From Mesorhizobium opportunistum WSM2075 (lineage in GTDB: Bacteria; Pseudomonadota; Alphaproteobacteria; Rhizobiales; Rhizobiaceae), in assembly GCF_000176035.2 (NCBI RefSeq), contig NC_015675.1:1178001-1242000 (forward strand): a DNA stretch of 64,000 nt, written 5' to 3'. Shown one piece after another: positions 1 through 64,000 of this stretch. Below the pieces are notes generated by a model, which saw nothing but the letters and a program-made list of their open reading frames with translations, made no database searches and was not told where the DNA came from. Within the stretch, counting starts at the first letter, position 1, and each line of letters starts with the position of its first letter. The position numbers and the translations under genes are program-made.

Positions 1-560
1 CCCTGGTCGCCGCTGGCGCAGGCGTCCGAGATCGTCAGGCACTGAAAATTGCGGTCGCAGGCCTCGCGCAACGTGGTGTGGACGCAGACATCGGTCGTGC
101 ATCCGGAAAACATCAGATGCGTGATGCCTTGCGCGCGCAGCACGAGCTCGAAATCCGTGTAGGTGAAGGCGCTGTTGCAGGTCTTGTCGACGATGATGTC
201 ATCAGGCGCGACATCGATCTCCGGAACGATCTGAAATCCCGGACCCGAACGCAGCAGGATCTCGGTGCCGTCGAGGCCGGAGCGCTTGCGGCGCCATTTC
301 TCGTAGGGCGTCATGTCGGCCATGTCGGCGCGGTATCCTTGCCTGGTGTGGATGATGGTGATGCCGGCTCTGCGCGCGGCTGATATCAGCCGGTTCACGG
401 TCGGCAGGATCGCCCGCAGCGGTGAAGGGTCATATCCCTGCCTGGCGAAATAGCCCGTCGTCGACAGGAAATCCTGCTGCAGGTCGATGACGACGAGCGC
501 GGTGTTTTCGGCGACCAGCCTGCCGTCATAGGGGTAGTCGAAGGGCGTTGCCTTGATCAT
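1..560 (-). CDS. Isochorismatase-family cysteine hydrolase (3' end outside window)
   Basis: The reading frame starts at ATG 560-558 and runs off the left edge, giving the first 186 residues. It carries the three family landmarks: Asp in VVIDLQQDF near residue 27, Lys in DKTCNSAF, and the nucleophilic Cys in CTTDVCVHTT. These form the Asp-Lys-Cys triad of cytoplasmic amidohydrolases acting on carbamoyl or amide substrates, such as RutB-like and biuret hydrolases. The substrate cannot be told from sequence alone. It is divergent from the iron-uptake operon and need not be related to it. Confidence 0.85.
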   Translation of the reverse strand, partial: MIKATPFDYPYDGRLVAENTALVVIDLQQDFLSTTGYFARQGYDPSPLRAILPTVNRLISAARRAGITIIHTRQGYRADMADMTPYEKWRRKRSGLDGTEILLRSGPGFQIVPEIDVAPDDIIVDKTCNSAFTYTDFELVLRAQGITHLMFSGCTTDVCVHTTLREACDRNFQCLTISDACASGDQ

Positions 561-756
561 CGGTGGCTCCCTGTTTTCGACCAACCATAGTGGTTCAATG
601 CGCCGACACCAGATGCTGGGCATCATTGCGTGTGTTTGCGCCTCTCCGCCTTGATCCGCGTCCACTGATCATCCGGTGCAACCCCTGTCTCTCAGAATCT
701 CGTCGCGATATCTGCGGTCACGACGAATTGTTGATCGTTGCAGTCATCTTCAATCT

Positions 757-771
757 TGACTAGTAAGGTCA
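757..771 (+). promoter_or_regulatory. Iron-responsive IRO box (RirA-type operator) before fhuC
   Basis: TGA at 757-759 and TCA at 769-771 are separated by exactly nine bases, matching the TGA-N9-TCA motif described for RirA in rhizobia. It overlaps a possible -35 hexamer TTGACT (756-761), with a weak -10 TAGTCA (779-784) 17 bases downstream, so a bound repressor would block the promoter. A second symmetry, TTGACTA (756-762) and TAGTCAA (779-785), frames the same stretch. Placement before an iron-uptake operon supports the call; RirA itself is not in the window. Confidence 0.65.
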
Positions 772-846
772 TGTTTCATAGTCAACCGGGCACCTGCCTG
801 CCGCCGCCAGAAATTGGACGTCCGGCGGCCGCACTGGAGAAGAGCC

Positions 847-1638
847 ATGACGGTGGCTGGAGCCGAGACTGCCTTTCAAATCGACGCGGTGCGCTTTGCC
901 GTCGGCGAGCGGACGTTGCTCGGCCCGGTTTCGCTCGAATTGCAGCGCTCGCGCGTCTATGGGCTGATCGGCCACAATGGCTCTGGCAAATCGACGCTGG
1001 TCAAGCTTCTGGCACGCCAGCAGCCGGCAAGTTCCGGCGCCATCACCTTCGCCAAACGGCCGCTGCCGCAATGGGGCGCGCGTGAGTTCGCCCGTGCGCT
1101 TGCCTACCTGCCGCAGACGACGCCGGCGGCGACCGGCCTCACCGTGCGCGAACTGGCGACGCTGGGGCGCTATCCCTGGCATGGCGCGCTCGGCCGCTTC
1201 GGTTCCGAGGACAGGCGGCATGTCGAGGAAGCGCTCGGCCTGACCGACATGGACGGTTTCGCCGACCGGCTGGTGGATGAATTGTCGGGCGGCGAGCGCC
1301 AGCGCGCCTGGCTTGCCATGTTGGTGGCGCAGAACGCAGGCGTCATGCTGCTCGACGAGCCGATCTCGGCGCTCGACATCGCCCATCAAGTCGAGGTGCT
1401 GGGGCTGGTCCGGGAGCTCAGCCGCAAGCGCGACCTCTGCGTCGTCGTGGTGCTGCACGATCCCAATATGGCGGCGCGCTATTGCGACGAACTGATCGCC
1501 TTGAAGGACGGCAAGCTGCTGACGCGCGGCACCCCCGGCGAAATCATGCGGGGCGACGTGCTGAAAGGCATTTTTGGCGTGGAGATGGGCGTGTTCGCGC
1601 ACCCGGTCACCGGCCAACCCGTCGGCTACGTGCAGTAG
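847..1638 (+). CDS. fhuC: Ferric-hydroxamate-type ABC transporter ATPase
   Basis: 263-residue ATPase of the FhuC/FepC/HmuV class, expected to power siderophore-iron import across the inner membrane. Visible motifs: Walker A GHNGSGKST (residues 42-50), ABC signature LSGGERQR (from about 146), Walker B LLDEP (about 168-172), and HDPNMAARYCD near the C-terminus. The stretches GRYPWHGALGRFG and LSGGERQRAW closely resemble E. coli FhuC as I recall it. ATG 847 is preferred over upstream TTG 814 because GGAGA (836-840) lies six bases before it. Oddly, no fhuB or fhuD gene is adjacent; exbB, exbD and tonB follow instead, presumably in one iron-regulated operon. Confidence 0.85.
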   Translation: MTVAGAETAFQIDAVRFAVGERTLLGPVSLELQRSRVYGLIGHNGSGKSTLVKLLARQQPASSGAITFAKRPLPQWGAREFARALAYLPQTTPAATGLTVRELATLGRYPWHGALGRFGSEDRRHVEEALGLTDMDGFADRLVDELSGGERQRAWLAMLVAQNAGVMLLDEPISALDIAHQVEVLGLVRELSRKRDLCVVVVLHDPNMAARYCDELIALKDGKLLTRGTPGEIMRGDVLKGIFGVEMGVFAHPVTGQPVGYVQ

Positions 1639-1674
1639 GCCGGGGCGGCGGCAAACAGGAAGCGGCTCGCCGCT

Positions 1675-2649
1675 GTGAAAACAAGGAAGAGGCTCTTGTC
1701 GAGAAATGGTTTGTTGGCAGCGTTGGTCGCATCAGTGATCTTGTCGGCTGCCAGTGCAACGGCCCAGGAGCAACCGGCCGGCACCGCCCCCACTGTCGAG
1801 GCACCTGCTGCCGCGGCACCCGTTGCACCGGCCGCCCCTACCTCACCGGCGGCTGCCACACCGGCAACAATGGCACCCGCGCAACAGCAGCCAGCTGGCG
1901 CGCCGAATGCGACAGCCGGATCTTCGGCGGCAATGGAGTTGACCTTGCCGCACGACCTGTCGCCATGGGGCATGTTCATGGCCGCCGATATCATCGTGAA
2001 AGGGGTGATGATTGGACTGGCCTTCGCGTCCCTCGTCACCTGGACGATATGGCTGGCGAAATCGCTGGAAATTCTTGGCGGCAAGCTGCGCATCAGCCGC
2101 GCCGTCCGCGCGATCGGCGATGCCGCCACGTTGAAGCAGGCGAGCCGCGCGCTCGATCGCAGCGGCGGTCCCGGCGCGCTCCTGGTGCGGGCGGCGGAGG
2201 AAGAGACCACGCTCTCCGCCGGCGCGCTCGACCATGTCTCCGGCGACGGGCTGAAGGAGCGGGTCGCCTCGCGCCTGTCGCGCATCGAGGCGGCGGCGTC
2301 GCGGCGCATGTCGCGCGGTACCGGCGTGCTGGCGACGATCGGCTCGACCGCGCCTTTCGTCGGTCTGTTCGGCACCGTCTGGGGCATCATGAATGCCTTC
2401 ATCGGCATATCGCAGGCGCAGACCACCAATCTCGCCGTGGTCGCACCCGGTATCGCCGAAGCGCTGCTGGCCACCGCGATGGGGCTCGTCGCGGCGATAC
2501 CGGCGGTCGTCATCTACAACGTCTTCGCGCGCTCGATAGCCGGCTACAGGCAGATCCTGGCCGATGCGTCGGCGGGCATCGAACGGCTGGTCAGCCGTGA
2601 CCTGGATTTCCGCACGGTCGCGCCCGCGCCGGCGATGGCGGCGGAGTAG
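1675..2649 (+). CDS. exbB: TonB-system proton channel subunit ExbB
   Basis: 324-residue inner-membrane protein of the MotA/TolQ/ExbB family; with ExbD it uses the proton gradient to energise TonB. The N-terminus is a signal-like segment followed by an Ala/Pro-rich periplasmic stretch (about residues 25-85), as in the longer alphaproteobacterial ExbB form. The channel domain follows, with [25 protein letters not shown] and a later [16 protein letters not shown] transmembrane segment. The start is the GTG at 1675 with a poor ribosome site; a TTG at 1696 is a less likely alternative. It lies 36 bases after fhuC and 12 before exbD. Confidence 0.92.
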
Positions 2650-2661
2650 CGGGAGCATAGG

Positions 2662-3129
2662 ATGGGAAGCAGGATCCGCCAGGCCATGGATGACGATATC
2701 GAGGAAAGCCACGAGATCAACGTCACGCCGTTCATCGATGTCATCCTGGTGCTCCTGATCATCTTCATGGTCGCCGCACCGCTGGCGACGGTGGATGTCA
2801 ATGTCGACCTGCCGGGATCGACCGCAACGCCCGCGCCGCGGCCGGAAACGCCGCTGTTCCTGACGTTGAAGGATGACCTGACGCTGGCGATCGGCAACGA
2901 CACCGTGCCGCGCCCGGTCTTCGCCGCAACGCTGGACGGCAAGACCAAGGGCGACAAGCAGACGCGCATCTTCCTGCGCGCCGACAAGGCGGTCGCCTAT
3001 GGCGACCTGATGGAAGCGATGAACCTGTTGCGCGGCGCCGGCTACCTGAAGATCGCGCTGGTCGGCCTGGAGACGGTGCCCGCGGCTGACGCCCCCGCAC
3101 CCGCCGCCACCGGAGCGGCAGCGCCATGA
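2662..3129 (+). CDS. exbD: TonB-system proton channel subunit ExbD
   Basis: 155-residue ExbD/TolR-family protein with one N-terminal transmembrane helix and a periplasmic domain. The helix holds the essential Asp in the stretch NVTPFIDVILVLLIIFMV, which with ExbB forms the proton path. An Ala/Pro-rich tail ends the protein. The start is ATG 2662; ATG 2686, within the same N-terminus, is possible. Its stop overlaps the tonB start by four bases (ATGA), a sign of translational coupling within fhuC-exbB-exbD-tonB. Confidence 0.92.
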   Translation: MGSRIRQAMDDDIEESHEINVTPFIDVILVLLIIFMVAAPLATVDVNVDLPGSTATPAPRPETPLFLTLKDDLTLAIGNDTVPRPVFAATLDGKTKGDKQTRIFLRADKAVAYGDLMEAMNLLRGAGYLKIALVGLETVPAADAPAPAATGAAAP

Positions 3130-4058
3130 CACAAGCGGCCGCCATGCCCACGGCTGAGCTGTCGCGCCTTCGTTGGCGCGATCTTGGCTTGTGGGCAGGC
3201 GCGGCCGCGCTGGTGCTCGGCGCTCATGTCGCAGTCGCCTATGCGGTGCAGAGCTTCAGTCCGATCGAGACGGATGGCGGACCGCCGCCGGCGCTGGTGA
3301 TCGAGATGTCGCCGATGGTGATCACGCCGGCGGAACAGGCCGCGATGCTGGATGCGGCGGTACCCGACCGGACCGAGCCGGTCGAGGAGACCGAAAAGGC
3401 CGTCGAAGCCGAACCCGAGAAGGTGGTCGAGCAGGCGCAGCCGGCCGAGCAGCCTGAAACGGTGCCGCCCGACGAAACCAAGCCGACCCAGGCAGAACCA
3501 GTCGACCAGCCGCCGCTGGAAGAGGTCGTTCCCGATGTCGTCGAGACGGTCGCGCCGGAGGTCGTCGTTCCGCTGCCGCAGCCAAAGCCGCTCGAGCAGC
3601 CCGAGGAAAAGAAGCCGGTCCAGGCCAAGGCGAAAAAGCCGGTCGAAAAGCCCAAGCCACGGCCAAGGAAGGAAAAGGCGGAGCCGGCAAGGACAGTGGC
3701 CGCCGCAAGCGCGAACAGCAGGCCGGCGGCCAAGGCGGCAGCGCCGAAGTCGTCGGCAGGGTTTTCAGGTATCAGCCCGGCCAAGTGGGAGTCGCGGCTG
3801 ACGGCATGGATCAATCGGCACAAGCGTTATCCGAGCGCCGCGAAATCCAGGGGCGCGCAAGGCAATACCAACGTAACCTTCACGGTGGACGGATCCGGGC
3901 GGGTGATATCGGCACGTGTCGTGCGCTCGTCCGGCGACGCCGAACTCGATCGGGCCGCGCTTGCCGTACTGCAGGGGGCCACCGTTCCGGCACCCCCACC
4001 GGAACTCGGCGAGCACGTCAGCCGCACTGCGCCCTTCGTGTTCAGCCTTCGGAACTGA
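3126..4058 (+). CDS. tonB: Energy transducer TonB
   Basis: 310-residue TonB protein. One N-terminal transmembrane helix (about residues 20-40) anchors it in the inner membrane. A long Pro/Glu/Lys-rich spacer (about 65-200) reaches across the periplasm. The C-terminal TonB domain (about 215-310) includes WINRHKRYPSAAK, the VTFTVDGSGRV strand and SSGDAELDRAAL, and would touch TonB-dependent receptors. It is the last gene of the iron operon and overlaps exbD by four bases. No outer-membrane receptor gene lies nearby, so this TonB probably serves receptors encoded elsewhere. Confidence 0.93.
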   Translation: MTQAAAMPTAELSRLRWRDLGLWAGAAALVLGAHVAVAYAVQSFSPIETDGGPPPALVIEMSPMVITPAEQAAMLDAAVPDRTEPVEETEKAVEAEPEKVVEQAQPAEQPETVPPDETKPTQAEPVDQPPLEEVVPDVVETVAPEVVVPLPQPKPLEQPEEKKPVQAKAKKPVEKPKPRPRKEKAEPARTVAAASANSRPAAKAAAPKSSAGFSGISPAKWESRLTAWINRHKRYPSAAKSRGAQGNTNVTFTVDGSGRVISARVVRSSGDAELDRAALAVLQGATVPAPPPELGEHVSRTAPFVFSLRN

Positions 4059-4062
4059 TGTA

Positions 4063-4097
4063 ATCCGGAAACTGAAGCCATCCGGGAAACTGAAGCA
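4063..4097. repeat. Tandem 17-18 bp repeat after tonB
   Basis: ATCCGGAAACTGAAGCC (4063-4079) is followed directly by ATCCGGGAAACTGAAGCA (4080-4097), then a decayed third start ATTCCGGGAAAAACCGAA. It fills the short gap between the convergent tonB gene and the 107-residue minus-strand gene. No terminator-like hairpin was seen here. Confidence 0.6.
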
Positions 4098-4124
4098 ATT
4101 CCGGGAAAAACCGAAACCAGCTCT

Positions 4125-4448
4125 CTACCGAAGGCTCATCGACTGGCACAGCGCTTCGACCTGCTCCAGGTAGAAGCGGCATTTCGTGCGCAGGGTCGCG
4201 AGGTTCGGATCGCCGGGACCATTGATCTCGACGGTCTGCATCATGAAGTCGAAATGGGCATGGAAAGCGTCCGCCGCGCCCCAGAGGCTGTCGGCTTGCC
4301 AGGTGTCGGCCACTGCCGTGGAAATCAATTGACGGGCTTCGCCGCGCGCGGCATCCGGTGATGCCGGCCGGCTGGAAATCAGGGCATGGAGCCGGCCGAA
4401 GACGCTTTCGCTGGCGTCGGCGGCCCTGATGGCGGCGATCATGTTCAT
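4125..4448 (-). CDS. Small protein of unknown function, last gene of the peptide cluster
   Basis: 107 residues, not recognised. It looks like a soluble, mainly helical protein without signal peptide or membrane segment. Notable segments are FGRLHALISSR, ADSLWGAADAFHAHFDFMMQTVEI and the Cys-containing KCRFYLEQVEALCQSM. The start ATG 4448 is preceded by GAGGGG about nine bases upstream. It lies 197 bases after the 83-residue gene on the same strand, so membership in that operon is plausible but not certain. It might be an accessory or immunity-type protein, but nothing in the sequence proves a role. Confidence 0.65.
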   Translation of the reverse strand: MNMIAAIRAADASESVFGRLHALISSRPASPDAARGEARQLISTAVADTWQADSLWGAADAFHAHFDFMMQTVEINGPGDPNLATLRTKCRFYLEQVEALCQSMSLR

Positions 4449-4645
4449 CTGCGGGTCCCCTCAATTCTCTGCGTATGTTGGCAATCTCGGCTTTGGCCTG
4501 CTCGAATCAGTAGACCATTCCGGCATGGTCGAGGTCTGCGGCTGCCTTTCTCAGGAGCGGCAGCAGGCGTTGCAGCGCACAAAGTGTCTCCTACCGGTTC
4601 GGCGACGAGCCCGCCGGCGCGCACAAGGCTGGCGACTGCATCCGA

Positions 4646-4897
4646 CTACGCGCTCCTCGGCTGAGCGTGGTTTTCCTTTGCGCGCGGCGGAGGATGCATC
4701 GGATTGCCGCTGAGTTGCGCATGCCTTGCCGGCCGCGCGCCGCGCAAGACATCGAAGGCCTCGGCATAGGCCATGCCCAGCAGATAAGAGATCATGGGAA
4801 AACGGCTTGCTTCGGCCATCTGCACCAGCTCATTGGTCATCGACGCGATATATTGAAGGCTATCGATCTCCGACTGACGTAGGGACTGATTTGCCAC
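4646..4897 (-). CDS. Small protein of unknown function next to SagB-type dehydrogenase
   Basis: 83 residues, not recognised. The first 50 residues look helical (SEIDSLQYIASMTNELVQMA, then SYLLGMAYAEAFDVL) and the C-terminal 30 are Pro/Arg/His-rich and probably disordered. The start is GTG 4897-4895 with a good ribosome site AGGAG six bases upstream, which supports a real gene despite its size. Only 26 bases separate it from the stop of the SagB-type dehydrogenase on the same strand, so the two are almost certainly co-transcribed. No signal peptide or membrane helix is seen. Confidence 0.72.
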   Translation of the reverse strand: MANQSLRQSEIDSLQYIASMTNELVQMAEASRFPMISYLLGMAYAEAFDVLRGARPARHAQLSGNPMHPPPRAKENHAQPRSA

Positions 4898-4923
4898 TTG
4901 GTGCTCCTGTCATATTGAGGCGG

Positions 4924-5988
4924 CTAATTAATTGACCGACCCGTCGGATGCGGGCCTGGTTCCGGGGTCGAGAGGGTCAAGGCATAGATCGGTGCGTCGG
5001 TGAGGCGGTCGAGGCCGAGAAGACGCTTGATCGCCGTATGGCTGAGCGCGGCCGTGGGGCAGGCCGACAAACCGTGCCTGGTTGCCGCCAACATCATGTT
5101 CTGGCCGATATGGCCGGCTTCGATCAGCACGACGCGATAGGCGTTGGCATCCTCATATTTCCACATGGTGCGGTCGAGGCTGGCGCAAAGCAGAATGAGG
5201 CAAGGCATGGCATCCGCCCATTCCTGCCCGCCGACCAGTTCGGAGATCTTCGGCAGATGGTTGGCCGAGATCCTGCCGAGATCGTGGTCGGCGGCGGAAT
5301 AGTGATAGATGCCAGGCTCCAGGCCCTCGACGCCCAGTGCGACCACGTAGGCTTCATAGGGGTTTCGCGCGCCGCCAGAAGGGGTCATGCCCAGTGGCAG
5401 GGCGCCAACGCAATTGCTGGTTTCGCCGGTGATGCCCATGCCCGCGAACAGGCAGTCGGAAAGCTGTTTTGCAGTGATGGTAGGCGCGGCCGCCGTGCGA
5501 TTGGTGCGGCGCTGCGCCATCAAGGCGAGGAGTTCATTGTCATCCAGTGCGCTTGGCAGCGCAATGGCGCCCGCGGCGTTCTTGAGCAGGAGGTCGGGCT
5601 GCGCGACGTGATCGGCGCGTTCGATTTGCCGAGCCTCGGCCTGTTCGATGGTCATGAACTCCGAGTCCTGGACGCAGAAATGCATCAGCGCGGTCGGGAG
5701 CCCCCAGTTCCATTGCCCGGAGAACTGTGTCTCCTGCTCGGCCAGCGGCGAACCGGCGGTGATCAGAGCGGAAAAATCAAGCAGTTGCGGGACGACGGCA
5801 TTCAGCTCGGCCTTCGACCATCCGTGGGCCCGCGCGATCTCCGCCGTGGAGGCCCATTCGTCCCAGGACGCGAGAAGGCCGATCACCTCGGGGCTGCATT
5901 CGAAGACACTTCTGGTCAGGAAATTGCAGGCCGTGACCTTGTTGGTCCCGGGGTAGAAGACAAGCGTTTTCGAAGAGCGCATTTTCAT
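4924..5988 (-). CDS. SagB-type dehydrogenase (nitroreductase fold, FMN)
   Basis: 354 residues from ATG 5988; a TTG 15 codons upstream is less likely. The C-terminal half (about residues 150-340) is a SagB/ThcOx-type nitroreductase domain, with the pattern MTPSGGARNPYEAYVV, then LEPGIYHYSAADHDL, and EAGHIGQNMMLAATRHGL. The N-terminal 130 residues resemble the small winged-helix-like part seen in this group. Known SagB-type enzymes use FMN to oxidise azolines in ribosomally made peptides. No YcaO cyclodehydratase lies nearby, so the chemistry here may differ. A 31-residue peptide gene lies 85 bases upstream on the same strand and two small genes follow. Which residues it acts on is inference. 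Confidence 0.85.
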   Translation of the reverse strand: MKMRSSKTLVFYPGTNKVTACNFLTRSVFECSPEVIGLLASWDEWASTAEIARAHGWSKAELNAVVPQLLDFSALITAGSPLAEQETQFSGQWNWGLPTALMHFCVQDSEFMTIEQAEARQIERADHVAQPDLLLKNAAGAIALPSALDDNELLALMAQRRTNRTAAAPTITAKQLSDCLFAGMGITGETSNCVGALPLGMTPSGGARNPYEAYVVALGVEGLEPGIYHYSAADHDLGRISANHLPKISELVGGQEWADAMPCLILLCASLDRTMWKYEDANAYRVVLIEAGHIGQNMMLAATRHGLSACPTAALSHTAIKRLLGLDRLTDAPIYALTLSTPEPGPHPTGRSIN

Positions 5989-6037
5989 GATGCTGAATGC
6001 CGTTTGTGGAAGCGAGGCACCTTGTGGAAGCAAGGCA

Positions 6038-6060
6038 CCGACAGGCCGACGGCCTGTCGG
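6038..6060 (-). promoter_or_regulatory. Hairpin between peptide gene and SagB-type gene
   Basis: CCGACAGGCC (6038-6047) and GGCCTGTCGG (6051-6060) form a perfect 10-bp stem with a three-base loop. It lies 13 bases after the peptide stop and 49 bases before the dehydrogenase start. No U-run follows, so it is more likely an RNA-stabilising or partial-attenuation structure than a full terminator. Such a hairpin would let the short peptide gene be expressed far above its enzyme gene. Confidence 0.6.
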
Positions 6061-6073
6061 GCACCGGGCGACT

Positions 6074-6169
6074 TCAGCGCTTGTTGTAGTGCATGCCCTG
6101 CGAGAAGAAGACCGTCTGCGTGCCCGCGGCGACCGTCAGCTTCGAGGCATTGTTCACTTTCTTGGCCAT
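6074..6169 (-). CDS. 31-residue peptide, candidate modified-peptide precursor
   Basis: ATG 6169-6167 to TGA 6076-6074 encodes 31 residues. The N-terminal half is Lys/Asn-rich (starts MAKKVNNASK); the C-terminal half is TVFFSQGMHYNKR, with Phe-Phe, Met, His and Tyr and no Cys. A purine-rich AAAGGGACG precedes the start. It lies between an AT-rich promoter region and a SagB-type dehydrogenase gene on the same strand, the arrangement expected of a RiPP precursor with its tailoring enzyme. No membrane segment or signal peptide is seen. I do not recognise a family; its role as substrate is inference from size and position. Confidence 0.6.
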   Translation of the reverse strand: MAKKVNNASKLTVAAGTQTVFFSQGMHYNKR

Positions 6170-6194
6170 TTTCGTCCCTTTCCCGACCCCCAAT

Positions 6195-6226
6195 GGGATC
6201 TGTTGAGAGATCCCCACAGCGGGATC
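6195..6226 (-). promoter_or_regulatory. Possible switching leader before the peptide gene
   Basis: Three short segments can pair in two exclusive ways: GGGATC (6195-6200) with GATCCC (6209-6214), or GATCCC (6209-6214) with GGGATC (6221-6226). They lie 26-57 bases upstream of the peptide start codon in its transcript. This could be a simple two-state leader, but six-base pairings also arise by chance. Confidence 0.3.
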
Positions 6227-6254
6227 CGCGAGAAGAAAGGTAAGGTCGAAAGAG

Positions 6255-6276
6255 TTAACAGTTTGTTAAAATTATA
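6255..6276 (-). promoter_or_regulatory. Candidate promoter and operator of the peptide operon
   Basis: In an AT-rich stretch unlike its surroundings, the minus strand carries a consensus -10 TATAAT (6276-6271). It is followed at once by the palindrome TTAACA-N3-TGTTAA (6269-6255), which would cover the transcription start. No good -35 was found, which suggests an activator-dependent or repressed promoter. The XRE-type regulator encoded just upstream is the obvious candidate to bind it. Confidence 0.45.
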
Positions 6277-6391
6277 GTAAAGCCAATGTTGTCTAAAATA
6301 TCTTTCTTGTCCATAAAGTCTAAAAAATCGATTTTGCTCAGATATGGAGTAGCCTGTCGGGAACATACGCTTTTTCGGGGTATCCTTATTC

Positions 6392-7162
6392 TTATTTAGC
6401 GTAACCGGGAGACTGGTCTTGCCAATCGCGGGCAAGGCTGACGACCAGCTGATCGATGGCCGGATCGTCAAACCCGACGACATGCGCCATGCGGATCGCA
6501 TGCCGTGCCGGGATGCCGGACAGATCCTGCCGCATGATGACCGATACGAATGCCGGCCCGGCTTCGGTCAGAAGCATGGCCTTGCCGATCAGCACCGGTT
6601 CGGAGATGGGAGCCCATTGAACGGAGATCAGGGACGGTTCGCCGGTCTGGCGGCGGTTTACGCCGCTGAAATAGATCCAGTTCAGGCGCGAGATGGCCAC
6701 GCCATAGTGGTTGCCGCGCGCCCGCGCCCAAGTCGAGCCACGGCGCTCCGACCATCCGGTGACCCTGCGGAACGTGACCAGTTCGGCCTCGCGGCGCACG
6801 AAGGTCACCGACCGCATCAACAGATCAGGACGGGCCGGAATCGAAAAATAGGTGAAATAGGTGCCTCCCGCGATCGATGGGGCGGGCGGGCGGATCATCT
6901 GTTTGAACAGGGTTTCGGAAATCGGCGGCAGGCCGGCTACCGTGGGCTCGGGCGTACCCGGATCCCGGTACAGTTCGGGTTCGCTGATGTGGAAGTAGTC
7001 GCAAATCAGCTTGGCAGTGGCCTTGTTCGGAACGGTCTGCCCCTGCAGGTAACGTTCGAACTGTGTGCGGTTGATACCCAACTCACGGCATACCGCGCTA
7101 ACGGAGGCATGATCCTTGCAGAGCCGTCTGAGATTTGCAGCGAGATTCTCGCGAATGGACAC
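6392..7162 (-). CDS. XRE-type regulator of the peptide cluster
   Basis: 256 residues from GTG 7162; an upstream ATG at 7255 would add 31 residues rich in Cys and Trp that look non-coding. Residues 1-65 form a helix-turn-helix: IRENLAANLRRLC, then VSAVCRELGINRTQFERYLQG and TAKLICDYFHI. The remaining 190 residues form an unrecognised domain, perhaps for ligand sensing (for example YFTYFSIPARPDLLMRSVTF). It lies upstream of the peptide gene on the same strand, with the AT-rich region at 6170-6391 between them. It probably controls the peptide promoter, by position only. Confidence 0.8.
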   Translation of the reverse strand: MSIRENLAANLRRLCKDHASVSAVCRELGINRTQFERYLQGQTVPNKATAKLICDYFHISEPELYRDPGTPEPTVAGLPPISETLFKQMIRPPAPSIAGGTYFTYFSIPARPDLLMRSVTFVRREAELVTFRRVTGWSERRGSTWARARGNHYGVAISRLNWIYFSGVNRRQTGEPSLISVQWAPISEPVLIGKAMLLTEAGPAFVSVIMRQDLSGIPARHAIRMAHVVGFDDPAIDQLVVSLARDWQDQSPGYAK

Positions 7163-7500
7163 GTCTTTGCTTTCGCAGGCGAATTCTTCATTTCGATTCG
7201 GATTCCATATAGCGTCTTCGGGTCGCCCCCACCGAAACGCCTTGTCACAACACACAGAAAAAACTGATTTGAAAACGCCAGTCTAATGGGGCGGCTTGCA
7301 AAAAAAATAGCGCCGATCCCGCAGTGGCCATCGCCATAAGTCCAATTGACAATCGTCTTGCCTTGGAAACCGCGTGAAATGGCCCGTGGCCTTTTTTGGG
7401 GGTATCGGCGCCGAGGCGCCGCATCGCGATGCATGAGCGATCCATGGGACGCTGCTTGCGTCTTGGCGGCGCAGCAAAAGGGGAAAATCGATTATTCCGC
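7163..7500. other. Intergenic region upstream of the regulator, no gene seen
   Basis: About 340 bases between the regulator start and the tRNA 3' end. Reading frames here are shadows. In the direction of the tRNA transcript, GGCCACGGGCC followed further on by U/A-rich stretches might end transcription, but the stem is weak. A GGCGCC-GA-GGCGCC palindrome (about 7407-7420) is also present. Confidence 0.4.
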
Positions 7501-7576
<76 letters not shown>

Positions 7577-7592
7577 GTCCAACGGATGGCGC

Positions 7593-7621
7593 ATTTATCG
7601 GGCGTGGCGGTTTTCTGTCAA
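7593..7621 (-). promoter_or_regulatory. Sigma-70-type promoter of tRNA-Ala
   Basis: On the minus strand, a perfect -35 TTGACA (7621-7616) is separated by 17 bases from ATAAAT (7598-7593), which ends 16 bases before the mature tRNA. Spacing and position fit a strong stable-RNA promoter. Confidence 0.75.
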
Positions 7622-7828
7622 GGCGGCGTTTTGCCGAATTTATCGACCGCTCGACGTCAGGTCACCGCCGGTGGAACGCGGCCTTGCCGGTTTCGCGTAT
7701 TCGCCCATTCGTCGGCACGATCGGCAACAAGCGGCCATCCGCCGCTTCCTGCCTCACCTCGGCGCCGGTGATGACGGATTGCACCGTTCAACGACGGTTG
7801 TGAAGGAGACACCAATTGGCGCCGCCGG

Positions 7829-8248
7829 TCACTTCACGGAAAAATCGACCGTTTCCTTCACAGTGCCGTCGACAGCGATCTGCACCTGATAGGTACCGAC
7901 CGGCCAGCCGGCATCCGGCTTGGTCATCGAGGAGTCGACGTGGTTGTCGATCGCGCCGATTTCGAAGTTGACTTCGTCGATCTTGTAGTTCGCCGGCGCA
8001 ACACCGCCGGAATCGACCGAAATCCAGCTCACGGTGAGCTTCGATCCCGAAGCCACCTCGTCCGTCAGGTCGGCGGAGAGGAAAATCTTCGCCGTGTCCG
8101 GTGAAAATGTCGCCTGCGTCTGCTCCGCATGCTCGGTGGCCGAAAGCACGATGTTTTGGAATCCTTCGGCCTGGGCCGGCAAGGCGAATGCCCCAACCGC
8201 CACCAAGGCGACTGTTCCCAACCGTACAACCACCGACCGAATGTGCAT
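7829..8248 (-). CDS. Exported protein of unknown function
   Basis: 139 residues. A Sec signal peptide covers about residues 1-27 ([22 protein letters not shown], cleavage after AQA). The mature part looks like a beta-rich periplasmic protein, with [23 protein letters not shown], then [21 protein letters not shown]. The ending YQVQIAVDG resembles immunoglobulin-like or FixG-like beta domains but is too short to assign. It has no close operon partner: the tRNA lies downstream and yggT is divergent. No catalytic motif seen. Confidence 0.75.
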
Positions 8249-8492
8249 GCATTTTCCTTTGAAACAAATCGGGGTCTACGCCGACTCACGTCGCGCGTGC
8301 CCGCGGCCGGTTTGTAGAGCTTGGGGATTGGCTTTGTCCATGAAGCCTCGGTGCCGTGACCGGACCATTTTTGACACACCGGCATCGAGCCGAGCGAAAA
8401 ACGGTCATGGTTCGGCATTGGCGCCCATGCAAAGCCAGCCCTTGCCCGTATCGCATGCAATGGCTACATGTCGGCAACAATTGGAGACCGGC

Positions 8493-8789
8493 ATGCTCGC
8501 CCTCATTCAAACAATCGTCATGGCGCTCGACCTCTACTGGTGGGTCATCATCGCCTCGGCGATCTTTTCCTGGCTCTACGCCTTCAACGTCGTCAACTCG
8601 CGCAACCAGTTCGTCGGTAGCATCGGCAACATGCTCTACCGGCTGACCGAGCCGGCGCTGCGGCCGATCCGCCGCTTCATGCCGGACCTTGGCGGCATCG
8701 ACATCTCGCCGATCATCCTGCTTTTGATCCTGTTCTTCCTCAGGCAGTTCATCCTCACCACGGTGGCGCCGCTGCTGCTGGGCGCCTGA
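8493..8789 (+). CDS. YggT-family integral membrane protein
   Basis: 98 residues. Two hydrophobic blocks (about 1-30, and 68-98) frame the YggT signature around [29 protein letters not shown] 8493 is chosen because GGAGA lies six bases upstream and the domain begins there, although the frame stays open far upstream. YggT proteins are one-domain inner-membrane proteins linked to cell division, osmotic tolerance or membrane protein assembly. A DUF167 gene follows after seven bases, a pairing common in alphaproteobacteria. Confidence 0.88.
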
Positions 8790-8796
8790 CGACCGC

Positions 8797-9108
8797 ATGA
8801 GCGCGCCGTTCCGCATCCGCGACAACGGCATCGATCTGTTCGTGCGGCTGACGCCGAAATCTTCCGTGGACAGGCTCGAAGGCGTCGAAACGGCGGCGGA
8901 CGGGCGAAGCCACCTGAAGGTGCGGGTCCGCGCCGTGCCGGAAAACGGCGCCGCCAATCAAGCACTGGAAAGACTGGCCGCCAAGACGCTGGGAGTGCCT
9001 GTTTCGGCCGTTTCGGTTGTCGCTGGCGGTACGGCCAGGCTGAAGACGCTGCGTGTCGCGGGTGATCCGGAGGCGCTGTCACGGAGCATTGAAGCGCTCG
9101 GCGGCTGA
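8797..9108 (+). CDS. DUF167 (YggU) family protein
   Basis: 103 residues, soluble. It matches the DUF167 pattern: RLTPKSSVDRLEGV at the N-terminus, HLKVRVRAVPENGAANQALERLAAK in the middle (the conserved PxxGxAN motif), and VVAGGTARLKTLRVAGD toward the end. The biochemical role of the family is not settled. It starts seven bases after yggT and is surely co-transcribed with it. The family usually has about 75-105 residues, so this one is complete. Confidence 0.88.
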   Translation: MSAPFRIRDNGIDLFVRLTPKSSVDRLEGVETAADGRSHLKVRVRAVPENGAANQALERLAAKTLGVPVSAVSVVAGGTARLKTLRVAGDPEALSRSIEALGG

Positions 9109-9157
9109 TCCCACCGCTTGTGCGGCATGGAGACCCTTGATCTGTCTGCGGGACAGC

Positions 9158-9206
9158 GCCCCCCTCTGTCCTGCCGGACATCTCCCCCACGAGGGGGGAG
9201 ATCGCC
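9158..9206. repeat. RIME-like palindromic element (single unit)
   Basis: It begins CCCCCCTCTGTCCTGCC and contains the hairpin TCTCCCCC-ACGA-GGGGGGAGA (9181-9201). The same sequence recurs in inverted form at 24679-24836. It lies between the convergent yggU-like and rpiR-like genes, where a GC-rich hairpin could end transcription from both sides. Confidence 0.75.
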
Positions 9207-9223
9207 AGGCTCGTCGCTGGCTC

Positions 9224-10105
9224 TCAATCCCCCAGCGGCAGCCTTGGGTCGTCGACCTTCAGCGTGTTCACGCTCTGCTTGATGCGGCGCAAATTCTCCA
9301 GCACCTTCGGGCCGCGCGTCTCGGCTACCGACGTCACGAGCATGTCGACGATCGCCAGCAGCGCATAGCGCGACGATGTCGGCTTGTAGATGTTGCCGTC
9401 CTCGAGCGGCTGCAGATGGATGACCGTGTCGGCGACCTTGGCCAGGGCAGAGTCCGGCGCGGTGATGGCGATGGTGGTGGCGCCATATTGCTGGGCGACC
9501 TGTACCGCTTCGATGACCGAACGCGCATAGCCTGAGACGGAAAAGGCGACCAGTGTGGTTTCGGGCGTGGCAACGGCGGCGTACATGCGCTGCAGCTGGC
9601 CGTCGATCTGCGCCAGCACCGGCAGGCCGAGCCGGAACAGCCGGTTCTGCATCTCCGTCGCCATCATCGAGGAGATGCCGCCGGAGCCGATGCACAGAAC
9701 GTTGCCCGACGTCGCGAGCCGCTCGGCGACGGCGACCAGCGTCGTCATGTCGAGGTTCTCGCTGGCGCGCTGGATGGCTGAGATCGCCGCTTCGGTGATG
9801 GCGGAAGCGATGCGCTGCTCGCGCGCGTCGCGGCTCAGCGGCTCGGGCGAAAGATACTGGCCGCCGATGGCGATCGCCTGCGCCAGGTAGAACTTGAAAT
9901 CGCGCAGGCCCTCGCAGCCGAGATTGCGGCAGAAGCGGGTCACCGTCGGTTCGCTGACGCCGACGCGCCCGGCGATCTCCGAAATCGCCGCCTTGGAGGC
10001 GAAGTCGAGATCGGACAGTACCAGGCCCGCCAGCCGGCGGTCCGACTTGGTGCCGTCCTGCGATATCAGCTGCAGCCGCGTGATGATGTCGGCCGGCGTC
10101 TTCAT
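9224..10105 (-). CDS. RpiR-family transcriptional regulator
   Basis: 293 residues. An N-terminal RpiR helix-turn-helix domain (about 1-80; SEIAGRVGVSEPTVTRFCRNLGC) is followed by a SIS sugar-phosphate-binding domain (about 125-260; VLCIGSGGISSMMA, TLVAFSVSGYARSVIEAV, and IAITAPDSALAKVAD). Such proteins sense phosphosugars and control sugar genes. It lies 31 bases downstream of the ABC ATPase gene on the same strand, so it probably regulates this transporter locus, including the divergent binding-protein operon from the shared 11981-12163 promoter region. Confidence 0.92.
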   Translation of the reverse strand: MKTPADIITRLQLISQDGTKSDRRLAGLVLSDLDFASKAAISEIAGRVGVSEPTVTRFCRNLGCEGLRDFKFYLAQAIAIGGQYLSPEPLSRDAREQRIASAITEAAISAIQRASENLDMTTLVAVAERLATSGNVLCIGSGGISSMMATEMQNRLFRLGLPVLAQIDGQLQRMYAAVATPETTLVAFSVSGYARSVIEAVQVAQQYGATTIAITAPDSALAKVADTVIHLQPLEDGNIYKPTSSRYALLAIVDMLVTSVAETRGPKVLENLRRIKQSVNTLKVDDPRLPLGD

Positions 10106-10136
10106 GCGCGTGTATTCGTCATTGGCGCTTCCGTCG

Positions 10137-11213
10137 TCATCTCAGCGGCAGGCCCGTCGCGGTGTCGAACAGATGGATTTTGGCGGGATCGACCGAGACC
10201 GGCAGCAGATCGCCAGGCCTGACCGGCACCCTGTCGCGGAACACGGCACGCACCGCGTCGACACCAATGGAACCATAGACATGGGTCTCGGAGCCGGTCG
10301 GCTCGACCACATCCACCTTCAGCGCCATGGCGTCGGTCGTTTCACCGATGATGAAGTGCTCGGGCCGGATGCCGGCTTCGACCGCGCTGCCCGCCGGCAG
10401 CGGGTTGCCGGCAAGCGCAAGCCGGCCGCCGCCGATCGACTCGAACCAGGTCCTCTCGGGCGTCGTCTTGAGAGCCCCGGAGACAAAGCTCATCGACGGG
10501 GAGCCAAGGAAGCCGGCGACGAACTTGTTGGCCGGCCTGTCGTAGAGTTCGAGCGGCGCCCCGACCTGCTGGATCCGGCCGCGGTCCATCACGACGATGC
10601 GGTCGGCCATGGTCATGGCCTCGATCTGGTCGTGGGTGACGTAGACGATGGTCGATTTCAGCCGCTGGTGCAGCGCCTTGATCTCGACGCGCATCTGCAC
10701 GCGCAACTGCGCATCGAGATTGGACAGCGGTTCGTCGAACAGAAACACCGACGGCTCGCGCACGATGGCGCGGCCCATGGCGACGCGCTGGCGCTGGCCG
10801 CCCGACAATTGCCGGGGGTAGCGGTCGAGATAGGAGAACAGGTTGAGGACGCCGGAGGCCTTCTTGACCTTGTCGTCGATGGCCGTGCGCGTCTCGCCGC
10901 GGATCTTCGGGCCAAAGCCGATGTTGTCGGAGGCCTTGAGATGCGGGAACAGCGCATAGGATTGGAAGACCATGGCGATGTTGCGCTGCTGCGGCGGCAA
11001 GTCGTTGGCACGCACCCCGCCGATCAAAAGGTCACCAGAGGTGATCGTCTCCAGGCCAGCCAGCATGCGCAGCAAGGTCGACTTGCCGCAGCCGGATGGG
11101 CCGACCAGCACCACGAACTCGCCGCTCTTGATATCGAGGCTTATGTTCTCGAGGATCTTGTGCTGGCCGAAGGATTTCGACAGGTCGCGAAACTCGACGT
11201 CGGTCATGGTCAC
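10137..11213 (-). CDS. Sugar-type ABC transporter ATPase (MalK/UgpC class)
   Basis: 358 residues with Walker A GPSGCGKST (about 37-45), LSGGQRQRVAMGRAIVREP, Walker B VFLFDEPLSNLDAQLR, the His of YVTHDQIEAMTMADR, and a C-terminal regulatory/TOBE region (about 240-358). This is the ATPase class serving two-permease carbohydrate importers. It overlaps the SDR gene by four bases and lies 31 bases before rpiR. It most likely pairs with the binding protein and the MalF/MalG-like permeases encoded divergently at 12164-16741. Confidence 0.93.
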   Translation of the reverse strand: MTMTDVEFRDLSKSFGQHKILENISLDIKSGEFVVLVGPSGCGKSTLLRMLAGLETITSGDLLIGGVRANDLPPQQRNIAMVFQSYALFPHLKASDNIGFGPKIRGETRTAIDDKVKKASGVLNLFSYLDRYPRQLSGGQRQRVAMGRAIVREPSVFLFDEPLSNLDAQLRVQMRVEIKALHQRLKSTIVYVTHDQIEAMTMADRIVVMDRGRIQQVGAPLELYDRPANKFVAGFLGSPSMSFVSGALKTTPERTWFESIGGGRLALAGNPLPAGSAVEAGIRPEHFIIGETTDAMALKVDVVEPTGSETHVYGSIGVDAVRAVFRDRVPVRPGDLLPVSVDPAKIHLFDTATGLPLR

Positions 11214-11980
11214 GCTCCCAATATGTCGTCGATGAAGGGCAGGCAGCCGGCGGTCAGCCCGGCATCCACGGGCATCACCACGCCTGTTATGCCCGATGCG
11301 CGGTCCGAGGCAAGGAAGGCCACCGCCTCGGCTACTTCCGAAGCGTTGACGATGCGGCCGAGCGGGTAGAGCCGCTGCAATTTGCCGAGGATCTCCGGAT
11401 CCTTGGCAAGGCGATGGTCCCAGGCGGCGGTACGGATCGATCCCGGGCAGACGACATTGGCGCGCACGCCGCTGCGGCCAAGCTCGACCGCGATCGATTT
11501 GGCATAGGCGTTGATGCCGGCCTTGGCGGCGGCGTAGGCGGGATTGCCGAAATGCGCGATGGCGTTGACGGAGGAGATGAAGACGACATTGCCCGAACCG
11601 CGCGCGGCCATTGCCTTGGCAATGGGGTCGGCGAACATCATCACCCCGGTCAGGTTGAGGTCGAGTTCGTGCTCGATCTTGTCCGCCGTCAGCGCTTTCA
11701 GCGTTTCGGCACGTGTCCAGCCGGCATTGTTGATCAGGATGTCGGGCACGCCATCCTTGTCGAGCACGGCAGCAATGGCCTTCTCCACCGATGCCCGGTC
11801 GAGAAGGTTGAAAACATGGCGCGAGGCAAGGTGTGGGCTGGCCAGCGCCTCGTCGGACTGGTCGCAGCCGACCACCCGCGCGCCCCTGTCGGCCAGCAGT
11901 GCGACGATCGCCGAGCCAAGGCCACCGCCGGCGCCCGTGACAACGACAGTGCGGCCTTCGAATTCGGCTTTCGAAACCAC
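11210..11980 (-). CDS. Short-chain dehydrogenase/reductase
   Basis: 256 residues of classical SDR type. The NAD(P)-binding motif is VVTGAGGGLGSAIV (about 12-25), DILINNAGWTRAE holds the NNAG motif, and the catalytic Ser-Tyr-Lys set is in FISSVNAIAHFGNPAYAAAKAGI. The end, ITGVVMPVDAGLTAG, is also typical. As first gene of the minus operon with the transporter ATPase and RpiR regulator, it probably oxidises the imported sugar or a derived alcohol. Its true substrate is unknown. Confidence 0.92.
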   Translation of the reverse strand: MVSKAEFEGRTVVVTGAGGGLGSAIVALLADRGARVVGCDQSDEALASPHLASRHVFNLLDRASVEKAIAAVLDKDGVPDILINNAGWTRAETLKALTADKIEHELDLNLTGVMMFADPIAKAMAARGSGNVVFISSVNAIAHFGNPAYAAAKAGINAYAKSIAVELGRSGVRANVVCPGSIRTAAWDHRLAKDPEILGKLQRLYPLGRIVNASEVAEAVAFLASDRASGITGVVMPVDAGLTAGCLPFIDDILGA

Positions 11981-12163
11981 GGCGCTTGCTCCTCCCGCAG
12001 GTCAGGCAGATGCCGGCAGGCTAATGAAGGGAATGTAATTAAGCAACATATTAATCCGCTTGCATGCGGCTGATTCATCGATAATGTAGGAAAGTCACAT
12101 AAATCTTGTGCCAACGATCAGGCTCAAGGAGCGCAAAGGCGCGGACAAAATGGGAGAGATCAG

Positions 12164-13396
12164 ATGAACCTTGCGAAATGGACTGTCGGCCTGATGGCCG
12201 GAATGAGCATGCTGGCCTTCGCGGCGCAGGCGAATGCGGGTGAAGTACGGGTCACCGTTGCCGAATACAGCGCCAAGACCGGCCCCTATTTCGAGGAAGT
12301 GAAGAAGGAATTCGAAGCGAAGAATCCCGGCATCACCGTCAAGTTCGAAGTCGTGCCGTGGGATGTGCTGCTGCAGAAGCTGACCACCGACATCACCGCC
12401 GGCACAAATGCCGATCTGTCGATCATCGGCACGCGCTGGCTGATCGACTTTGTCCAGCAGGATGTCGCGGAGCCGCTCGATGGCTACATCACGCCCGAAT
12501 TCAAGGACCGCTTCATCGACACGTTCCTGTCGCCCTCGATCATGAACGGCAAGACCTACGGCCTGCCGATCGCCGCCTCGGCGCGCGCCATGTATTACAA
12601 CAAGGAACTGTTCGAGAAGGCCGGCATCGCCAAGCCGCCGGCAACCTGGACCGAGCTGCAGGAAGACGCCCGCAAGATCAAGGCGCTGGGGACCGGCGCC
12701 TTCGGGTTCGGCCTGCAGGGCAAGGAGATCGAGACGGACGTCTATTACTACTACGCGATGTGGTCGCAAGGCACCGAGATCCTCAACAAGGACGGCACGT
12801 CGGGCCTTGGCACGCCAGGCGCGCTCGAAGCCGCCAAGCTCTACAAGTCGATGATCGACGAGGGGCTGACCGAACCGGGCGTCACCTCCAACAACCGTGA
12901 GGACGTGCAGAACCTGTTCAAGCAGGGCAAGGTCGGCATGATGATCACCGCGCCCTTCCTATCCAACCAGATCAAGGACGAGGCACCGACGCTGAAATAC
13001 GGCGTCGCCGCCATTCCGGCCGGTCCGACCGGCGCACGCGGCACCTATGGCGTCACCGATTCCATGATCATGTTCAAGAACTCCAAGAACAAGGACGAGG
13101 CCTGGAAGCTGATGGACTTCCTGTTCACCACGGAGCAGCGCGCCAAGTTCACGCAAGGCGAGGGCTTCCTGCCGGTGAACAAGGAAGAGGCCAAGATGGA
13201 TTACTACGTCAACAACGCCGATCTGGCCGCCTTCACCGCGCTCCTGCCCGACGCCCGCTTCGCGCCGGTCATCCCGGGTTGGGAAGAAGTCGCCCAGATC
13301 ACGTCGGACGCCATGCAGAAGATCTATCTCGGCGGCGACCCCGAGGCAGGCCTGAAGGACGCGGCGGCGAAGGCCAATGCAGTGTTGAAGAAGTAG
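12164..13396 (+). CDS. Extracellular sugar-binding protein of ABC transporter
   Basis: 410 residues. A Sec signal peptide ends around residue 25 (MLAFAAQANA-GEVRV). The mature protein is a family-1 solute-binding protein: YFEEVKKEFEAKNPGITVKFE near the N-terminus, YGLPIAASARAMYYNKELFEKAG in the hinge region, and DAWKLMDF-like helix segments near the end. It starts behind GGGAGA and reads away from the SDR-ATPase-RpiR operon. Its permease genes begin only at 15051, because an IS110 element and palindromic repeats lie in between. An IS-borne promoter or read-through may be needed to express them. Confidence 0.92.
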   Translation: MNLAKWTVGLMAGMSMLAFAAQANAGEVRVTVAEYSAKTGPYFEEVKKEFEAKNPGITVKFEVVPWDVLLQKLTTDITAGTNADLSIIGTRWLIDFVQQDVAEPLDGYITPEFKDRFIDTFLSPSIMNGKTYGLPIAASARAMYYNKELFEKAGIAKPPATWTELQEDARKIKALGTGAFGFGLQGKEIETDVYYYYAMWSQGTEILNKDGTSGLGTPGALEAAKLYKSMIDEGLTEPGVTSNNREDVQNLFKQGKVGMMITAPFLSNQIKDEAPTLKYGVAAIPAGPTGARGTYGVTDSMIMFKNSKNKDEAWKLMDFLFTTEQRAKFTQGEGFLPVNKEEAKMDYYVNNADLAAFTALLPDARFAPVIPGWEEVAQITSDAMQKIYLGGDPEAGLKDAAAKANAVLKK

Positions 13397-13454
13397 GGGC
13401 GGTGCTAGAGAAATAGGGGCTGCTGAAGGAATAGGGCGTATCTCCCTGCGCCCC

Positions 13455-13488
13455 GTGGCGCGCCCCAGACTCAGGCGGGGCGCGCCAC
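13455..13488 (+). promoter_or_regulatory. Stem-loop after the binding-protein gene
   Basis: GTGGCGCGCCCC (13455-13466) pairs perfectly with GGGGCGCGCCAC (13477-13488) across a ten-base loop, 58 bases after the binding-protein stop. There is no U-run. Such stems often protect the 3' end of binding-protein mRNA so that this subunit exceeds the permeases. Confidence 0.65.
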
Positions 13489-13537
13489 TCAATCTTCAGC
13501 AGAAACAAAATCGTCTACGTCGGCGCCGCCCAGCCAG

Positions 13538-13710
13538 GCTCCTTTCCTCTCCCTCCGGAGGGGGAGAGGTGGCTCGGCGAAGCCGAGACGGAGTGGGGGA
13601 ACCACCTGGCAGCCGCCGCGAACGGATATAGGAAGAGCACCAGGCGCAAGCCTCGCATCGCCTTGCGCCCAGGGGTCGACCCCCACTCCGTCGAGCTTCG
13701 CTCGACACCT
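13538..13710. repeat. RIME-like element, left part, interrupted by IS110
   Basis: Two palindromic units. Unit A (about 13538-13605) contains CCTCTCCCTCCGGAGGGGGAGAGG and a CTCGGCGAAGCCGAG hairpin. Unit B begins at about 13672 (GTCGACCCCCACTCCGTC) with the hairpin GTCGAGCTTCGCTCGAC and stops abruptly at 13710. The rest of unit B resumes at 14860. The uninterrupted counterpart, with units in the other order, is at 43065-43240. Confidence 0.75.
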
Positions 13711-13903
13711 TGTATCTACACGAGAGCGATTTCGTGGGATTGAAGCGATTGAGCCAAGGTCCGGGCGGCCGCCCGGACCTTGGCTTGGCGAAGTCGCCCG
13801 TACCACCTGAGGTTACAGCCGCGGGAGAGCTTGGGATCTTCGCCTTCGTCACGCACGACCGAACAGTCGCTTGGTTCCAACCGTACGCACAAGGCAGGTT
13901 ACC
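13711..13903 (+). ncRNA. Predicted bridge RNA of the IS110 element
   Basis: The non-coding left end has the layout expected of an IS110 bridge RNA. A perfect 34-base palindrome (13752-13785) forms a 5' stem-loop. A target loop follows: CCACCT (13803-13808) copies the left side of the target, and GGGAGAG (13823-13829) is the reverse complement of CTCTCCC on its right. A donor loop follows: ACAGTCGCTTG (13863-13873) copies the element's right end plus core and first bases of the left end, and ACAAG (13889-13893) complements CTTGT at the left end. The left target guide has one mismatch to the occupied site (ACACCT). Transcript ends are not known. Confidence 0.7.
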
Positions 13904-14842
13904 GTGAACAAGATCATTTGTGGAGTTGATGTTTCGAAGGATTGGCTGGACGCGCATGTCTGGCCAGGCGGTGCGGCAGAGCGTTTCGCCAATGACGCGA
14001 CGGGCATCGCAGCTCTTTGGCTGTTCTGCCGTGGCCACGGCGCAGCAATGGCGGTGATGGAGGCGTCGGGCGGCTATGAGAGGCTGGGGTTCATGCTTTT
14101 GTGGGCGCATGGCATGCCGTGCGGCGTGGTCAATGCCAAGAGCGTGCGTCGCTTCGCCGAGGCGATGGGTTATCTGGAAAAGACCGACCGGATCGACGCT
14201 GCTGTCATCGCCCATTACAGCGAAGTCAAGAAGACGGTCCCCACGCCACCGCCGAGCGCTGCCCAGCAGCGGCTCGCCGCACTGGTTGCGCGGCTTTGCC
14301 AGGTTGTCGGCGATGCGACCATCAACAAGCAGCGCAGAAGTGCCGCACGCGACGCCGAGACATGCGCCAGCATCGAGGCCATGCTGGCCTTCCTCAAGCG
14401 CGAGCAACGACGGCTGGAAGGCGAGATTGCCTCGATGATCGACGACGATCCGCTGTGGGCCAGGCTGGAGCGGGCCTTCCGTTCGCTCAAGGGGGTGGCC
14501 GGGCGCACCGTCGCCCGCCTGATGGCCGAACTGCCTGAGATCGGCCTCATCTCCAACAAAGCCATCGCTAAGCTGGCAGGCCTCGCCCCCATCGCAGATG
14601 ACAGCGGCAGGCGGGCCGGCAACAGGCATGTGCGCGGCGGACGCGCCGGGCCGCGAGGCATCCTCTTCATCGTCGCGGCCATCGTGGCCAAGTTCGATCC
14701 CCATCTCAAAGCGTTCGCTCAGCGGTTGCAACAGGCCGGAAAGTCCAAAATGCTCATCCGCATCGCACTCGCCCGAAAACTCCTCGTCATCCTCAATGCA
14801 AAAGCACGCGATGCGCGAGCCGAGTTCGCAAATGCAACTTGA
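13904..14842 (+). CDS. IS110-family transposase (DEDD recombinase)
   Basis: 312 residues from GTG 13904. The N-terminal RuvC-like DEDD domain shows ICGVDVSKDWLDAHVW (first Asp), AVMEASGGYERLG (Glu) and KTDRIDAAVIAHY (the Asp pair). The C-terminal Transposase_20 domain shows LKGVAGRTVARLMAELPEIG and AKLAGLAPIADDSGRRAGNR with the likely catalytic Ser, then GGRAGPRGILFIVA. Length and motifs are complete, so the element may still be active. IS110 transposases act with a bridge RNA encoded in the same element. Confidence 0.93.
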   Translation: MNKIICGVDVSKDWLDAHVWPGGAAERFANDATGIAALWLFCRGHGAAMAVMEASGGYERLGFMLLWAHGMPCGVVNAKSVRRFAEAMGYLEKTDRIDAAVIAHYSEVKKTVPTPPPSAAQQRLAALVARLCQVVGDATINKQRRSAARDAETCASIEAMLAFLKREQRRLEGEIASMIDDDPLWARLERAFRSLKGVAGRTVARLMAELPEIGLISNKAIAKLAGLAPIADDSGRRAGNRHVRGGRAGPRGILFIVAAIVAKFDPHLKAFAQRLQQAGKSKMLIRIALARKLLVILNAKARDARAEFANAT

Positions 14843-14859
14843 CACCCCAGACAGTCGCT

Positions 14860-14892
14860 CTCCCCCGGTCGACGGGGGAGAGGAAGGGCTCC
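14860..14892. repeat. RIME-like element, right part after IS110
   Basis: CTCCCCCGGTCGACGGGGGAGAGGAAGG is the remaining half of unit B of the interrupted palindrome and directly follows the right core CT of the IS. The further 160 bases to the permease start contain no gene and no clear promoter. Confidence 0.7.
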
Positions 14893-15050
14893 CTTCCGCA
14901 ACTGCTGCGGAGGACGGGCAGGCAAGTGAGGACGGCGCTTACGGTTGTAAGCAATCCTGAAGCGGTGTCCTGAAAAGAACGAGGCCGGACCAACTCAATC
15001 TGTTAAGCAGCGAAATCCAATCTCCCCGCAACGCGGTACAAAGCCAGCCG

Positions 15051-15920
15051 ATGCAAAATCGCTTCCTGCCCTACCTCCTGACCTTGCCCAGCCTGTTCCT
15101 GGCGGCGGTCGTCATCTTCTGGCCGGTCTGGGATTTGATCCAGATCTCGACGCATGACGTCAGCCGCTTTGGCCAGTTGCGCGATTTCTCGGGCCTGACC
15201 AATTTTGCCGCGCTCACCGCCGATCCCGATTTCATCGCCGCGCTCTGGCGCACGGGGCTGTGGACCGTGCTGGTGGTTGGCGGGGCGCTGTTGCTGTCGG
15301 TTCCGGTGGCGATGATCCTCAATACCGATTTCTATGGCCGCGGCATTGCCCGCGTCATCATCATGCTGCCCTGGGCGGTATCGCTGACCATGACGGCGGT
15401 CGTCTGGCGCTGGGCGCTGAGCGGTGAAAGCGGCATGCTGAATTCGGCGCTGATCGGGCTGGGCCTGATCGACCACAACATCCAGTGGCTGGCGCAGGCC
15501 GAGACCGCCTTTCCGATGCAGGTGCTGATCGGCATACTGGTGACGGTGCCGTTCACCACGACGATCTTCCTCGGCGGCCTGTCGTCGATCCCCGACGATC
15601 TCTACGAGGCGGCGGCGCTGGAAGGGGCGACACCGCTGCAGCAGTTCCGCGAGATCACCTTTCCGCTGTTGAAGCCGTTCATCAACATCGCCATCGTGCT
15701 CAACACGATCTATGTCTTCAACTCGTTCCCGATCATCTGGGTGATGACGCAAGGTGGGCCGGCGAACTCGACCGATATCCTGGTCACCCACCTCTACAAG
15801 CTCGCCTTCCGCATCGGCAAGCTGGGCGAGGCCTCCGCCGTGTCGCTGGTGATGTTCGCCATATTGCTCATCTTCACCATGATCTATGTGCGGCTGGCGA
15901 TGCGGGAGCAGCGCGCATGA
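15051..15920 (+). CDS. Sugar-type ABC transporter permease (MalF class)
   Basis: 289 residues with six predicted membrane helices. The first is [19 protein letters not shown]. The cytoplasmic EAA loop, [26 protein letters not shown], couples the permease to the ATPase. ATG 15051 begins the domain but has no strong ribosome site, perhaps because the native upstream region has been displaced by the RIME and IS110 insertion. Its stop overlaps the next permease start by four bases. Confidence 0.92.
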
Positions 15921-16741
15921 CAAGTAAACTCAAACGCACCGTCATCGCATGGCTGCTGCTGGCGCCCTTGATCGTGGTGACGATCTTTCCCTTCGCGGTG
16001 ATGTTCCTGACCGCGGTCAAGCCGCGGCAGGAGGTGCTGTCGCCGACATGGTGGCCGAGCGAGTTCCGCTGGTCGAATTTCTCCGACATGTGGGTAGCCA
16101 CCGGCTTCGGTCAGGCGCTGGCCAATTCGCTCTACGTCTCGGTCATCGCCACGGTCGGCGCGATCCTGATCTCGGTGCCTGCGGCCTATGCCATGTCGCG
16201 CTTCCGCTTTGCCGGTTACGGCGCCTTCCGTCAGTTCCTGCTGATCTCGCAGATGATCTCGCCGATCGTACTGGTGCTCGGCCTGTTCCGGCTGATGGCC
16301 GCCTGGGGGCTGGTCGAATCGACGACGGCGCTGGGCTTCATCTACATGGCCTTCAACGTCGCCTTCACCGTGTGGATGCTGCAGAGCTATTTCGACACCA
16401 TTCCGCGCGATCTCGAGGAAGCCGCCTGGATGGAGGGTGCCGGCCGCTGGCTGACGCTGCGAAAAGTGTTCCTGCCGCTCTGCCTGCCGGCAATCGCGGT
16501 GACAGCGATCTTCACCTTCATCAACGCCTGGAATGAGTTCGTCGTCGCGCTCACCATGCTGCGCAGCCAGGAAAGCTATACGCTGCCGATCCAGGTGTTC
16601 TCGCTGGTCGCCGGCCGCTACACGATCGAGTGGCATCACGTCATGGCCGCGACGCTGCTGGCGACGCTGCCGGTGGCGATCCTGTTCATCTGGCTGCAGC
16701 GCTACCTGGTTCGGGGTTTGGCGCTCGGGGCCGTCAAATAG
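15917..16741 (+). CDS. Sugar-type ABC transporter permease (MalG class)
   Basis: 274 residues, six predicted membrane helices. It starts at ATG 15917, overlapping the stop of the first permease (ATGA). The EAA loop reads [25 protein letters not shown], and the segment [16 protein letters not shown] is typical of MalG-type subunits. With the first permease it forms the membrane channel for the binding protein (12164-13396) and the ATPase (10137-11213). The open frame extends far upstream but only as an overlap with the first permease. Confidence 0.92.
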
Positions 16742-16821
16742 CAATCCCAGCAATTCCAGGAAAAGTGTGCAGCGGTTTTCCGTCCGGAATTGCGAAAACA
16801 AAAGTCCACTCTGGAGCTTTC

Positions 16822-18297
16822 ATGCGCATCTTCACCGCCTCGCTGGCGACGGAAACCAACACCTTTTCGCCGGTGCCGACAGACCGGGCCTCGTTCGAGA
16901 TGGCCTTCTATGCCGGACCGGGCAAGCATCCGGAGACGCCGACGCTGTGCTCCTCGCCGATCGTCGCCTTGCGCCGGCGCGCGGCCGCCGAGGGACTGAC
17001 CGTGATCGAAGGCACCGCCACCTGGGCCGAGCCCGGCGGCCTGGTCCAGCGGCAGACCTATGAGGCATTGCGCGACGAGATTCTCGGCCAGCTCAAGGCG
17101 GCGCTGCCGGTCGATGCGGTCATCCTCGGACTGCACGGCGCCATGGTGGCGCAAGGCTACGACGATTGTGAAGGCGATCTGCTCGAGCGCGTCCGCGCAA
17201 TGGTCGGGCCGGATGTGGTGATCGCCTCCGAATTCGATCCGCACAGCCATCTGACGCCCAAGCGCGTGGCGGCGTCCGATATCATGGCCTATTTCCTGGA
17301 GTTCCCGCACACCGATTTCTACGAACGCGGCGAGCATGTCGTCGAGCTCGGGCTGGCGGCGGCGCGCGGCGAAATCAAGCCGGTCATCTCGACCTTCGAC
17401 TGCCGCATGATCCAGGTTTTGCCGACCAGCCGCGAGCCGATGCGCTCCTTCGTCGACCGCATCAAGGCGCTGCAGGGCAAGGATGGCGTGCTGTCGGTCT
17501 CGGTCATCCACGGCTTCATGGCGGCGGATGTTCCCGAGATGGGCACGCGCATCCTGGTCGTCACCGACAATGACAAGGAAAAGGGCGATGCGCTGGCGGA
17601 ACGGCTGGGGCGGGAGCTCTATGCCATGCGCGAGAAGACGGCGATGACGATGCTTAGTGCCGCCGACGGCATCGATCGCGCCTTGGCCGTGCGGGCTGAA
17701 AGACAGGACAGGCCGGTGGTCATCGCCGATATCTGGGACAATCCCGGTGGCGGCGTTGCCGGCGATGGCACCGTCGTGCTGCGCGCCATGCTGGAACGCG
17801 GCTTGAAGAACGTTGGCGTGGCGACGATCTGGGACCCGATCGCGGTGACCTTCTGCCAGGCTGCGGGCGAAGGCGCTGTCATCGACCTGCGCTTCGGCGG
17901 CAAGGCTGGGCCGTTGGCGGGCGAGCCGATCGACGCGCGCGTCAAGGTGCTGAAGGCGGTTCCGGAGGGATGGCAGAGTTTCGGCCCAAGCCGGGTGACG
18001 CTCGGACCGGCGGCACTGGTCCGCATCGAAGGCACCGAGGTCGACATCATCCTCAACACCAACCGCACGCAAACCTTCGAGCCCGATATTTTTTCCAACA
18101 TCGGTGTCGATCCAATGAGCAAGGACGTGCTGCTGATCAAGTCGACCAACCATTTCTATGCCGGCTTCGAGCCGATCGCCGCCGAGATCATCTATGTCTC
18201 GGCGCCGAGCTCGTATCCCAGCAATCCGGCGGTGACCGATTACAAGAAGCTGACGCGGCCGGTGTGGCCAAGGGTGGCGGATCCTTGGAAGGCATAG
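16822..18297 (+). CDS. M81-family metallopeptidase (MlrC-like)
   Basis: 491 residues from ATG 16822 (GGAG upstream). The N-terminal domain begins with the family hallmark MRIFTASLATETNTFSPVPT and contains LGLHGAMVAQGYDDCEGDLL and EFDPHSHLT; the C-terminal MlrC_C domain includes IADIWDNPGGGVAGDGT and NIGVDP. M81 members include microcystinase C, a zinc peptidase of linear microcystin. Most rhizobial members are of unknown substrate and sit beside ABC transporters, as here, 80 bases after the second permease. It probably processes the imported compound. Confidence 0.88.
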   Translation: MRIFTASLATETNTFSPVPTDRASFEMAFYAGPGKHPETPTLCSSPIVALRRRAAAEGLTVIEGTATWAEPGGLVQRQTYEALRDEILGQLKAALPVDAVILGLHGAMVAQGYDDCEGDLLERVRAMVGPDVVIASEFDPHSHLTPKRVAASDIMAYFLEFPHTDFYERGEHVVELGLAAARGEIKPVISTFDCRMIQVLPTSREPMRSFVDRIKALQGKDGVLSVSVIHGFMAADVPEMGTRILVVTDNDKEKGDALAERLGRELYAMREKTAMTMLSAADGIDRALAVRAERQDRPVVIADIWDNPGGGVAGDGTVVLRAMLERGLKNVGVATIWDPIAVTFCQAAGEGAVIDLRFGGKAGPLAGEPIDARVKVLKAVPEGWQSFGPSRVTLGPAALVRIEGTEVDIILNTNRTQTFEPDIFSNIGVDPMSKDVLLIKSTNHFYAGFEPIAAEIIYVSAPSSYPSNPAVTDYKKLTRPVWPRVADPWKA

Positions 18298-18302
18298 GGT
18301 TC

Positions 18303-18490
18303 TTCCTTCTCCCCTTGAGGGAGAAGGTGGCCTCGCGAAGCGAGGTCGGATGAGGGGTGTTCCAGCTTGGCGTCATCGCTTGTCCGGCCATGAGGGTGGA
18401 CCGATCATCGACGCCTCACTCCGCTGGAACACCCCTCATCCGTCTCTCGGCGCTGCGCGCCGATCCACCTTCTCCCGCAGGGGGAGAAGG
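18303..18490. repeat. RIME-like inverted pair at a convergent junction
   Basis: Two inverted units: CCTTCTCCCCTTGAGGGAGAAGG with GTGGCCTCGCGAAGCGAGG at the left, and the mirror form ending CTTCTCCCGCAGGGGGAGAAG at the right. A similar pair is found at 44797-44950. It fills the gap between the M81 peptidase gene and the convergent M3 peptidase gene, so it can form hairpins in both transcripts. Confidence 0.8.
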
Positions 18491-18497
18491 GAAGACG

Positions 18498-20552
18498 CTA
18501 CACCAGCCCGCGCTTCACCATCATCGCTTCGGGCGACGGCATCTTGCCGCGGAACGCGGTGTAAAGCTCTTCCGGGTCCTTCGAGCCGCCGGCGGCGTAG
18601 ATGTTCTTCCGCAGCCGCTCGGCGAGCGCCGGATTGAAGGGATCCCCGGTCTCCTCGAAGGCGGCAAATGCATCGGCGTCGAGCACCTCGGACCACATGT
18701 AGGAATAGTAGCCAGCCGAATAGCCGTCGCCCGAAAAGACATGGCCGAAATGCGGGGTGCGGTGGCGCATCGCTATGGTGTCCGGCATGTCGAGCTTCTC
18801 CAACGTTTCGGCTTCGAAACGAAGCGGCTCCGCCGGGGCATCGGGCCGGGCGTGATAGGCCATGTCCATCAAGGCCGAGGCGGTGAATTCGACGGTGGCG
18901 AAGCCGGCGCCGAAGGTGCGCGCGGCCAGCATCTTGTCGAGCAGCGCCTTCGGCATCGGCTTGCCGGTCTTGACATGCAGCGCGTGCTTTTCCAGCACCG
19001 CCGGCACCGTCAGCCAGTGCTCGTAAAGCTGCGAGGGCAGTTCGACGAAATCGCGGCTGACCGAGGTACCGGCGACCGAAGGCCACGTGACGTCAGTCAG
19101 CATGCCGTGCAGCGCATGGCCGAATTCATGGAACAGCGTCTTCGCCTCGTCGACCGACAGCAATGCCGCCTCGCCCGCCGGCGGCTTGGCGAAGTTCATG
19201 ATGTTGTAGATCACCGGCTTCGAGCCGTGGCCGAGCCGGTAGCCGGACTTCAGCGCGCTCATCCAGGCGCCGGAACGCTTGGAAGGCCGCGCGAAATAGT
19301 CGGCAAGGAACAGGCCGCGCTCGCTGCCGTCGGCATTCTTCACCACGAAGATACGCGCGTCGGGATGCCAGGCGGCAATGCCCTTCTTCTCCTCGAAAGT
19401 GATGCCGAACAGTCTTGTCGCCACGTCGAAGCAGGCGTCGATGATGCGGTCAAGCTGCAGATAAGGCTTCAGTTCCGCCTCGTCGAAAGCGAACTTTTCG
19501 GCGCGCAGCTTCTCTTGGTAGAAGCGCCAGTCCCAGGCGGCGAATTTCTCGTTGCTGCCGGCCTCCGCCGCCAGCCGCTGCAATTCGGTCTGGTCGGCGG
19601 CGGCCTTTTCCAGCGCCTTCTTCCAGACAGGGTCGAGCAGCGCGTGCACCGCCTTCGGCGTCTTGGCCATGGTGTCGTCGAGCTTCAGCGCGGCGAAGGA
19701 GGCGTAGCCGAGCAGCCCGGCCTTTTCGGAACGCAGCTTCAGCATGTCGCGCACCACGGATGTGTTGTCGGTGGCGCCGCCATTCTGACCACGCATGGTG
19801 AAGGCGCGGAAGGCGATCTCACGCAGGTCGCGGCGTTCCGAGAAGGTCGTGAACGGCTCATAGATCGAGCGCGACAGGGTGACGGCGTAGCGGCCCTTCT
19901 GGCCGCGCATCTCGGCGGCTTCCGCCATGGCGCTCTTCAGGAAATCCGGCAGGCCGGCAAGGTCGGCCTCGTCGAGGAACAGCGCCCAGTCACGCTCGTC
20001 GGCCAGCACGTTCTGGCCGAAAGTCGTGCCGAGCGAGGACAGTTCCTCGCTGATCGCCGCCAGCCGCTTCTTACCCTCGGCGTCGAGCTTGGCGCCGGAG
20101 CGGACGAAGCCTTTCCAGGTCTTTTCCAGGACCCGCAGGGTTTCGGCGTCGAGCTTGAGGCTCTCGCGGCGCTGGTAGAGGTCGTCGATGCGGGCAAACA
20201 GCCTCTCGTTCATCGAGATCGCCGAGAAGTGCCTGGACATCTTCGGCGAGATGTCGCGCTCCAGTGCCTGGATCGCCTCGTTGGTGTGAGCGCCGGCCCG
20301 GCACCAGAAGATCGACGAGACGTGATCGAGCGCCTCGCCGCCGAGTTCCAGCGCGGCAAGCGTGTTCTCGATGGTCGGCGCCTCCTTATTGCCGGCGATC
20401 GCTTCGATCTCCGCCTCATGCGCCTTCAGCGCGGCGTCGAAGACCGGGGAAAAATCGCCGTCGCCGATATGGGCAAAATCGGGCAGGCCGAGCGGCCCTT
20501 GCCACGCGGTCAGCGGATGGGCGGCGAGATCGACGGTTTTCGTGGAGGGCAT
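18498..20552 (-). CDS. M3-family oligopeptidase (thimet-type, OpdA/Dcp-like)
   Basis: 684 residues from ATG 20552; a start 29 codons upstream gives an unlikely Arg/Pro-rich tail. The zinc site is HEFGH (residues 475-479, in TLFHEFGHALHG), with the third ligand Glu expected about 25-28 residues on. The N-terminal helical region (LTAWQGPLGLPDFAHIGDGDFSPVF) is typical of cytosolic M3 peptidases. They degrade short peptides and signal-peptide remnants. OpdA and Dcp are hard to separate by eye, so no gene symbol is given. Confidence 0.93.
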   Translation of the reverse strand: MPSTKTVDLAAHPLTAWQGPLGLPDFAHIGDGDFSPVFDAALKAHEAEIEAIAGNKEAPTIENTLAALELGGEALDHVSSIFWCRAGAHTNEAIQALERDISPKMSRHFSAISMNERLFARIDDLYQRRESLKLDAETLRVLEKTWKGFVRSGAKLDAEGKKRLAAISEELSSLGTTFGQNVLADERDWALFLDEADLAGLPDFLKSAMAEAAEMRGQKGRYAVTLSRSIYEPFTTFSERRDLREIAFRAFTMRGQNGGATDNTSVVRDMLKLRSEKAGLLGYASFAALKLDDTMAKTPKAVHALLDPVWKKALEKAAADQTELQRLAAEAGSNEKFAAWDWRFYQEKLRAEKFAFDEAELKPYLQLDRIIDACFDVATRLFGITFEEKKGIAAWHPDARIFVVKNADGSERGLFLADYFARPSKRSGAWMSALKSGYRLGHGSKPVIYNIMNFAKPPAGEAALLSVDEAKTLFHEFGHALHGMLTDVTWPSVAGTSVSRDFVELPSQLYEHWLTVPAVLEKHALHVKTGKPMPKALLDKMLAARTFGAGFATVEFTASALMDMAYHARPDAPAEPLRFEAETLEKLDMPDTIAMRHRTPHFGHVFSGDGYSAGYYSYMWSEVLDADAFAAFEETGDPFNPALAERLRKNIYAAGGSKDPEELYTAFRGKMPSPEAMMVKRGLV

Positions 20553-20656
20553 GAATGGTCTTTCGCTGGTGGTGGCAAGTGGGGGGTGGCAAGGACGGCT
20601 CGGTGTCACCGATGTAGGGCGTGGCGTTCGGGCCCGCAATATGGCAGTCGGCCGCC

Positions 20657-21091
20657 TCAGAACCCGTCGCAGTTTTCGGCGATCGCCGCTTGTGAGCTGG
20701 CGGTGATGCGGTTGTCGGTGACCGCGAAAGTCTCATGCATCAGCATGTCGTTGCCGGGGAAGTCGTAGCAGGCGATGACCGTGGTGACGCCGGCCTCGCT
20801 CTTCTCTATCCGGTGGCGGATCGCAGCACCCGCGACCGCGCCCCTCCATTCGTCGATCGAGGCGATGAATTCCTGCTTGTTCTGGACGATGCCGAGGTCG
20901 TCGAGCTTGATGCGGACGTCATCGGCCAGCAGGTCGGAGAGTTCGGTGCGGTCGGCGACCAGCAGCGCCGAATACCAGCGGCTGATGATGGCGCGGTCAT
21001 CGGCGCGGGCGGCCACGATGGCGACCAGCAGCGCGGCGGTAGTGAAAACGACCGACCGGACGTTCACCACTTGCCGCGCCTTGCCGTTCAT
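20657..21091 (-). CDS. Small exported NTF2-like protein
   Basis: 144 residues from ATG 21091, overlapping the carbonic anhydrase stop by four bases. A signal peptide or anchor covers about residues 12-30 (VRSVVFTTAALLVAIVAARA). The rest reads like a SnoaL/NTF2-type cone-shaped domain (AIISRWYSALLVADRTELSDLLADDVRIK, then FIASIDEWRGAVAGAAIRHRI). No catalytic residues can be named. Translational coupling to carbonic anhydrase is clear; a functional link is not. Confidence 0.72.
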   Translation of the reverse strand: MNGKARQVVNVRSVVFTTAALLVAIVAARADDRAIISRWYSALLVADRTELSDLLADDVRIKLDDLGIVQNKQEFIASIDEWRGAVAGAAIRHRIEKSEAGVTTVIACYDFPGNDMLMHETFAVTDNRITASSQAAIAENCDGF

Positions 21092-21732
21092 TCCAGCACC
21101 GGCCGCTCGAAATCGCCGGTCTCCTTGTTCATTACCCAGAGTTCGCCGGTCGAAATGTCGAACCAGGCGCCATGCAGCGACAGCCGCCCCTTGCCCTCCA
21201 GGATCGAGACGCAGGGAAAAGTCCTGAGGTTGGCGATGGAATAGCGGACCGAGATGCGCTCGAGTGCCGTCTGACGCTCGGTCGCCGTCATGAAGGTGCT
21301 GGAGGAGACGGTCTCGGCGGCGGGCGCGATCAAGCTCATCCACTTGCCGATGAAGTCGCCGGGCGACAGCGGCGCCGAGTTGGGGTCGAGCGCGGCGCGG
21401 ATGCCGCCGCAGCGGCCATGGCCCATGACCACGATGTTTTTGACCTTGAGGCTCTGGACCGCGAATTCGAGCGCGGCCGAAGTCGAATGGAACTCGCCGT
21501 CCGGCTCGTAGGGCGGCACCAGATTGCCGACATTGCGCAGCACGAAGAGTTCACCCGGGCCGGCATCGAAGATCGCTTCGGGCGCGGCGCGCGAATCGCA
21601 GCAGGCAACGATCATGGTCTCAGGTGCCTGCCCCTCGCGGGCGAGCTCGCGGTAACGGCCGCTCTCGGTGAGATAACGGCCGTTCATGAAATTGCGGTAG
21701 CCGGCGAGAAGGTGGTCGGGAAGATGCGGCAT
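21088..21732 (-). CDS. Beta-class carbonic anhydrase
   Basis: 214 residues. Zinc ligands are visible: Cys44 and Asp46 in ACCDSR, and His105 and Cys108 in GHGRCGG. The order and spacing match bacterial beta carbonic anhydrases, which interconvert CO2 and bicarbonate in the cytoplasm. NVGNLVPPY is also typical. The length is usual for the family. It is followed, with a four-base overlap, by a small exported NTF2-like protein, an uncommon partner. Confidence 0.95.
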   Translation of the reverse strand: MPHLPDHLLAGYRNFMNGRYLTESGRYRELAREGQAPETMIVACCDSRAAPEAIFDAGPGELFVLRNVGNLVPPYEPDGEFHSTSAALEFAVQSLKVKNIVVMGHGRCGGIRAALDPNSAPLSPGDFIGKWMSLIAPAAETVSSSTFMTATERQTALERISVRYSIANLRTFPCVSILEGKGRLSLHGAWFDISTGELWVMNKETGDFERPVLE

Positions 21733-21877
21733 GGGCGGCTAAGGCCTTTCCAGTTGGAGGCGGAAGCTCGTTGCGGTCGAGAAAGGCTCTAACGGTAAAA
21801 GCCTGTTGCGAGCAATGCAGAATTGTGAGGGCTAGTCATAAATGCCATGCGTCAAAGCGGGGCGTCAGCCGATACTG

Positions 21878-22648
21878 TCATGCCCAGATGGCGACCTGTA
21901 TGCCAAAACCGTCAACGAGCGGCGGGTTGGGAAACGACCTGGCCTTGCCGCTGGCGATGCGGCCGGCAATCAGCATCATCGCGGCGGCATCGAGAAAATC
22001 GTCGGCGGCCGCGCCGCGCGGCGGCACCTGGTCGAGAAAGGCCATGTCATAGCTGTGCCGGCACAGCAGCGCCTTGCGTTCGGCCATGCCGGCGGGATTG
22101 ATGCTGCCCTTGATCTTCTTCGGCAGCTGCATCGGCTGGTCGTCGTTCAGGCGGCAGAAGGCGACTTCCGGATGCGATTCGAAGACGCGGCCGCGCAGAT
22201 CGGGCCGCGCGATCACCAAGGCGTCGATCTCGCGGATCTTCGAGAAGATGCCAAAGGCCTGGATCGAAACGCCGCGCGGCGGATCGGATGTGGTCCTGGC
22301 CACCTCGCTTGCCCTGATATGCGCGGCGTACCAGGCTTCGATCGTGGTGAATTCGTTGGTGTCCGCATAAAGCGCCGATCGGGACGGGATCGAAAAGACG
22401 CTGGACTGGCGTGGCCCGAGCAGCGGCCGCACCAGCGCTTCCGGTCCGCGCCCGCCTCTGCCCGAAAACTCCGGCAGACCGATCGGCATGTCGACGGCGA
22501 CGACTGCGTTGTCGGGATTGGCCGCAAGCAGCGCCGCGAAGCTGGAGAAGACCTCGACCGAAGGTGCCGAGCCTGGTTCGCGGCGCACGGCGATCCAGCC
22601 GGCCTTGCAGCCATCGGCGCCGACGAGCGCGGTCGCGGCCGATGTCAC
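21878..22648 (-). CDS. DUF429 family protein
   Basis: 256 residues. The N-terminus VGADGCKAGWIAV and the segment VVAVDMPIGLPE fit DUF429, a family predicted to have an RNase H-like nuclease fold; GRVFESHPEVAFCRLN and DDFLDAAAMMLIAGRI are also characteristic. The acidic residues Asp12, Asp in VDMP, Glu in ESHPE and Asp in DDFLDA could form the metal site. It overlaps the end of pdxY by four bases and is co-transcribed with it. Confidence 0.82.
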   Translation of the reverse strand: MTSAATALVGADGCKAGWIAVRREPGSAPSVEVFSSFAALLAANPDNAVVAVDMPIGLPEFSGRGGRGPEALVRPLLGPRQSSVFSIPSRSALYADTNEFTTIEAWYAAHIRASEVARTTSDPPRGVSIQAFGIFSKIREIDALVIARPDLRGRVFESHPEVAFCRLNDDQPMQLPKKIKGSINPAGMAERKALLCRHSYDMAFLDQVPPRGAAADDFLDAAAMMLIAGRIASGKARSFPNPPLVDGFGIQVAIWA

Positions 22649-23529
22649 GCCCGGCGGTCCCGCCCCGGATGCGTGAGGTGGCGCAGCTGCACCATGGCCA
22701 TCGGGTGCGACAGGCTCTGCGCGTCGGTTTCGAGCTGCAGCTCGTCGCCGCCGCGTTTTGCGGTGCGCGCGAGTATCTCGTAGACCGCCGCCGTGGTCGA
22801 TTGCAGGGCTTTGATCGCCGGTTGGCCGGAGAGGATGCGGGCGAGGTAGACGGCCGCCGTCAGGTCGCCCAGACCGTTCGGCGGCTTGTCGATCAGGCGG
22901 TGCTCGGCGAGCAGCGCCTGGCTGCCGTCGAGCAGAAGATTGCCGGTGCTACCGGTCATCATCGACGGCGCCGAGGTGACCAGCATGGTCGACGGCCCGG
23001 CATGGAGTGCAGCCGAGATCACCGATTTGAGGTCGGGAAGCGGCGCGCCGGCCATCCATTCCAGCTCGTAGCGGTTTGGGGTGGCAATGTCGGCGATCGG
23101 CATCAGCCGGTCGCGCATGGCGGCGGCGGTTGGTTCGGGCACATAGAGGCCGCCAGAATCACCCATCACCGGATCGCAGATATAGACGGCATCAGGCGTC
23201 CTGGCCTTGACGGCGGCGACCAACGAGGCGACAGCCTCGGCCTGGCCGGCCTCGCCGAGATAGCCCGACAGCACGGCGCCAACCTCGCCCAGCCACGGCG
23301 AGCGCTCGAGGTCGGCCATCAGCGCCTTGAACTGGTCGAGCGGCGGCACGATGCGTGTCGCCCGCCCGTGGCCGGGATGCCAGGGCAGGATGACAGTCGG
23401 CACCGCCCAGACCGGGAACCCCAGCGTCTCCAAGGCAAAGACGGCGGCGCGGTTGCCGACCGAACCACGGGCGACATGGCTCGAAATGACGATGACCGCG
23501 CGCGGCGCGTCGGGTTTTTCGGCGCTCAT
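22645..23529 (-). CDS. pdxY: Pyridoxal kinase
   Basis: 294 residues of the ribokinase-like PdxK/PdxY group, which phosphorylates pyridoxal in vitamin B6 salvage. It has VIVISSHVARGSVGNRAAVFALETLGF at the N-terminus, VYICDPVMGDSGGLYVPE, ATPNRYELEWMAG, and the anion-hole motif GLGDLTAAVYLA with its catalytic Asp. The complete length fits PdxY. It overlaps the DUF429 gene by four bases; a small membrane protein is encoded 13 bases upstream on the same strand. Confidence 0.9.
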   Translation of the reverse strand: MSAEKPDAPRAVIVISSHVARGSVGNRAAVFALETLGFPVWAVPTVILPWHPGHGRATRIVPPLDQFKALMADLERSPWLGEVGAVLSGYLGEAGQAEAVASLVAAVKARTPDAVYICDPVMGDSGGLYVPEPTAAAMRDRLMPIADIATPNRYELEWMAGAPLPDLKSVISAALHAGPSTMLVTSAPSMMTGSTGNLLLDGSQALLAEHRLIDKPPNGLGDLTAAVYLARILSGQPAIKALQSTTAAVYEILARTAKRGGDELQLETDAQSLSHPMAMVQLRHLTHPGRDRRA

Positions 23530-23542
23530 TGTTTTTTGATTC

Positions 23543-23794
23543 CTAGCTGCCCCGGATGAGGAAAAGCACGAGCCAGACCATCAGGCCCAGCGCCAGAAGC
23601 AGGCCGAGTATCCTGCCAATGCGCGTACCCCAGACCTCGACCGGGTCCGCGCGGTCGGCGTCGGCGGCGGCGACGTGGTCGCGCACGCCTTTCGCGGTCC
23701 GCGCAACCAGCGAGGTGCCGGACGGATCGGTCTCCTGCGCGACGCGCTCGAGGATACGGCGCGATTCGTTGTCGCTGTCCTGTCGTCCGGCCAT
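23543..23794 (-). CDS. Small single-pass membrane protein
   Basis: 83 residues. A polar N-terminal part (about 1-50, many Arg and Asp) is followed by one hydrophobic helix, IGRILGLLLALGLMVWLVLFLI, at the C-terminus, so it looks tail-anchored with the bulk in the cytoplasm. It lies 13 bases upstream of pdxY on the same strand. I do not recognise a family. Confidence 0.7.
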   Translation of the reverse strand: MAGRQDSDNESRRILERVAQETDPSGTSLVARTAKGVRDHVAAADADRADPVEVWGTRIGRILGLLLALGLMVWLVLFLIRGS

Positions 23795-23839
23795 GATGGT
23801 GTCCTGCCTTCCGCCGACCTTATCGTGATCGCCTTGCTA

Positions 23840-23890
23840 ATTACAGCGTCTTGTCAATTACAGGATATTGCCAGTTATTACAGGGTCTTG
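23840..23890. repeat. Three direct ATTACAG repeats before lemA-like gene
   Basis: ATTACAGCGTCTTG (23840-23853), ATTACAGGATATTG (23857-23870) and ATTACAGGGTCTTG (23877-23890) lie in the same direction, 17 and 20 bases apart. The AT-rich stretch lies between two divergent genes, so it may be a regulator array or a decayed tandem repeat. Confidence 0.5.
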
Positions 23891-23992
23891 CGGCCGATGG
23901 TAACGTGCCGATAACCCGTTCCCGCCGAGGCCGTTTTCTTGCGCGCCGATTGTGGTAATGCTTCGCATGCAACTTCTGTCGAGGGACCGATC

Positions 23993-24631
23993 ATGCTTGC
24001 CCAGCGCCTTGCCTCACCATCCATGTTCCGCACGCTTCCCGCCTTCCTGATGATGGCTTTCGTGCTGCCGCTGCTTGCCGGCTGCGGCTACAACACCATC
24101 CCGACGGCCGAGGAAAACGCCAGGGCGGCTTGGAGCGAGGTGCTGAACCAGTACCAGCGCCGCGCCGACCTCATCCCCAACCTGGTCGAGACGGTCAAGG
24201 GCTACGCCTCGCATGAGAAGGACACGCTCGACGCGGTGGTCGAGGCGCGCGCCAAGGCGACGCAGATCACGGTGACGCCGGAAACGCTCAAGGATCCCGA
24301 AGCGCTCAAGAAGTTCCAGGATGCCCAGGCCGGGCTGACCAGCGCCCTGTCGCGGCTGATCGCGGTATCGGAAGCTTATCCGGACCTCAAGGCCAACCAG
24401 AACTTCCTGGCGCTGCAGGCGCAGCTCGAAGGCACCGAAAACCGCATCGCGGTGTCGCGGCGCGACTACATCCAGGCGGTCAGAGACTACAATCTGACGC
24501 TGAAGACCTTCCCGTCGGTGCTGTGGGCGACCTTCTGGTTCCGCGGCAACGAGCCGTTCGCCAATTTCACGGTGGACGAAGACAAGATGCAGGTGCCGAA
24601 GGTGGATTTCGGCACGAAGCAGGGTGGGTGA
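23993..24631 (+). CDS. LemA-family lipoprotein
   Basis: 212 residues from ATG 23993 with GAGG upstream. A lipoprotein signal peptide ends in LLAGCGY, so the Cys at about residue 30 would be lipidated. The LemA coiled-coil domain follows: ARAAWSEVLNQYQRRADLIPNLVETVKGYASHE, and the conserved NRIAVSRRDYIQAVRDYN. LemA proteins often sit beside TPM-domain membrane proteins, as here. Proposed roles in envelope or photosystem maintenance elsewhere do not give a definite job in this organism. Confidence 0.9.
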   Translation: MLAQRLASPSMFRTLPAFLMMAFVLPLLAGCGYNTIPTAEENARAAWSEVLNQYQRRADLIPNLVETVKGYASHEKDTLDAVVEARAKATQITVTPETLKDPEALKKFQDAQAGLTSALSRLIAVSEAYPDLKANQNFLALQAQLEGTENRIAVSRRDYIQAVRDYNLTLKTFPSVLWATFWFRGNEPFANFTVDEDKMQVPKVDFGTKQGG

Positions 24632-24678
24632 ACGATCAATTAATCGGGTCTGGTCCTTGTTGACCTTGAGTTCCGTCA

Positions 24679-24836
24679 CACCCCCCTCTGTCCTGCCGGA
24701 CATCTCCCCCGCAAGGGGGGAGATCGGCTGGCACTTCGACTTTCGCCAATCTTCGGCGTTTGAAGGTTCGCGCCAACAGCGAAGCTGCCAATCTCCCCCC
24801 TTGCGGGGGAGATGGCCGGCAGGCCAGAGGGGGGTG
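24679..24836. repeat. RIME-like inverted repeat ending in a start codon
   Basis: Left end CACCCCCCTCTG (24679-24690) and right end CAGAGGGGGGTG (24825-24836) are perfect inverted repeats. Long arms continue inward with TCCTGCCGGACATCTCCCCC on the left and its near mirror on the right. The last three bases, GTG 24834-24836, are the best start codon of the following TPM gene, and the element's AGAGGGG provides its ribosome site. A single unit is at 9158-9206. Confidence 0.8.
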
Positions 24837-25646
24837 CGAAGAAACGCCAACCTCAATTTTCTTGCCCTAATTTTCTTCCTTCTCTTGGTCCTTCCGCTAA
24901 CCGCCGTCGCCGCGGACCTCCCGGCGCTCACGGGCCGAGTGGTCGACAATGCCGGCATCATCGATGCCGCGACCAAGGCGGCGCTGACGCAGAAGCTCGC
25001 CGACTTCGAGACCAAGGGCTCCGACCAGATCGTCGTCGCCACGATCCCGAGCCTCGACGGCGAGGAGATCGAACCCTATGCCAACCGGCTGTTCCGTTTC
25101 TGGAAGCTCGGCCAGGCAAAGGAAAACAATGGCGTGCTTTTGCTGGTCGCGCCGAACGACCGCAAGATGCGCATCGAGGTCGGCTACGGGCTGGAAGGCA
25201 CGCTGACCGACCTGCACACCAAGCTGATCATCGAAAACGACATGGTGCCGGCCTTCCGCGCCGGAGATTTTTCCGGCGGCATAGCCAAAGCCGTCGACGA
25301 CATGGTCATGGTGCTCGAAGGCAATCCGGAGGAGCTGGAAGCGCGGGGAAAACGCAACCAGCAGGCGCCGTTCAATTCCGACGACCTGTTCTTCGCCCTT
25401 TTCATCAGCATCTGGGCAATCATCTTCTTCGGCAGCATCGCGGCCTCGATCCTGCCGCCGATCTTCGGCCAGAAGCTCGGACCCGGACGCTATCGCTGGC
25501 TCGGCATGACCTTCGAGCCCGGCCGGCGATCCTCGAGCGGCGGCTGGTCCTCGGGTAGTTCCGGCGGTGGCTGGTCTTCGGGTGGCGGTGGCTTTTCCGG
25601 CGGCGGCGGTTCGTCAGGCGGCGGCGGCTCATCTGGCAGCTGGTGA
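24834..25646 (+). CDS. TPM-domain membrane protein, copy 1
   Basis: 270 residues from GTG 24834, the last codon of the upstream repeat. A signal peptide (LNFLALIFFLLLVLPLTAVAA) is followed by the periplasmic TPM domain (about 30-180, beginning LTGRVVDNAGIID), a transmembrane helix (about 188-210), and a Gly/Ser-rich tail ending SSGGGGSSGSW, as in YgcG-type proteins. The 145-residue TPM block is identical to that in the next gene. The family is tied to membrane-protein or photosystem repair in other organisms; its role here is unknown. Confidence 0.87.
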   Translation: MRRNANLNFLALIFFLLLVLPLTAVAADLPALTGRVVDNAGIIDAATKAALTQKLADFETKGSDQIVVATIPSLDGEEIEPYANRLFRFWKLGQAKENNGVLLLVAPNDRKMRIEVGYGLEGTLTDLHTKLIIENDMVPAFRAGDFSGGIAKAVDDMVMVLEGNPEELEARGKRNQQAPFNSDDLFFALFISIWAIIFFGSIAASILPPIFGQKLGPGRYRWLGMTFEPGRRSSSGGWSSGSSGGGWSSGGGGFSGGGGSSGGGGSSGSW

Positions 25647-25650
25647 GCCC

Positions 25651-26547
25651 ATGCCAAGGCCCGCCCTCGCTCTTTCGATATCCGGTCATTTCGCCAAGGG
25701 GTTGCGCCTTGCCCTGATGTCCATGGTGGCGCTGCTGTTTGCCTTGCTCAGCGCCTTCGCCGCCGAACTGCCAGCCCTGACCGGGCGGGTGGTCGACAAT
25801 GCCGGCATCATCGATGCCGCGACCAAGGCGGCGCTGACGCAGAAGCTCGCCGACTTCGAGACCAAGGGCTCCGACCAGATCGTCGTCGCCACGATCCCCA
25901 GCCTCGACGGCGAGGAGATCGAACCCTATGCCAACCGGCTGTTCCGCTTCTGGAAGCTCGGCCAGGCAAAAGAAAACAACGGCGTGCTTCTGCTGGTCGC
26001 GCCGAACGACCGCAAGATGCGCATCGAGGTCGGCTACGGGCTGGAAGGCACGCTAACCGACCTGCACACCAAGCTGATCATCGAAAACGACATGGTGCCG
26101 GCCTTCCGCGCCGGCGACTTCTCCGGCGGCATAGCCAAGGCCGTCGACGACATGGTCATGGTGCTCGAAGGCAATCCGGAGGAACTGGAAGCGCGGGGAA
26201 AACGCAATCCCGCCGACAGCGGCACATCCATCGACCCGATTGCCGCGGTGTTCCTGATCCTATGGGCGACGATGTTCTTCGGTGGCCTGGCGATGGCATT
26301 CCTGCCGCCGATGTTCGGCACAAAACTGTCGCCGGGCGTGTATAGATGGCTGGGCATGACGTTTCGTTATGGCCGGGGCCCGAGCGGATCCTCAGGCACC
26401 AGCGGCTGGACAACGGGCTCGTCGGGTGGCGGCTGGTCGTCGGGAAGCTCCGGCGGCGGCTGGTCCTCGGGATCGAGCAGCGGCGGCGGCGGATTTTCGG
26501 GCGGTGGTGGCTCGTCCGGTGGTGGCGGTTCTTCAGGAAGCTGGTGA
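25651..26547 (+). CDS. TPM-domain membrane protein, copy 2
   Basis: 298 residues from ATG 25651, four bases after copy 1. It has a signal peptide ending near AFAAELP, then a TPM domain identical in protein sequence to copy 1 over about 145 residues, from ALTGRVVDNAGII to EARGKRN. A transmembrane helix and a longer Gly/Ser/Trp-rich tail (GGGWSSGSSGGG) follow. Signal peptide and tail differ from copy 1, while the shared block differs only at about 14 silent bases, which points to gene conversion or very recent duplication. Confidence 0.87.
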   Translation: MPRPALALSISGHFAKGLRLALMSMVALLFALLSAFAAELPALTGRVVDNAGIIDAATKAALTQKLADFETKGSDQIVVATIPSLDGEEIEPYANRLFRFWKLGQAKENNGVLLLVAPNDRKMRIEVGYGLEGTLTDLHTKLIIENDMVPAFRAGDFSGGIAKAVDDMVMVLEGNPEELEARGKRNPADSGTSIDPIAAVFLILWATMFFGGLAMAFLPPMFGTKLSPGVYRWLGMTFRYGRGPSGSSGTSGWTTGSSGGGWSSGSSGGGWSSGSSSGGGGFSGGGGSSGGGGSSGSW

Positions 26548-26551
26548 GACA

Positions 26552-27190
26552 ATGGCAGCACGACCGATCAGCCCGCAGGATCATGAGCGCATCGCCGATG
26601 CGATCCGCGCCGCGGAAACCAGGACCGACGGCGAGATCTACTGTGTCGTGGCGCATGCCAGCGACGGCTATTTCGCCCCCGCCGCCTTGATGGCGACGCT
26701 ATGCATGCTGGTCGTCAGCCTCGCCGTCGCCTATGGGCTGGAGGCCTGGTGGCTCACCATCCGGCTGCCGCATTTCGTCCTCGCCCAGCTTTTGGCGCTG
26801 GCCTGCGTGCTGGCCCTGCTGTGGGCGCTGCCCGGCTTGCGCATCCACATGGTGCCACGGCGGCTGCGCTATCAGGCGGCACACGCCAATGCGATCAAAC
26901 AGTTCCTCGCCCGCAACGTCCACCGCACCACGGCGCGCACCGGCGTGCTGGTCTTCGTCTCGATCGCCGAGCGCTATGCCGAGGTGGTCGCGGATTCGGG
27001 CATCGACGCCAAGGTCGGCCAGCATGTCTGGGACGGCGTGGTGCGCGACTTGACCGCGCATGCCGGCAACGACCGGCTTGCCGACGGTTTCGTCAAGGCG
27101 ATCGAGCAGGTGGGCGCGGTGCTGGCCGAGCATTTCCCGGTCACGTCCGGCGACACCAACGAGCTTGACGACCATCTGGTCGAAATCTAA
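26552..27190 (+). CDS. TPM-domain membrane protein, third member
   Basis: 212 residues from ATG 26552, four bases after copy 2. It is a divergent cytoplasmic-facing relative: ISPQDHERIADAIRAAETRTDGEIYCVVAHASD, then two membrane helices (about 45-105, ALMATLCMLVVSLAVAYGL and LAQLLALACVLALLWALPGL), then TARTGVLVFVSIAERYAEVVADSGIDAKV. This layout matches the TPM protein that commonly ends LemA-TPM operons. The four genes from 23993 to 27190 are tightly packed and probably one transcription unit. Confidence 0.85.
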   Translation: MAARPISPQDHERIADAIRAAETRTDGEIYCVVAHASDGYFAPAALMATLCMLVVSLAVAYGLEAWWLTIRLPHFVLAQLLALACVLALLWALPGLRIHMVPRRLRYQAAHANAIKQFLARNVHRTTARTGVLVFVSIAERYAEVVADSGIDAKVGQHVWDGVVRDLTAHAGNDRLADGFVKAIEQVGAVLAEHFPVTSGDTNELDDHLVEI

Positions 27191-27355
27191 GCGCCTGCCG
27201 TCGAGATTGCTTTGCCGACCCGGGCCTTGCCGATCCGGCCTGTTTCCGGACGGTTTTGCGCAACGTCACCTACGCCATGATCGTCTGTGAGAAAGCGGTT
27301 GGCGGGCTGCCCGGACTCTTGCAATCGGCCGGTGCGGGTTTATGGTTAACAAATC

Positions 27356-27862
27356 ATGAATACGCTGACGATCGACATCCGGAAGGCAGAGCCGCGCGAC
27401 GCTGGCGCTATCGCCGAAGTGCATCTGGAAGCCTGGCGCGGCGCCTATTCCGGCATCATTCCGCACCGCACGCTGACATCGATGATCAACCGCCGTGGTG
27501 CCGACTGGTGGGCGAATGCGATTCGCCGTGCCGCCACCGTCCTGGTGGTCGAGATCGGCGGCACGATCGCCGGCTACGCGACGATCGGCAAGAACCGGGC
27601 CCGGGAACTCAAGCAGCAAGGCGAGATCTACGAACTCTACCTGCGCCCGGAATATCAAGGCATCGGCCTCGGCAGGCGGCTGTTTTCGGCCGCCAAGGCG
27701 CGCCTTGCCGACCATGGCCTGAAAGGTATGGTGGTGTGGGCGCTGGAAGACAACCAGAGCGCGCTCGCCTTCTATGCCGGCGCCGGCGGCCGCGACATCG
27801 CCGAGGGCGTCGAGATCTTCGAGCAGAAGGCCCTGAAGAAGGTCGCTTTCGTCTGGGAATGA
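27356..27862 (+). CDS. GNAT-family N-acetyltransferase
   Basis: 168 residues, a complete GNAT domain. The acetyl-CoA binding motif is LRPEYQGIGLGRRLFSAAKARL (motif A, Q/RxxGxG/A), followed by WALEDNQSALAFYAGAGGR. The N-terminus IRKAEPRDAGAIAEVHLEAWRGAY resembles the RimI-like or phosphinothricin-acetyltransferase-like group. The target amine is unknown. It stands alone between the TPM genes and ppa. Confidence 0.88.
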   Translation: MNTLTIDIRKAEPRDAGAIAEVHLEAWRGAYSGIIPHRTLTSMINRRGADWWANAIRRAATVLVVEIGGTIAGYATIGKNRARELKQQGEIYELYLRPEYQGIGLGRRLFSAAKARLADHGLKGMVVWALEDNQSALAFYAGAGGRDIAEGVEIFEQKALKKVAFVWE

Positions 27863-28064
27863 CCGCCGAGGGCTGATCGCGGAGAGCGAAGCAGGCTCAC
27901 GGGATGTATCCAACGCGAAATCACGACGCTGAAACATCTTGTTCCGATGATTGAACGTGTCGGATGCCATCGCGTCTCGCCCGACGTTAGTCAGCACCAT
28001 TCGCCGCATTGCGCCATTCTGCGCCGCCCGCTATCTCCTCCCCATCGAGAGAGGGACAAAAGCC

Positions 28065-28598
28065 ATGCGCATCGAAGCCATAGCCAGCGGAAAGAACCCG
28101 CCTGAGGACGTCAACGTCATTATCGAGGTGCCGATCGGCGGCGAGCCGATCAAGTACGAGATGGACAAGGAGGCCGGCACCTTGTTCGTCGACCGCTTCC
28201 TGCACACCTCGATGCGCTATCCCGGCAATTACGGCTTCGTGCCGCACACGCTGTCGGGCGATGGCGATCCGATCGACGTGCTGGTCTGCAACACGCGCGC
28301 ACTGGTGCCGGGCTGCGTCATCAACGTGCGGCCGATCGGCGTGCTGATCATGGAAGACAATGCCGGTCAGGACGAAAAGATCATCGCCGTGCCGTCGCCC
28401 AAGCTGACGCTGCGCTACGAGAACGTCACCGAGTATACGCAACTGCCCGACATCACACGCCAGCAGGTGCAGCACTTCTTCGAGCACTATAAGGATCTCG
28501 AGCCCGGCAAATGGGTCAAGATCGAAGGCTGGCACGATTCCAAATACGCCAAGAAGATGATCATGGACGCGATCGAACGCGCCAAGGCGAGCAAGTAG
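28065..28598 (+). CDS. ppa: Inorganic pyrophosphatase
   Basis: 177 residues from ATG 28065 (GAGGGAC upstream), the usual length for family I bacterial PPase. It has [22 protein letters not shown] at the N-terminus and the signature [10 protein letters not shown] with its metal-binding Asp residues, then [25 protein letters not shown]. It hydrolyses pyrophosphate to phosphate in the cytoplasm, pulling biosynthetic reactions forward. It appears to be a single-gene unit. Confidence 0.97.
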
Positions 28599-28607
28599 CG
28601 CTTCGGA

Positions 28608-29201
28608 TCAGTTGTCGACCCGGCCGAAGGCCGGCACGTTGCCGATGACGGTGTGCCGGTCCTTGCCGCAGGCGAAGGTTCGCGCCTTCTCGTCGGCGAG
28701 TTTACGCGCCTGGTCGTTGGCTTGCGAGTTGCCGGTGGCCAGTACGAGGCCGACGGTGCAGCCGACGCGGGCGTCCATCTGGCCGACCTTGGCGACGAGC
28801 AACACTTCGGTCGACTTGTTCTCATCCTCGCCATTGCTGATCGTGCGGCGGTGAATGACCGCGAAGGGTACGGCCTTGTCGCCATTGGTCTCGACGCGCC
28901 ATTCGATCTTGGCCCCGGACGAATTGAAGGCGGAAAAACTCTCCCAGGCGGATGTCATGTCGCCGCCGGGCGGAAAACCATAAAACAGCGATTCGCGGGC
29001 ATCGTCATAGGCGATCAGCACGGGGTAGCCGCGGTAGCCCGAACAGGCGAGGTCGGCCCAGTCGCCGTCGCCTTGTTCGGCCTGAGCGTAGGTCACGCAG
29101 TCCTTCTTCCAGTCGAGATCGGTATAGGCGCTCGATATGTCACCGGCATGGGCTGCCTGACAGAGGCCGGTGACGGCAAGCGGGATCAGCAGGTTGCGCA
29201 T
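28608..29201 (-). CDS. Exported protein of unknown function
   Basis: 197 residues from ATG 29201. A signal peptide (MRNLLIPLAVTGLCQAAHA) is followed by a mature domain of about 178 residues containing CVTYAQAEQGDGDWADLACSGYRGYPVLIAYDDARESLFYGF and a Cys pair later (GCTVGL, FACGKD), so disulfides are likely in the periplasm. The FYGFPPGG segment and exported nature are shared with other rhizobial hypothetical proteins I recall only vaguely. It is convergent with ppa, ten bases away. Confidence 0.75.
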   Translation of the reverse strand: MRNLLIPLAVTGLCQAAHAGDISSAYTDLDWKKDCVTYAQAEQGDGDWADLACSGYRGYPVLIAYDDARESLFYGFPPGGDMTSAWESFSAFNSSGAKIEWRVETNGDKAVPFAVIHRRTISNGEDENKSTEVLLVAKVGQMDARVGCTVGLVLATGNSQANDQARKLADEKARTFACGKDRHTVIGNVPAFGRVDN

Positions 29202-29245
29202 GACGGATATCTCCGTTGGAGCTCGCCACAACGTATCGCCAATCG

Positions 29246-29866
29246 CTATTTCTTCAAGCTTGCTTCAATCAGCAGGTCGGCATTGCGGGCGACCGACTGC
29301 GCCGGTCCACCGAGCCCGAACAACTGGCCGCTGATATAGGCGCCCTCGAGCAGCAGCAGCAGCCCGTCGCCCAGCGTGTCGGCATCCCCAGCGCCCATCG
29401 CGGCGGCCATGGCGCGGAGCCGGCGGCGCAGTTCCTGCTTGTTGTCTTCGCTCACCATTCGGGCCGGATGGCCGTGCTCGGGGTATTCGACCGCTGCGTT
29501 GGTCATACCGCAGCCGCGATAATCGGGTTTTTGCGTGCGCTTTCCGACGCGGGTCAGGAAAGCCTTGATCTGCGCGCGCGGATCGCCAGGATGGGCGTCG
29601 ACAGCCTCATCGAAGCGCTCCCAAAATTCGAGGTCGTATTGCCGCAGGTACGAGGCAGCCAATTCGTCCTTGGAGGGGAAGCTGCGATAGAGGCTGGGCT
29701 TGGTGACGCCGGCACGCTTGACGATCTCGTCGACGCCGATCGCCCTTATGCCACGCCGGTAGAACAGGTCGTAGGCGACGTCGAGGATCTTCTTGGCGGC
29801 CTTCGGCGGGGCCGATGCATGACCATCGCTGATGGTCAGTTCAATATTTTTGTCGGTTGGCATCAT
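29246..29866 (-). CDS. TetR-family repressor of the adjacent MFS gene
   Basis: 206 residues. The N-terminal TetR helix-turn-helix reads ILDVAYDLFYRRGIRAIGVDEIVKRAGVTKPSLYRSFPSKDEL (about 27-70), followed by a helical ligand-binding domain ending in LLLEGAYISGQLFGL. It is divergent from an MFS permease gene, and the 71-base gap holds two near-identical 12-base palindromes, a classic self-regulating repressor and exporter pair. The inducer is unknown. Confidence 0.92.
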   Translation of the reverse strand: MMPTDKNIELTISDGHASAPPKAAKKILDVAYDLFYRRGIRAIGVDEIVKRAGVTKPSLYRSFPSKDELAASYLRQYDLEFWERFDEAVDAHPGDPRAQIKAFLTRVGKRTQKPDYRGCGMTNAAVEYPEHGHPARMVSEDNKQELRRRLRAMAAAMGAGDADTLGDGLLLLLEGAYISGQLFGLGGPAQSVARNADLLIEASLKK

Positions 29867-29885
29867 GGGACTCGATTGACAGTGT

Positions 29886-29935
29886 TACCGATCGGTACGT
29901 ATACATGTTCCCACCCTGCAACGTACCGGTCAGTA
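29886..29935. promoter_or_regulatory. Two TetR-type operators in the divergent promoter
   Basis: TACCGATCGGTA (29886-29897) is a perfect palindrome and TACCGGTCAGTA (29924-29935) matches it at 10 of 12 positions. They are 38 bases apart centre to centre, one near each gene start; the second ends two bases before the MFS start codon. Both genes are probably repressed by the TetR protein. Confidence 0.7.
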
Positions 29936-29937
29936 AC

Positions 29938-31221
29938 ATGATAGCTCAATCCCGCCCATTTGGCCAGCGCTACGCCTTCGTCGTGGTCGGCGTCATCTTC
30001 CTCTGCCTGCTGATCGCCGCCGGTCTGCGCTCGGCACCCGCCGTCATGATGCTGCCGCTCGAAAACAGCTTTGGCTGGCGGCGCGACGTCATCTCGCTGG
30101 CCGCCGGTGTCGGCATCCTGCTCTATGGCCTGACTGGTCCGTTCGCCGCCGCGCTGATGGAGCGGATCGGACTGCGCCGCACGCTGATCGCCTCGCTGGT
30201 GATCATGTCGGGGTCGACCGCGCTCAGCCTTTTGATGACCAAGCCCTGGCACCTCTTCATCACCTGGGGCGTGTTCTCCGGCATCGGCTCAGGCGCCGTA
30301 GCCAGCGTGCTCGGCGCCACCATCGTCAACCGCTGGTTCAAGACCAATCGCGGACTGGTCATGGGCTTGATGTCGGCCTCCAGCGCCACCGGCCTCCTGG
30401 TGTTCCTGCCGCTGCTTGCCTCGCTTGCGCAAACGGGCGGCTGGAAGCCGGTCGCCATCGCGGTCGCGGTCGCCACGGCCTGCCTGCTGCCGCTGGTCTG
30501 GTTGCTGGTGCCGGAGCGTCCGGCCTCGATCGGCATGGTGCGTTATGGCGCCGAGGCCGATGACGTGCCGCCGACATCGCCGGCATCGCAAGGCAATTTC
30601 CTGGCGCACACGCTCAACACGCTGCGCCGCGCCGCCGGCACGCGGGTGTTCTGGTATCTGTTCGCCACCTTCTTCGTCTGTGGTTTCACCACCAACGGGC
30701 TGGTCGGCACGCATTTGATCGCGTTCTGCGGCGACATGGGCATCGGCGAGGTGCAGGCGGCCGGCCTGCTGTCGATGATGGGCATTTTCGACTTGATCGG
30801 CACGACGCTGTCCGGCTGGCTTACCGACCGTTTCGACCCGCGCAAGCTGCTTGGCGTCTATTATGCCATCCGTGGCCTGTCGCTGATCTACCTGCCTTAT
30901 TCCGGCTTCTCGGCGACCAGCCTGATCATCTTCGCGGTGCTCTATGGCCTCGACTGGATCGCCACCGTGCCACCGACGCTCAGGCTCGCCAACGAGGCGT
31001 TCGGCGACCGCAGCGGACCGATCGTGTTCGGCTGGATCGTCGCCGGCCACCAGGTGGGAGCTGCCACGGCGGCCGCCTTCGGCGGCACCATGCGCGAACT
31101 GCAGGGCAATTACGAACTGGCCTTCCTGATCGCCGGAATGACGGCCATCGCCGCCGCCTGCATCTCGCTGCTGATCAATACCAGCCGGCCGGCCTTCGAT
31201 CCCGAACCGCAAGCGGCATAG
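29938..31221 (+). CDS. MFS permease under TetR control
   Basis: 427 residues from ATG 29938 with about 12 predicted membrane helices. The first segment is YAFVVVGVIFLCLLIAAGL. The motif-A-like loops between helices 2-3 and 8-9 are present (GWLTDRFDPRKLLGVYYAIRG). Sequence flavour (GLRSAPAVMMLPLENSFGW) resembles the monocarboxylate/oxalate-type MFS group. The transport substrate is unknown; the TetR partner suggests export of, or resistance to, a small molecule. Confidence 0.9.
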   Translation: MIAQSRPFGQRYAFVVVGVIFLCLLIAAGLRSAPAVMMLPLENSFGWRRDVISLAAGVGILLYGLTGPFAAALMERIGLRRTLIASLVIMSGSTALSLLMTKPWHLFITWGVFSGIGSGAVASVLGATIVNRWFKTNRGLVMGLMSASSATGLLVFLPLLASLAQTGGWKPVAIAVAVATACLLPLVWLLVPERPASIGMVRYGAEADDVPPTSPASQGNFLAHTLNTLRRAAGTRVFWYLFATFFVCGFTTNGLVGTHLIAFCGDMGIGEVQAAGLLSMMGIFDLIGTTLSGWLTDRFDPRKLLGVYYAIRGLSLIYLPYSGFSATSLIIFAVLYGLDWIATVPPTLRLANEAFGDRSGPIVFGWIVAGHQVGAATAAAFGGTMRELQGNYELAFLIAGMTAIAAACISLLINTSRPAFDPEPQAA

Positions 31222-31396
31222 GCGCGGCCCTCCCTTCTCCCCTTTTGGGCCCGTTGCCTTATTGATCTCTGGGCGTGAGAGGAGACGGAAAGGGCAGCCC
31301 TGTTCATTGTTATCAAACGTTCATGATTTCGAGATGAGCCTGAAACATTGAGGCTGGAGCTTGGTGGCAACGTTCAACGCCATCCAGGAGACAGCC

Positions 31397-32971
31397 ATGA
31401 ACAAGCTCTCGATGACTCGCCGCGCTTTTGTCACCTCCGCCAGCGCCGCTGGTCTGGTCGGCGTTTCCAGCCTGGCGCTGCCCTATTATTCTCGCGCCAA
31501 CCAGCGCCCGGCCTTCACCCATGGCGTCCAGTCGGGGGATGTCGACGCCACCAGCGGCATGGTGTGGACGCGCACGGATCGCCCGTCGCGTGTCATGTTC
31601 GAAGTGTCGTCGACCGAGAATTTCGCCAACGCGATCCGGCTGGCGCCGCTCGATACGTCGCCGGCCAGCGATTATACGGTCAGACGCCTGCTCACCGATC
31701 TCGCTTCCGATCAGGACATCTTCTACCGCATGACGGCAGCCGACCTCGCTGACATCAACGCCGTCTCCGAGCCGATCGTCGGCCGCTTCCGCACCGCGCC
31801 GGCCTCGAAGCGCGACATCAAGTTCGCTTGGTCGGGCGACACCGCCGGCCAGGGCTGGGGCATCGACGAGACCGGCATGAAGACCTACGCCACGATCGGC
31901 AAGCATACGCCCGATTTCTTCCTGCATTCGGGCGACACCATCTATGCCGACGGCGCGATGAAGGACGAGGTCGACCTGCCCGGCGGCGGCAAGTGGAAGA
32001 ACGTCGTGCTAGTCGATGGTAAGCGCAAGGTCGCCGAGACGCTGGACGAATACCGCGACCAGTGGAAATACAACATGATGGACAGACACGTCCTGGGTCT
32101 CAGCGCCATCTGCCCGACCTTTTATCAGTGGGACGACCACGAGGTGCTGAACAACTGGTCGGATTCGAAAAATCTGAGCGCCGACGATCGCTACACGGAA
32201 AAATCCATCCATGTGCTGGCGGCCCGCGCGGCCCGAGCCTTCCATGAGATGACGACGATCCGTTACGAGCCGTCGGAGCCCGGCCGCGTCTACCGCAAGA
32301 TAGCCTACGGGCCGCTGCTCGACGTGTTCTTCCTCGACATGCGCTCCTATCGCGGCCCCAACGGTCCGGACATGCAGGATGAGATGACACCGCAATCGCG
32401 CATGCTGGGCGAACAGCAGACGAAATGGCTGAAGCGGGAGCTAGCCAACTCCAAGGCGACATGGAAGATCATCGCCGCAGACATGCCGCTCGGCCTCGTC
32501 GTCTGGGACGATGGCGTCAAAAAGGCAGGCGCGGAGGCTGTCAGCAATGGTGACAACGGTCTGCCAAAGGGACGCGAGCTGGAGATCGCCGACCTGCTGC
32601 GCTACATCAAGAATGCCGGCATCAGCAACACCGTCTGGCTCACCGCCGACGTGCACTACACAGCCGCGCATTACTACAATCCCGAGAAGGCGCAGTTCCA
32701 GGACTTCAGTCCATTCTGGGAATTCGTCTCCGGCCCCATCCATGCCGGAACCTTCGGCCCGAACGATTTCGACATGACCTTCGGTCCGGAGCTGAAGTTC
32801 ATCAAGGCGCCGACAGCCGAGCAGGGGCAGAACCTGCCGCCGTCAGCCGGCCTGCAATTCTTTGGCCTTGTCGACATTTCCGGCGCCACCGAGCAGATGA
32901 CCGTGCGGCTGATGGATCGCGACGACAACGAACTCTACAAGATCACGCTCGACCCGGTACGGTCGGCGTAA
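31397..32971 (+). CDS. phoD: PhoD-type alkaline phosphatase, Tat-exported
   Basis: 524 residues from ATG 31397 with AGGAGAC upstream. The N-terminus MTRRAFVTSASAAGLVGVSS is a twin-arginine signal. The PhoD domain follows: FTHGVQSGDVDATSGMVWTR, LHSGDTIYADG, PTFYQWDDHEVLNNWS (metal-binding Asp-His), and WLTADVHYTAAHYYNP (Asp-His). PhoD enzymes release phosphate from phosphate esters in the periplasm, using calcium and iron. No convincing Pho box was found upstream. Confidence 0.93.
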   Translation: MNKLSMTRRAFVTSASAAGLVGVSSLALPYYSRANQRPAFTHGVQSGDVDATSGMVWTRTDRPSRVMFEVSSTENFANAIRLAPLDTSPASDYTVRRLLTDLASDQDIFYRMTAADLADINAVSEPIVGRFRTAPASKRDIKFAWSGDTAGQGWGIDETGMKTYATIGKHTPDFFLHSGDTIYADGAMKDEVDLPGGGKWKNVVLVDGKRKVAETLDEYRDQWKYNMMDRHVLGLSAICPTFYQWDDHEVLNNWSDSKNLSADDRYTEKSIHVLAARAARAFHEMTTIRYEPSEPGRVYRKIAYGPLLDVFFLDMRSYRGPNGPDMQDEMTPQSRMLGEQQTKWLKRELANSKATWKIIAADMPLGLVVWDDGVKKAGAEAVSNGDNGLPKGRELEIADLLRYIKNAGISNTVWLTADVHYTAAHYYNPEKAQFQDFSPFWEFVSGPIHAGTFGPNDFDMTFGPELKFIKAPTAEQGQNLPPSAGLQFFGLVDISGATEQMTVRLMDRDDNELYKITLDPVRSA

Positions 32972-32985
32972 AGACCTGACGGTCG

Positions 32986-33267
32986 TCAGTCCGGGTAGCA
33001 GACCATTGGAATGTTCGGCCAGACGGCGCTGTCGCAGTTGGCTGCGTCCTGGCGCTGCTTGAAGGCGGCGCTGACCGGGCCGGTCACCATCGGATCGACG
33101 CCGTCGGGGGCGTCGGCGAAAGCCTGCTGGGCCGAAGGCGCATCGATCGGCAGGGCCGGCCGTGCTTCCTTCAGCGTGGCGGCCGACTGCGCGGCGTTGG
33201 CCGCCAGCAGAACGGCAAAGGCCGCGGAGGCGATAAGCGGCCAATATCGGTTGAGTTTATCGGTCAT
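32986..33267 (-). CDS. Small exported protein of unknown function
   Basis: 93 residues from ATG 33267. An N-terminal signal segment (YWPLIASAAFAVLLAANAAQSA) is followed by a short mature part with Pro-rich start, QQAFADAPDGVDPMVTGPVSAAFKQRQ, and two Cys residues (ANCDSAVWPNIPMVCYPD) that could form a disulfide. Convergent with phoD, 14 bases away. No family recognised. Confidence 0.68.
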   Translation of the reverse strand: MTDKLNRYWPLIASAAFAVLLAANAAQSAATLKEARPALPIDAPSAQQAFADAPDGVDPMVTGPVSAAFKQRQDAANCDSAVWPNIPMVCYPD

Positions 33268-33463
33268 GACGTTCGAACTGCCCGGGCCCTGAATGGTTCC
33301 CGCCTTGGTTAACAAAATCATTTCACACGCAGATGCTTAAGATTTGATGAGTATTTGGTGTTGCGCTTCCCCTTTCGCAACTGCGAAAAACCCTGTATGA
33401 GCCGCGCAACCGAAAGAGGCAGCGCCTTTGGCCTGCTGCCTGCAACGCTTCCGAGATCAGAAC

Positions 33464-35293
33464 ATGAAACTCCGTAATATCGCGATCATCGCGCACGTCG
33501 ACCATGGAAAGACCACCCTGGTCGACCAGCTTTTGAAGCAGTCCGGCTCGTTCCGCGACAACCAGCGCGTCGCCGAACGCGCCATGGATTCCAACGACCT
33601 CGAAAAGGAACGCGGCATCACCATCCTGGCCAAGGCGACTTCGGTCGACTGGAAGGATACGCGCATCAACATCGTCGACACGCCCGGACACGCCGATTTC
33701 GGCGGTGAGGTCGAGCGCATCCTGTCGATGGTGGATTCGGCCATCGTGCTGGTCGACGCCGCCGAGGGCCCGATGCCGCAGACCAAGTTCGTGGTCGGCA
33801 AGGCGCTGAAGGTCGGCTTGAAGCCGATCGTCGTCATCAACAAGATCGACCGGCCGGACGCCCGCCATGTCGAGGTCGTCAACGAGGTGTTCGATCTGTT
33901 CGCGGCCCTCGACGCCACCGACGAGCAGCTCGACTTCCCGATCCTCTATGGTTCGGGCCGCGACGGCTGGGTCTCGGAAAATCCGGAAGGCCCCAAGGAC
34001 CAGCAGCTTGCGCCGCTGTTCGATCTCGTGATCAAACATGTGCCGGCGCCGACCGTTCATCCCGGCCCGTTCCGCATGATCGGCACCATCCTGGAAGCCA
34101 ATCCCTTCCTTGGCCGCATCATCACCGGCCGCATCGAGAGCGGCACGCTGAAGTCGAACCAGGCGGTCAAAGTGCTGCACAATGACGGCACGCAGATCGA
34201 AACCGGCCGCATCTCCAAGATCCTGGCCTTCCGTGGCCTCGAGCGCCAGCCGATCGAAGAAGCGCAGGCGGGCGACATCGTCGCCATCGCCGGCCTGTCC
34301 AAGGGCACCGTCGCCGACACGTTCTGCGATCTGGCGGTGACCGAGGCGCTGCATGCGCAGCCGATCGATCCGCCGACCGTGACCATGTCCTTCCTGGTCA
34401 ACGACAGCCCGCTCGCCGGCACCGAAGGCGACAAGGTGACCAGCCGCGTCATCCGCGACCGCCTGCTGCGCGAAGCCGAAGGCAATGTCGCGCTGAAGAT
34501 CGAGGAATCGCCCGACAAGGATTCGTTCTTCGTCTCCGGCCGCGGCGAATTGCAGCTCGCCGTGCTGATCGAGACGATGCGCCGCGAAGGCTTTGAAATC
34601 GCCGTGTCGCGCCCGCGCGTCGTCATGCAGAAGGGCGAGAACGGCGAATTGCTGGAGCCGGTCGAGGAAGTCGTCATCGACGTCGACGAGGAACATGCCG
34701 GCGTCGTCGTGCAGAAGATGTCGGAGCGCAAGGCCGAGATGGTCGAGCTGCGCCCGTCCGGCGGCAACCGCCAGCGCATCGTCTTCCACGCGCCGACGCG
34801 CGGTCTGATCGGCTACCAGTCGGAACTGTTGACCGACACGCGCGGCACCGCCGTGATGAACCGTCTGTTCCATGCCTATGAGCCCTACAAGGGCGAACTG
34901 CCGGGCCGCACCAACGGCGTGCTGATCTCCAACGAGCAGGGCGAGTCCGTGGCCTACGCCATGTGGAACCTTGAAGACCGCGGCCCGATGGTCATCGATC
35001 CGGGCGTCAAGGTCTATCAGGGCATGATCATCGGTATCCACTCCAGGGACAACGACCTCGAAGTCAACGTTCTGAAGGGCAAGAAGCTGACCAACATCCG
35101 CGCCGCCGGCAAGGACGAGGCGGTCAAGCTCACCCCGCCGATCCGCATGACGCTGGAACGCGCGCTGGCCTGGATCCAGGACGACGAGCTGGTCGAAGTG
35201 ACGCCGAAGACCATTCGCCTGCGCAAGCTCTATCTCGACCCGAACGAGCGCAAGCGCTTCGAGAAGTCGGCCAAGGTGGTCGGCGCGGCGTAA
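33464..35293 (+). CDS. typA: Translational GTPase TypA/BipA
   Basis: 609 residues from ATG 33464. GTPase motifs are complete: G1 [10 protein letters not shown] (about 10-19), G3 [14 protein letters not shown], and G4 NKIDRPDA. Domain II and the EF-G-like domains III and V follow, with the BipA-specific C-terminal domain including [24 protein letters not shown]. BipA binds ribosomes and aids 50S assembly, mainly under cold or other stress. A strong terminator follows directly. Confidence 0.97.
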
Positions 35294-35311
35294 TCTTCTG
35301 ATTCCTTGTAA

Positions 35312-35348
35312 AAAAAGGGGCGGAGCACCGGGTGCTCCGCCCCTTTTT
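35312..35348 (+). terminator. Intrinsic terminator after typA (works both ways)
   Basis: GGGGCGGAGCACC (35317-35329) and GGTGCTCCGCCCC (35331-35343) form a 13-bp stem, flanked by an A-run on the left (35311-35316) and TTTTT on the right (35344-35348). It can end typA and, on the other strand, the DUF1062 gene, which stops four bases away. Confidence 0.92.
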
Positions 35349-35351
35349 CAT

Positions 35352-35978
35352 TCAACCGCCGGCTGCCGAGATGATGGCTTCGCGGTCGGGTTCACCCTCC
35401 AGATGGATCAGCACGATCGTCCCCTCGTGAGCCGCTCTGCGCAGGGCTTTGGCCCCGTCCGGCCTTACGGTCAGCAATCGCCTCTCTTGCAAGGCCTGAA
35501 GCCGCGACCGCGAGATGCCGAGTTCGTTGGCAAGCAGGCGGTCGAGGCGGAGCGATATCCGCATTTCCAACCCAAGCCTGAGTTCCAGCGCTGTCGCGCT
35601 TTCGCTTGTCTCCCCAACCAGATGCCTTTTCACGGCGACATCGGGGAACTCCTCGACATGTCCTACCTGATTGCGTAGCGCGGAGACGTCGAAGGCATGG
35701 CGCCGGGCCAGCCCCGGATCATTGCTTTCGAGCGCCTGCAGCAGCGCCGGTTCGATGTCGCGGCGGTTGCAGCGTTCGAGAATGCCGAAGTTCCAGGAAT
35801 TGTCGCAATCGACGCAGCGATAGATCAGCCACACGTCGATGCGCTTGCCGTTGGCGTTGACGCGGAATTTTTCGCTGCAGCGATACGCCTTCACGCCGCC
35901 GCAGCGATTGCAGTTGATGAGGGGTCGAGGAGCAATTGCGGGCGCGATCGCCCAGTGGATACGCACAGTGCCGGACAT
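35352..35978 (-). CDS. DUF1062 family protein
   Basis: 208 residues. The N-terminal part has two Cys pairs, CNRCGG and CVDCDNSW, that look like a zinc ribbon; the pattern CSEKFRVNANGKRIDVWLIYRCVDCDNSWN is typical of DUF1062. The C-terminal half has an S4-like region (RLDRLLANELGISRSRLQALQERRLLTV), suggesting RNA binding. No function is established. It is convergent with typA and shares its terminator. Confidence 0.82.
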   Translation of the reverse strand: MSGTVRIHWAIAPAIAPRPLINCNRCGGVKAYRCSEKFRVNANGKRIDVWLIYRCVDCDNSWNFGILERCNRRDIEPALLQALESNDPGLARRHAFDVSALRNQVGHVEEFPDVAVKRHLVGETSESATALELRLGLEMRISLRLDRLLANELGISRSRLQALQERRLLTVRPDGAKALRRAAHEGTIVLIHLEGEPDREAIISAAGG

Positions 35979-36434
35979 GCCGATAAGCCCTTCCCGTCGG
36001 GAAGTTCATCAGGTCGGCAATCTCGAGATGCCCATGCGGGCGCGGCGTGGCGGTAGGCTGCGGAGATTGTGAAGTCAGGTGTCGCTGGCGGAAAGCGCGC
36101 GACAGCGGTTCAGCAGTGCCAAACCGGTCTCGAACCGCCGCCAGAGGAACACATGAAAATGAAAACAGGCATCGCGAATGCGGCGCCATGCAGGTGTGTC
36201 GGGGGAGTTGACGAGACCGGCGGTTACGTAGGCAAAGTGAAGCTCAGAAATTGTTTCGCGGCGGTTCTTCTAGCTGCGGGACGCGGAAACGGCAAGGGAT
36301 CGCGAGCAAGGGATCGCGAGCATGGGATCGCGAGCATGGAGGCCCGGGCTGCCGACCAAAGTGACTACCTTGTCTTTGCCAATGCTGCTGTTGCTGGCTA
36401 GTGTGGCAGTCAAACCTCAATCCGAGATCCTGCC
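35979..36434. other. 456-base intergenic region with no convincing gene
   Basis: The region between the DUF1062 start and the lysE-family gene has a few open frames up to 110 codons, but they have a composition unlike nearby genes and no clear ribosome site. It contains the 14-base tandem repeat listed separately and the promoter region of the LysE-type gene. Confidence 0.5.
36294..36335. repeat. Three 14-base tandem repeats
   Basis: AAGGGATCGCGAGC (36294-36307), the identical AAGGGATCGCGAGC (36308-36321) and ATGGGATCGCGAGC (36322-36335), followed by a partial ATGG. Each unit holds the CGATCGCG-like core GATCGCGA. Copy number is probably variable between strains. Confidence 0.85.
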
Positions 36435-37049
36435 ATGCATCTCACCTCGCTGCTCATTTTCGCCGCCGCCCTGTTTGTCGCTGCCGGTTCACCGGGCCCC
36501 TCGATCGCGGCTCTGGTCGCGCGTGTCATCTCGAAGGGCTTTCGTGACGTGTTCCCGTTCCTGCTCGCCATGTGGATCGGCGAGGGCATCTGGCTGTCGC
36601 TGGCGGTGTTCGGGCTGGCCGTTGTGGCGCAGACCTTCCACTTCGCCTTTGTCGTGGTGAAATGGGTCGGCGTCGCCTATCTCGCCTACCTCGCCTGGAA
36701 GATGTGGACCGCACCTGTCGACGCCAGGGAAGGCGAGATGCCGCGCGAGGATTCTCCGGTGAAACTGTTCTTCGCCGGCATGGCGGTGACGCTCGGCAAC
36801 CCCAAGATCATGATGTTCTACCTGGCGCTGCTGCCGACCATCATCGACCTGGCCTCGGTCAGCATCGTCGGCTGGGTCGAGTTGACGGCGACCATGGCCG
36901 TGGTGCTCATCGCCATCGATCTCGCCTGGGTGCTCGCCGCCTCGCAGGCGCGCAAGCTGCTGAAGAGCAAGCGCGCCATGAAGATCGCCAACCGCATCAG
37001 CGCCACGACGATGGCCGGCGCTGCCGCGGCCATCGCGGCGCGGTCCTGA
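36435..37049 (+). CDS. LysE-family exporter
   Basis: 204 residues with about six hydrophobic segments. The N-terminal family motif is present as LFVAAGSPGPSIAALVARVISKG, followed by VVVKWVGVAYLAYLAWKMW and FFAGMAVTLGNPKIMMFYLALLPTII. LysE/RhtB proteins export amino acids or homoserine lactone-like molecules across the inner membrane. The substrate cannot be told. It is a single-gene unit, convergent with the YCII gene. Confidence 0.92.
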   Translation: MHLTSLLIFAAALFVAAGSPGPSIAALVARVISKGFRDVFPFLLAMWIGEGIWLSLAVFGLAVVAQTFHFAFVVVKWVGVAYLAYLAWKMWTAPVDAREGEMPREDSPVKLFFAGMAVTLGNPKIMMFYLALLPTIIDLASVSIVGWVELTATMAVVLIAIDLAWVLAASQARKLLKSKRAMKIANRISATTMAGAAAAIAARS

Positions 37050-37058
37050 ACCGGCGCG

Positions 37059-37385
37059 TCAACCCATCATATTGAGGATCGGCGCGATCTCGACGTTGCA
37101 GTTCGGCTCCATCAGGATCGGACAATCCTTGGCCTTGCTGGTGGCGTCGTCGATGTCTTTCGCCTCGATGATCGAATAGCCGCCGGTCGGGTTGCTGCCG
37201 CCATTGTTCTCGACCTTGCCGCCGGGCAGGACGGTTTTCGACATGCCAACCGGATTGCCACGGTCGACCACAGCCGAGCCAAGTTTTCCGAACCAGCCCG
37301 TCCAGCTGTCCGTCAACGCCTTTAGATCGGCCTCGGTCGCCGGCATCTTGCCGGAACCGTGATAGACGTAGAGAAACTTCGCCAT
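37059..37385 (-). CDS. YCII-related (YciI-like) protein
   Basis: 108 residues with the start KFLYVYHGSGKMP, GNPVGMSKTV, and the end GGYSIIEAKDIDDATSKAKDCPIL, matching the YCII/DGPF ferredoxin-like fold. Proteins of this family are often dimeric and of unclear function; the related DGPF group is linked to ECF sigma factors, but none is encoded nearby. Confidence 0.82.
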   Translation of the reverse strand: MAKFLYVYHGSGKMPATEADLKALTDSWTGWFGKLGSAVVDRGNPVGMSKTVLPGGKVENNGGSNPTGGYSIIEAKDIDDATSKAKDCPILMEPNCNVEIAPILNMMG

Positions 37386-37521
37386 GTTCTCCTCCCTTCA
37401 TCCGCGGCATCGAACCGGCATGCGGTCACGCCGCGCGCCGATCATCGGACCAAACGGGCAAACAATCAACGAAGATGAGGGATAGCTGATATAAGGCGGG
37501 CAGGATTCCGGCCGCCGCGCC

Positions 37522-38085
37522 TCACCTTGCCATGGCGTGGTATTCGTCGTTCGGCCGCATGTCGATCGCCGCCGCCACGCGGTTCGACATGTTGAAGAAG
37601 GCAGCGGTCGAGGCGATGTCCCAGATGTCGCGGTCGGTGAAGCCGGCCTGACGCAGCGCGGCCCGATCGGCCTCGACGATCTTGGCCGGCTCTTCGGTCA
37701 GCTTGACGGCGAATTCGAGCATTGCGGTCTGCTTGGGCGAAAGATCGGCGGCACGGAAATTCATCACCATCATCTCGCCGAGCGCAGGGTCGCCGGACAG
37801 CTGGCGCACCGCCGCGCCATGCGCGGTCAGGCAGTAATAGCAGTGGTTGATGGAGGAGACGGCGACCGCGATCATCTCGCGCTCCAGCTTCGACAGGCCA
37901 GACTCGCCCAGCATCAGATCGTTGTACATGTCGGTGAAGGCGCGCAGTTTCTTGTCGTCGAAAGCGTAGGCCTTGAGCACGTTGGGAACGAGGCCGAGCT
38001 TCTCCTCGCATTTGGCGAAATAGGCTCTTGTCGGCTCGCTCAACTCTTCGGGAGCCAGATCAAGCGCCGAAATTTTGCCGTTCAT
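37522..38085 (-). CDS. AhpD/carboxymuconolactone decarboxylase-like peroxidase-related protein
   Basis: 187 residues. The redox motif CYYCLTAHG (Cys-x-x-Cys with the following His) lies in SSINHCYYCLTAHGAAV, preceded by LSKLEREMIAVAVS, as in the peroxidase-related AhpD family. The second half repeats a helical pattern (LTEEPAKIVEADRAALRQAGFTDRDIWDIASTAAFFNMSNRVA). It could reduce peroxides by a thiol mechanism. Divergent from the glutamate dehydrogenase gene. Confidence 0.88.
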   Translation of the reverse strand: MNGKISALDLAPEELSEPTRAYFAKCEEKLGLVPNVLKAYAFDDKKLRAFTDMYNDLMLGESGLSKLEREMIAVAVSSINHCYYCLTAHGAAVRQLSGDPALGEMMVMNFRAADLSPKQTAMLEFAVKLTEEPAKIVEADRAALRQAGFTDRDIWDIASTAAFFNMSNRVAAAIDMRPNDEYHAMAR

Positions 38086-38222
38086 TGGTCATCTCTCCAC
38101 CCTGGATGATGGCTTGCCGCCGAATTCCGACAATTCTTGGCAAGCCGTCAAACCTTTGTCGCCAAACAGCGGTCATCTGCTACCATAGTCTCAAAAGCAT
38201 GCGACGGGAGGCAAGAAGCATC

Positions 38223-41200
38223 ATGGCCAGCGTGAAAACCGCAGCTAAGTCGAAGAAGAAGCCAACAGCGGCGGCGAAAACGGAGGAAAGGCCAGCCAGG
38301 CTTGCCGATTATTTGCTCGCCCGAGCGCCGGCCGAAGACATCGCGGCCTATGAAGTGGCCGACCTCGAACGCGCCGCCGACCTCGCCGGTCAGGCGGTCG
38401 CCGGGCACAAGAAGGGTGAGTGCGTCGTCGCCGTCGAAGCCGATTCGGGTGTGTTCCGTGACGGCCGGCCGGTCACGGTCATCACCGTCGTCAACGACAA
38501 CATGCCGTTCCTGTTCGATTCCATCCTCGGCGAGGTCACCGAAACCGCCGGCGAGCCGAGCCTGGTCACCCACCCGGTCATCACGGTTCGCCACGGCAAG
38601 GGCGGAGTGGAAGAGATCCTCGGCGACGGCAATTTCGCCAAGGACGACGGCAGCCACGATCGGCTGAGTGTGATCCACGTTCATATTCCACGGGTGACGG
38701 TCGAAGCTGCGAGCGGCTTGACCGAGCGGCTGCGCAAGATGCTCGGCCAGGTCCACGCCGCCGTCAACGACTGGAGGCCGATGCTGGCCCGGCTCGACCA
38801 GGCGATCTCGGAATTCCGCTATTCGGCTGTGCCGCTCGACAAGAAGAGCGTCGCCGAGGCGATAGCTTTCCTGGAGTGGCTGCGCGACGACAATTTCACC
38901 TTCCTCGGCATGCGCGAATTCAAATACACCGGCGGCGAGGAAAGCGGCACGCTGGAGCGCGCCGACAAGGCCGGCCTCGGCATCCTGACGGATCCCGACG
39001 TGCTGGTGCTCAGGCGCGGCACCGAAGCGGTGACGACGACACCGGAAATCCGCGCCTTCCTGCACGGGCCGGAGCCGCTGATCGTTACCAAGGCCAATGC
39101 CAAGTCGCTGGTGCACCGCCGCATCTATCTCGATTACATCGGCATCAAGACCTACACCGCCAAGGGCGCGTTGGCGGGCGAATTGCGCATCGTTGGCCTG
39201 TTCACCTCGACCGCCTACACGCGCTCGGTGATGAAGATTCCCTATCTCAGGTCCAAGGCCGAAACCATCATCGCAAAGTCCGGCTTCGACCGTCACGACC
39301 ACTCCGGCAAGGCACTGATCAACGTGCTGGAGAGCTATCCGCGCGATGAACTGTTCCAGGTGCCGGTGCCGATCCTGAGAAAGCACGCCGCGGCCATTCT
39401 CGGCCTGGTCGAGCGGCCGCGGGTGCGGGCGCTGGTGCGCGCCGACCAGTTCGACCGCTTCGTCTCGATCCTCGTCTTCGTGCCGCGCGACCGCTACGAC
39501 AGTGTCGTGCGCGAGAAGATCGGCGCCTATCTGAAAACCGTTTTCGAGGGCCGGCTGTCGGCCTATTACCCGGCCTTTCCCGAAGGCGGGCTGGCGCGCG
39601 TGCATTTCATCATCGGCCGTTCCGGCGGCAAGACGCCGAAAGTCGACCAGGCGACGATCGAGGCGGCGATCCGAGACATCGTGCGCACCTGGGAGGATGC
39701 CCTTTCCGACGCGGCGGATGCCCATGGCGGCGACCAGGCGCTGAAGGCGATCGCCGCGAGGCTGCCGGAGAGCTATCGCGATTCGTTCAGCGCGGCGGAG
39801 GCATTGGTCGATGCCGGGCGCATCGCCAAGATCGGCGCCGACAATCCGATCGCCATCGACTACTACCGCCATGCCGAGCAGAAGCCGCATCAGGCGGCGC
39901 TGAAGATCTTTCACCATGCCAGCCCGGTGGCGCTGTCGCGTCGGGTTCCGCTGCTGGAAAACATCGGCTTTCGCGTCATCAGCGAGCGCACCTTCGAGGT
40001 TGGTGACGTGCAGTCCGGCCGGGTCTTCATCCACGACATGGAGTTGGAGAACAGCTATGGCAAGCCGATCGACCTCGGCGATGGCGGCGCGCTGTTCGAG
40101 GACGCGTTCCTGTCGGTCTGGCGCGGCGATGTCGACAATGACGGCTATAACTGCCTTGCCCAGACCGCCGGCCTGTGGTCCGGCGAAATCACCATCCTGC
40201 GCGCCTATGGCCGCTATCTGCAGCAGGTCGGCATTCCACAAAGCCAGGACTTCATCGCCGCGGCACTGAACCGCTATCCCGACATCGCGCGCGGCCTGCA
40301 TGCGCTGTTCATCGCCCGGCTTGGCCCGACCGCCGAGGGCGAAGGCGTGGTGGCAGCCAAGCATCTCAAGGCCAAGATCAAGGATGCGCTCGAAGATGTG
40401 CCCAACATCGATGACGACACCATCATCCGCCGCTACCTCAATCTGATCGAGGCCTCGCTGCGCACCAATCATTTCGTTGCCGATACGAAGGAGAAAGGCC
40501 AGTCGCTGGCAATCAAGCTCGATTCGCAAGCGGTGGAAGGGCTGCCGGCGCCACGGCCGTGGCGGGAGATCTTCGTCTACGGTTCCGAGGTCGAGGGCCT
40601 GCATCTGCGCTTCGGCCCGGTGGCGCGCGGCGGCCTGCGCTGGTCTGACCGCGCCCAGGACTACCGCACCGAGGTGCTCGGCTTGGTCAAGGCGCAACAG
40701 GTCAAGAACGCGGTCATCGTGCCGGTCGGCGCCAAGGGCGGCTTCTATCCGAAAAAGCTGCCGATGAGCGCCGGGCGCGACGCGATCTTCGAGGCCGGCA
40801 CATCGGCCTACAAGAATTTCGTCTCCAGCCTTTTGTCGATCACCGACAATATCGGGCTGGACGGCGTCATTCCACCGGCCGGCGTCGTCAGGCGCGATCA
40901 GGACGATCCGTACTTCGTCGTCGCCGCCGACAAGGGCACGGCGACCTTCTCCGACACCGCCAACGCGATCTCCGAGAAGCACGGCTTCTGGCTCGATGAC
41001 GCCTTCGCCAGCGGCGGCTCGGCCGGCTACGACCACAAGAAGATGGGCATCACCGCCAAAGGCGCCTGGGAAGCGGTCAAGCGGCATTTCCGCGAGATCA
41101 ACCGCGACATCCAGACGTCGCCCTTCACGGTTGTCGGTGTCGGCGACATGTCCGGCGACGTGTTCGGCAACGGCATGCTGCTATCGCCGAAGACAAGGCT

Positions 41201-43013
41201 GATCGCCGCCTTCGACCATCGCGACATCTTCATCGATCCGGACCCGGACATGGCGGCCTCGATGGCCGAGCGCGAGCGCATGTTCGCTCTCGCTCGCTCA
41301 TCCTGGCAGGACTACGACAAGAGCAAGCTTTCGGAAGGCGGCATCATCGTCTCGCGCAACCAGAAGTCGATCACCTTGCCGGCGGCATCGGCGGCGGCGA
41401 TCGGCTTGGCCAAGACGACCGCCACGCCGGTCGAGATCATGACCGCCATCCTCAAGGCGCCAGTCGATCTCCTGTGGTTCGGCGGCATCGGCACCTATCT
41501 CAGGGCGTCGACCGAAACCAATGCCGAGGTCGGCGACCGCGCCAACGATGCCGTCCGCATCACGGCACTTGACGTTCGCGCCAAGGTGATCGGCGAAGGC
41601 GCCAATCTTGGCGTCACGCAGCGGGCGCGCATCGAGTTCGGCATGAATGGCGGCCGCTGCAATTCCGACGCCATCGACAATTCGGGCGGCGTCAACTGCT
41701 CCGACGTCGAGGTCAACATCAAGATCGCGTTGGCGTCGGCCATGCGCAAGGGATCGCTGACGCGCCCGGCGCGCAACAAGCTGCTGGCCGAGATGACCGG
41801 CGAGGTCGGCTCGCTGGTGCTGTCGAACAACTACCAGCAGACGCTGGCGCTTTCGATCGCGCGCAAGCGCGGGCTCGCCGACATCGCGCATCAGGCCCGG
41901 TTCATGACCGCGCTCGAGGCCCGCGGCCTGCTCGACCGTGCCGTCGAGACGCTGCCGTCGCCGGCAGCACTTGCCGAGCGCGAGGCACGCGGCGAGCCGC
42001 TGACCCGGGCAGAGCTCGGCGTGCTGCTCGCCTACGCCAAGATCGTGCTGTTTTCCGACATCGTCGTCAGCGACGTGCCTGATGATGCGCATTTCGACCG
42101 CGACCTGATGGGCTATTTCCCGGACCGGATGGGCAAGAAATACGCCGCCGAGATCCATAGCCATAGGCTGCGCCGCGAGATCATTGCCCGTGTCGTCGCC
42201 AACGACCTCGTCAATCGCGGCGGCCCGTCCTTCGTCAACCGGCTGCAGGAAGCCACAGGCCGCACCGCCGCCGACGTGGTGTGCACCTTCGCAGTGGTGC
42301 GCGACGGCTTTGCGCTGCCGGCGCTCTATCGCGAGATCGACGCGCTCGACAGCCAGGTCGACGGCCAGGTGCAGCTCGATCTCTACCAGATGGTTAGCCG
42401 GCTGATCTATGTGACCAGCGGCTGGTATCTGAAGAACGATGCCGGCATGGCGCCGCTCGGTCAGCGCATCGCCGAGTTGCAGGAAGCGCGCAAGGCGCTG
42501 GAGCCGAAACTTGTTTCGCTGCTGCCGGCCTTTTCACGCGAGCGGATCGAGGAGAAGCGGCACGGGCTGTTCAAAGCCGGCGCGCCGGATCGATTGGCCG
42601 GGCAGTTGGCGCTGAGTGAGGTGGCGGAATTGATCCCCGACATCGCCCTGACGGCGCGCACCGCCGGTGCCGACATCGTCGCCGCGGCCAAGGCGTTCTT
42701 CGCCGTCAGCGACGCCTTCCGCATCCCGCGCGTCGAGGACGCCGCGCGCTCGATCACGCCTTCGGACTATTATGACCAACTCGCTCTGTCCCGTGCCACC
42801 GACACGATCGGCGCGGCGCGGCGTGGCATCGCGGTGGCGGCACTCACCGGCCATGCCGATACGGCGGATCCGGTGGTGGCCTGGCTGGAAGCCGGCGGCG
42901 AGCGGGTGGCGCGCATCCGCGAGCGGCTGCAGGCGCTGACCGAAGGCGGCGACATCACCGTGTCGCGGCTGTCGGTGGCGTCGGGCCTGATGAGCGATCT
43001 GACGGCGATGTGA
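38223..43013 (+). CDS. gdhB: NAD-dependent glutamate dehydrogenase, large form
   Basis: 1,596 residues from ATG 38223 (GGGAGG upstream); an ATG eight codons earlier is possible. This is the approximately 180-kDa GDH type: a long N-terminal ACT-like regulatory part (about 1-650), then the catalytic core with GSEVEGLHLRFGPVARGGLRWSDR, the substrate Lys in IVPVGAKGGFYPK, the NAD-binding region around VVGVGDMSGDVFGNGML and LLWFGGIGTYLRAS, and a C-terminal helical part. It converts glutamate to 2-oxoglutarate and ammonia for amino-acid breakdown. The Lys/Ala-rich N-terminus (about 1-25) looks flexible. Confidence 0.96.
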   Translation: MASVKTAAKSKKKPTAAAKTEERPARLADYLLARAPAEDIAAYEVADLERAADLAGQAVAGHKKGECVVAVEADSGVFRDGRPVTVITVVNDNMPFLFDSILGEVTETAGEPSLVTHPVITVRHGKGGVEEILGDGNFAKDDGSHDRLSVIHVHIPRVTVEAASGLTERLRKMLGQVHAAVNDWRPMLARLDQAISEFRYSAVPLDKKSVAEAIAFLEWLRDDNFTFLGMREFKYTGGEESGTLERADKAGLGILTDPDVLVLRRGTEAVTTTPEIRAFLHGPEPLIVTKANAKSLVHRRIYLDYIGIKTYTAKGALAGELRIVGLFTSTAYTRSVMKIPYLRSKAETIIAKSGFDRHDHSGKALINVLESYPRDELFQVPVPILRKHAAAILGLVERPRVRALVRADQFDRFVSILVFVPRDRYDSVVREKIGAYLKTVFEGRLSAYYPAFPEGGLARVHFIIGRSGGKTPKVDQATIEAAIRDIVRTWEDALSDAADAHGGDQALKAIAARLPESYRDSFSAAEALVDAGRIAKIGADNPIAIDYYRHAEQKPHQAALKIFHHASPVALSRRVPLLENIGFRVISERTFEVGDVQSGRVFIHDMELENSYGKPIDLGDGGALFEDAFLSVWRGDVDNDGYNCLAQTAGLWSGEITILRAYGRYLQQVGIPQSQDFIAAALNRYPDIARGLHALFIARLGPTAEGEGVVAAKHLKAKIKDALEDVPNIDDDTIIRRYLNLIEASLRTNHFVADTKEKGQSLAIKLDSQAVEGLPAPRPWREIFVYGSEVEGLHLRFGPVARGGLRWSDRAQDYRTEVLGLVKAQQVKNAVIVPVGAKGGFYPKKLPMSAGRDAIFEAGTSAYKNFVSSLLSITDNIGLDGVIPPAGVVRRDQDDPYFVVAADKGTATFSDTANAISEKHGFWLDDAFASGGSAGYDHKKMGITAKGAWEAVKRHFREINRDIQTSPFTVVGVGDMSGDVFGNGMLLSPKTRLIAAFDHRDIFIDPDPDMAASMAERERMFALARSSWQDYDKSKLSEGGIIVSRNQKSITLPAASAAAIGLAKTTATPVEIMTAILKAPVDLLWFGGIGTYLRASTETNAEVGDRANDAVRITALDVRAKVIGEGANLGVTQRARIEFGMNGGRCNSDAIDNSGGVNCSDVEVNIKIALASAMRKGSLTRPARNKLLAEMTGEVGSLVLSNNYQQTLALSIARKRGLADIAHQARFMTALEARGLLDRAVETLPSPAALAEREARGEPLTRAELGVLLAYAKIVLFSDIVVSDVPDDAHFDRDLMGYFPDRMGKKYAAEIHSHRLRREIIARVVANDLVNRGGPSFVNRLQEATGRTAADVVCTFAVVRDGFALPALYREIDALDSQVDGQVQLDLYQMVSRLIYVTSGWYLKNDAGMAPLGQRIAELQEARKALEPKLVSLLPAFSRERIEEKRHGLFKAGAPDRLAGQLALSEVAELIPDIALTARTAGADIVAAAKAFFAVSDAFRIPRVEDAARSITPSDYYDQLALSRATDTIGAARRGIAVAALTGHADTADPVVAWLEAGGERVARIRERLQALTEGGDITVSRLSVASGLMSDLTAM

Positions 43014-43064
43014 GGCCGATAGCGTGCATAGCAGCTTGGCGCATGCATTGTCATGCCGCGCTGG

Positions 43065-43240
43065 TCGACCCCCACTCCGTCTCGGCTTCGCCGAGCCACC
43101 TCTCCCCCGATCGACGGGGCAGAGGAAAGGCGCCAGGCTCTTTGCCGTCAACGCGCGTCCAGCAACGCTCCTTTCCTTTCCCTCCGGAGGGGGGAAAGGT
43201 GGCGCTGCGAAGCAGCGACGGATTGGGGGAACCACGTGGC
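43065..43240. repeat. Intact RIME-like element with two palindromic units
   Basis: Unit B (GTCGACCCCCACTCCGTC, then a TCGGCTTCGCCGA hairpin and CACCTCTCCCCC) is followed by unit A (CCTTTCCCTCCGGAGGGGGG, GCTGCGAAGCAGC hairpin, GGGGGAACCAC). CCACCTCTCCC at 43096-43106 is an unoccupied match to the IS110 target site. The element takes up most of the 400-base gap between the glutamate dehydrogenase and MFS genes; the rest shows no gene. Confidence 0.8.
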
Positions 43241-43413
43241 AATCAAGCCTCGGCCGATCAGTCACGCTAATCACACAAGATGTGCGCACAGCGTAGCTTT
43301 CGTGGGGTACGGAACCCAGGAGCAATGAACGGCAGCTGGACGCTTGTCATTTGCGCGGTCATGAAAAACATGCAGACATGGCGCCCGACACGGGCGCGGC
43401 CGGGGGAATCATC

Positions 43414-44790
43414 ATGGCGGTAGAAACAGTGCAGCGTGCATCCGGACGCGGCATCTGGGGATGGATGTTCTTCGACTGGGCGGCGCAGCCGTTCTTCACG
43501 GTCGTCACCACCTTCATCTTCGGTCCCTATTTCGTTTCGCGCATGGCTGGTGATCCCAACACCGGCCAGGCCGTCTGGGGCTACGGCATCGCCGCCGCCG
43601 GGCTGGTCATCGCGGTGCTGTCGCCGATCCTCGGCTCGATCGCCGACCAGACCGGGCCGCGCAAGCCGTGGATCGCCTTCTTCGCCGCGATCAAGATCAC
43701 CAGCCTTATCCTGCTGTGGTTCGCGGCGCCCGGCTCGAACCTGTTCCTGGTCGTGGCGCTGTTCTCGCTGGCTTCCGTGGCTGCCGAGTTCTCCACCGTG
43801 TTCAACGATTCCATGATGCCGCGGCTGGTGCCGAAGAGCGAGATCGGCCGCATCTCCAACGTCGCCTGGGGCCTCGGCTACCTCGGCGGCATGATCGCGC
43901 TGATCTTCGTCGTCACCTGCCTGGCCGGTTCGCCGGAGACCGGCAAGACGATCATCGGCATCGACCCGCTGTTCGGGCTCGACCCGAAGCTCGGCGAAGA
44001 CGCCAGGGCCACCGGACCGCTATCGGCCGGCTGGTATTTCCTGTTCATCCTGCCGATGTTCTTCTTCACGCCGGACGCCATCAAGGGCATCCCGATCGGG
44101 CCCGCGGTGCGCGAAGGCCTGTCGGAGCTGAAATCGACCCTGGCCGAGGTGCGCAAGCGCGGCGGCATCTTCCGCTTCCTCGTCGCCCGCATGATCTACC
44201 AGGACGGCGTCAACGCCCTGCTGGCGCTCGGCGGCACCTTCGCGGCAGGCATGTTCCACTGGTCGATCACCGAGATCGGCATGTTCGGCATCATCCTCAA
44301 CGTGGTCGCCATCTTGGGCTGCTGGGTCGCCGCACGGCTGGACACCGCGCTCGGCTCAAAGGCCGTGGTGATGATTGCGCTGGTCATGCTGTCGGTCGCC
44401 ACCATCGGCGTCGTCTCGACCGGCCCGGGCTTCACGCTGCTCGGCCTGATCCAGCTGCCGACCACCGATTCCGGCGGGCTGTTCGGCACGGCGGCGGAGA
44501 AGGCCTACATCCTGTACGGCCTGCTCATCGGACTGGCTTTCGGTCCTGTGCAGGCGTCGTCACGTTCCTACATGGCGCGCAGCGTCACGGCCGCCGAATC
44601 CGGCCGCTATTTCGGCATCTACGCGCTGGCCGGCCGCGCGACCAGTTTCCTGGCGCCGTTCCTGGTGGCGACGATCACCGCGGTGAGCGACTCGGCCCGG
44701 CTCGGCATGGCGGTGATCATCCTGTTCTTGGCTATAGGTATGGCGATCCTGCTCAGGACGCCTTATCCGGCGGATCGGCCGGTGGAATAG
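43414..44790 (+). CDS. MFS transporter, UMF1/Atg22-like
   Basis: 458 residues from ATG 43414 with about 12 membrane helices. The N-terminus GRGIWGWMFFDWAAQPFFTVVTTFIFGPYF is the hallmark of the UMF1 (Atg22-like) group, followed by SIADQTGPRKPWI and SRSYMARSVTAAESGRYFGIYALAGRATSFLAP. In yeast, Atg22 exports amino acids from the vacuole; bacterial roles are not settled. Standing alone after glutamate dehydrogenase, it may transport amino acids, by inference only. Confidence 0.9.
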   Translation: MAVETVQRASGRGIWGWMFFDWAAQPFFTVVTTFIFGPYFVSRMAGDPNTGQAVWGYGIAAAGLVIAVLSPILGSIADQTGPRKPWIAFFAAIKITSLILLWFAAPGSNLFLVVALFSLASVAAEFSTVFNDSMMPRLVPKSEIGRISNVAWGLGYLGGMIALIFVVTCLAGSPETGKTIIGIDPLFGLDPKLGEDARATGPLSAGWYFLFILPMFFFTPDAIKGIPIGPAVREGLSELKSTLAEVRKRGGIFRFLVARMIYQDGVNALLALGGTFAAGMFHWSITEIGMFGIILNVVAILGCWVAARLDTALGSKAVVMIALVMLSVATIGVVSTGPGFTLLGLIQLPTTDSGGLFGTAAEKAYILYGLLIGLAFGPVQASSRSYMARSVTAAESGRYFGIYALAGRATSFLAPFLVATITAVSDSARLGMAVIILFLAIGMAILLRTPYPADRPVE

Positions 44791-44796
44791 CGCCTC

Positions 44797-44950
44797 TTCC
44801 TTCTCCCCTTGCGGGAGAAGGTGGCCGAGCGAAGCTCGGTCGGATGAGGGGTGCGCCAGGGAACGCCAACGCCTCACTCCGCTGGAACACCCCTCAACCG
44901 TCTCGGCGCTGTCGCGCCGATCCACCTTCTCCCACAAGGGGAGAAGGAAA
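44797..44950. repeat. RIME-like inverted pair at a convergent junction
   Basis: CCTTCTCCCCTTGCGGGAGAAGG at the left and CTTCTCCCACAAGGGGAGAAGG at the right, with inner hairpins CCGAGCGAAGCTCGG and GGCGCTGTCGCGCC. It is closely related to 18303-18490, sharing the inner CCTCACTCCGCTGGAACACC. It lies between the MFS gene and the convergent purH gene. Confidence 0.8.
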
Positions 44951-44958
44951 AAGGTGCT

Positions 44959-46575
44959 TCAATGCCTGAAATGCCTGACGCCCGTGAATACCATGGCGAT
45001 GCCATGCTTATCGGCGGCGGCGATGACGTCGTCGTCGCGCATCGAGCCGCCGGGCTGGATCACCGCTGTGGCGCCGGCTTCGATGGCTGACAGCAAACCG
45101 TCGGCGAAGGGGAAGAAGGCGTCGGAGGCGACGACCGAGCCCTTGGTCAGTGGCTCCGCCATGCCGGCCGCTTCCGCCGCGTCGAGCGCCTTGCGGGCGG
45201 CGATGCGTGAGGAATCGACGCGGCTCATCTGGCCGGCGCCGATGCCGACGGTGGCGCCGTCCTTGGCGTAGACGATGGCATTCGACTTGACGTGCTTGGC
45301 TACGCGGAAGGCGAATTTGAGGTCGGCCATTTCGGCCGGGGTCGGCGCGCGCTTCGTCACCACCTTCAGCTCGAGCTCGTCGACCACGGCATTGTCGCGG
45401 CCCTGGACCAGCATGCCGCCGGCAACAGACTTGACTGTCGTACCGGGCGAACGCGGATCGGGCAGGCCTCCGGTAACCAGCAGGCGCAGGTTCTTCTTCG
45501 CGGCGACGATCGCCGCCGCCTCGTCGGTTGCGTCTGGCGCAATGATCACCTCGGTGAAGGTTTTCACGATCTCCTCGGCCGCCTCGGCGTCGAGGGTGCG
45601 GTTCACGGCGACGATGCCGCCGAAGGCCGAGACCGGGTCGCAGGCCAGCGCCTTGGCGTAGGCGGCTTTCAGCGAGGCGCCCTCGGCGACGCCGCACGGG
45701 TTGGCATGCTTGATGATCGCCACGGCGGCGGAGCGGCCGGGATCGAATTCGCCGGCCAGTTCGAAGGCGGCGTCGGTGTCGTTGATGTTGTTGTAGGACA
45801 GCTGCTTGCCCTGCAGCTGGCGCGCCGTGGCGACGCCCGGCCGCTTGTCGCCATTGACGTAGAAGCCGGCGCCCTGATGCGGGTTTTCGCCATAGCGCAT
45901 CACCTCGGCCAGTCTGCCGCCGAAGGCGCGCCAGGTCGGATGCTCGATGTCGAGTGCCTCGGCGAACCAGCCGGAGATCGCCGCGTCATAGCTGGCGGTG
46001 CGGGCAAAGGCCTTGGCGGCCAGCTTCTTGCGGAAATCCAGCGACAGCGAGCCGATGTTCATCTCCAGCGCGTTCAGCACCGAGGCGTAGTCGCCGGGAT
46101 CGGTGACGATGGCGACGTAGGCATGGTTCTTCGCCGAGGCGCGGATCATCGCCGGGCCGCCGATGTCGATGTTCTCGACGATCGCGGCGTAGTCGGCGCC
46201 GGAGCGGCGCACTTCCTCGAACGGATAGAGATTGGAGACGACGAGATCGATCGGCTCGATGCCATATTTGCGCATCGCCGCCGAATGTTCGGGATCGTCG
46301 CGCACGCCAAGCAGCGCGCCATGCACCGATGGATGCAGCGTCTTGACGCGGCCATCCATGATCTCGGGAAAGCCGGTGAGCTCGGAAACGTCGCGCACCG
46401 TCATGCCGGCCTCGGCGATCGCCCTGGCGGTGCCGCCGGTCGAGACCAGTTCGACGCCGGCCGCGGCCAATGCCCTGGCGAAGTCGATCAGGCCGGTCTT
46501 GTCGAAAACGGAGAGCAGGGCACGGCGGACGGGAACGAGGTCCGGTGCGGGAATGTTCTTGGCGGCGAGGGCCAT
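44959..46575 (-). CDS. purH: Bifunctional AICAR formyltransferase/IMP cyclohydrolase
   Basis: 538 residues from ATG 46575, the usual PurH length; a GTG six codons earlier is possible. The N-terminal cyclohydrolase (MGS-like) domain starts [20 protein letters not shown] and includes [14 protein letters not shown]; the formyltransferase domain includes [26 protein letters not shown] and [11 protein letters not shown]. The C-terminus [12 protein letters not shown] is typical. It carries out the last two steps of purine synthesis, from AICAR to IMP. Confidence 0.98.
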
Positions 46576-46725
46576 GGGCTGGCGGCCTTTCACGGCTGGT
46601 GTGATGGATGCCCGCGCCGTAGCATATGAGGCCCGGAAATCAAGCGCCGCGCGTCATTCGACGGCTTCATACGCAATTTGGCGGCATCCAGTATAAGCTC
46701 ATCTGCTCGCGATGGAGGAAAACCT

Positions 46726-47034
46726 ATGGCATTCGTGCGTATTGGCCAGTTCAGGGCGTTGCCGGACACGACGGAGCAGTTGCGGGCCGTCTACGAGGCC
46801 GAGGCGATCCCCGCCATCCGCGCCGCCAACGGCAATATCAGCGCAGTGCTGCTGCAGCAGCACCAGGCGCGCGACACGTTCATGGCAATCACCGTTTGGA
46901 GCACGGCCGAGGATGCCGAGCGCTATGACCGAAGCGGCGAGGCGGCGGCGATGGTCGACAAGATCCGCTTCGCCTTCGCCGGCCCGCCATCGCTCAGCAC
47001 CTATCAGGCCTTCGGTATCCCGCAGCAGGCTTGA
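46726..47034 (+). CDS. Small dimeric-barrel (ABM-like) protein
   Basis: 102 residues from ATG 46726 with an excellent GGAGGAA ribosome site. The sequence MAFVRIGQFRALPDTTEQLRAVYEAEAIPAIRAANGNISAVLLQQ and FMAITVWSTAEDAERYD has the beta-alpha-beta pattern of antibiotic-biosynthesis-monooxygenase-like dimeric ferredoxin folds. No catalytic role can be assigned. It is divergent from purH and convergent with the heparinase-like gene. Confidence 0.78.
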   Translation: MAFVRIGQFRALPDTTEQLRAVYEAEAIPAIRAANGNISAVLLQQHQARDTFMAITVWSTAEDAERYDRSGEAAAMVDKIRFAFAGPPSLSTYQAFGIPQQA

Positions 47035-47059
47035 GCGAGCCGACTGGTTTGGCGGCGGT

Positions 47060-48784
47060 TCAGTTGTTTTCCGGATAGCCGGCGATGCTGGTGCGCGTCA
47101 GCTGCCAGTGGACTTCGGACACGTCCGACGCCTTGAAGGCAAGCACGATCTGGCGGTTGCGGCGCGGGCCGCCAAGACCGGCGAAATAGATCGATTCCTC
47201 GACCTCCGGCACCACTTCGGCCGAGGTGAACACCCAGGTATCGGCCTGATCGGCGGTCAGCACCAGGCGGTCATGCTCGTCCTGCAAAAGGTTGATGTCT
47301 GGATGGACATGGAAGCGCACCGTGATGAAGTCGCGGCCATTGTTGCGGATCGCGGCATTGCCGGGCCGCTGGAACCGATCCCTGCCGGCGAGCACATTGC
47401 CGTTCGAGGACAGCTTCAGGTCGCGCTCATGCAGGAAGCCGAAGCGCTGGAGATAGCCGTCATGACGGGCGATGAAGCCGTGAACGCCCTTCTGGTCGGT
47501 GCGCTTGCACTGGACATGCTGCGGGCCGCCGATCAAGGGGGAACCCAGCTGGTCGTTGACCCGCAGCGAATGGGTGAACCGCGCCGACGAGGTGTCGTTG
47601 ATGGTGGCGGTCGAGTGCGCGGCGGTGGCGCGGGCCAGCGGCCGGAACTCGGCCGCGCCATAGGTGTCGATGCCGGCGTTGACGATGTAATGCTGGCGGC
47701 CCGACGACAGCTCGAAGGCAAGACAGCCGGCGTGGGCCGCGTTGGACACGTCGACCGGCGGCGGCAGGCCGGTATCGGCTATGACGGTGGTACCGCCCAT
47801 CGACAGCCGCTCATAGCCCGAATGCGGCGCGTGCAGCAGCGGAGCTCCGGCGGTGTCGTCGTGGCGCAGGATGGTAGCGATGCGGTCGTGGATCGTGGCG
47901 CCCATGCCGTTGAAGCGGGCCAGGCTGCCGTCCTGGTGGCGGAAGAAGCGCAGCGCCGGCAGCATGCGGTCGATGGCGCCGATCAGCGCCTGCGGCGGCG
48001 CCTCCGCCTGGTTGGCGTAGGTCTGTCGCAGCGGCAAAAGGTCGGCGAGGATTTCCAGCACCGTCATCGGATTGCGTGAGATATGGCCGCCGTCGGCGAG
48101 GATCTGGCGGTTGAGTTCCTCGGCCAGCTTGCGGGTGGCGCCGCGCAGCGCCGAAGCCGGTGCCGGCAGGGAAAGTGCCGCGAAGGCCAGCGCGATGCGG
48201 GCCCGCAGCCGGTCCTTGCCGTCAGGCATTTCGCGGGCCATCGACCTCAGGTAGCGGATCTGGACGGCCAGCGATTTCAGGAAGGCGCGATAGAACGGAA
48301 ACTCCGCGCCTTGCAGCACCACGGAAGAATGCTGCAGCCAGGCGATGATGCGCTTGGCCGTGATGCCAGGTTCCCAGGCGATGCCGGAAATATGGCTGCC
48401 ATGCATGGTGATCCAGTCGGAAACCAGAGCGCGGGCATTGGCGGCGGCAAGCTCGGTGCCGGCTGCACGCATATGGCGAAGCCAGCGAAAGCCATGCAGC
48501 GTCTTTTGCCAGCCGTGATTTGGAACATTGATCTGGAAGGGTGACTTGCCGCCAGTCTCGACCAGATGCCCCGACAAGGGATAGCGGCCGTAATAGATCT
48601 CGAGCGCGATCTGCGGGTCGGCGAGGCGCAAGTCCGGCGGCGCGATCAGCACGCGTTCGGGCGTGCGCCCGGAATAGCGCCAGCGATAGACTGGCCCGGC
48701 GCGCAAGCGCCGGCGCGTCTTGCGCCAGAACTCCTTCGCGACAAGCGTCCAAAGACGCGTCGTGTTGCTGGCAACCAGTGCCAA
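47060..48784 (-). CDS. Heparinase II/III-family protein
   Basis: 574 residues from TTG 48784, chosen because AGGAG lies five bases upstream; a GTG at 48874 would add 30 poorly folded residues. An N-terminal alpha-toroid region (YYGRYPLSGHLVETGG, FRWLRHMRAAGTELAAANAR, WEPGITAKRIIAWLQH) precedes the heparinase II/III-like beta domain (SGYERLSMGGTTVIADTGLPP, AGCLAFELSSGRQHYIVNAG, HSTATINDTSSARF). In Rhizobiales this family lies between rsmB and purH. Its polysaccharide substrate is unknown; the chance that it acts on an exopolysaccharide is inference. Confidence 0.88.
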   Translation of the reverse strand: MALVASNTTRLWTLVAKEFWRKTRRRLRAGPVYRWRYSGRTPERVLIAPPDLRLADPQIALEIYYGRYPLSGHLVETGGKSPFQINVPNHGWQKTLHGFRWLRHMRAAGTELAAANARALVSDWITMHGSHISGIAWEPGITAKRIIAWLQHSSVVLQGAEFPFYRAFLKSLAVQIRYLRSMAREMPDGKDRLRARIALAFAALSLPAPASALRGATRKLAEELNRQILADGGHISRNPMTVLEILADLLPLRQTYANQAEAPPQALIGAIDRMLPALRFFRHQDGSLARFNGMGATIHDRIATILRHDDTAGAPLLHAPHSGYERLSMGGTTVIADTGLPPPVDVSNAAHAGCLAFELSSGRQHYIVNAGIDTYGAAEFRPLARATAAHSTATINDTSSARFTHSLRVNDQLGSPLIGGPQHVQCKRTDQKGVHGFIARHDGYLQRFGFLHERDLKLSSNGNVLAGRDRFQRPGNAAIRNNGRDFITVRFHVHPDINLLQDEHDRLVLTADQADTWVFTSAEVVPEVEESIYFAGLGGPRRNRQIVLAFKASDVSEVHWQLTRTSIAGYPENN

Positions 48785-49094
48785 AAGCCCTCCTGAACGT
48801 CCTCTACCCCGGTGCAAGTTTATATGATTCAAGAACTTATGCGAAGCCGATTTCGCCTGATCGAGCCACTTCACGCGGCCGTGGCCGGGTCGTCCCTAAA
48901 AAAGTCACGTCTTTTCCGGGTCATACACCCGGTTCATGCCGCGACTTATGTCCTCTTGTGGCGGTGGCGATCGGCACAAGGCATAGTGCCGGCTGGTCAT
49001 GGGCGAAAGGGTCCAGGTCGGTTTTCCACCCATGGGAAGAGTTGAGATACCAAGCTATTGTTCTGCCAAAGTCGAAGCCATCCAGGTGATTGAA
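48785..49094. other. 310-base divergent promoter region, no gene seen
   Basis: The region between the heparinase-like start and the dioxygenase start. It contains the stretch CCTAAAAAAGTCACG and other AT-richer segments likely to be promoters. Open frames here continue from the two genes only. Confidence 0.45.
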
Positions 49095-50027
49095 ATGTCG
49101 ATATCAGCCGGCGAACAGGCATTGCGGGGCGCCCCGCCGGTTGCCTTGACAGCCAACGGCAAGGTGCTGTCAACGATGCCGAACAGGCTGGGCTACCTTT
49201 CCCCGACGAACCCTTCCGTCGGCGTCGAGGCCATTCGCCGCCTTTTTGGAACGCAAGGCTATGTCTGGCTGAAAGGGCTCTTGCCGCGCGGTGAAGTGAT
49301 CGAGTTTCGCGGCTGGGTGCTTTCCCATCTTGCCGATAGCGGACTTTTGAAGCCGGCGACCAACCCTTCGCTCGGTATCGCTTCCGACAGTGCTATCGAT
49401 CACCAGCTCGCCAATCGCCGCTTGATGTCGGTGGTCCGTTCGACAGCCTATGAGGGCTTTTGCGCGCAGCCGCGCCTATCGCGCCTGATGGACGCTTTCA
49501 CGGGCGGGTTATCCTACCTGCACAAGCGAAAGATCATGCGCTTCACCTTGCCCGGCACCGCCACCGCGACGCCCGCGCACTACGACCTCGTCTATCTGCG
49601 CGGCGGCACAAGCCGCGTGGTGACGGCCTGGATACCGATCGGCGATGCCTCGATCGACATGGGAGGTCTCATCTACCTGGAGGGATCGCATGCCATCGGC
49701 GCTACCCTGGAGGCACAATTCGCCAAGGAAAATGCCGATCTCGGTCCCGAGGAACGCATCAGCGCCTACAACCGCAATATGACAGAGGGTGGCTGGGTGT
49801 CGAAGGACCTGCCCCACATGGCGGAACGGTTCGATACAAGGTGGCTGATGGCGGATTTCGAGGCGGGCGACATCGTCCTTCACTCACCCTACATGATCCA
49901 TGCCTCCACGACCAACCAGAGCAAAAACGGACTGATCCGGCTGTCGACGGATATCCGCTACCAGAATGTCGACGACGAAATCGATGCTCGTTGGAGCAAC
50001 CACTGGAGTCTGGACGACATGCTTTAG
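49095..50027 (+). CDS. Phytanoyl-CoA dioxygenase (PhyH)-family Fe(II)/2-oxoglutarate enzyme
   Basis: 310 residues from ATG 49095; AGGTGA lies upstream. The iron triad is readable: His and Asp in ATPAHYDLVYLRGG and a distal His in DIVLHSPYMIHAST; the 2-oxoglutarate-binding Arg is probably in GLIRLSTDIRY. WIPIGDASIDMGGLIYLEGSH is typical of PhyH. The substrate is unknown; a natural-product or lipid hydroxylation is usual. It interrupts the rsmB-heparinase-purH order common in Rhizobiales and is followed at once by repeat elements, signs of insertion. Confidence 0.85.
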   Translation: MSISAGEQALRGAPPVALTANGKVLSTMPNRLGYLSPTNPSVGVEAIRRLFGTQGYVWLKGLLPRGEVIEFRGWVLSHLADSGLLKPATNPSLGIASDSAIDHQLANRRLMSVVRSTAYEGFCAQPRLSRLMDAFTGGLSYLHKRKIMRFTLPGTATATPAHYDLVYLRGGTSRVVTAWIPIGDASIDMGGLIYLEGSHAIGATLEAQFAKENADLGPEERISAYNRNMTEGGWVSKDLPHMAERFDTRWLMADFEAGDIVLHSPYMIHASTTNQSKNGLIRLSTDIRYQNVDDEIDARWSNHWSLDDML

Positions 50028-50170
50028 GGTGTGTTGATATTCAGGTGAGACCGGCCTGCAAATGGCCGCTTCCTGCGCTTCCGGTGCTCACGTACGAAAA
50101 GTACGCTCCGCTCCGGTTCTCGGAAGCCACCATTTTCGACTCGGTCTGACCTGAATCTCAGCACACCCTA
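50025..50170. repeat. Inverted-repeat element with TAGGGTGTG ends (long copy)
   Basis: 146 bases with 28-base terminal inverted repeats at 50025-50052 and 50143-50170, identical at 25 positions. The left end starts TAGGGTGTGTTGA, and its TAG is the stop codon of the PhyH gene. The middle holds the hairpin CGTACGAAAAGTACG. The copy at 52937-53010 equals this element with 72 internal bases removed. Confidence 0.85.
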
Positions 50171-50213
50171 GGCGATATTCAGGGTGATGCCGGCCTGACC
50201 TGAACGCGCCCTA
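50169..50213. repeat. Shrunken copy of the same element family
   Basis: Begins TAGGCGATATTCAGGG and ends GACCTGAACGCGCCCTA, an imperfect hairpin with CCGGCC in the loop. It shares its first two bases with the end of the long copy. Read on the minus strand, its terminal TAG (50213-50211) is the stop codon of rsmB. Confidence 0.65.
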
Positions 50214-51599
50214 AACTGCCCGGCGCATGCGCGCGGCGAAGAAGCCGTCCAGACCCGAGCGCTCCGGCGCTCCGAGATCGAGATCCGCGGGCGTGGTGCG
50301 CAAAGTGCCTTGCGCCGTCAAGAACGAATCAATGCCGGCAATCTCGCCCTGATGCAGGGGATCGTCGGCGACTGTCGGCGTCGCCTTGAGGAACGCGCGA
50401 TGGAGGTTCTCGCCTTCGATCGGGTCGAGCGAACAATTGGAAAAGACGATCCGTCCGCCCGGCCTGACCAGGGTGACGGCGCGGGCCAGCAGTCTGCCTT
50501 GCAGGTCGGCGAGTTTTTCGACATCGGCCGCCGTCTTGGTCCAGGGCACGTCGGGATGCCGGCGCACCGTGCCGGTCGACGAGCAGGGCGCATCGAGGAG
50601 CACGGCGTCGAACAGCTCCGCCGGCTCGTATTTAATGAGGTCGGCCTGGACGATGTCCGCGGCAAGGCCGAGGCGGTCGAGATTCTGCGCCAGCCGGGCC
50701 AGCCGGTTCTTCGAGGTGTCGACAGCGGTGACCCTGGCTCCGGCCAGGATCAACTGCGCGGTCTTGCCGCCGGGCGCCGCGCAGAGATCGGCGACGCGCA
50801 GCCCCCTGACATCGCCGAACAGCCGGGCGGGAAAGCTGGCCGCCGCATCCTGCACCCACCAGGCGCCCTCCGCGAAGCCGGGCAGTTCGATAACGGGGCC
50901 GGCAAGATTTTCCACTCGAACCGTTCCGGTCGGCAGCACGATGCCGCCGAGCTTTTCGGCCCACAGCTCGGGATCGGCCTTGACCGTGAAGTCGACCGGC
51001 GCCTCGTGCCGGTGGGCGGCGAGAATTTGTTTCGCCTTGTCGGCGCCATAGGCGGCCTTCAGCCGGTCGGAGAACCATTTTGGCGCTTCGTCGGTGGCGG
51101 CAAGGGCGGCAGGCAGTTCCGTGTCCTTGGCACGCGCCAGGGTGCGCAGCACGCCGTTGACCAGGCCGGAGAAGCGCTGCGTGCGCGGGTCGGATTTGGC
51201 GTGGGTCACCGCCAGGTCGACAGCGGCGCTGTCGGGAATATCGAGGAACAGGATCTGCGCGGCCGCCACATGCAGGATGTGGGACAAAGCGCTGGCGTTG
51301 GGCGGCAGCGGCTTTTCCAGGCGCCGCGCCAGCAATCCCGTAATGGTCATGCGATAGCGCAGCGCGGTGACCAGGATGGCGCGCACCAGGCCACGGTCGC
51401 GCGGATCGAGCGCCTTGTATTGCGGATGGCCGTTCTCGTGGTCGGTCAGGCCGTCGAGCGGCGTCCTGGCATCGATGACGGCGGCAAGCAGCCGCGCAGC
51501 CGCCTTGCGGGCAGCGAGACCGGCGACGAATTCGCCGCCGTCCTTGTGTTCCTGCTCGCCTGAAACCGTGCGTCGAGGTCCTCTGTCCGCCACGCTCAC
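50211..51599 (-). CDS. rsmB: 16S rRNA m5C methyltransferase RsmB
   Basis: 462 residues from GTG 51599, which overlaps the htpX stop (GTGA). An N-terminal NusB-like RNA-binding domain (about 15-145) precedes the SAM-dependent methyltransferase domain: [15 protein letters not shown] binds SAM, and the two cysteines lie in [18 protein letters not shown] and [12 protein letters not shown] (the second is likely the nucleophile). It methylates C967 of 16S rRNA in E. coli numbering. The stop codon is part of a short palindromic element. Confidence 0.94.
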
Positions 51600-52615
51600 G
51601 ACCACCGGCCCTTGGGCCCGGTCGGGTTGCGACCCCATGGATTGGAGTTCGGCTTGGCGGGTTCGGCGGACTGTTCCGGTGCGGCCGGCTTGCCCCACGG
51701 TCCGGCCGATTGCGGTTCGTCGGCCTGCGGCGGCGCCGGCGCCCTGCGTTCCGCCGTCCGGGGGGCACTGTCGCCCATCCGCCGCGCCATTTCCTGCAGC
51801 GCAGCGATGCGGTTCTCGGTGGCCGGGTGGGTGGAGAACAGACTGTCCATGCGCTCGCCGTGTAGGGGATTGATGATGAAGAGATGCGCCATCGCGGGAT
51901 TGCGCTCGGCATCGGGGTTGGGAATGCGTTCGGCGCCACGGGCGATCTTGTCAAGCGCCGATGCCAGCCACAGCGGGTGTCCACAGATTTCGGCGCCGCG
52001 CCGGTCGGCCTCGTATTCGCGGGTGCGGCTGACCGCCATCTGCACGATCATCGCGGCGAAGGGCGCCACGATCATCGCCGCCAGCACGCCGACAAAGCCG
52101 AACGGGTTGTTGTCGCGGTTGCCGCCGAGGAAGAAAGCGAAGTTGCCGAGCATCGAGATGGCGCCGGCAAAGGTGGCGACGATGGTCATGGTTAGCGTGT
52201 CGCGATGCTGGACGTGGGCGAGTTCGTGCGCCATGACGGCCGCGACTTCCTCATGGGTCAGCCGCTGCAGCAAGCCGGTGGAGGCGGCGACCGCCGCGTT
52301 CTGCGGATTGCGGCCGGTGGCGAAGGCGTTCGGCTGGGGACTGTCGATCAGATAGGTTTTGGGCATCGGCAGGCCGGCCTGCTGGGCCAGCGCCTGGACG
52401 ATGGCGTAATATTCCGGCGCGTTCTTCTCGTCGACCTCGACGGCATGGTTCATCGACAGCACCATCTTGTCGGCGTTCCAGTAGCTGAACAAATTGGTGC
52501 CGGCGGCGATCACCAGCGCGATCATCATGCCGCCCGACCCGCCGATCAGGAAGCCGACGCCCATGAACAGCGCTGTCATCGCGGCAAGAAGCATGGCGGT
52601 GCGAATGGTGTTCAT
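51596..52615 (-). CDS. htpX: Membrane zinc protease HtpX
   Basis: 339 residues. Two N-terminal membrane helices (about 5-50), then the zinc site HELAH in [15 protein letters not shown], two more helices, and the third ligand Glu in [15 protein letters not shown]. HtpX degrades misfolded inner-membrane proteins during envelope stress. The C-terminal 50 residues are Pro/Ala-rich and longer than in E. coli. Overlaps rsmB by four bases; order htpX-rsmB is usual in Rhizobiales. Confidence 0.96.
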
Positions 52616-52717
52616 CGGCTGCTCCTGTCCAGATCGCGAAAGGGGGTCGATAGTCCTGAGCTCATCGCTATATGATGGGAAACGCCTGTCCCTGTTTCAA
52701 TCCGCTGGAAATATCGC

Positions 52718-52939
52718 ATGAACGACGAACCCAGTAAAACGCCGGCCGAAACCGATGACGACGCGCCGTCAAAAGAACTGACGCCTGCCGCCCGCCGCGC
52801 CCTGGCGGAAGCCGAGGCACGACGGCAAGACTATCGCCGCAAGGAAGCCGCGCTGCCGCGCGAAATCGGTGGCCGTGGCGGCAAGGAACCCGGCCGCTAC
52901 GGCGACTGGGAAGTCAAAGGCCTGACCAGCGATTTTTAG
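52718..52939 (+). CDS. DUF1674 protein (SDHAF4-like succinate dehydrogenase assembly factor)
   Basis: 73 residues ending in the family signature GGRGGKEPGRYGDWEVKGLTSDF. The charged N-terminal half is probably disordered. DUF1674 is the bacterial counterpart of mitochondrial SDHAF4, which aids maturation of the flavoprotein subunit of succinate dehydrogenase. It is divergent from htpX. Its TAG stop (52937-52939) is the first three bases of an inverted-repeat element. Confidence 0.88.
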   Translation: MNDEPSKTPAETDDDAPSKELTPAARRALAEAEARRQDYRRKEAALPREIGGRGGKEPGRYGDWEVKGLTSDF

Positions 52940-53010
52940 GGTGTGTTGAGATTCAGGTGAGACCGGCCACCATTTTCGACTCGGTCTGACCTGAATCCCG
53001 ACACACCCGA
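52937..53010. repeat. Inverted-repeat element with TAGGGTGTG ends (short copy)
   Basis: 74 bases. Ends TAGGGTGTGTTGAGATTCAG and, in mirror form, CTGAATCCCGACACACCC. It matches the long copy at 50025-50170 except for a clean 72-base internal deletion between two GCC triplets. It supplies the TAG stop of the DUF1674 gene and lies before the convergent HAD phosphatase gene. Confidence 0.85.
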
Positions 53011-53021
53011 TAGCGCCACCC

Positions 53022-53687
53022 CTAGGCGGCGCTGCGTTGGGCCTCAAGCGCCAGCCAGCCGCGCTCGTCGACGGTGATGCCGACGGCGTCGTAGCCTGCG
53101 ATGGCGGTATGTTGCGTCGCCATCGGATGCTGGTGCGTGGCGTTGATCACCATGACCGACGCTTCCGCAGCCTCGGCCGCCCGGATGCCGGCCGGGGCAT
53201 CCTCGAACACCAGGCAGTCGCGCGCGTCGACGCCGAGCCGTCTTGCACCGAGCTGGAAGCAATCGGGCGCCGGCTTGCCTCGGGAAACGTCTTCCGCCGC
53301 CACGAGAACGGCGGGGACCGGAATGCCGGCAACCTTCATGCGTGCAAGCGCCAACGAGCGTGGCGCGGAGGTCACGATCGCCCAGCTCTCGGGAGGCAGC
53401 GCCTCGAGAAACGCCACGGCGCCGGCGATCGGCATAATGCCATCGAGATCGTCGGCCTCGGCTTTCAGCAACAGGTCGGCCTCATGCGCCGGATCGACGC
53501 CTGGGAGGGCAAGGCCGGTGATGGTCTCGATCGCCCGCACACCGTGGATCGTCGGCAGGAAGGCGGCGACGTCGAGGCCGTGACGACGTGCCCAATCGCT
53601 CCACACCCGCTCCGCCGAGGCGATGGAATTGATCAGCGTGCCGTCCATATCGAAGAGGAAGGCGGCGAATTTTCTGCCTGCAAACAT
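53022..53687 (-). CDS. HAD-superfamily phosphatase (sugar-phosphatase-like)
   Basis: 221 residues. The four HAD motifs are present: FDMDGTLINS (nucleophile Asp), WAIVTSAPR (Ser/Thr), RGKPAPDCF (Lys) and VFEDAPAGIRAAEAA (Asp). A helical cap lies between motifs I and II, as in subfamily IA. The pattern KPxPxxFxxxxxxLG with SAP resembles sugar-phosphate phosphatases such as YfbT. The physiological substrate is unknown. Confidence 0.9.
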   Translation of the reverse strand: MFAGRKFAAFLFDMDGTLINSIASAERVWSDWARRHGLDVAAFLPTIHGVRAIETITGLALPGVDPAHEADLLLKAEADDLDGIMPIAGAVAFLEALPPESWAIVTSAPRSLALARMKVAGIPVPAVLVAAEDVSRGKPAPDCFQLGARRLGVDARDCLVFEDAPAGIRAAEAAEASVMVINATHQHPMATQHTAIAGYDAVGITVDERGWLALEAQRSAA

Positions 53688-53856
53688 GATTTTCCTTGAA
53701 GTCCGGGGAGCGCGTCGAGGGAGGGCGCAACCGTAACGTCAAGGCACCGACATGGGAAGGCGCGAGGGTGTCTTTTCGGACGCTCCAGGGAACCACGGCT
53801 CCCCTCCGGCGTTTCAACGACACTGCTTTCCATGACGATTGAAGGGGGGACGTGTG

Positions 53857-54726
53857 ATGCTGATCCGGCTCGGCTATGAAATCGCCATTGAATGCGCCGA
53901 GGCCACTCCGGTGATTTCGCTGCTCGAGATCCACAAGGACAGGCAGGCCGACATCAAACGGCAGACGCGCGTGCTGACATCGCCTTCCGTGCCGACCAGG
54001 CTCTACCACGACATGCATGGCAATGCCTGCCGCCGCTTCACCGCGCCTGCCGGAGGCTTTCGTATCCTCTACGACGCGGTGGTCGAGGACAGCGGCGAGC
54101 CGGATGAAGTCAACATGCTGGCCAGGGAGCTACCGGTGGCCGAGTTGCCCGACGAGGTGCTCGGTTATCTCCTCGGCAGCCGCTACTGCGAGACCGATCA
54201 TCTCAGCAATCTTGCCTGGCAGCTGTTCGGTCATCTTCCATCCGGCTGGGCGCGGGTGCAGGCGATCGTCGACTATGTCCACAACCGCCTGTCGTTCGGC
54301 TACGGCTATGCTCGTTCGACCCGCACGGCGGCGCAGGCGCATGAGGAACGGGTGGGCGTCTGCCGCGACTTCGCGCATCTGGCGATCACGCTCTGCCGCT
54401 GCATGAACATCCCGGCGCGTTATGTGAACGGCTATCTCGGCGACATCGGCGTGCCGACCGATCCGGCGCCGATGGATTTCTCGGCCTGGATGGAAGTGTT
54501 CCTGGACGGCAAATGGTACACGTTCGACCCGCGCCACAACCGGCCCAGGATCGGCCGCGTCGTCATCGCGCGCGGCCGCGACGCCACCGACGTGCCGCTG
54601 CTGCACAGCTTCGGCCCGCACCGGCTCAGCCTGTTCAAGGTATGGACTTATGAACAGGAAGGCAGGCTGTTCAATCCGCCCTACCACGGCATCGACAAGA
54701 CGGTCAGCGCACGGATGCTGGCCTAG
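53857..54726 (+). CDS. Transglutaminase-like protein, catalytic His replaced
   Basis: 289 residues from ATG 53857 with a GGGGGGA ribosome site. An N-terminal beta region typical of bacterial transglutaminase-like proteins (MLIRLGYEIAIECAEATPVISLLEIH) precedes the core: Cys in ERVGVCRDFAHLAITLCRCMNIPARYVNGYL and Asp in WYTFDPRHN. The usual His of HAWxEV is a Ser here (MDFSAWMEVFLDGKW). The triad is thus incomplete, so the protein may bind rather than cut, or use another base. Similar DFSAW variants occur in rhizobia as I recall. Confidence 0.85.
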   Translation: MLIRLGYEIAIECAEATPVISLLEIHKDRQADIKRQTRVLTSPSVPTRLYHDMHGNACRRFTAPAGGFRILYDAVVEDSGEPDEVNMLARELPVAELPDEVLGYLLGSRYCETDHLSNLAWQLFGHLPSGWARVQAIVDYVHNRLSFGYGYARSTRTAAQAHEERVGVCRDFAHLAITLCRCMNIPARYVNGYLGDIGVPTDPAPMDFSAWMEVFLDGKWYTFDPRHNRPRIGRVVIARGRDATDVPLLHSFGPHRLSLFKVWTYEQEGRLFNPPYHGIDKTVSARMLA

Positions 54727-55034
54727 TCCCTCACCATTTCGGTTTTGCAGCTGGGGACAACTGGTCCGCTTCGGCACACAAGCGCTGTGCCGCAACAGGA
54801 CGTCGCCGGATGTGCCGCGATCCCTGGGCCCAGCATGGTAAGCGCCTCGTAAACGAAATCGCGGTGGCGGTTTTGCATTTACCGGTCATTCACCCTGACG
54901 CGTACCAAAGTTCAACAAAAACAATGCGGTAGTTGCGAGCCGCTCGCTCTCGGAGCGTCACGGCGTCATCCGGCTGGAATCCTGCATTGCCTTTTGCGCG
55001 GCGACGAGGCCGAGGCAAGCGGAGGCTGTTGGAG
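54727..55034. other. 308-base intergenic region before the TadG-like gene
   Basis: No gene or strong hairpin seen. The part nearest the gene (54880-54930, with CATTCACCCTGACGCG and AACAAAAACAATGCGG) is AT-richer and is the likely promoter. Confidence 0.4.
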
Positions 55035-56513
55035 ATGCGGAATTACGGGGGTCTTGTTCACGCGGTCGGCGGGTTCGCCAGGGATCGCGGTGGAAATTTC
55101 GCGGTCCTGTTCGGTTTTGCTGCCTCGGTCTTGGCGCTGGCCGCCGGCTTTTCTGTCAACATCTCGCAGCTCTACAATGCCAAATCGAGCCTGCAAGGCG
55201 TGGTCGACGCCGCGGTAACATCGACGGCACGCGACCTGACCACCGGAGTCATCAAGGAAGCCGATGCCGACAATTCGGTGAAGGCCTTTCTCGTGGCCAA
55301 CAGCGCGGCGGGCATCCTGCAGCCGGACCAGGTGGTGCTCGACAAGCTGATCGTCGACAAGACGGCTAAAACCGTGCAAGCAAATGTGCATGTCGATGTC
55401 GCCCTCTATTTTCCGCTGTTCGGCATCGGCGACATGCAGCGCGTCGCCGCTTCCACCACCGCGCTCTATTCGGACAAGACGGTCGAGGTGGCTATGATGC
55501 TCGACATCACAGGATCGATGGCCAAGCGGGGCAACGTCGACAAGATCGGCGATCTGAGAGCAGCCGCGAGAAACGCCGTTCAGACCATGCTCCAGAATCA
55601 GGATCCCAAGAGGCCCCGTATCCGCGTCGCGATTGTGCCTTACGCGTCTGGCGTGAACGCCGGCAAGCTAGCGGAAAACGTCTATGCCGAGACGCAAGGG
55701 AGCTCGGAGCTGCCACCTGTCGCAGGCAGTTCGCTTCTTGTCGCCAAGACGGGCAAAGCCTTGCTGCCGTCCTTCAGCGACTACATCTCCATTGTTGGCG
55801 CGGCGATGCCACATCCGGATAATTGCACCACAGAGCGCAAGAACAAGAATGGCGATGCGGATCTGAGCGCCGACGGCCCGGACACGGTTCGCACGGACAG
55901 GAACGGCAAGAAATATTATGCCCTGGTCAACCGGGACGATCATCTCGATGGCGGGGGAATGAACAGGTGCCCTGATGCGGAAGTGATCCCGCTGACCGCG
56001 GATTCCGACGCATTGCTCGATTCGATCGACGATTTCCGGGCCGCTGGTTATACGGCCGGCGCGATCGCCATTCAGTGGACCTATTATATGCTGTCGCCGC
56101 AATGGCGCGCCGCGATCAAGAATGTCGGTCTCGGCAACGGCGCATCGGATGCCAATGCGAAGAAGATTGCCAAAGTTGCTATCCTGATGACCGATGGCCA
56201 GTTCAATACCGCCTTCGCCGGTGCTGGGGGGAGCTACAACGGCCAGGGCGACCTTGCGCGCGGCAACGCCGAAGCGCTGTGCGGCAACATGAAAAATGAC
56301 GGCATTGAGATTTTCACCATCGGCTTCGATCTGAACGACAAGGACATGTCGGCAACCGAGCGGGACCAGGCAAAGGCGGTGCTGAAGGGCTGTTCGTCGA
56401 AAGACGCCTCCGCCGCCGAGAGACATTACTTCGAGGCGTCCACCGGAGCAGAATTGGACGCCGCCTTTCAAGAAATCATCCGCAACACCGAAAAGGTCGC
56501 ACTGACCCAGTAA
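55035..56513 (+). CDS. TadE/TadG-like pilus protein with von Willebrand A domain
   Basis: 492 residues from ATG 55035 with GGAG upstream. An N-terminal membrane segment in the Flp-pilus TadG style (RDRGGNFAVLFGFAASVLALAAGFSVNISQLYNAKSSLQGVVDAAV) anchors the protein. A von Willebrand factor A domain follows from about residue 150, with the metal-site motif MLDITGSM and VAILMTDGQFNTAF. TadG proteins associate with tight-adherence pili and may act as adhesins in the periplasm. No tad cluster lies nearby, so this is a stand-alone member. Confidence 0.88.
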   Translation: MRNYGGLVHAVGGFARDRGGNFAVLFGFAASVLALAAGFSVNISQLYNAKSSLQGVVDAAVTSTARDLTTGVIKEADADNSVKAFLVANSAAGILQPDQVVLDKLIVDKTAKTVQANVHVDVALYFPLFGIGDMQRVAASTTALYSDKTVEVAMMLDITGSMAKRGNVDKIGDLRAAARNAVQTMLQNQDPKRPRIRVAIVPYASGVNAGKLAENVYAETQGSSELPPVAGSSLLVAKTGKALLPSFSDYISIVGAAMPHPDNCTTERKNKNGDADLSADGPDTVRTDRNGKKYYALVNRDDHLDGGGMNRCPDAEVIPLTADSDALLDSIDDFRAAGYTAGAIAIQWTYYMLSPQWRAAIKNVGLGNGASDANAKKIAKVAILMTDGQFNTAFAGAGGSYNGQGDLARGNAEALCGNMKNDGIEIFTIGFDLNDKDMSATERDQAKAVLKGCSSKDASAAERHYFEASTGAELDAAFQEIIRNTEKVALTQ

Positions 56514-56529
56514 TCCGCCCAAAAAGGAA

Positions 56530-56562
56530 AAGGCCGCCGCTTCTTGCGAAGCCGGCGGCCTT
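56530..56562. terminator. Terminator shared by the TadG gene and the small peptide gene
   Basis: AAGGCCGCCG (56530-56539) pairs with CGGCGGCCTT (56553-56562), and CTTC with GAAG inside. In the minus direction it is followed by a U-rich TTTCCTTTTTGG, so it ends the 23-residue peptide transcript best. In the plus direction the tail is weaker (CCGTGTTTCC). Confidence 0.75.
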
Positions 56563-56629
56563 CCGTGTTTCCGTCCATGGCGCGGCCTGTGGCGGCGACC
56601 CAAGGGTCACCCTCCGCGCATCTCGCGCC

Positions 56630-56701
56630 TTAACGGGAAGACTGCTTCCCGAAAGTGCAATCCTGCGAGGCCACGTTCTGGAAAACGAAATCACTCGACA
56701 T
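56630..56701 (-). CDS. 23-residue peptide gene with an optimal ribosome site
   Basis: ATG 56701 to TAA 56630 encodes MSSDFVFQNVASQDCTFGK followed by QSSR. The start is preceded by AAGGAGGTGATC, complementary to the very end of 16S rRNA, five or so bases from ATG. That is the strongest ribosome site in the window. There is one Cys. The gene has its own upstream stem-loop (56762-56794) and a terminator (56530-56562), so it looks like a dedicated short transcript. No peptide family is recognised. It could be a small regulatory protein or a modified-peptide precursor, though no tailoring gene is adjacent. Confidence 0.62.
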   Translation of the reverse strand: MSSDFVFQNVASQDCTFGKQSSR

Positions 56702-56761
56702 CGGATCACCTCCTTTCGATTTGTTGAACACATGGACATGATGGGGTGCGTTGCAGCAAAT

Positions 56762-56794
56762 GACAAGGTGCCATGCTGAAAAAGGCACCTTGTC
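56762..56794 (-). promoter_or_regulatory. Perfect 11-bp inverted repeat upstream of the peptide gene
   Basis: GACAAGGTGCC (56762-56772) and GGCACCTTGTC (56784-56794) surround an 11-base loop. It lies 61 bases before the peptide start, in the divergent region shared with the CFA-synthase-like gene. It could be a leader hairpin of the peptide mRNA or a binding site for a dimeric regulator. Confidence 0.6.
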
Positions 56795-56878
56795 GGAACC
56801 ACGGAGCATTTCAGGGCGCTTGCGATCTCCGCGCCAAATAGACAAGATCGCGTCATCGAGCCGCAGGGGGAGGGAGCA

Positions 56879-58147
56879 ATGGACGCTACCGAGAAAGCCG
56901 CGCGCGTCGTTCGAACGGTGATCGAAACGCTGAAGCCCGGTTTTGCCGTCAGGCTGTGGACCGGCGAGCGGATCGGCCCCGCCGGCGGGCCGGTGCTCAC
57001 CGTCAACGACCAGGACATCGTCTGGCAGGTTGTGAGGCGGCCGTCTTTGTCGACGCTGATCGAGATGTGGATTTCCAAGACCATAGACATCGAAGACGGA
57101 ACGCTGTTCGATTTCTACGCCCTGCCGTCGCAAGGCAAGCTGCGGACCAAGATCAAGTCGCTGCCGAAGCTCGCGATCCTGCGCGACCTGCCTTCCGTGC
57201 TTTTGTCACGCAAGCAGATGAGCACGCGGACCGATCTGTCCGGGCGCAATCCCTATGTCAGCGGTTCGAGCCAGGAAGCGATCCAGCATCACTACGACAT
57301 TTCGAACGCCTTCTACCGGCTCTTCCTCGACGAGCGCATGGTCTACAGTTGCGGCTACTTCAAGGATTTCGCCAACGGCATCGACCAGGCGCAGGCCGAC
57401 AAACTCGACCACATCTGCCGCAAGCTCCGGCTGAAACCGGGCGAAAGGCTGCTCGACATCGGCTGTGGCTGGGGCGCCATGCTGATCCATGCCGCGAAGA
57501 ATTACGGCGTCGTCGGCCACGGCGTCTCGCTGTCGCAGGCCCAGACCGATCTTGCCCGCGAGCGCATCCGCGCCGAGGGGCTGGAGGACAAGATCACCAT
57601 CGAGATCAAATCCTACGCCGAGCTCACCGGTAGCTTCGACAAGATATCGTCGATCGGCATGTTCGAGCATCTGGGTATCGCCAACCACGCCGCCTACTTT
57701 TCCACCGTCCACCGGCTGCTGAAGCCGGGCGGCATCTATCTGCATCACGCCATCACCAGGCGCAGCAAAGGCGACTTGAAGAAAACCCTGCGCAAGGGAC
57801 CGGAATACAAGGCATTGCTCAAATACATCTTCCCCGGCGGTGAACTCGACACGATCGGCATGACAACAGGCAATCTCGAGGCGCACGGTTTTCTCGTCTA
57901 CGATGTCGAGAATTTGCGCGAACACTATGCCCGCACCTGCAGGCTGTGGGCCGAGCGGCTGCAGGCTCGCTTCGACGAGGCGGTCGCCGAAGTCGGCGAG
58001 GCCAAGGCGCGGCTGTGGCTGCTTTATCTGACCGGCTGTTCGATCACCTTCGAGCGCGCCTCGGCGCAGATTTTCCAGACCGTCGTCACCAAGCGCGCAC
58101 GCGGCCCGAGCGGCCTGCCGCCGACGCGGGCCGATCTTTATCGTTGA
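56879..58147 (+). CDS. Cyclopropane-fatty-acid-synthase-like SAM methyltransferase
   Basis: 422 residues behind a GGGGGAGGGAGC ribosome site. The N-terminal domain (about 1-130) is followed by QHHYDISNAFYRLFLDERMVYSCGYF and the SAM-binding motif LLDIGCGWGAMLIHAAKNYGVVGHGVSLSQAQ, then IGMFEHLG and HHAITRR. It belongs to the CFA synthase/mycolic-acid-methyltransferase group, which modifies unsaturated acyl chains in membrane phospholipids. Rhizobia often carry several such genes; which lipid is used is unknown. Confidence 0.92.
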   Translation: MDATEKAARVVRTVIETLKPGFAVRLWTGERIGPAGGPVLTVNDQDIVWQVVRRPSLSTLIEMWISKTIDIEDGTLFDFYALPSQGKLRTKIKSLPKLAILRDLPSVLLSRKQMSTRTDLSGRNPYVSGSSQEAIQHHYDISNAFYRLFLDERMVYSCGYFKDFANGIDQAQADKLDHICRKLRLKPGERLLDIGCGWGAMLIHAAKNYGVVGHGVSLSQAQTDLARERIRAEGLEDKITIEIKSYAELTGSFDKISSIGMFEHLGIANHAAYFSTVHRLLKPGGIYLHHAITRRSKGDLKKTLRKGPEYKALLKYIFPGGELDTIGMTTGNLEAHGFLVYDVENLREHYARTCRLWAERLQARFDEAVAEVGEAKARLWLLYLTGCSITFERASAQIFQTVVTKRARGPSGLPPTRADLYR

Positions 58148-58893
58148 CTACACGAACCGCATCTCGTCGCCGAGCTTGATGCTGGCTGGCTTGTCGACCG
58201 TGCAATAGACGCCGAGATTATGCGCGTTGTGGCGGACCAGGTTGCGCAGGATGCCGGGGTCGTTGTCGAAGCCGTCCTGGGCGATGATGGTGAAGCCGCA
58301 GCGGCGGCATGGTTCGGAGATGGTCAGCAGGAGATCGCCGATCGCCAGCTTGCGGCCGATCCATTCCGTCTCCGGAAACGAGCCTTCGACCGCCGCCATG
58401 TCGACGACGATGTTGGGGCGGAAGCGGCGCGGGTCGGCTGCGCCGTCCGGATGCAGCGTCTTCAGGCGCGCCAGCGAAGCCGTGGTCAGAAGATGGATCG
58501 GCGCCTTGCGGTAGCGCTCCGCCGTCAATGGGCCGGAATAGCCCGGCGCATTCTCCTGGCGGAACGGCCGGATCGAGGCTTCGAAGCCGAGATAGGCCGA
58601 TACCGCGCGGTCGCTCTCGACGCCGGGAGCAGACAGCCATTCGCCGCCGGGGACGGCGACCTCAAGCTGGCGAGCGAGGTTCAACCGGGTGCGGATCAAC
58701 GGCACCTTGTGCCACTTCTCGGCGCGGTCCGGCCGGGCGATCTCGTTGTCGCATGCATCGACCAGGCCGAACATGCGGTCGCCCTCGATGCTTTCGAGTG
58801 CAACGGAGATCGCCTCCAGGCGTTCGCCGGCGAGCGAGCTCGCCGGATAGCGCCAGAGTTCGCTGACAGTGCCGAGCAAGGCCGCGTCCCGCA

Positions 58894-58894
<1 letters not shown>
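58148..58894 (-). CDS. MOSC-domain protein
   Basis: 248 residues. The N-terminal beta-barrel begins GTVSELWRYPASSLAGERLEAI, as in mARC/YcbX-type proteins, and the MOSC core contains RFRPNIVVDMAAVEGSFPETEWIGRKLAIGDLLLTISEPCRRCGFT with the conserved Cys pair. MOSC proteins bind molybdenum cofactor and often reduce N-hydroxylated compounds with a partner reductase. The gene overlaps acs by one base (TGATG), so it is translated together with it. Confidence 0.88.
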
Positions 58895-60849
<1,955 letters not shown>

Positions 60850-61164
60850 TCCTGACTTTCCTCCCGAACCAATCGCCGGCTTGAAATGCCGGCGGGATCG
60901 CGGCGACACGACCGCGAATTCGGCGGCATTATTACCAGTTCCGCCGTGACGGCAATATTAGACGTTGGATTCGCGCGGCGGGATGCCGCAGGCAGCTTTT
61001 TAGAGAGCTGTCAGCACTCGGTCGAGCGCGCTGCTAACTGCATGTTTTCTCATGCTAAAGGCGCTTTCGATGAAGAAAAAATCAATAGACGGTTAATCAA
61101 CGGCGCGCACAATCAGCCTTGGGAGGACAGGAGAATCAACAAGGGACCGCCCAGGGGGACCGCA
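60850..61164. other. 315-base divergent promoter region of acs and usg
   Basis: No gene. Contains GCATTATTACCAG and TGACGGCAATATTAGACG near acs, and an AT-rich GAAGAAAAAATCAATAG stretch on the usg side. No operator was identified with confidence. Confidence 0.4.
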
Positions 61165-61437
61165 ATGCGCGATCATGCCGAAATGGACCTGATGCTCAAA
61201 GGCTATGGCCTGACCACGGCCAAGATTCTGTACCACTTTCCCGACCACCCGCATTTGCTGCAGAGCTTTATCTGGCAGGACTACGACATCGCGCCGAAGT
61301 TTCCGGTGCTGATCAAATTCATCGAGTTCTGGAAAGCCAAGCTCGACGGGCCGCTGCACTCGATCAGCTACACGCACCAGAAACTGATCGCGCCGAACGA
61401 GTGGCGCAAGGTGGATGGCGAGTTCGTACTGCATTAG
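61165..61437 (+). CDS. Usg family protein
   Basis: 90 residues from ATG 61165 (AGGGGGACCGCA upstream). It matches Usg, named from its place upstream of trpF in Caulobacter: LKGYGLTTAKILYHFPDHPHLLQSFIWQDYDIAPKFPVLIKFIEFWKAKLDGPLHSI. A small soluble protein restricted mainly to alphaproteobacteria, with no established function. Confidence 0.88.
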   Translation: MRDHAEMDLMLKGYGLTTAKILYHFPDHPHLLQSFIWQDYDIAPKFPVLIKFIEFWKAKLDGPLHSISYTHQKLIAPNEWRKVDGEFVLH

Positions 61438-61498
61438 GGGCGGGCACACGGCCGTTGAGGGGGCGCTGTCCCGCGAATCTCTCGTTAATTGCAGAAGC

Positions 61499-62533
61499 TC
61501 ACACCGCCGGCGGGTTGAGCCGGGCGAATCCTTCCTGGCGGCGATAGGGGAAATACGGATAGGGCGCGGTGACTTCGCTGGCGGCGTCGAGCTTTTTCAT
61601 CTGCTCCGGTGTCAGCGTCCAGCCGACGGCGCCGAGGTTCTGGCGCAGCTGCTCCTCGTTGCGGGCGCCGATGATGACCGATGACACGGTCGGGCGCTGC
61701 AGCAGCCAGTTGATGGCGATCTGCGGCACGGTCTTGCCGGTTTCCTGCGCCACCGCGTCAAGCGCATCCATCACCCGATAGAGATGCTCGTCCTCGACCG
61801 GCGGACCGAAGCTCGCGGTGTCGTGCAGCCGGCTCGTTTCCGGCAGAGGCTGGCCACGGCGGATCTTGCCGGTCAGGCGGCCCCAGCCAAGCGGGCTCCA
61901 CACCAGCGCGCCGACGCCCTGGTCGAGGCCGAGCGGCATCAGCTCCCATTCATAGTCGCGCCCGACAAGCGAATAGTAGACCTGGTGCGCGACATAACGC
62001 GGGTAGCCATGCTTGTCCGCTTCCCCCAGCGACTTCATCACTTGCCAGCCGGAGAAGTTGGAGACCCCGACATAACGCAGCTTGCCGGCGCCCACGAGCG
62101 CGTCCAGCGTCGACAAAACCTCGTCGATCGGCGTGCCGGCATCGAAGGCATGCAACTGCAACAGGTCGATGTAGTCGGTGCCGAGACGTTTCAGGGCGGC
62201 ATCCACTGCCTTGATCAGCCGAGAACGCGACGAGCCGTAGTCGGCCGGTCCCTCGCCCATCGGCAGCGAGGTCTTGGTCGAGATCAGCACGGCGTCGCGG
62301 CGGCCTTTTATGGCTTCGCCGAGCACCTCCTCCGAGGCGCCATTCGAATAGACGTCGGCGGTGTCGAACAGATTGACGCCGGCCTCGAGGCAGATGTCGA
62401 CCAGCCGCCGCGCTTCCCTGGCGTCGGTGTTGCCCCAGGCACCGAACAGCGGGCCGGAGCCGCCAAAGGTTCCCGCGCCGAATGAAAGTGCGGGCACTTT
62501 CAGGCCCGATGCGCCGAGAGGTCGATAGTCCAT
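61499..62533 (-). CDS. Aldo/keto reductase
   Basis: 344 residues with the catalytic set Asp in LFDTADVYSNGASEEVLGEA, the Tyr of the same motif, Lys in VLISTKTSLPMG and His in LLQLHAFDAGTP. NADPH binding is by VIIGARNEEQLRQNLGAV. The start DYRPLGASGLKVPALSFGAGTFGG fits the Shaker-beta/YajO-like group, which reduces small aldehydes. It is followed, on the same strand, downstream of an MFS gene, 42 bases after its stop. Confidence 0.92.
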   Translation of the reverse strand: MDYRPLGASGLKVPALSFGAGTFGGSGPLFGAWGNTDAREARRLVDICLEAGVNLFDTADVYSNGASEEVLGEAIKGRRDAVLISTKTSLPMGEGPADYGSSRSRLIKAVDAALKRLGTDYIDLLQLHAFDAGTPIDEVLSTLDALVGAGKLRYVGVSNFSGWQVMKSLGEADKHGYPRYVAHQVYYSLVGRDYEWELMPLGLDQGVGALVWSPLGWGRLTGKIRRGQPLPETSRLHDTASFGPPVEDEHLYRVMDALDAVAQETGKTVPQIAINWLLQRPTVSSVIIGARNEEQLRQNLGAVGWTLTPEQMKKLDAASEVTAPYPYFPYRRQEGFARLNPPAV

Positions 62534-62575
62534 TTTTCTGCTCCTGATGATATCGAAAACGGATTGCGGACGAAC

Positions 62576-63757
62576 TTACGAGTTGGCGCAGACAGGCGTG
62601 CCGAGCGAGGCGCTGCGGTGGAGGCGCAGCGCCAGCCCGGCGACGCCAAGGGCCGCGACCGGCAGCAGGGCGGCGACCCAGGTGAGCGCGCCAAGGCCGA
62701 GGCCGTGGGCGATGACCGCGCCGCCAAGCCATGCACCGCCGGCATTGCCGAGATTGAAGGCGGCGATGTTGAAGGACGAGGCGAGGCTCTGGCCGGCGCC
62801 TTGGGCCTTTTCCAGCACCCACATTTGCAGCGGCGCCACGGTGGCGAAGGCGGCGGCACCGAGCAGGCCGACATAGATCACGGCCATCACCTGGCTGTGG
62901 ATGGCGAAGCTCATGGTTGTGAGCACCAAAGCGAGCACGACGAGGCTGCCGAGCACGGACGGCACCAGCCAGCGGTCGGCGACCTTGCCGCCGGCGAGAT
63001 TGCCGGCGATGAGGCCGCCGCCGAAGACGAGCAGGATCGGCGATACCGCGGCTTCCTTGAAGCCCGAGAGTTCGGTCAACAGCGGCGCGATATAGGTGAA
63101 GACGGCGAAGACGCCGGCATAGCCGAGCACGGTGGTGGCGAGGCCGAGCAGGACCGGCGTGCGGCGCAGCACGGCGAGATCGGCGCGCAGGTCGCTCTTC
63201 TCGGGCGCCGCCTGGCTGCGCGGCACCAGGGCCAGGATGACGGCGAAGGCGGCGAGGCCGACTGCGGTCACCGCCCAGAAGGTCGCGCGCCAGCCGAAGG
63301 CCTGGCCGAGCCAGGTGCCGAAGGGCACGCCGAGGATGTTGGCGATGGTCAGGCCGGTGAACATCAAGGCGATCGCCGAAGCCTTCCTGTTGGGTGCGAC
63401 AAGGCCGGTGGCGACCACCGAGCCGACGCCGAAGAAAGTGCCGTGGGCAAAGGCGGTGATGACGCGGGCGCCCATCAGCGTCCAGTAGTCGGGCGCCAGC
63501 GCACAGGCGAGATTGCCAAGCGTGAAGATCGCCATCAGCGCCAGAAGCACTGTCTTGCGCGGCCAGTTGCCGGTGGCGATGGTCAGCAGCGGGGCGCCGA
63601 TGACGACGCCCAGCGCATAGCCCGAAATGAGCTGGCCGGCGGCGGAGATCGAGACGCCAAGGTCTTTGCTGACATCGAGCAGCAGACCCATGATGACGAA
63701 TTCGGTGACGCCGATGCCGAAGGCACCGGCGGCGAGGGCGTAGAGAGCGAGAGGCAT
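62576..63757 (-). CDS. MFS drug-efflux-type transporter (DHA1/AraJ-like)
   Basis: 393 residues from ATG 63757, chosen because MPLALYALAAGAFGIGVTEFVIMGLLLDVSKDLGVSISAAGQLISGYALG is the usual AraJ-like start. Twelve predicted helices, with motif-A-like GVVIGAPLLTIATGNWPRKTVLL. This group exports drugs or sugars. Upstream is a divergent LysR gene with a palindrome between, so it is probably under LysR control. The frame stays open upstream but without a good start. Confidence 0.9.
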   Translation of the reverse strand: MPLALYALAAGAFGIGVTEFVIMGLLLDVSKDLGVSISAAGQLISGYALGVVIGAPLLTIATGNWPRKTVLLALMAIFTLGNLACALAPDYWTLMGARVITAFAHGTFFGVGSVVATGLVAPNRKASAIALMFTGLTIANILGVPFGTWLGQAFGWRATFWAVTAVGLAAFAVILALVPRSQAAPEKSDLRADLAVLRRTPVLLGLATTVLGYAGVFAVFTYIAPLLTELSGFKEAAVSPILLVFGGGLIAGNLAGGKVADRWLVPSVLGSLVVLALVLTTMSFAIHSQVMAVIYVGLLGAAAFATVAPLQMWVLEKAQGAGQSLASSFNIAAFNLGNAGGAWLGGAVIAHGLGLGALTWVAALLPVAALGVAGLALRLHRSASLGTPVCANS

Positions 63758-63861
63758 GGTGGTTCCCACTTCGGCGATGACGAGCGCCTTGTCCAAACCG
63801 CGCTCGACCCGGAAGATCGTGTTGCGGTGCATTGTGAACCAGACTTGCTCCAGGCATATTT

Positions 63862-63882
63862 TCTGTGAAATAGATTCACAGA
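63862..63882. promoter_or_regulatory. Palindrome abutting the LysR start codon
   Basis: TCTGTGAA (63862-63869) and TTCACAGA (63875-63882) are a perfect 8-bp inverted repeat around five bases. The last base is the A of the LysR start codon. It fits a LysR-type autoregulatory site shared with the MFS promoter. Confidence 0.6.
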
Positions 63883-64000
63883 TGGCCAGACCTGACATCA
63901 ACCGCTCCGGCGAGATCGAAGTCTTCGTGCGCGTCGTCGAGGCGGGCAGCTTTTCGGCCGCGGCGCGCAACCTGCGCATGACGCCATCGGCGGTCAGCAA
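63882..64000 (+). CDS. LysR-family regulator, N-terminus only
   Basis: The first 39 residues before the window ends: MARPDINRSGEIEVFVR, then EAGSFSAAARNLRMTPSAVS, the winged-helix DNA-binding domain of LysR regulators. Divergent from an MFS exporter, with an operator-like palindrome touching its start codon. Co-inducer unknown. Confidence 0.88.
   Translation, partial: MARPDINRSGEIEVFVRVVEAGSFSAAARNLRMTPSAVS

What the first reader, a model, noticed from the sequence alone, without database searches (positions are those of the whole stretch)
13709..14859. IS110 element whose bridge-RNA guides can be read against both its target and its own ends
Seen: the left end (13711-13903) contains CCACCT and, 14 bases later, GGGAGAG, which together describe CCAC-CT-CTCCC, the palindrome sequence the element split. 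Further on it contains ACAGTCGCTTG, equal to the element's right end plus CT plus TG of its left end, and ACAAG, the complement of CTTGT at the left end. The order is stem-loop, target loop, donor loop. Known: IS110/IS621 elements use such a bridge RNA with a CT core. Inference: this copy encodes a programmable RNA-guided recombinase aimed at RIME palindromes. The occupied site has one mismatch (ACACCT).
Basis: partly seen in the sequence, partly recalled or inferred. Interest (0 to 1): 0.85.

Follow-up and report, generated by a model that had tools for sequence, protein, structure and literature searches.

The report
Jumping gene guided by bridge RNA
This is a small bacterial jumping gene whose own RNA appears to match both its landing site, a repeated palindrome scattered through the genome, and its own ends; it is an unusually legible new member of the recently described bridge-RNA (IS110) kind, not a new kind.

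Summary
The element (13711-14859, 1149 bp; CT cores 13709-13710 and 14858-14859) has seven near-identical copies in its genome, all at the same point of one palindromic repeat: six at CCAC-CT-CTCCC, the window copy at ACAC-CT-CTCCC. One relative has a gap-free empty junction at the window locus that already carries that mismatch. The bridge-RNA reading passes an independent test: relatives with six different right-target guides sit at correspondingly different sites (192 of 195 bases match, 145.8 expected from shuffling; 39 of 48 sites scorable). A junction promoter (TTGAC[A/C]-17-TATCT) is kept in 28 of 28 distinct left ends with both ends readable. The RNA structure has strong covariation in the 5' stem-loop and some in the target-loop stem, none in the donor-loop closing stems. 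All five IS621 catalytic residues align. So this is an IS110-group bridge-RNA element, in Mesorhizobium by inference: a new member of a known kind. RNA expression and recombination are inferred; 'RIME' is untested. Two odd details, both unproven: the donor-loop stem contains the transposase start codon, and a 5' leader, not seen in IS621, carries a conserved complement of the donor guide.

The parts
13680..13708 (+). Left part of the split palindromic repeat; target positions 1-7 TCGACAC at 13702-13708
13709..13710 (+). Left CT core
13711..14859 (+). IS110-group element, 1149 bp, counted with one core
   Evidence: seven copies in the genome
13713..13718 (+). TATCTA, -10-like half of the circle-junction promoter (inferred)
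   Evidence: 17 bases from the -35 when the ends are joined, 28 of 28 left ends
13725..13905 (+). Predicted bridge RNA; both ends inferred from promoter spacing and from IS621 numbering
13725..13751 (+). 5' leader with AAGCGATTG (13743-13751), complementary to the donor guide
13752..13785 (+). 5' stem-loop, a perfect 34-base inverted repeat
   Evidence: covariation, helix 1, 12 of 14 pairs
13800..13808 (+). Left target guide GTACCACCT (CCACCT matches the usual target)
13823..13829 (+). Right target guide GGGAGAG (complement of CT-CTCCC)
13830..13830 (+). Putative handshake base C facing donor position 7 (G)
   Evidence: by homology with IS621 position 81
13849..13907 (+). Donor loop closed by UCACG/CGUGA and GACC/GGUU; the outer stem holds the GTG start
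   Evidence: no compensatory change in these nine pairs
13863..13871 (+). Left donor guide ACAGTCGCT (equals right end plus core)
13889..13893 (+). Right donor guide ACAAG (complement of CT-TGT)
13894..13894 (+). Putative handshake base G facing target position 7 (C)
   Evidence: by homology with IS621 position 166; target C at 47 of 48 sites
13904..14842 (+). Recombinase gene, GTG start, 312 aa, stop TGA 14840-14842
14839..14844 (+). TTGACA, -35-like half of the junction promoter, overlapping the stop codon
14858..14859 (+). Right CT core
14860..14885 (+). Right part of the split palindromic repeat, beginning CTCCCCC (approximate end)

Best explanation
A recently mobile IS110-group insertion sequence of Mesorhizobium. 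It leaves as a circle, joining right and left ends into a promoter (inferred) that transcribes a bridge RNA of about 181 nt from the left end (inferred). The RNA's first loop pairs with the palindrome (left guide with the bottom strand of CCAC-CT, right guide with the top strand of CT-CTCCC); its second loop pairs with the joined ends (AGTCG-CT-TGT). The recombinase then exchanges strands at the shared CT, as worked out for IS621. Shown here: the guides, their match to all seven genomic copies, covariation of target guides with targets in relatives, conserved RNA structure and catalytic residues. Not shown: transcription, the circle, recombination.
For: 7 of 7 copies at one palindrome junction. 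Right guide against flank 192 of 195 bases, 37 of 39 sites exact over five bases; one element per guide pair 54 of 55 (0 of 20,000 shuffles); one per right guide 29 of 30 (56 of 20,000). Left guide 188 of 273 against 145.8 shuffled. Junction promoter in 28 of 28 left ends. Structure: 96.9% of cells paired, 89 cells changed on both sides against 22.0 shuffled. IS110 domains and NCBIfam cut-off passed; D11, E60, D102, D105 and S241 of IS621 align with D9, E53, D95, D98 and S234. Empty site in a relative. Guides named for IS621 are found at the expected places in L168, which calibrates the reading.
Against: No RNA, circle or recombination data. Left-guide positions 1-3 match poorly (20, 9 and 17 of 39). 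The donor guides hardly vary, and the search patterns required conserved donor motifs, so the donor pairing is not a covariation test; the base before AGTCG differs between guide and end in 10 of 37 rows. L060 has an unrelated right flank. The model built here does not find the IS621 RNA under default filters. The lone-strand fold pairs the leader with the donor guide instead of forming an open donor loop. Only one of three loci examined gave a clean empty site.
Confidence: 0.93

Rival explanations
1. Target choice is made by the protein reading the palindrome's sequence or hairpin; the guide-like matches reflect shared ancestry.
For: All seven own copies are in one kind of palindrome, and many relatives of one clade also sit beside palindromic repeats (by eye). 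Shuffling does not correct for relatedness.
Against: The match survives with one element per guide pair and one per right guide. Near-identical left ends with different right guides (L055 and L056) differ in the guide; both lie at CATTC, exact for L056 and one base off for L055. Several targets differ (CTCCC, CATCC, CATTC, CACCC, CACCT, CCGTC), each the complement of its guide.
Confidence: 0.04
2. A bridge-RNA element of this kind, but now inactive here: a set of fossil copies.
For: No expression or mobility data; the match to the target at the window copy is imperfect.
Against: Seven open frames at 99-100% identity, guides unchanged and catalytic residues in place; the imperfect target base is already in the empty site of a relative.
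Confidence: 0.1
3. The conserved AAGCGA in the leader is a DNA-level subterminal inverted repeat of the right end, not an RNA lock.
For: It is the reverse complement of the right end plus left-end base (TCGCTT); own and cross leader/donor-loop pairings do not differ (-20.0 against -19.2 kcal/mol, 13 representatives).
Against: In the window RNA the lone-strand fold uses it; in six of 13 representatives it pairs with the donor loop better than nearly all shuffled leaders.
Confidence: 0.5

Closest known systems
IS621, IS110 group, E. coli (PMC11208160, PMC11208158)
   Same: CT core, guide order and positions, handshake bases, junction promoter with 17-base spacing, left end about as long (195 against 193 bases from core to start codon), palindromic target, catalytic residues.
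   Different: 30% protein identity (94 of 308); different target and guides; seven-base right target guide fully paired where IS621 pairs four; a leader of about 27 nt before the 5' stem-loop; start codon inside the donor-loop stem; the RNA is too diverged for model R1 to find IS621 by default.
Other alphaproteobacterial IS110 elements (Mesorhizobium, Rhizobium, Bradyrhizobium, Sphingobium, Inquilinus)
   Same: Same left-end layout, donor ends and RNA structure.
   Different: Different target guides and sites; protein identity from about 96% down to 55%.
ISCro4 transposase (solved structure 9t56)
   Same: Sequence relative with a solved structure, E 5e-24.
   Different: Only the listing was seen; no ends or RNA compared.
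TIGR-Tas (NF052498)
   Same: Weak model match, 24.9 bits.
   Different: Far below that model's cut-off of 100 bits; the IS110 model passes its own cut-off.

Membership tests
IS110 family, IS110 group | DEDD RuvC-like and Tnp domains with catalytic serine | tested here: met
   PF01548 and PF02371 above cut-off; NF033542 163.8 against 140 bits; five catalytic residues aligned with IS621
IS110 family, IS110 group | Left non-coding end longer than the right, holding the bridge RNA | tested here: met
   Left end 193 bases, right end 15 bases between stop and core; guide-bearing structure in the left end
IS110 family, IS110 group | Two loops with guides for target and donor | tested here: met
   Target guides covary with targets; donor guides match the own ends but hardly vary
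IS110 family, IS110 group | CT core at both ends | tested here: met
   the patterns used for relatives required it
IS110 family, IS110 group | Circular intermediate with a junction promoter | tested here: inconclusive
   Promoter-like sequence conserved across the joined ends in 28 of 28; no circle observed
IS110 family, IS110 group | Expressed small RNA bound by the recombinase | not testable with these tools
   No RNA or binding data available
IS621 type bridge RNA by covariance model | A model of these RNAs finds the IS621 RNA | tested here: not met
   No match in L168 or L169 up to E 10 with default filters; with filters off, two weak pieces (8.5 and 7.4 bits) in the right order
IS1111 group | Bridge RNA in the right end and a right end longer than the left | tested here: not met
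   Right end is 15 bases
TIGR-Tas | NCBIfam model NF052498 at its cut-off | tested here: not met
   24.9 against 100 bits
Target as a RIME element | Sequence identity with a published RIME | not tested
   No RIME sequence seen; the repeat family itself has 71 matches

The most novel reading that the evidence does not exclude
In this alphaproteobacterial lineage the bridge RNA regulates itself: its 5' leader is a built-in copy of the donor's bottom strand (AAGCGAYTG) that closes the donor guide until real donor DNA displaces it, and the donor-loop stem buries the transposase start codon, so that one transcript serves either as guide or as message.
Probability: 0.12. Interest if true: 0.65.

Novelty: new member of a known kind. 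Interest (0 to 1): 0.42.

Why it matters
The lineage gives a compact natural series in which related recombinases carry different target guides and sit at correspondingly different sites, which is what natural retargeting by guide change predicts and can be read without experiments. It offers a recombinase about 30% identical to IS621, with seven-base right target guides paired throughout, as a further candidate for programmable recombination. That both proposed handshake bases are satisfied in so distant a member is modest support for that part of the IS621 mechanism.

Tried and rejected
Rfam scan of 13500-15000 at E <= 5: ten matches, none reaching its family's gathering score and none a bridge-RNA family. 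Promoter scan of the integrated sequence 13600-14900: no promoter-like site, as expected if the promoter forms only when the ends are joined, though the scan is strict and is no proof. The pairing of CTTGT with ACAAG (columns 1-5 with 189-193) was rejected as an RNA stem, because the left end lies upstream of the predicted RNA start; it is the donor pairing. A weak model hit at window 43147-43286 (11.8 bits, E 0.12) overlaps the palindromic repeat and was taken as chance.

Leader lock: own pairings average -20.0 kcal/mol against -19.2 for cross pairings (13 of the 20 aligned left ends used as representatives), so no covariation support. Against letter-shuffled leaders 0-3 of 300 were as low in six of 13, 9-28 in three, 96-297 in four. 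The leader also pairs with the target loop, in seven of 13 about as well or better (window -21.2 against -23.7; G117 -20.5 against -15.7; G1242, Inquil, Sphing, G249 and G260 likewise).

Empty sites: for the window locus five relatives were compared of 12 listed loci; L127 is clean, L130 aligns across with many missing bases and was not read further, L128, L129 and L131 do not align across the junction. For the L004 locus seven relatives were compared: in six the flanks meet within about 20 bases, so the repeat itself is missing; L171 has about 105 other bases there. For the L007 locus seven were compared: L182 aligns across with 98 gap positions, 72% identity and a changed core base; L180 only through a repeat in the opposite orientation; five not at all.

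Rows dropped: 9 of 48. L062, L065, L088, L095 and L098 had no readable right end. L057, L058, L063 and L108 were missed or misread by the pattern; by eye, L057, L063 and L108 (guides GGATGAG, GGGTGAG, GGATGAG) match their flanks CATCC, CACCC, CATCC, and L058 (GGATTAG, CATCC) has one mismatch. L006 was merged with L005 (same flanks and RNA), so the own genome gives six rows. The pattern required conserved donor motifs (CTTGTAT, ACAAGGCAGGTT, AGTCGCT).

Literature: the listings showed no paper whose title or abstract start describes this element or guide series; most subscription papers are not in that library. Searches gave no RIME sequence.

Full report
The place. The window is 1178001-1242000 of a 6.88-Mb single-contig genome. 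Its genus is inferred to be Mesorhizobium: the left end and printed flanks of L078, from G008 (listed as same genus), equal those of L053, M. ciceri WSM1271.

The observation.

Copies and target. There are seven copies at about 100% identity, with seven open frames (one copy 99% in protein). All seven lie at the same junction of one palindromic repeat: six read CCAC-CT-CTCCC, the window copy ACAC-CT-CTCCC. A 71-base piece of a neighbouring repeat has 71 matches in the genome, many in inverted pairs and some cut by the element. The uninterrupted target 11-mer occurs 37 times, against 2 for the reversed control. In relative G024 the orthologous site is empty: the joined flanks align over 640 bases (546 of 650 columns identical, no gap at the junction), and it already reads ACACCTCTCCC, so the mismatch most likely predates the insertion. 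Two further loci gave no clean empty site (told under Tried and rejected).

Target guides covary with targets. Relatives came from 25 of 146 genomes of the genus, 7 of 397 of the order, 4 of 394 of the family and 4 of 385 of the class (own genome counted in each; in the last three only five candidates per genome were scored), and. From these 48 distinct combinations of flanks and RNA were read; 39 could be scored. Right guides fall in six classes: GGGAGAG with CTCCC, GGATGAG with CATCC, GAATGAG with CATTC, GGGTGAG with CACCC, AGGTGAG with CACCT, GACGGAG with CCGTC. 37 of 39 are exact over five bases; the exceptions are L055 (GGATGAG at CATTC, a possible G-T pair) and L060 (TTCTC). In all 192 of 195 bases match against a shuffled mean of 145.8, reached by 0 of 20,000 shuffles. 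With one element per guide pair (n = 11) it is 54 of 55, 0 of 20,000; with one per right guide (n = 6) 29 of 30, 56 of 20,000. Left guides match less fully: 188 of 273 against 145.8 shuffled (0 of 20,000); 49 of 77 with n = 11 (70 of 20,000); 28 of 42 with n = 6 (111 of 20,000). Per position 1-7 the left matches are 20, 9, 17, 29, 38, 36 and 39 of 39. Shuffling ignores relatedness, hence the collapsed counts.

Donor side. The left donor guide equals right end plus core and the right donor guide is the complement of the left end, in the window and nearly unchanged in relatives. As it hardly varies, and as the patterns required it, this is a match and not a covariation test. The C/T base before AGTCG agrees between guide and end in 27 of 37 rows and differs in 10.

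Handshake bases. Passages of PMC11208158 describe bases next to the right guides that pair with position 7 of the other DNA. Here C13830 faces donor G7 and G13894 faces target C7. The first is C in 19 of 20 aligned left ends and T in one; target position 7 is C in 47 of 48 sites. In IS621 the corresponding donor pair is A with T, so both sides differ together, one event.

RNA structure. An alignment of 20 left ends extended into the gene (A2; 20 of the 28 distinct left ends) gives an RNAalifold structure of 45 pairs. 96.9% of cells pair; 89 cells are changed on both sides, against 22.0 in shuffles and 5-18 in slid controls. Twelve of 14 pairs of the 5' stem-loop and four of seven pairs of the two helices closing the target loop show such changes. 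The inner target-loop helices show none. Of the nine pairs closing the donor loop seven never vary and two vary on one side only, so that part is unproven. Folded alone, the window RNA is more stable than its shuffles (z -4.0; 1 of 200 as low), but its best fold pairs the leader with the donor guide. Calibration: the IS621 RNA folds into the three expected parts, and the guides numbered in PMC11208158 lie where expected in L168. Model R1 finds no IS621 RNA with default filters; with filters off the two best matches are pieces in the right order and strand, but weak (8.5 and 7.4 bits).

Promoter and gene. Joined ends give TTGACA (25 left ends) or TTGACC (three) 17 bases before TATCT in 28 of 28; in IS621, read by eye, TTGCAG-17-TATTAT holds that place. 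The -35 box overlaps the stop codon. The 312-aa protein has both IS110 Pfam domains, passes the IS110 NCBIfam cut-off, is 94 of 308 identical to IS621 and has its five catalytic residues (residues named).

Two details. First, the predicted donor-loop stem UCACG/CGUGA contains the GTG start codon, and by IS621 numbering the RNA would end at 13905; in IS621 it ends one base before the ATG. GTG follows the conserved ACAAGGCAGGTT-CC block in 29 of 29 distinct segments printed, though in one (L053) the frame is shifted just after it. Second, about 27 nt precede the 5' stem-loop, where the IS621 RNA pairs from its first bases. In this leader AAGCGA is kept in 18 or 19 of 20 at each position; two other leader positions (T and G) are kept in 19 of 20, the rest in 17 or fewer. 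It is complementary to the donor guide.

Papers. PMC11208160: abstract, outline, sections 5, 6, 12 and passages. PMC11208158: passages. PMC2573895: passages. Tobes and Pareja 2006 and Choi et al. 2003: reference lines only. All others: listings. The RIME sequence itself is recalled by nobody here and was not compared.

Verdict. The finding is right and well supported; it is a new member of the IS110 bridge-RNA kind, whose mechanism was published in 2024. Its value lies in the clean natural guide series and in two untested regulatory details.

Noticed in passing
13725-13751: Leader before the 5' stem-loop with AAGCGA conserved in 18-19 of 20 left ends and complementary to the donor guide; not seen in IS621.
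   Followed up: partly
13889-13907: The right donor guide, a possible ribosome-binding AAGG and the GTG start share one stretch, and the predicted donor-loop stem includes the start codon.
   Followed up: partly
12164-13396 and 15051-16741: The element sits between an open frame that looks like an ABC-transporter binding protein and permease-like frames on the same strand, within an intergenic repeat (gene identities by eye, no family search).
   Followed up: no
L083, L084, L102, L103, L120, L121: A 74-75% identical group in other Mesorhizobium-genus genomes sits at CACCC-CT-CATCC, often at the edge of a different palindromic repeat.
   Followed up: partly
43069-43234: Another inverted pair of the target repeat in the window, with an uninterrupted target 11-mer at 43096-43106.
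   Followed up: no
L168 306-333 and window 13752-13785: The apex of the 5' stem-loop carries GGCC in IS621 and in most of this lineage, in otherwise different stems.
   Followed up: no
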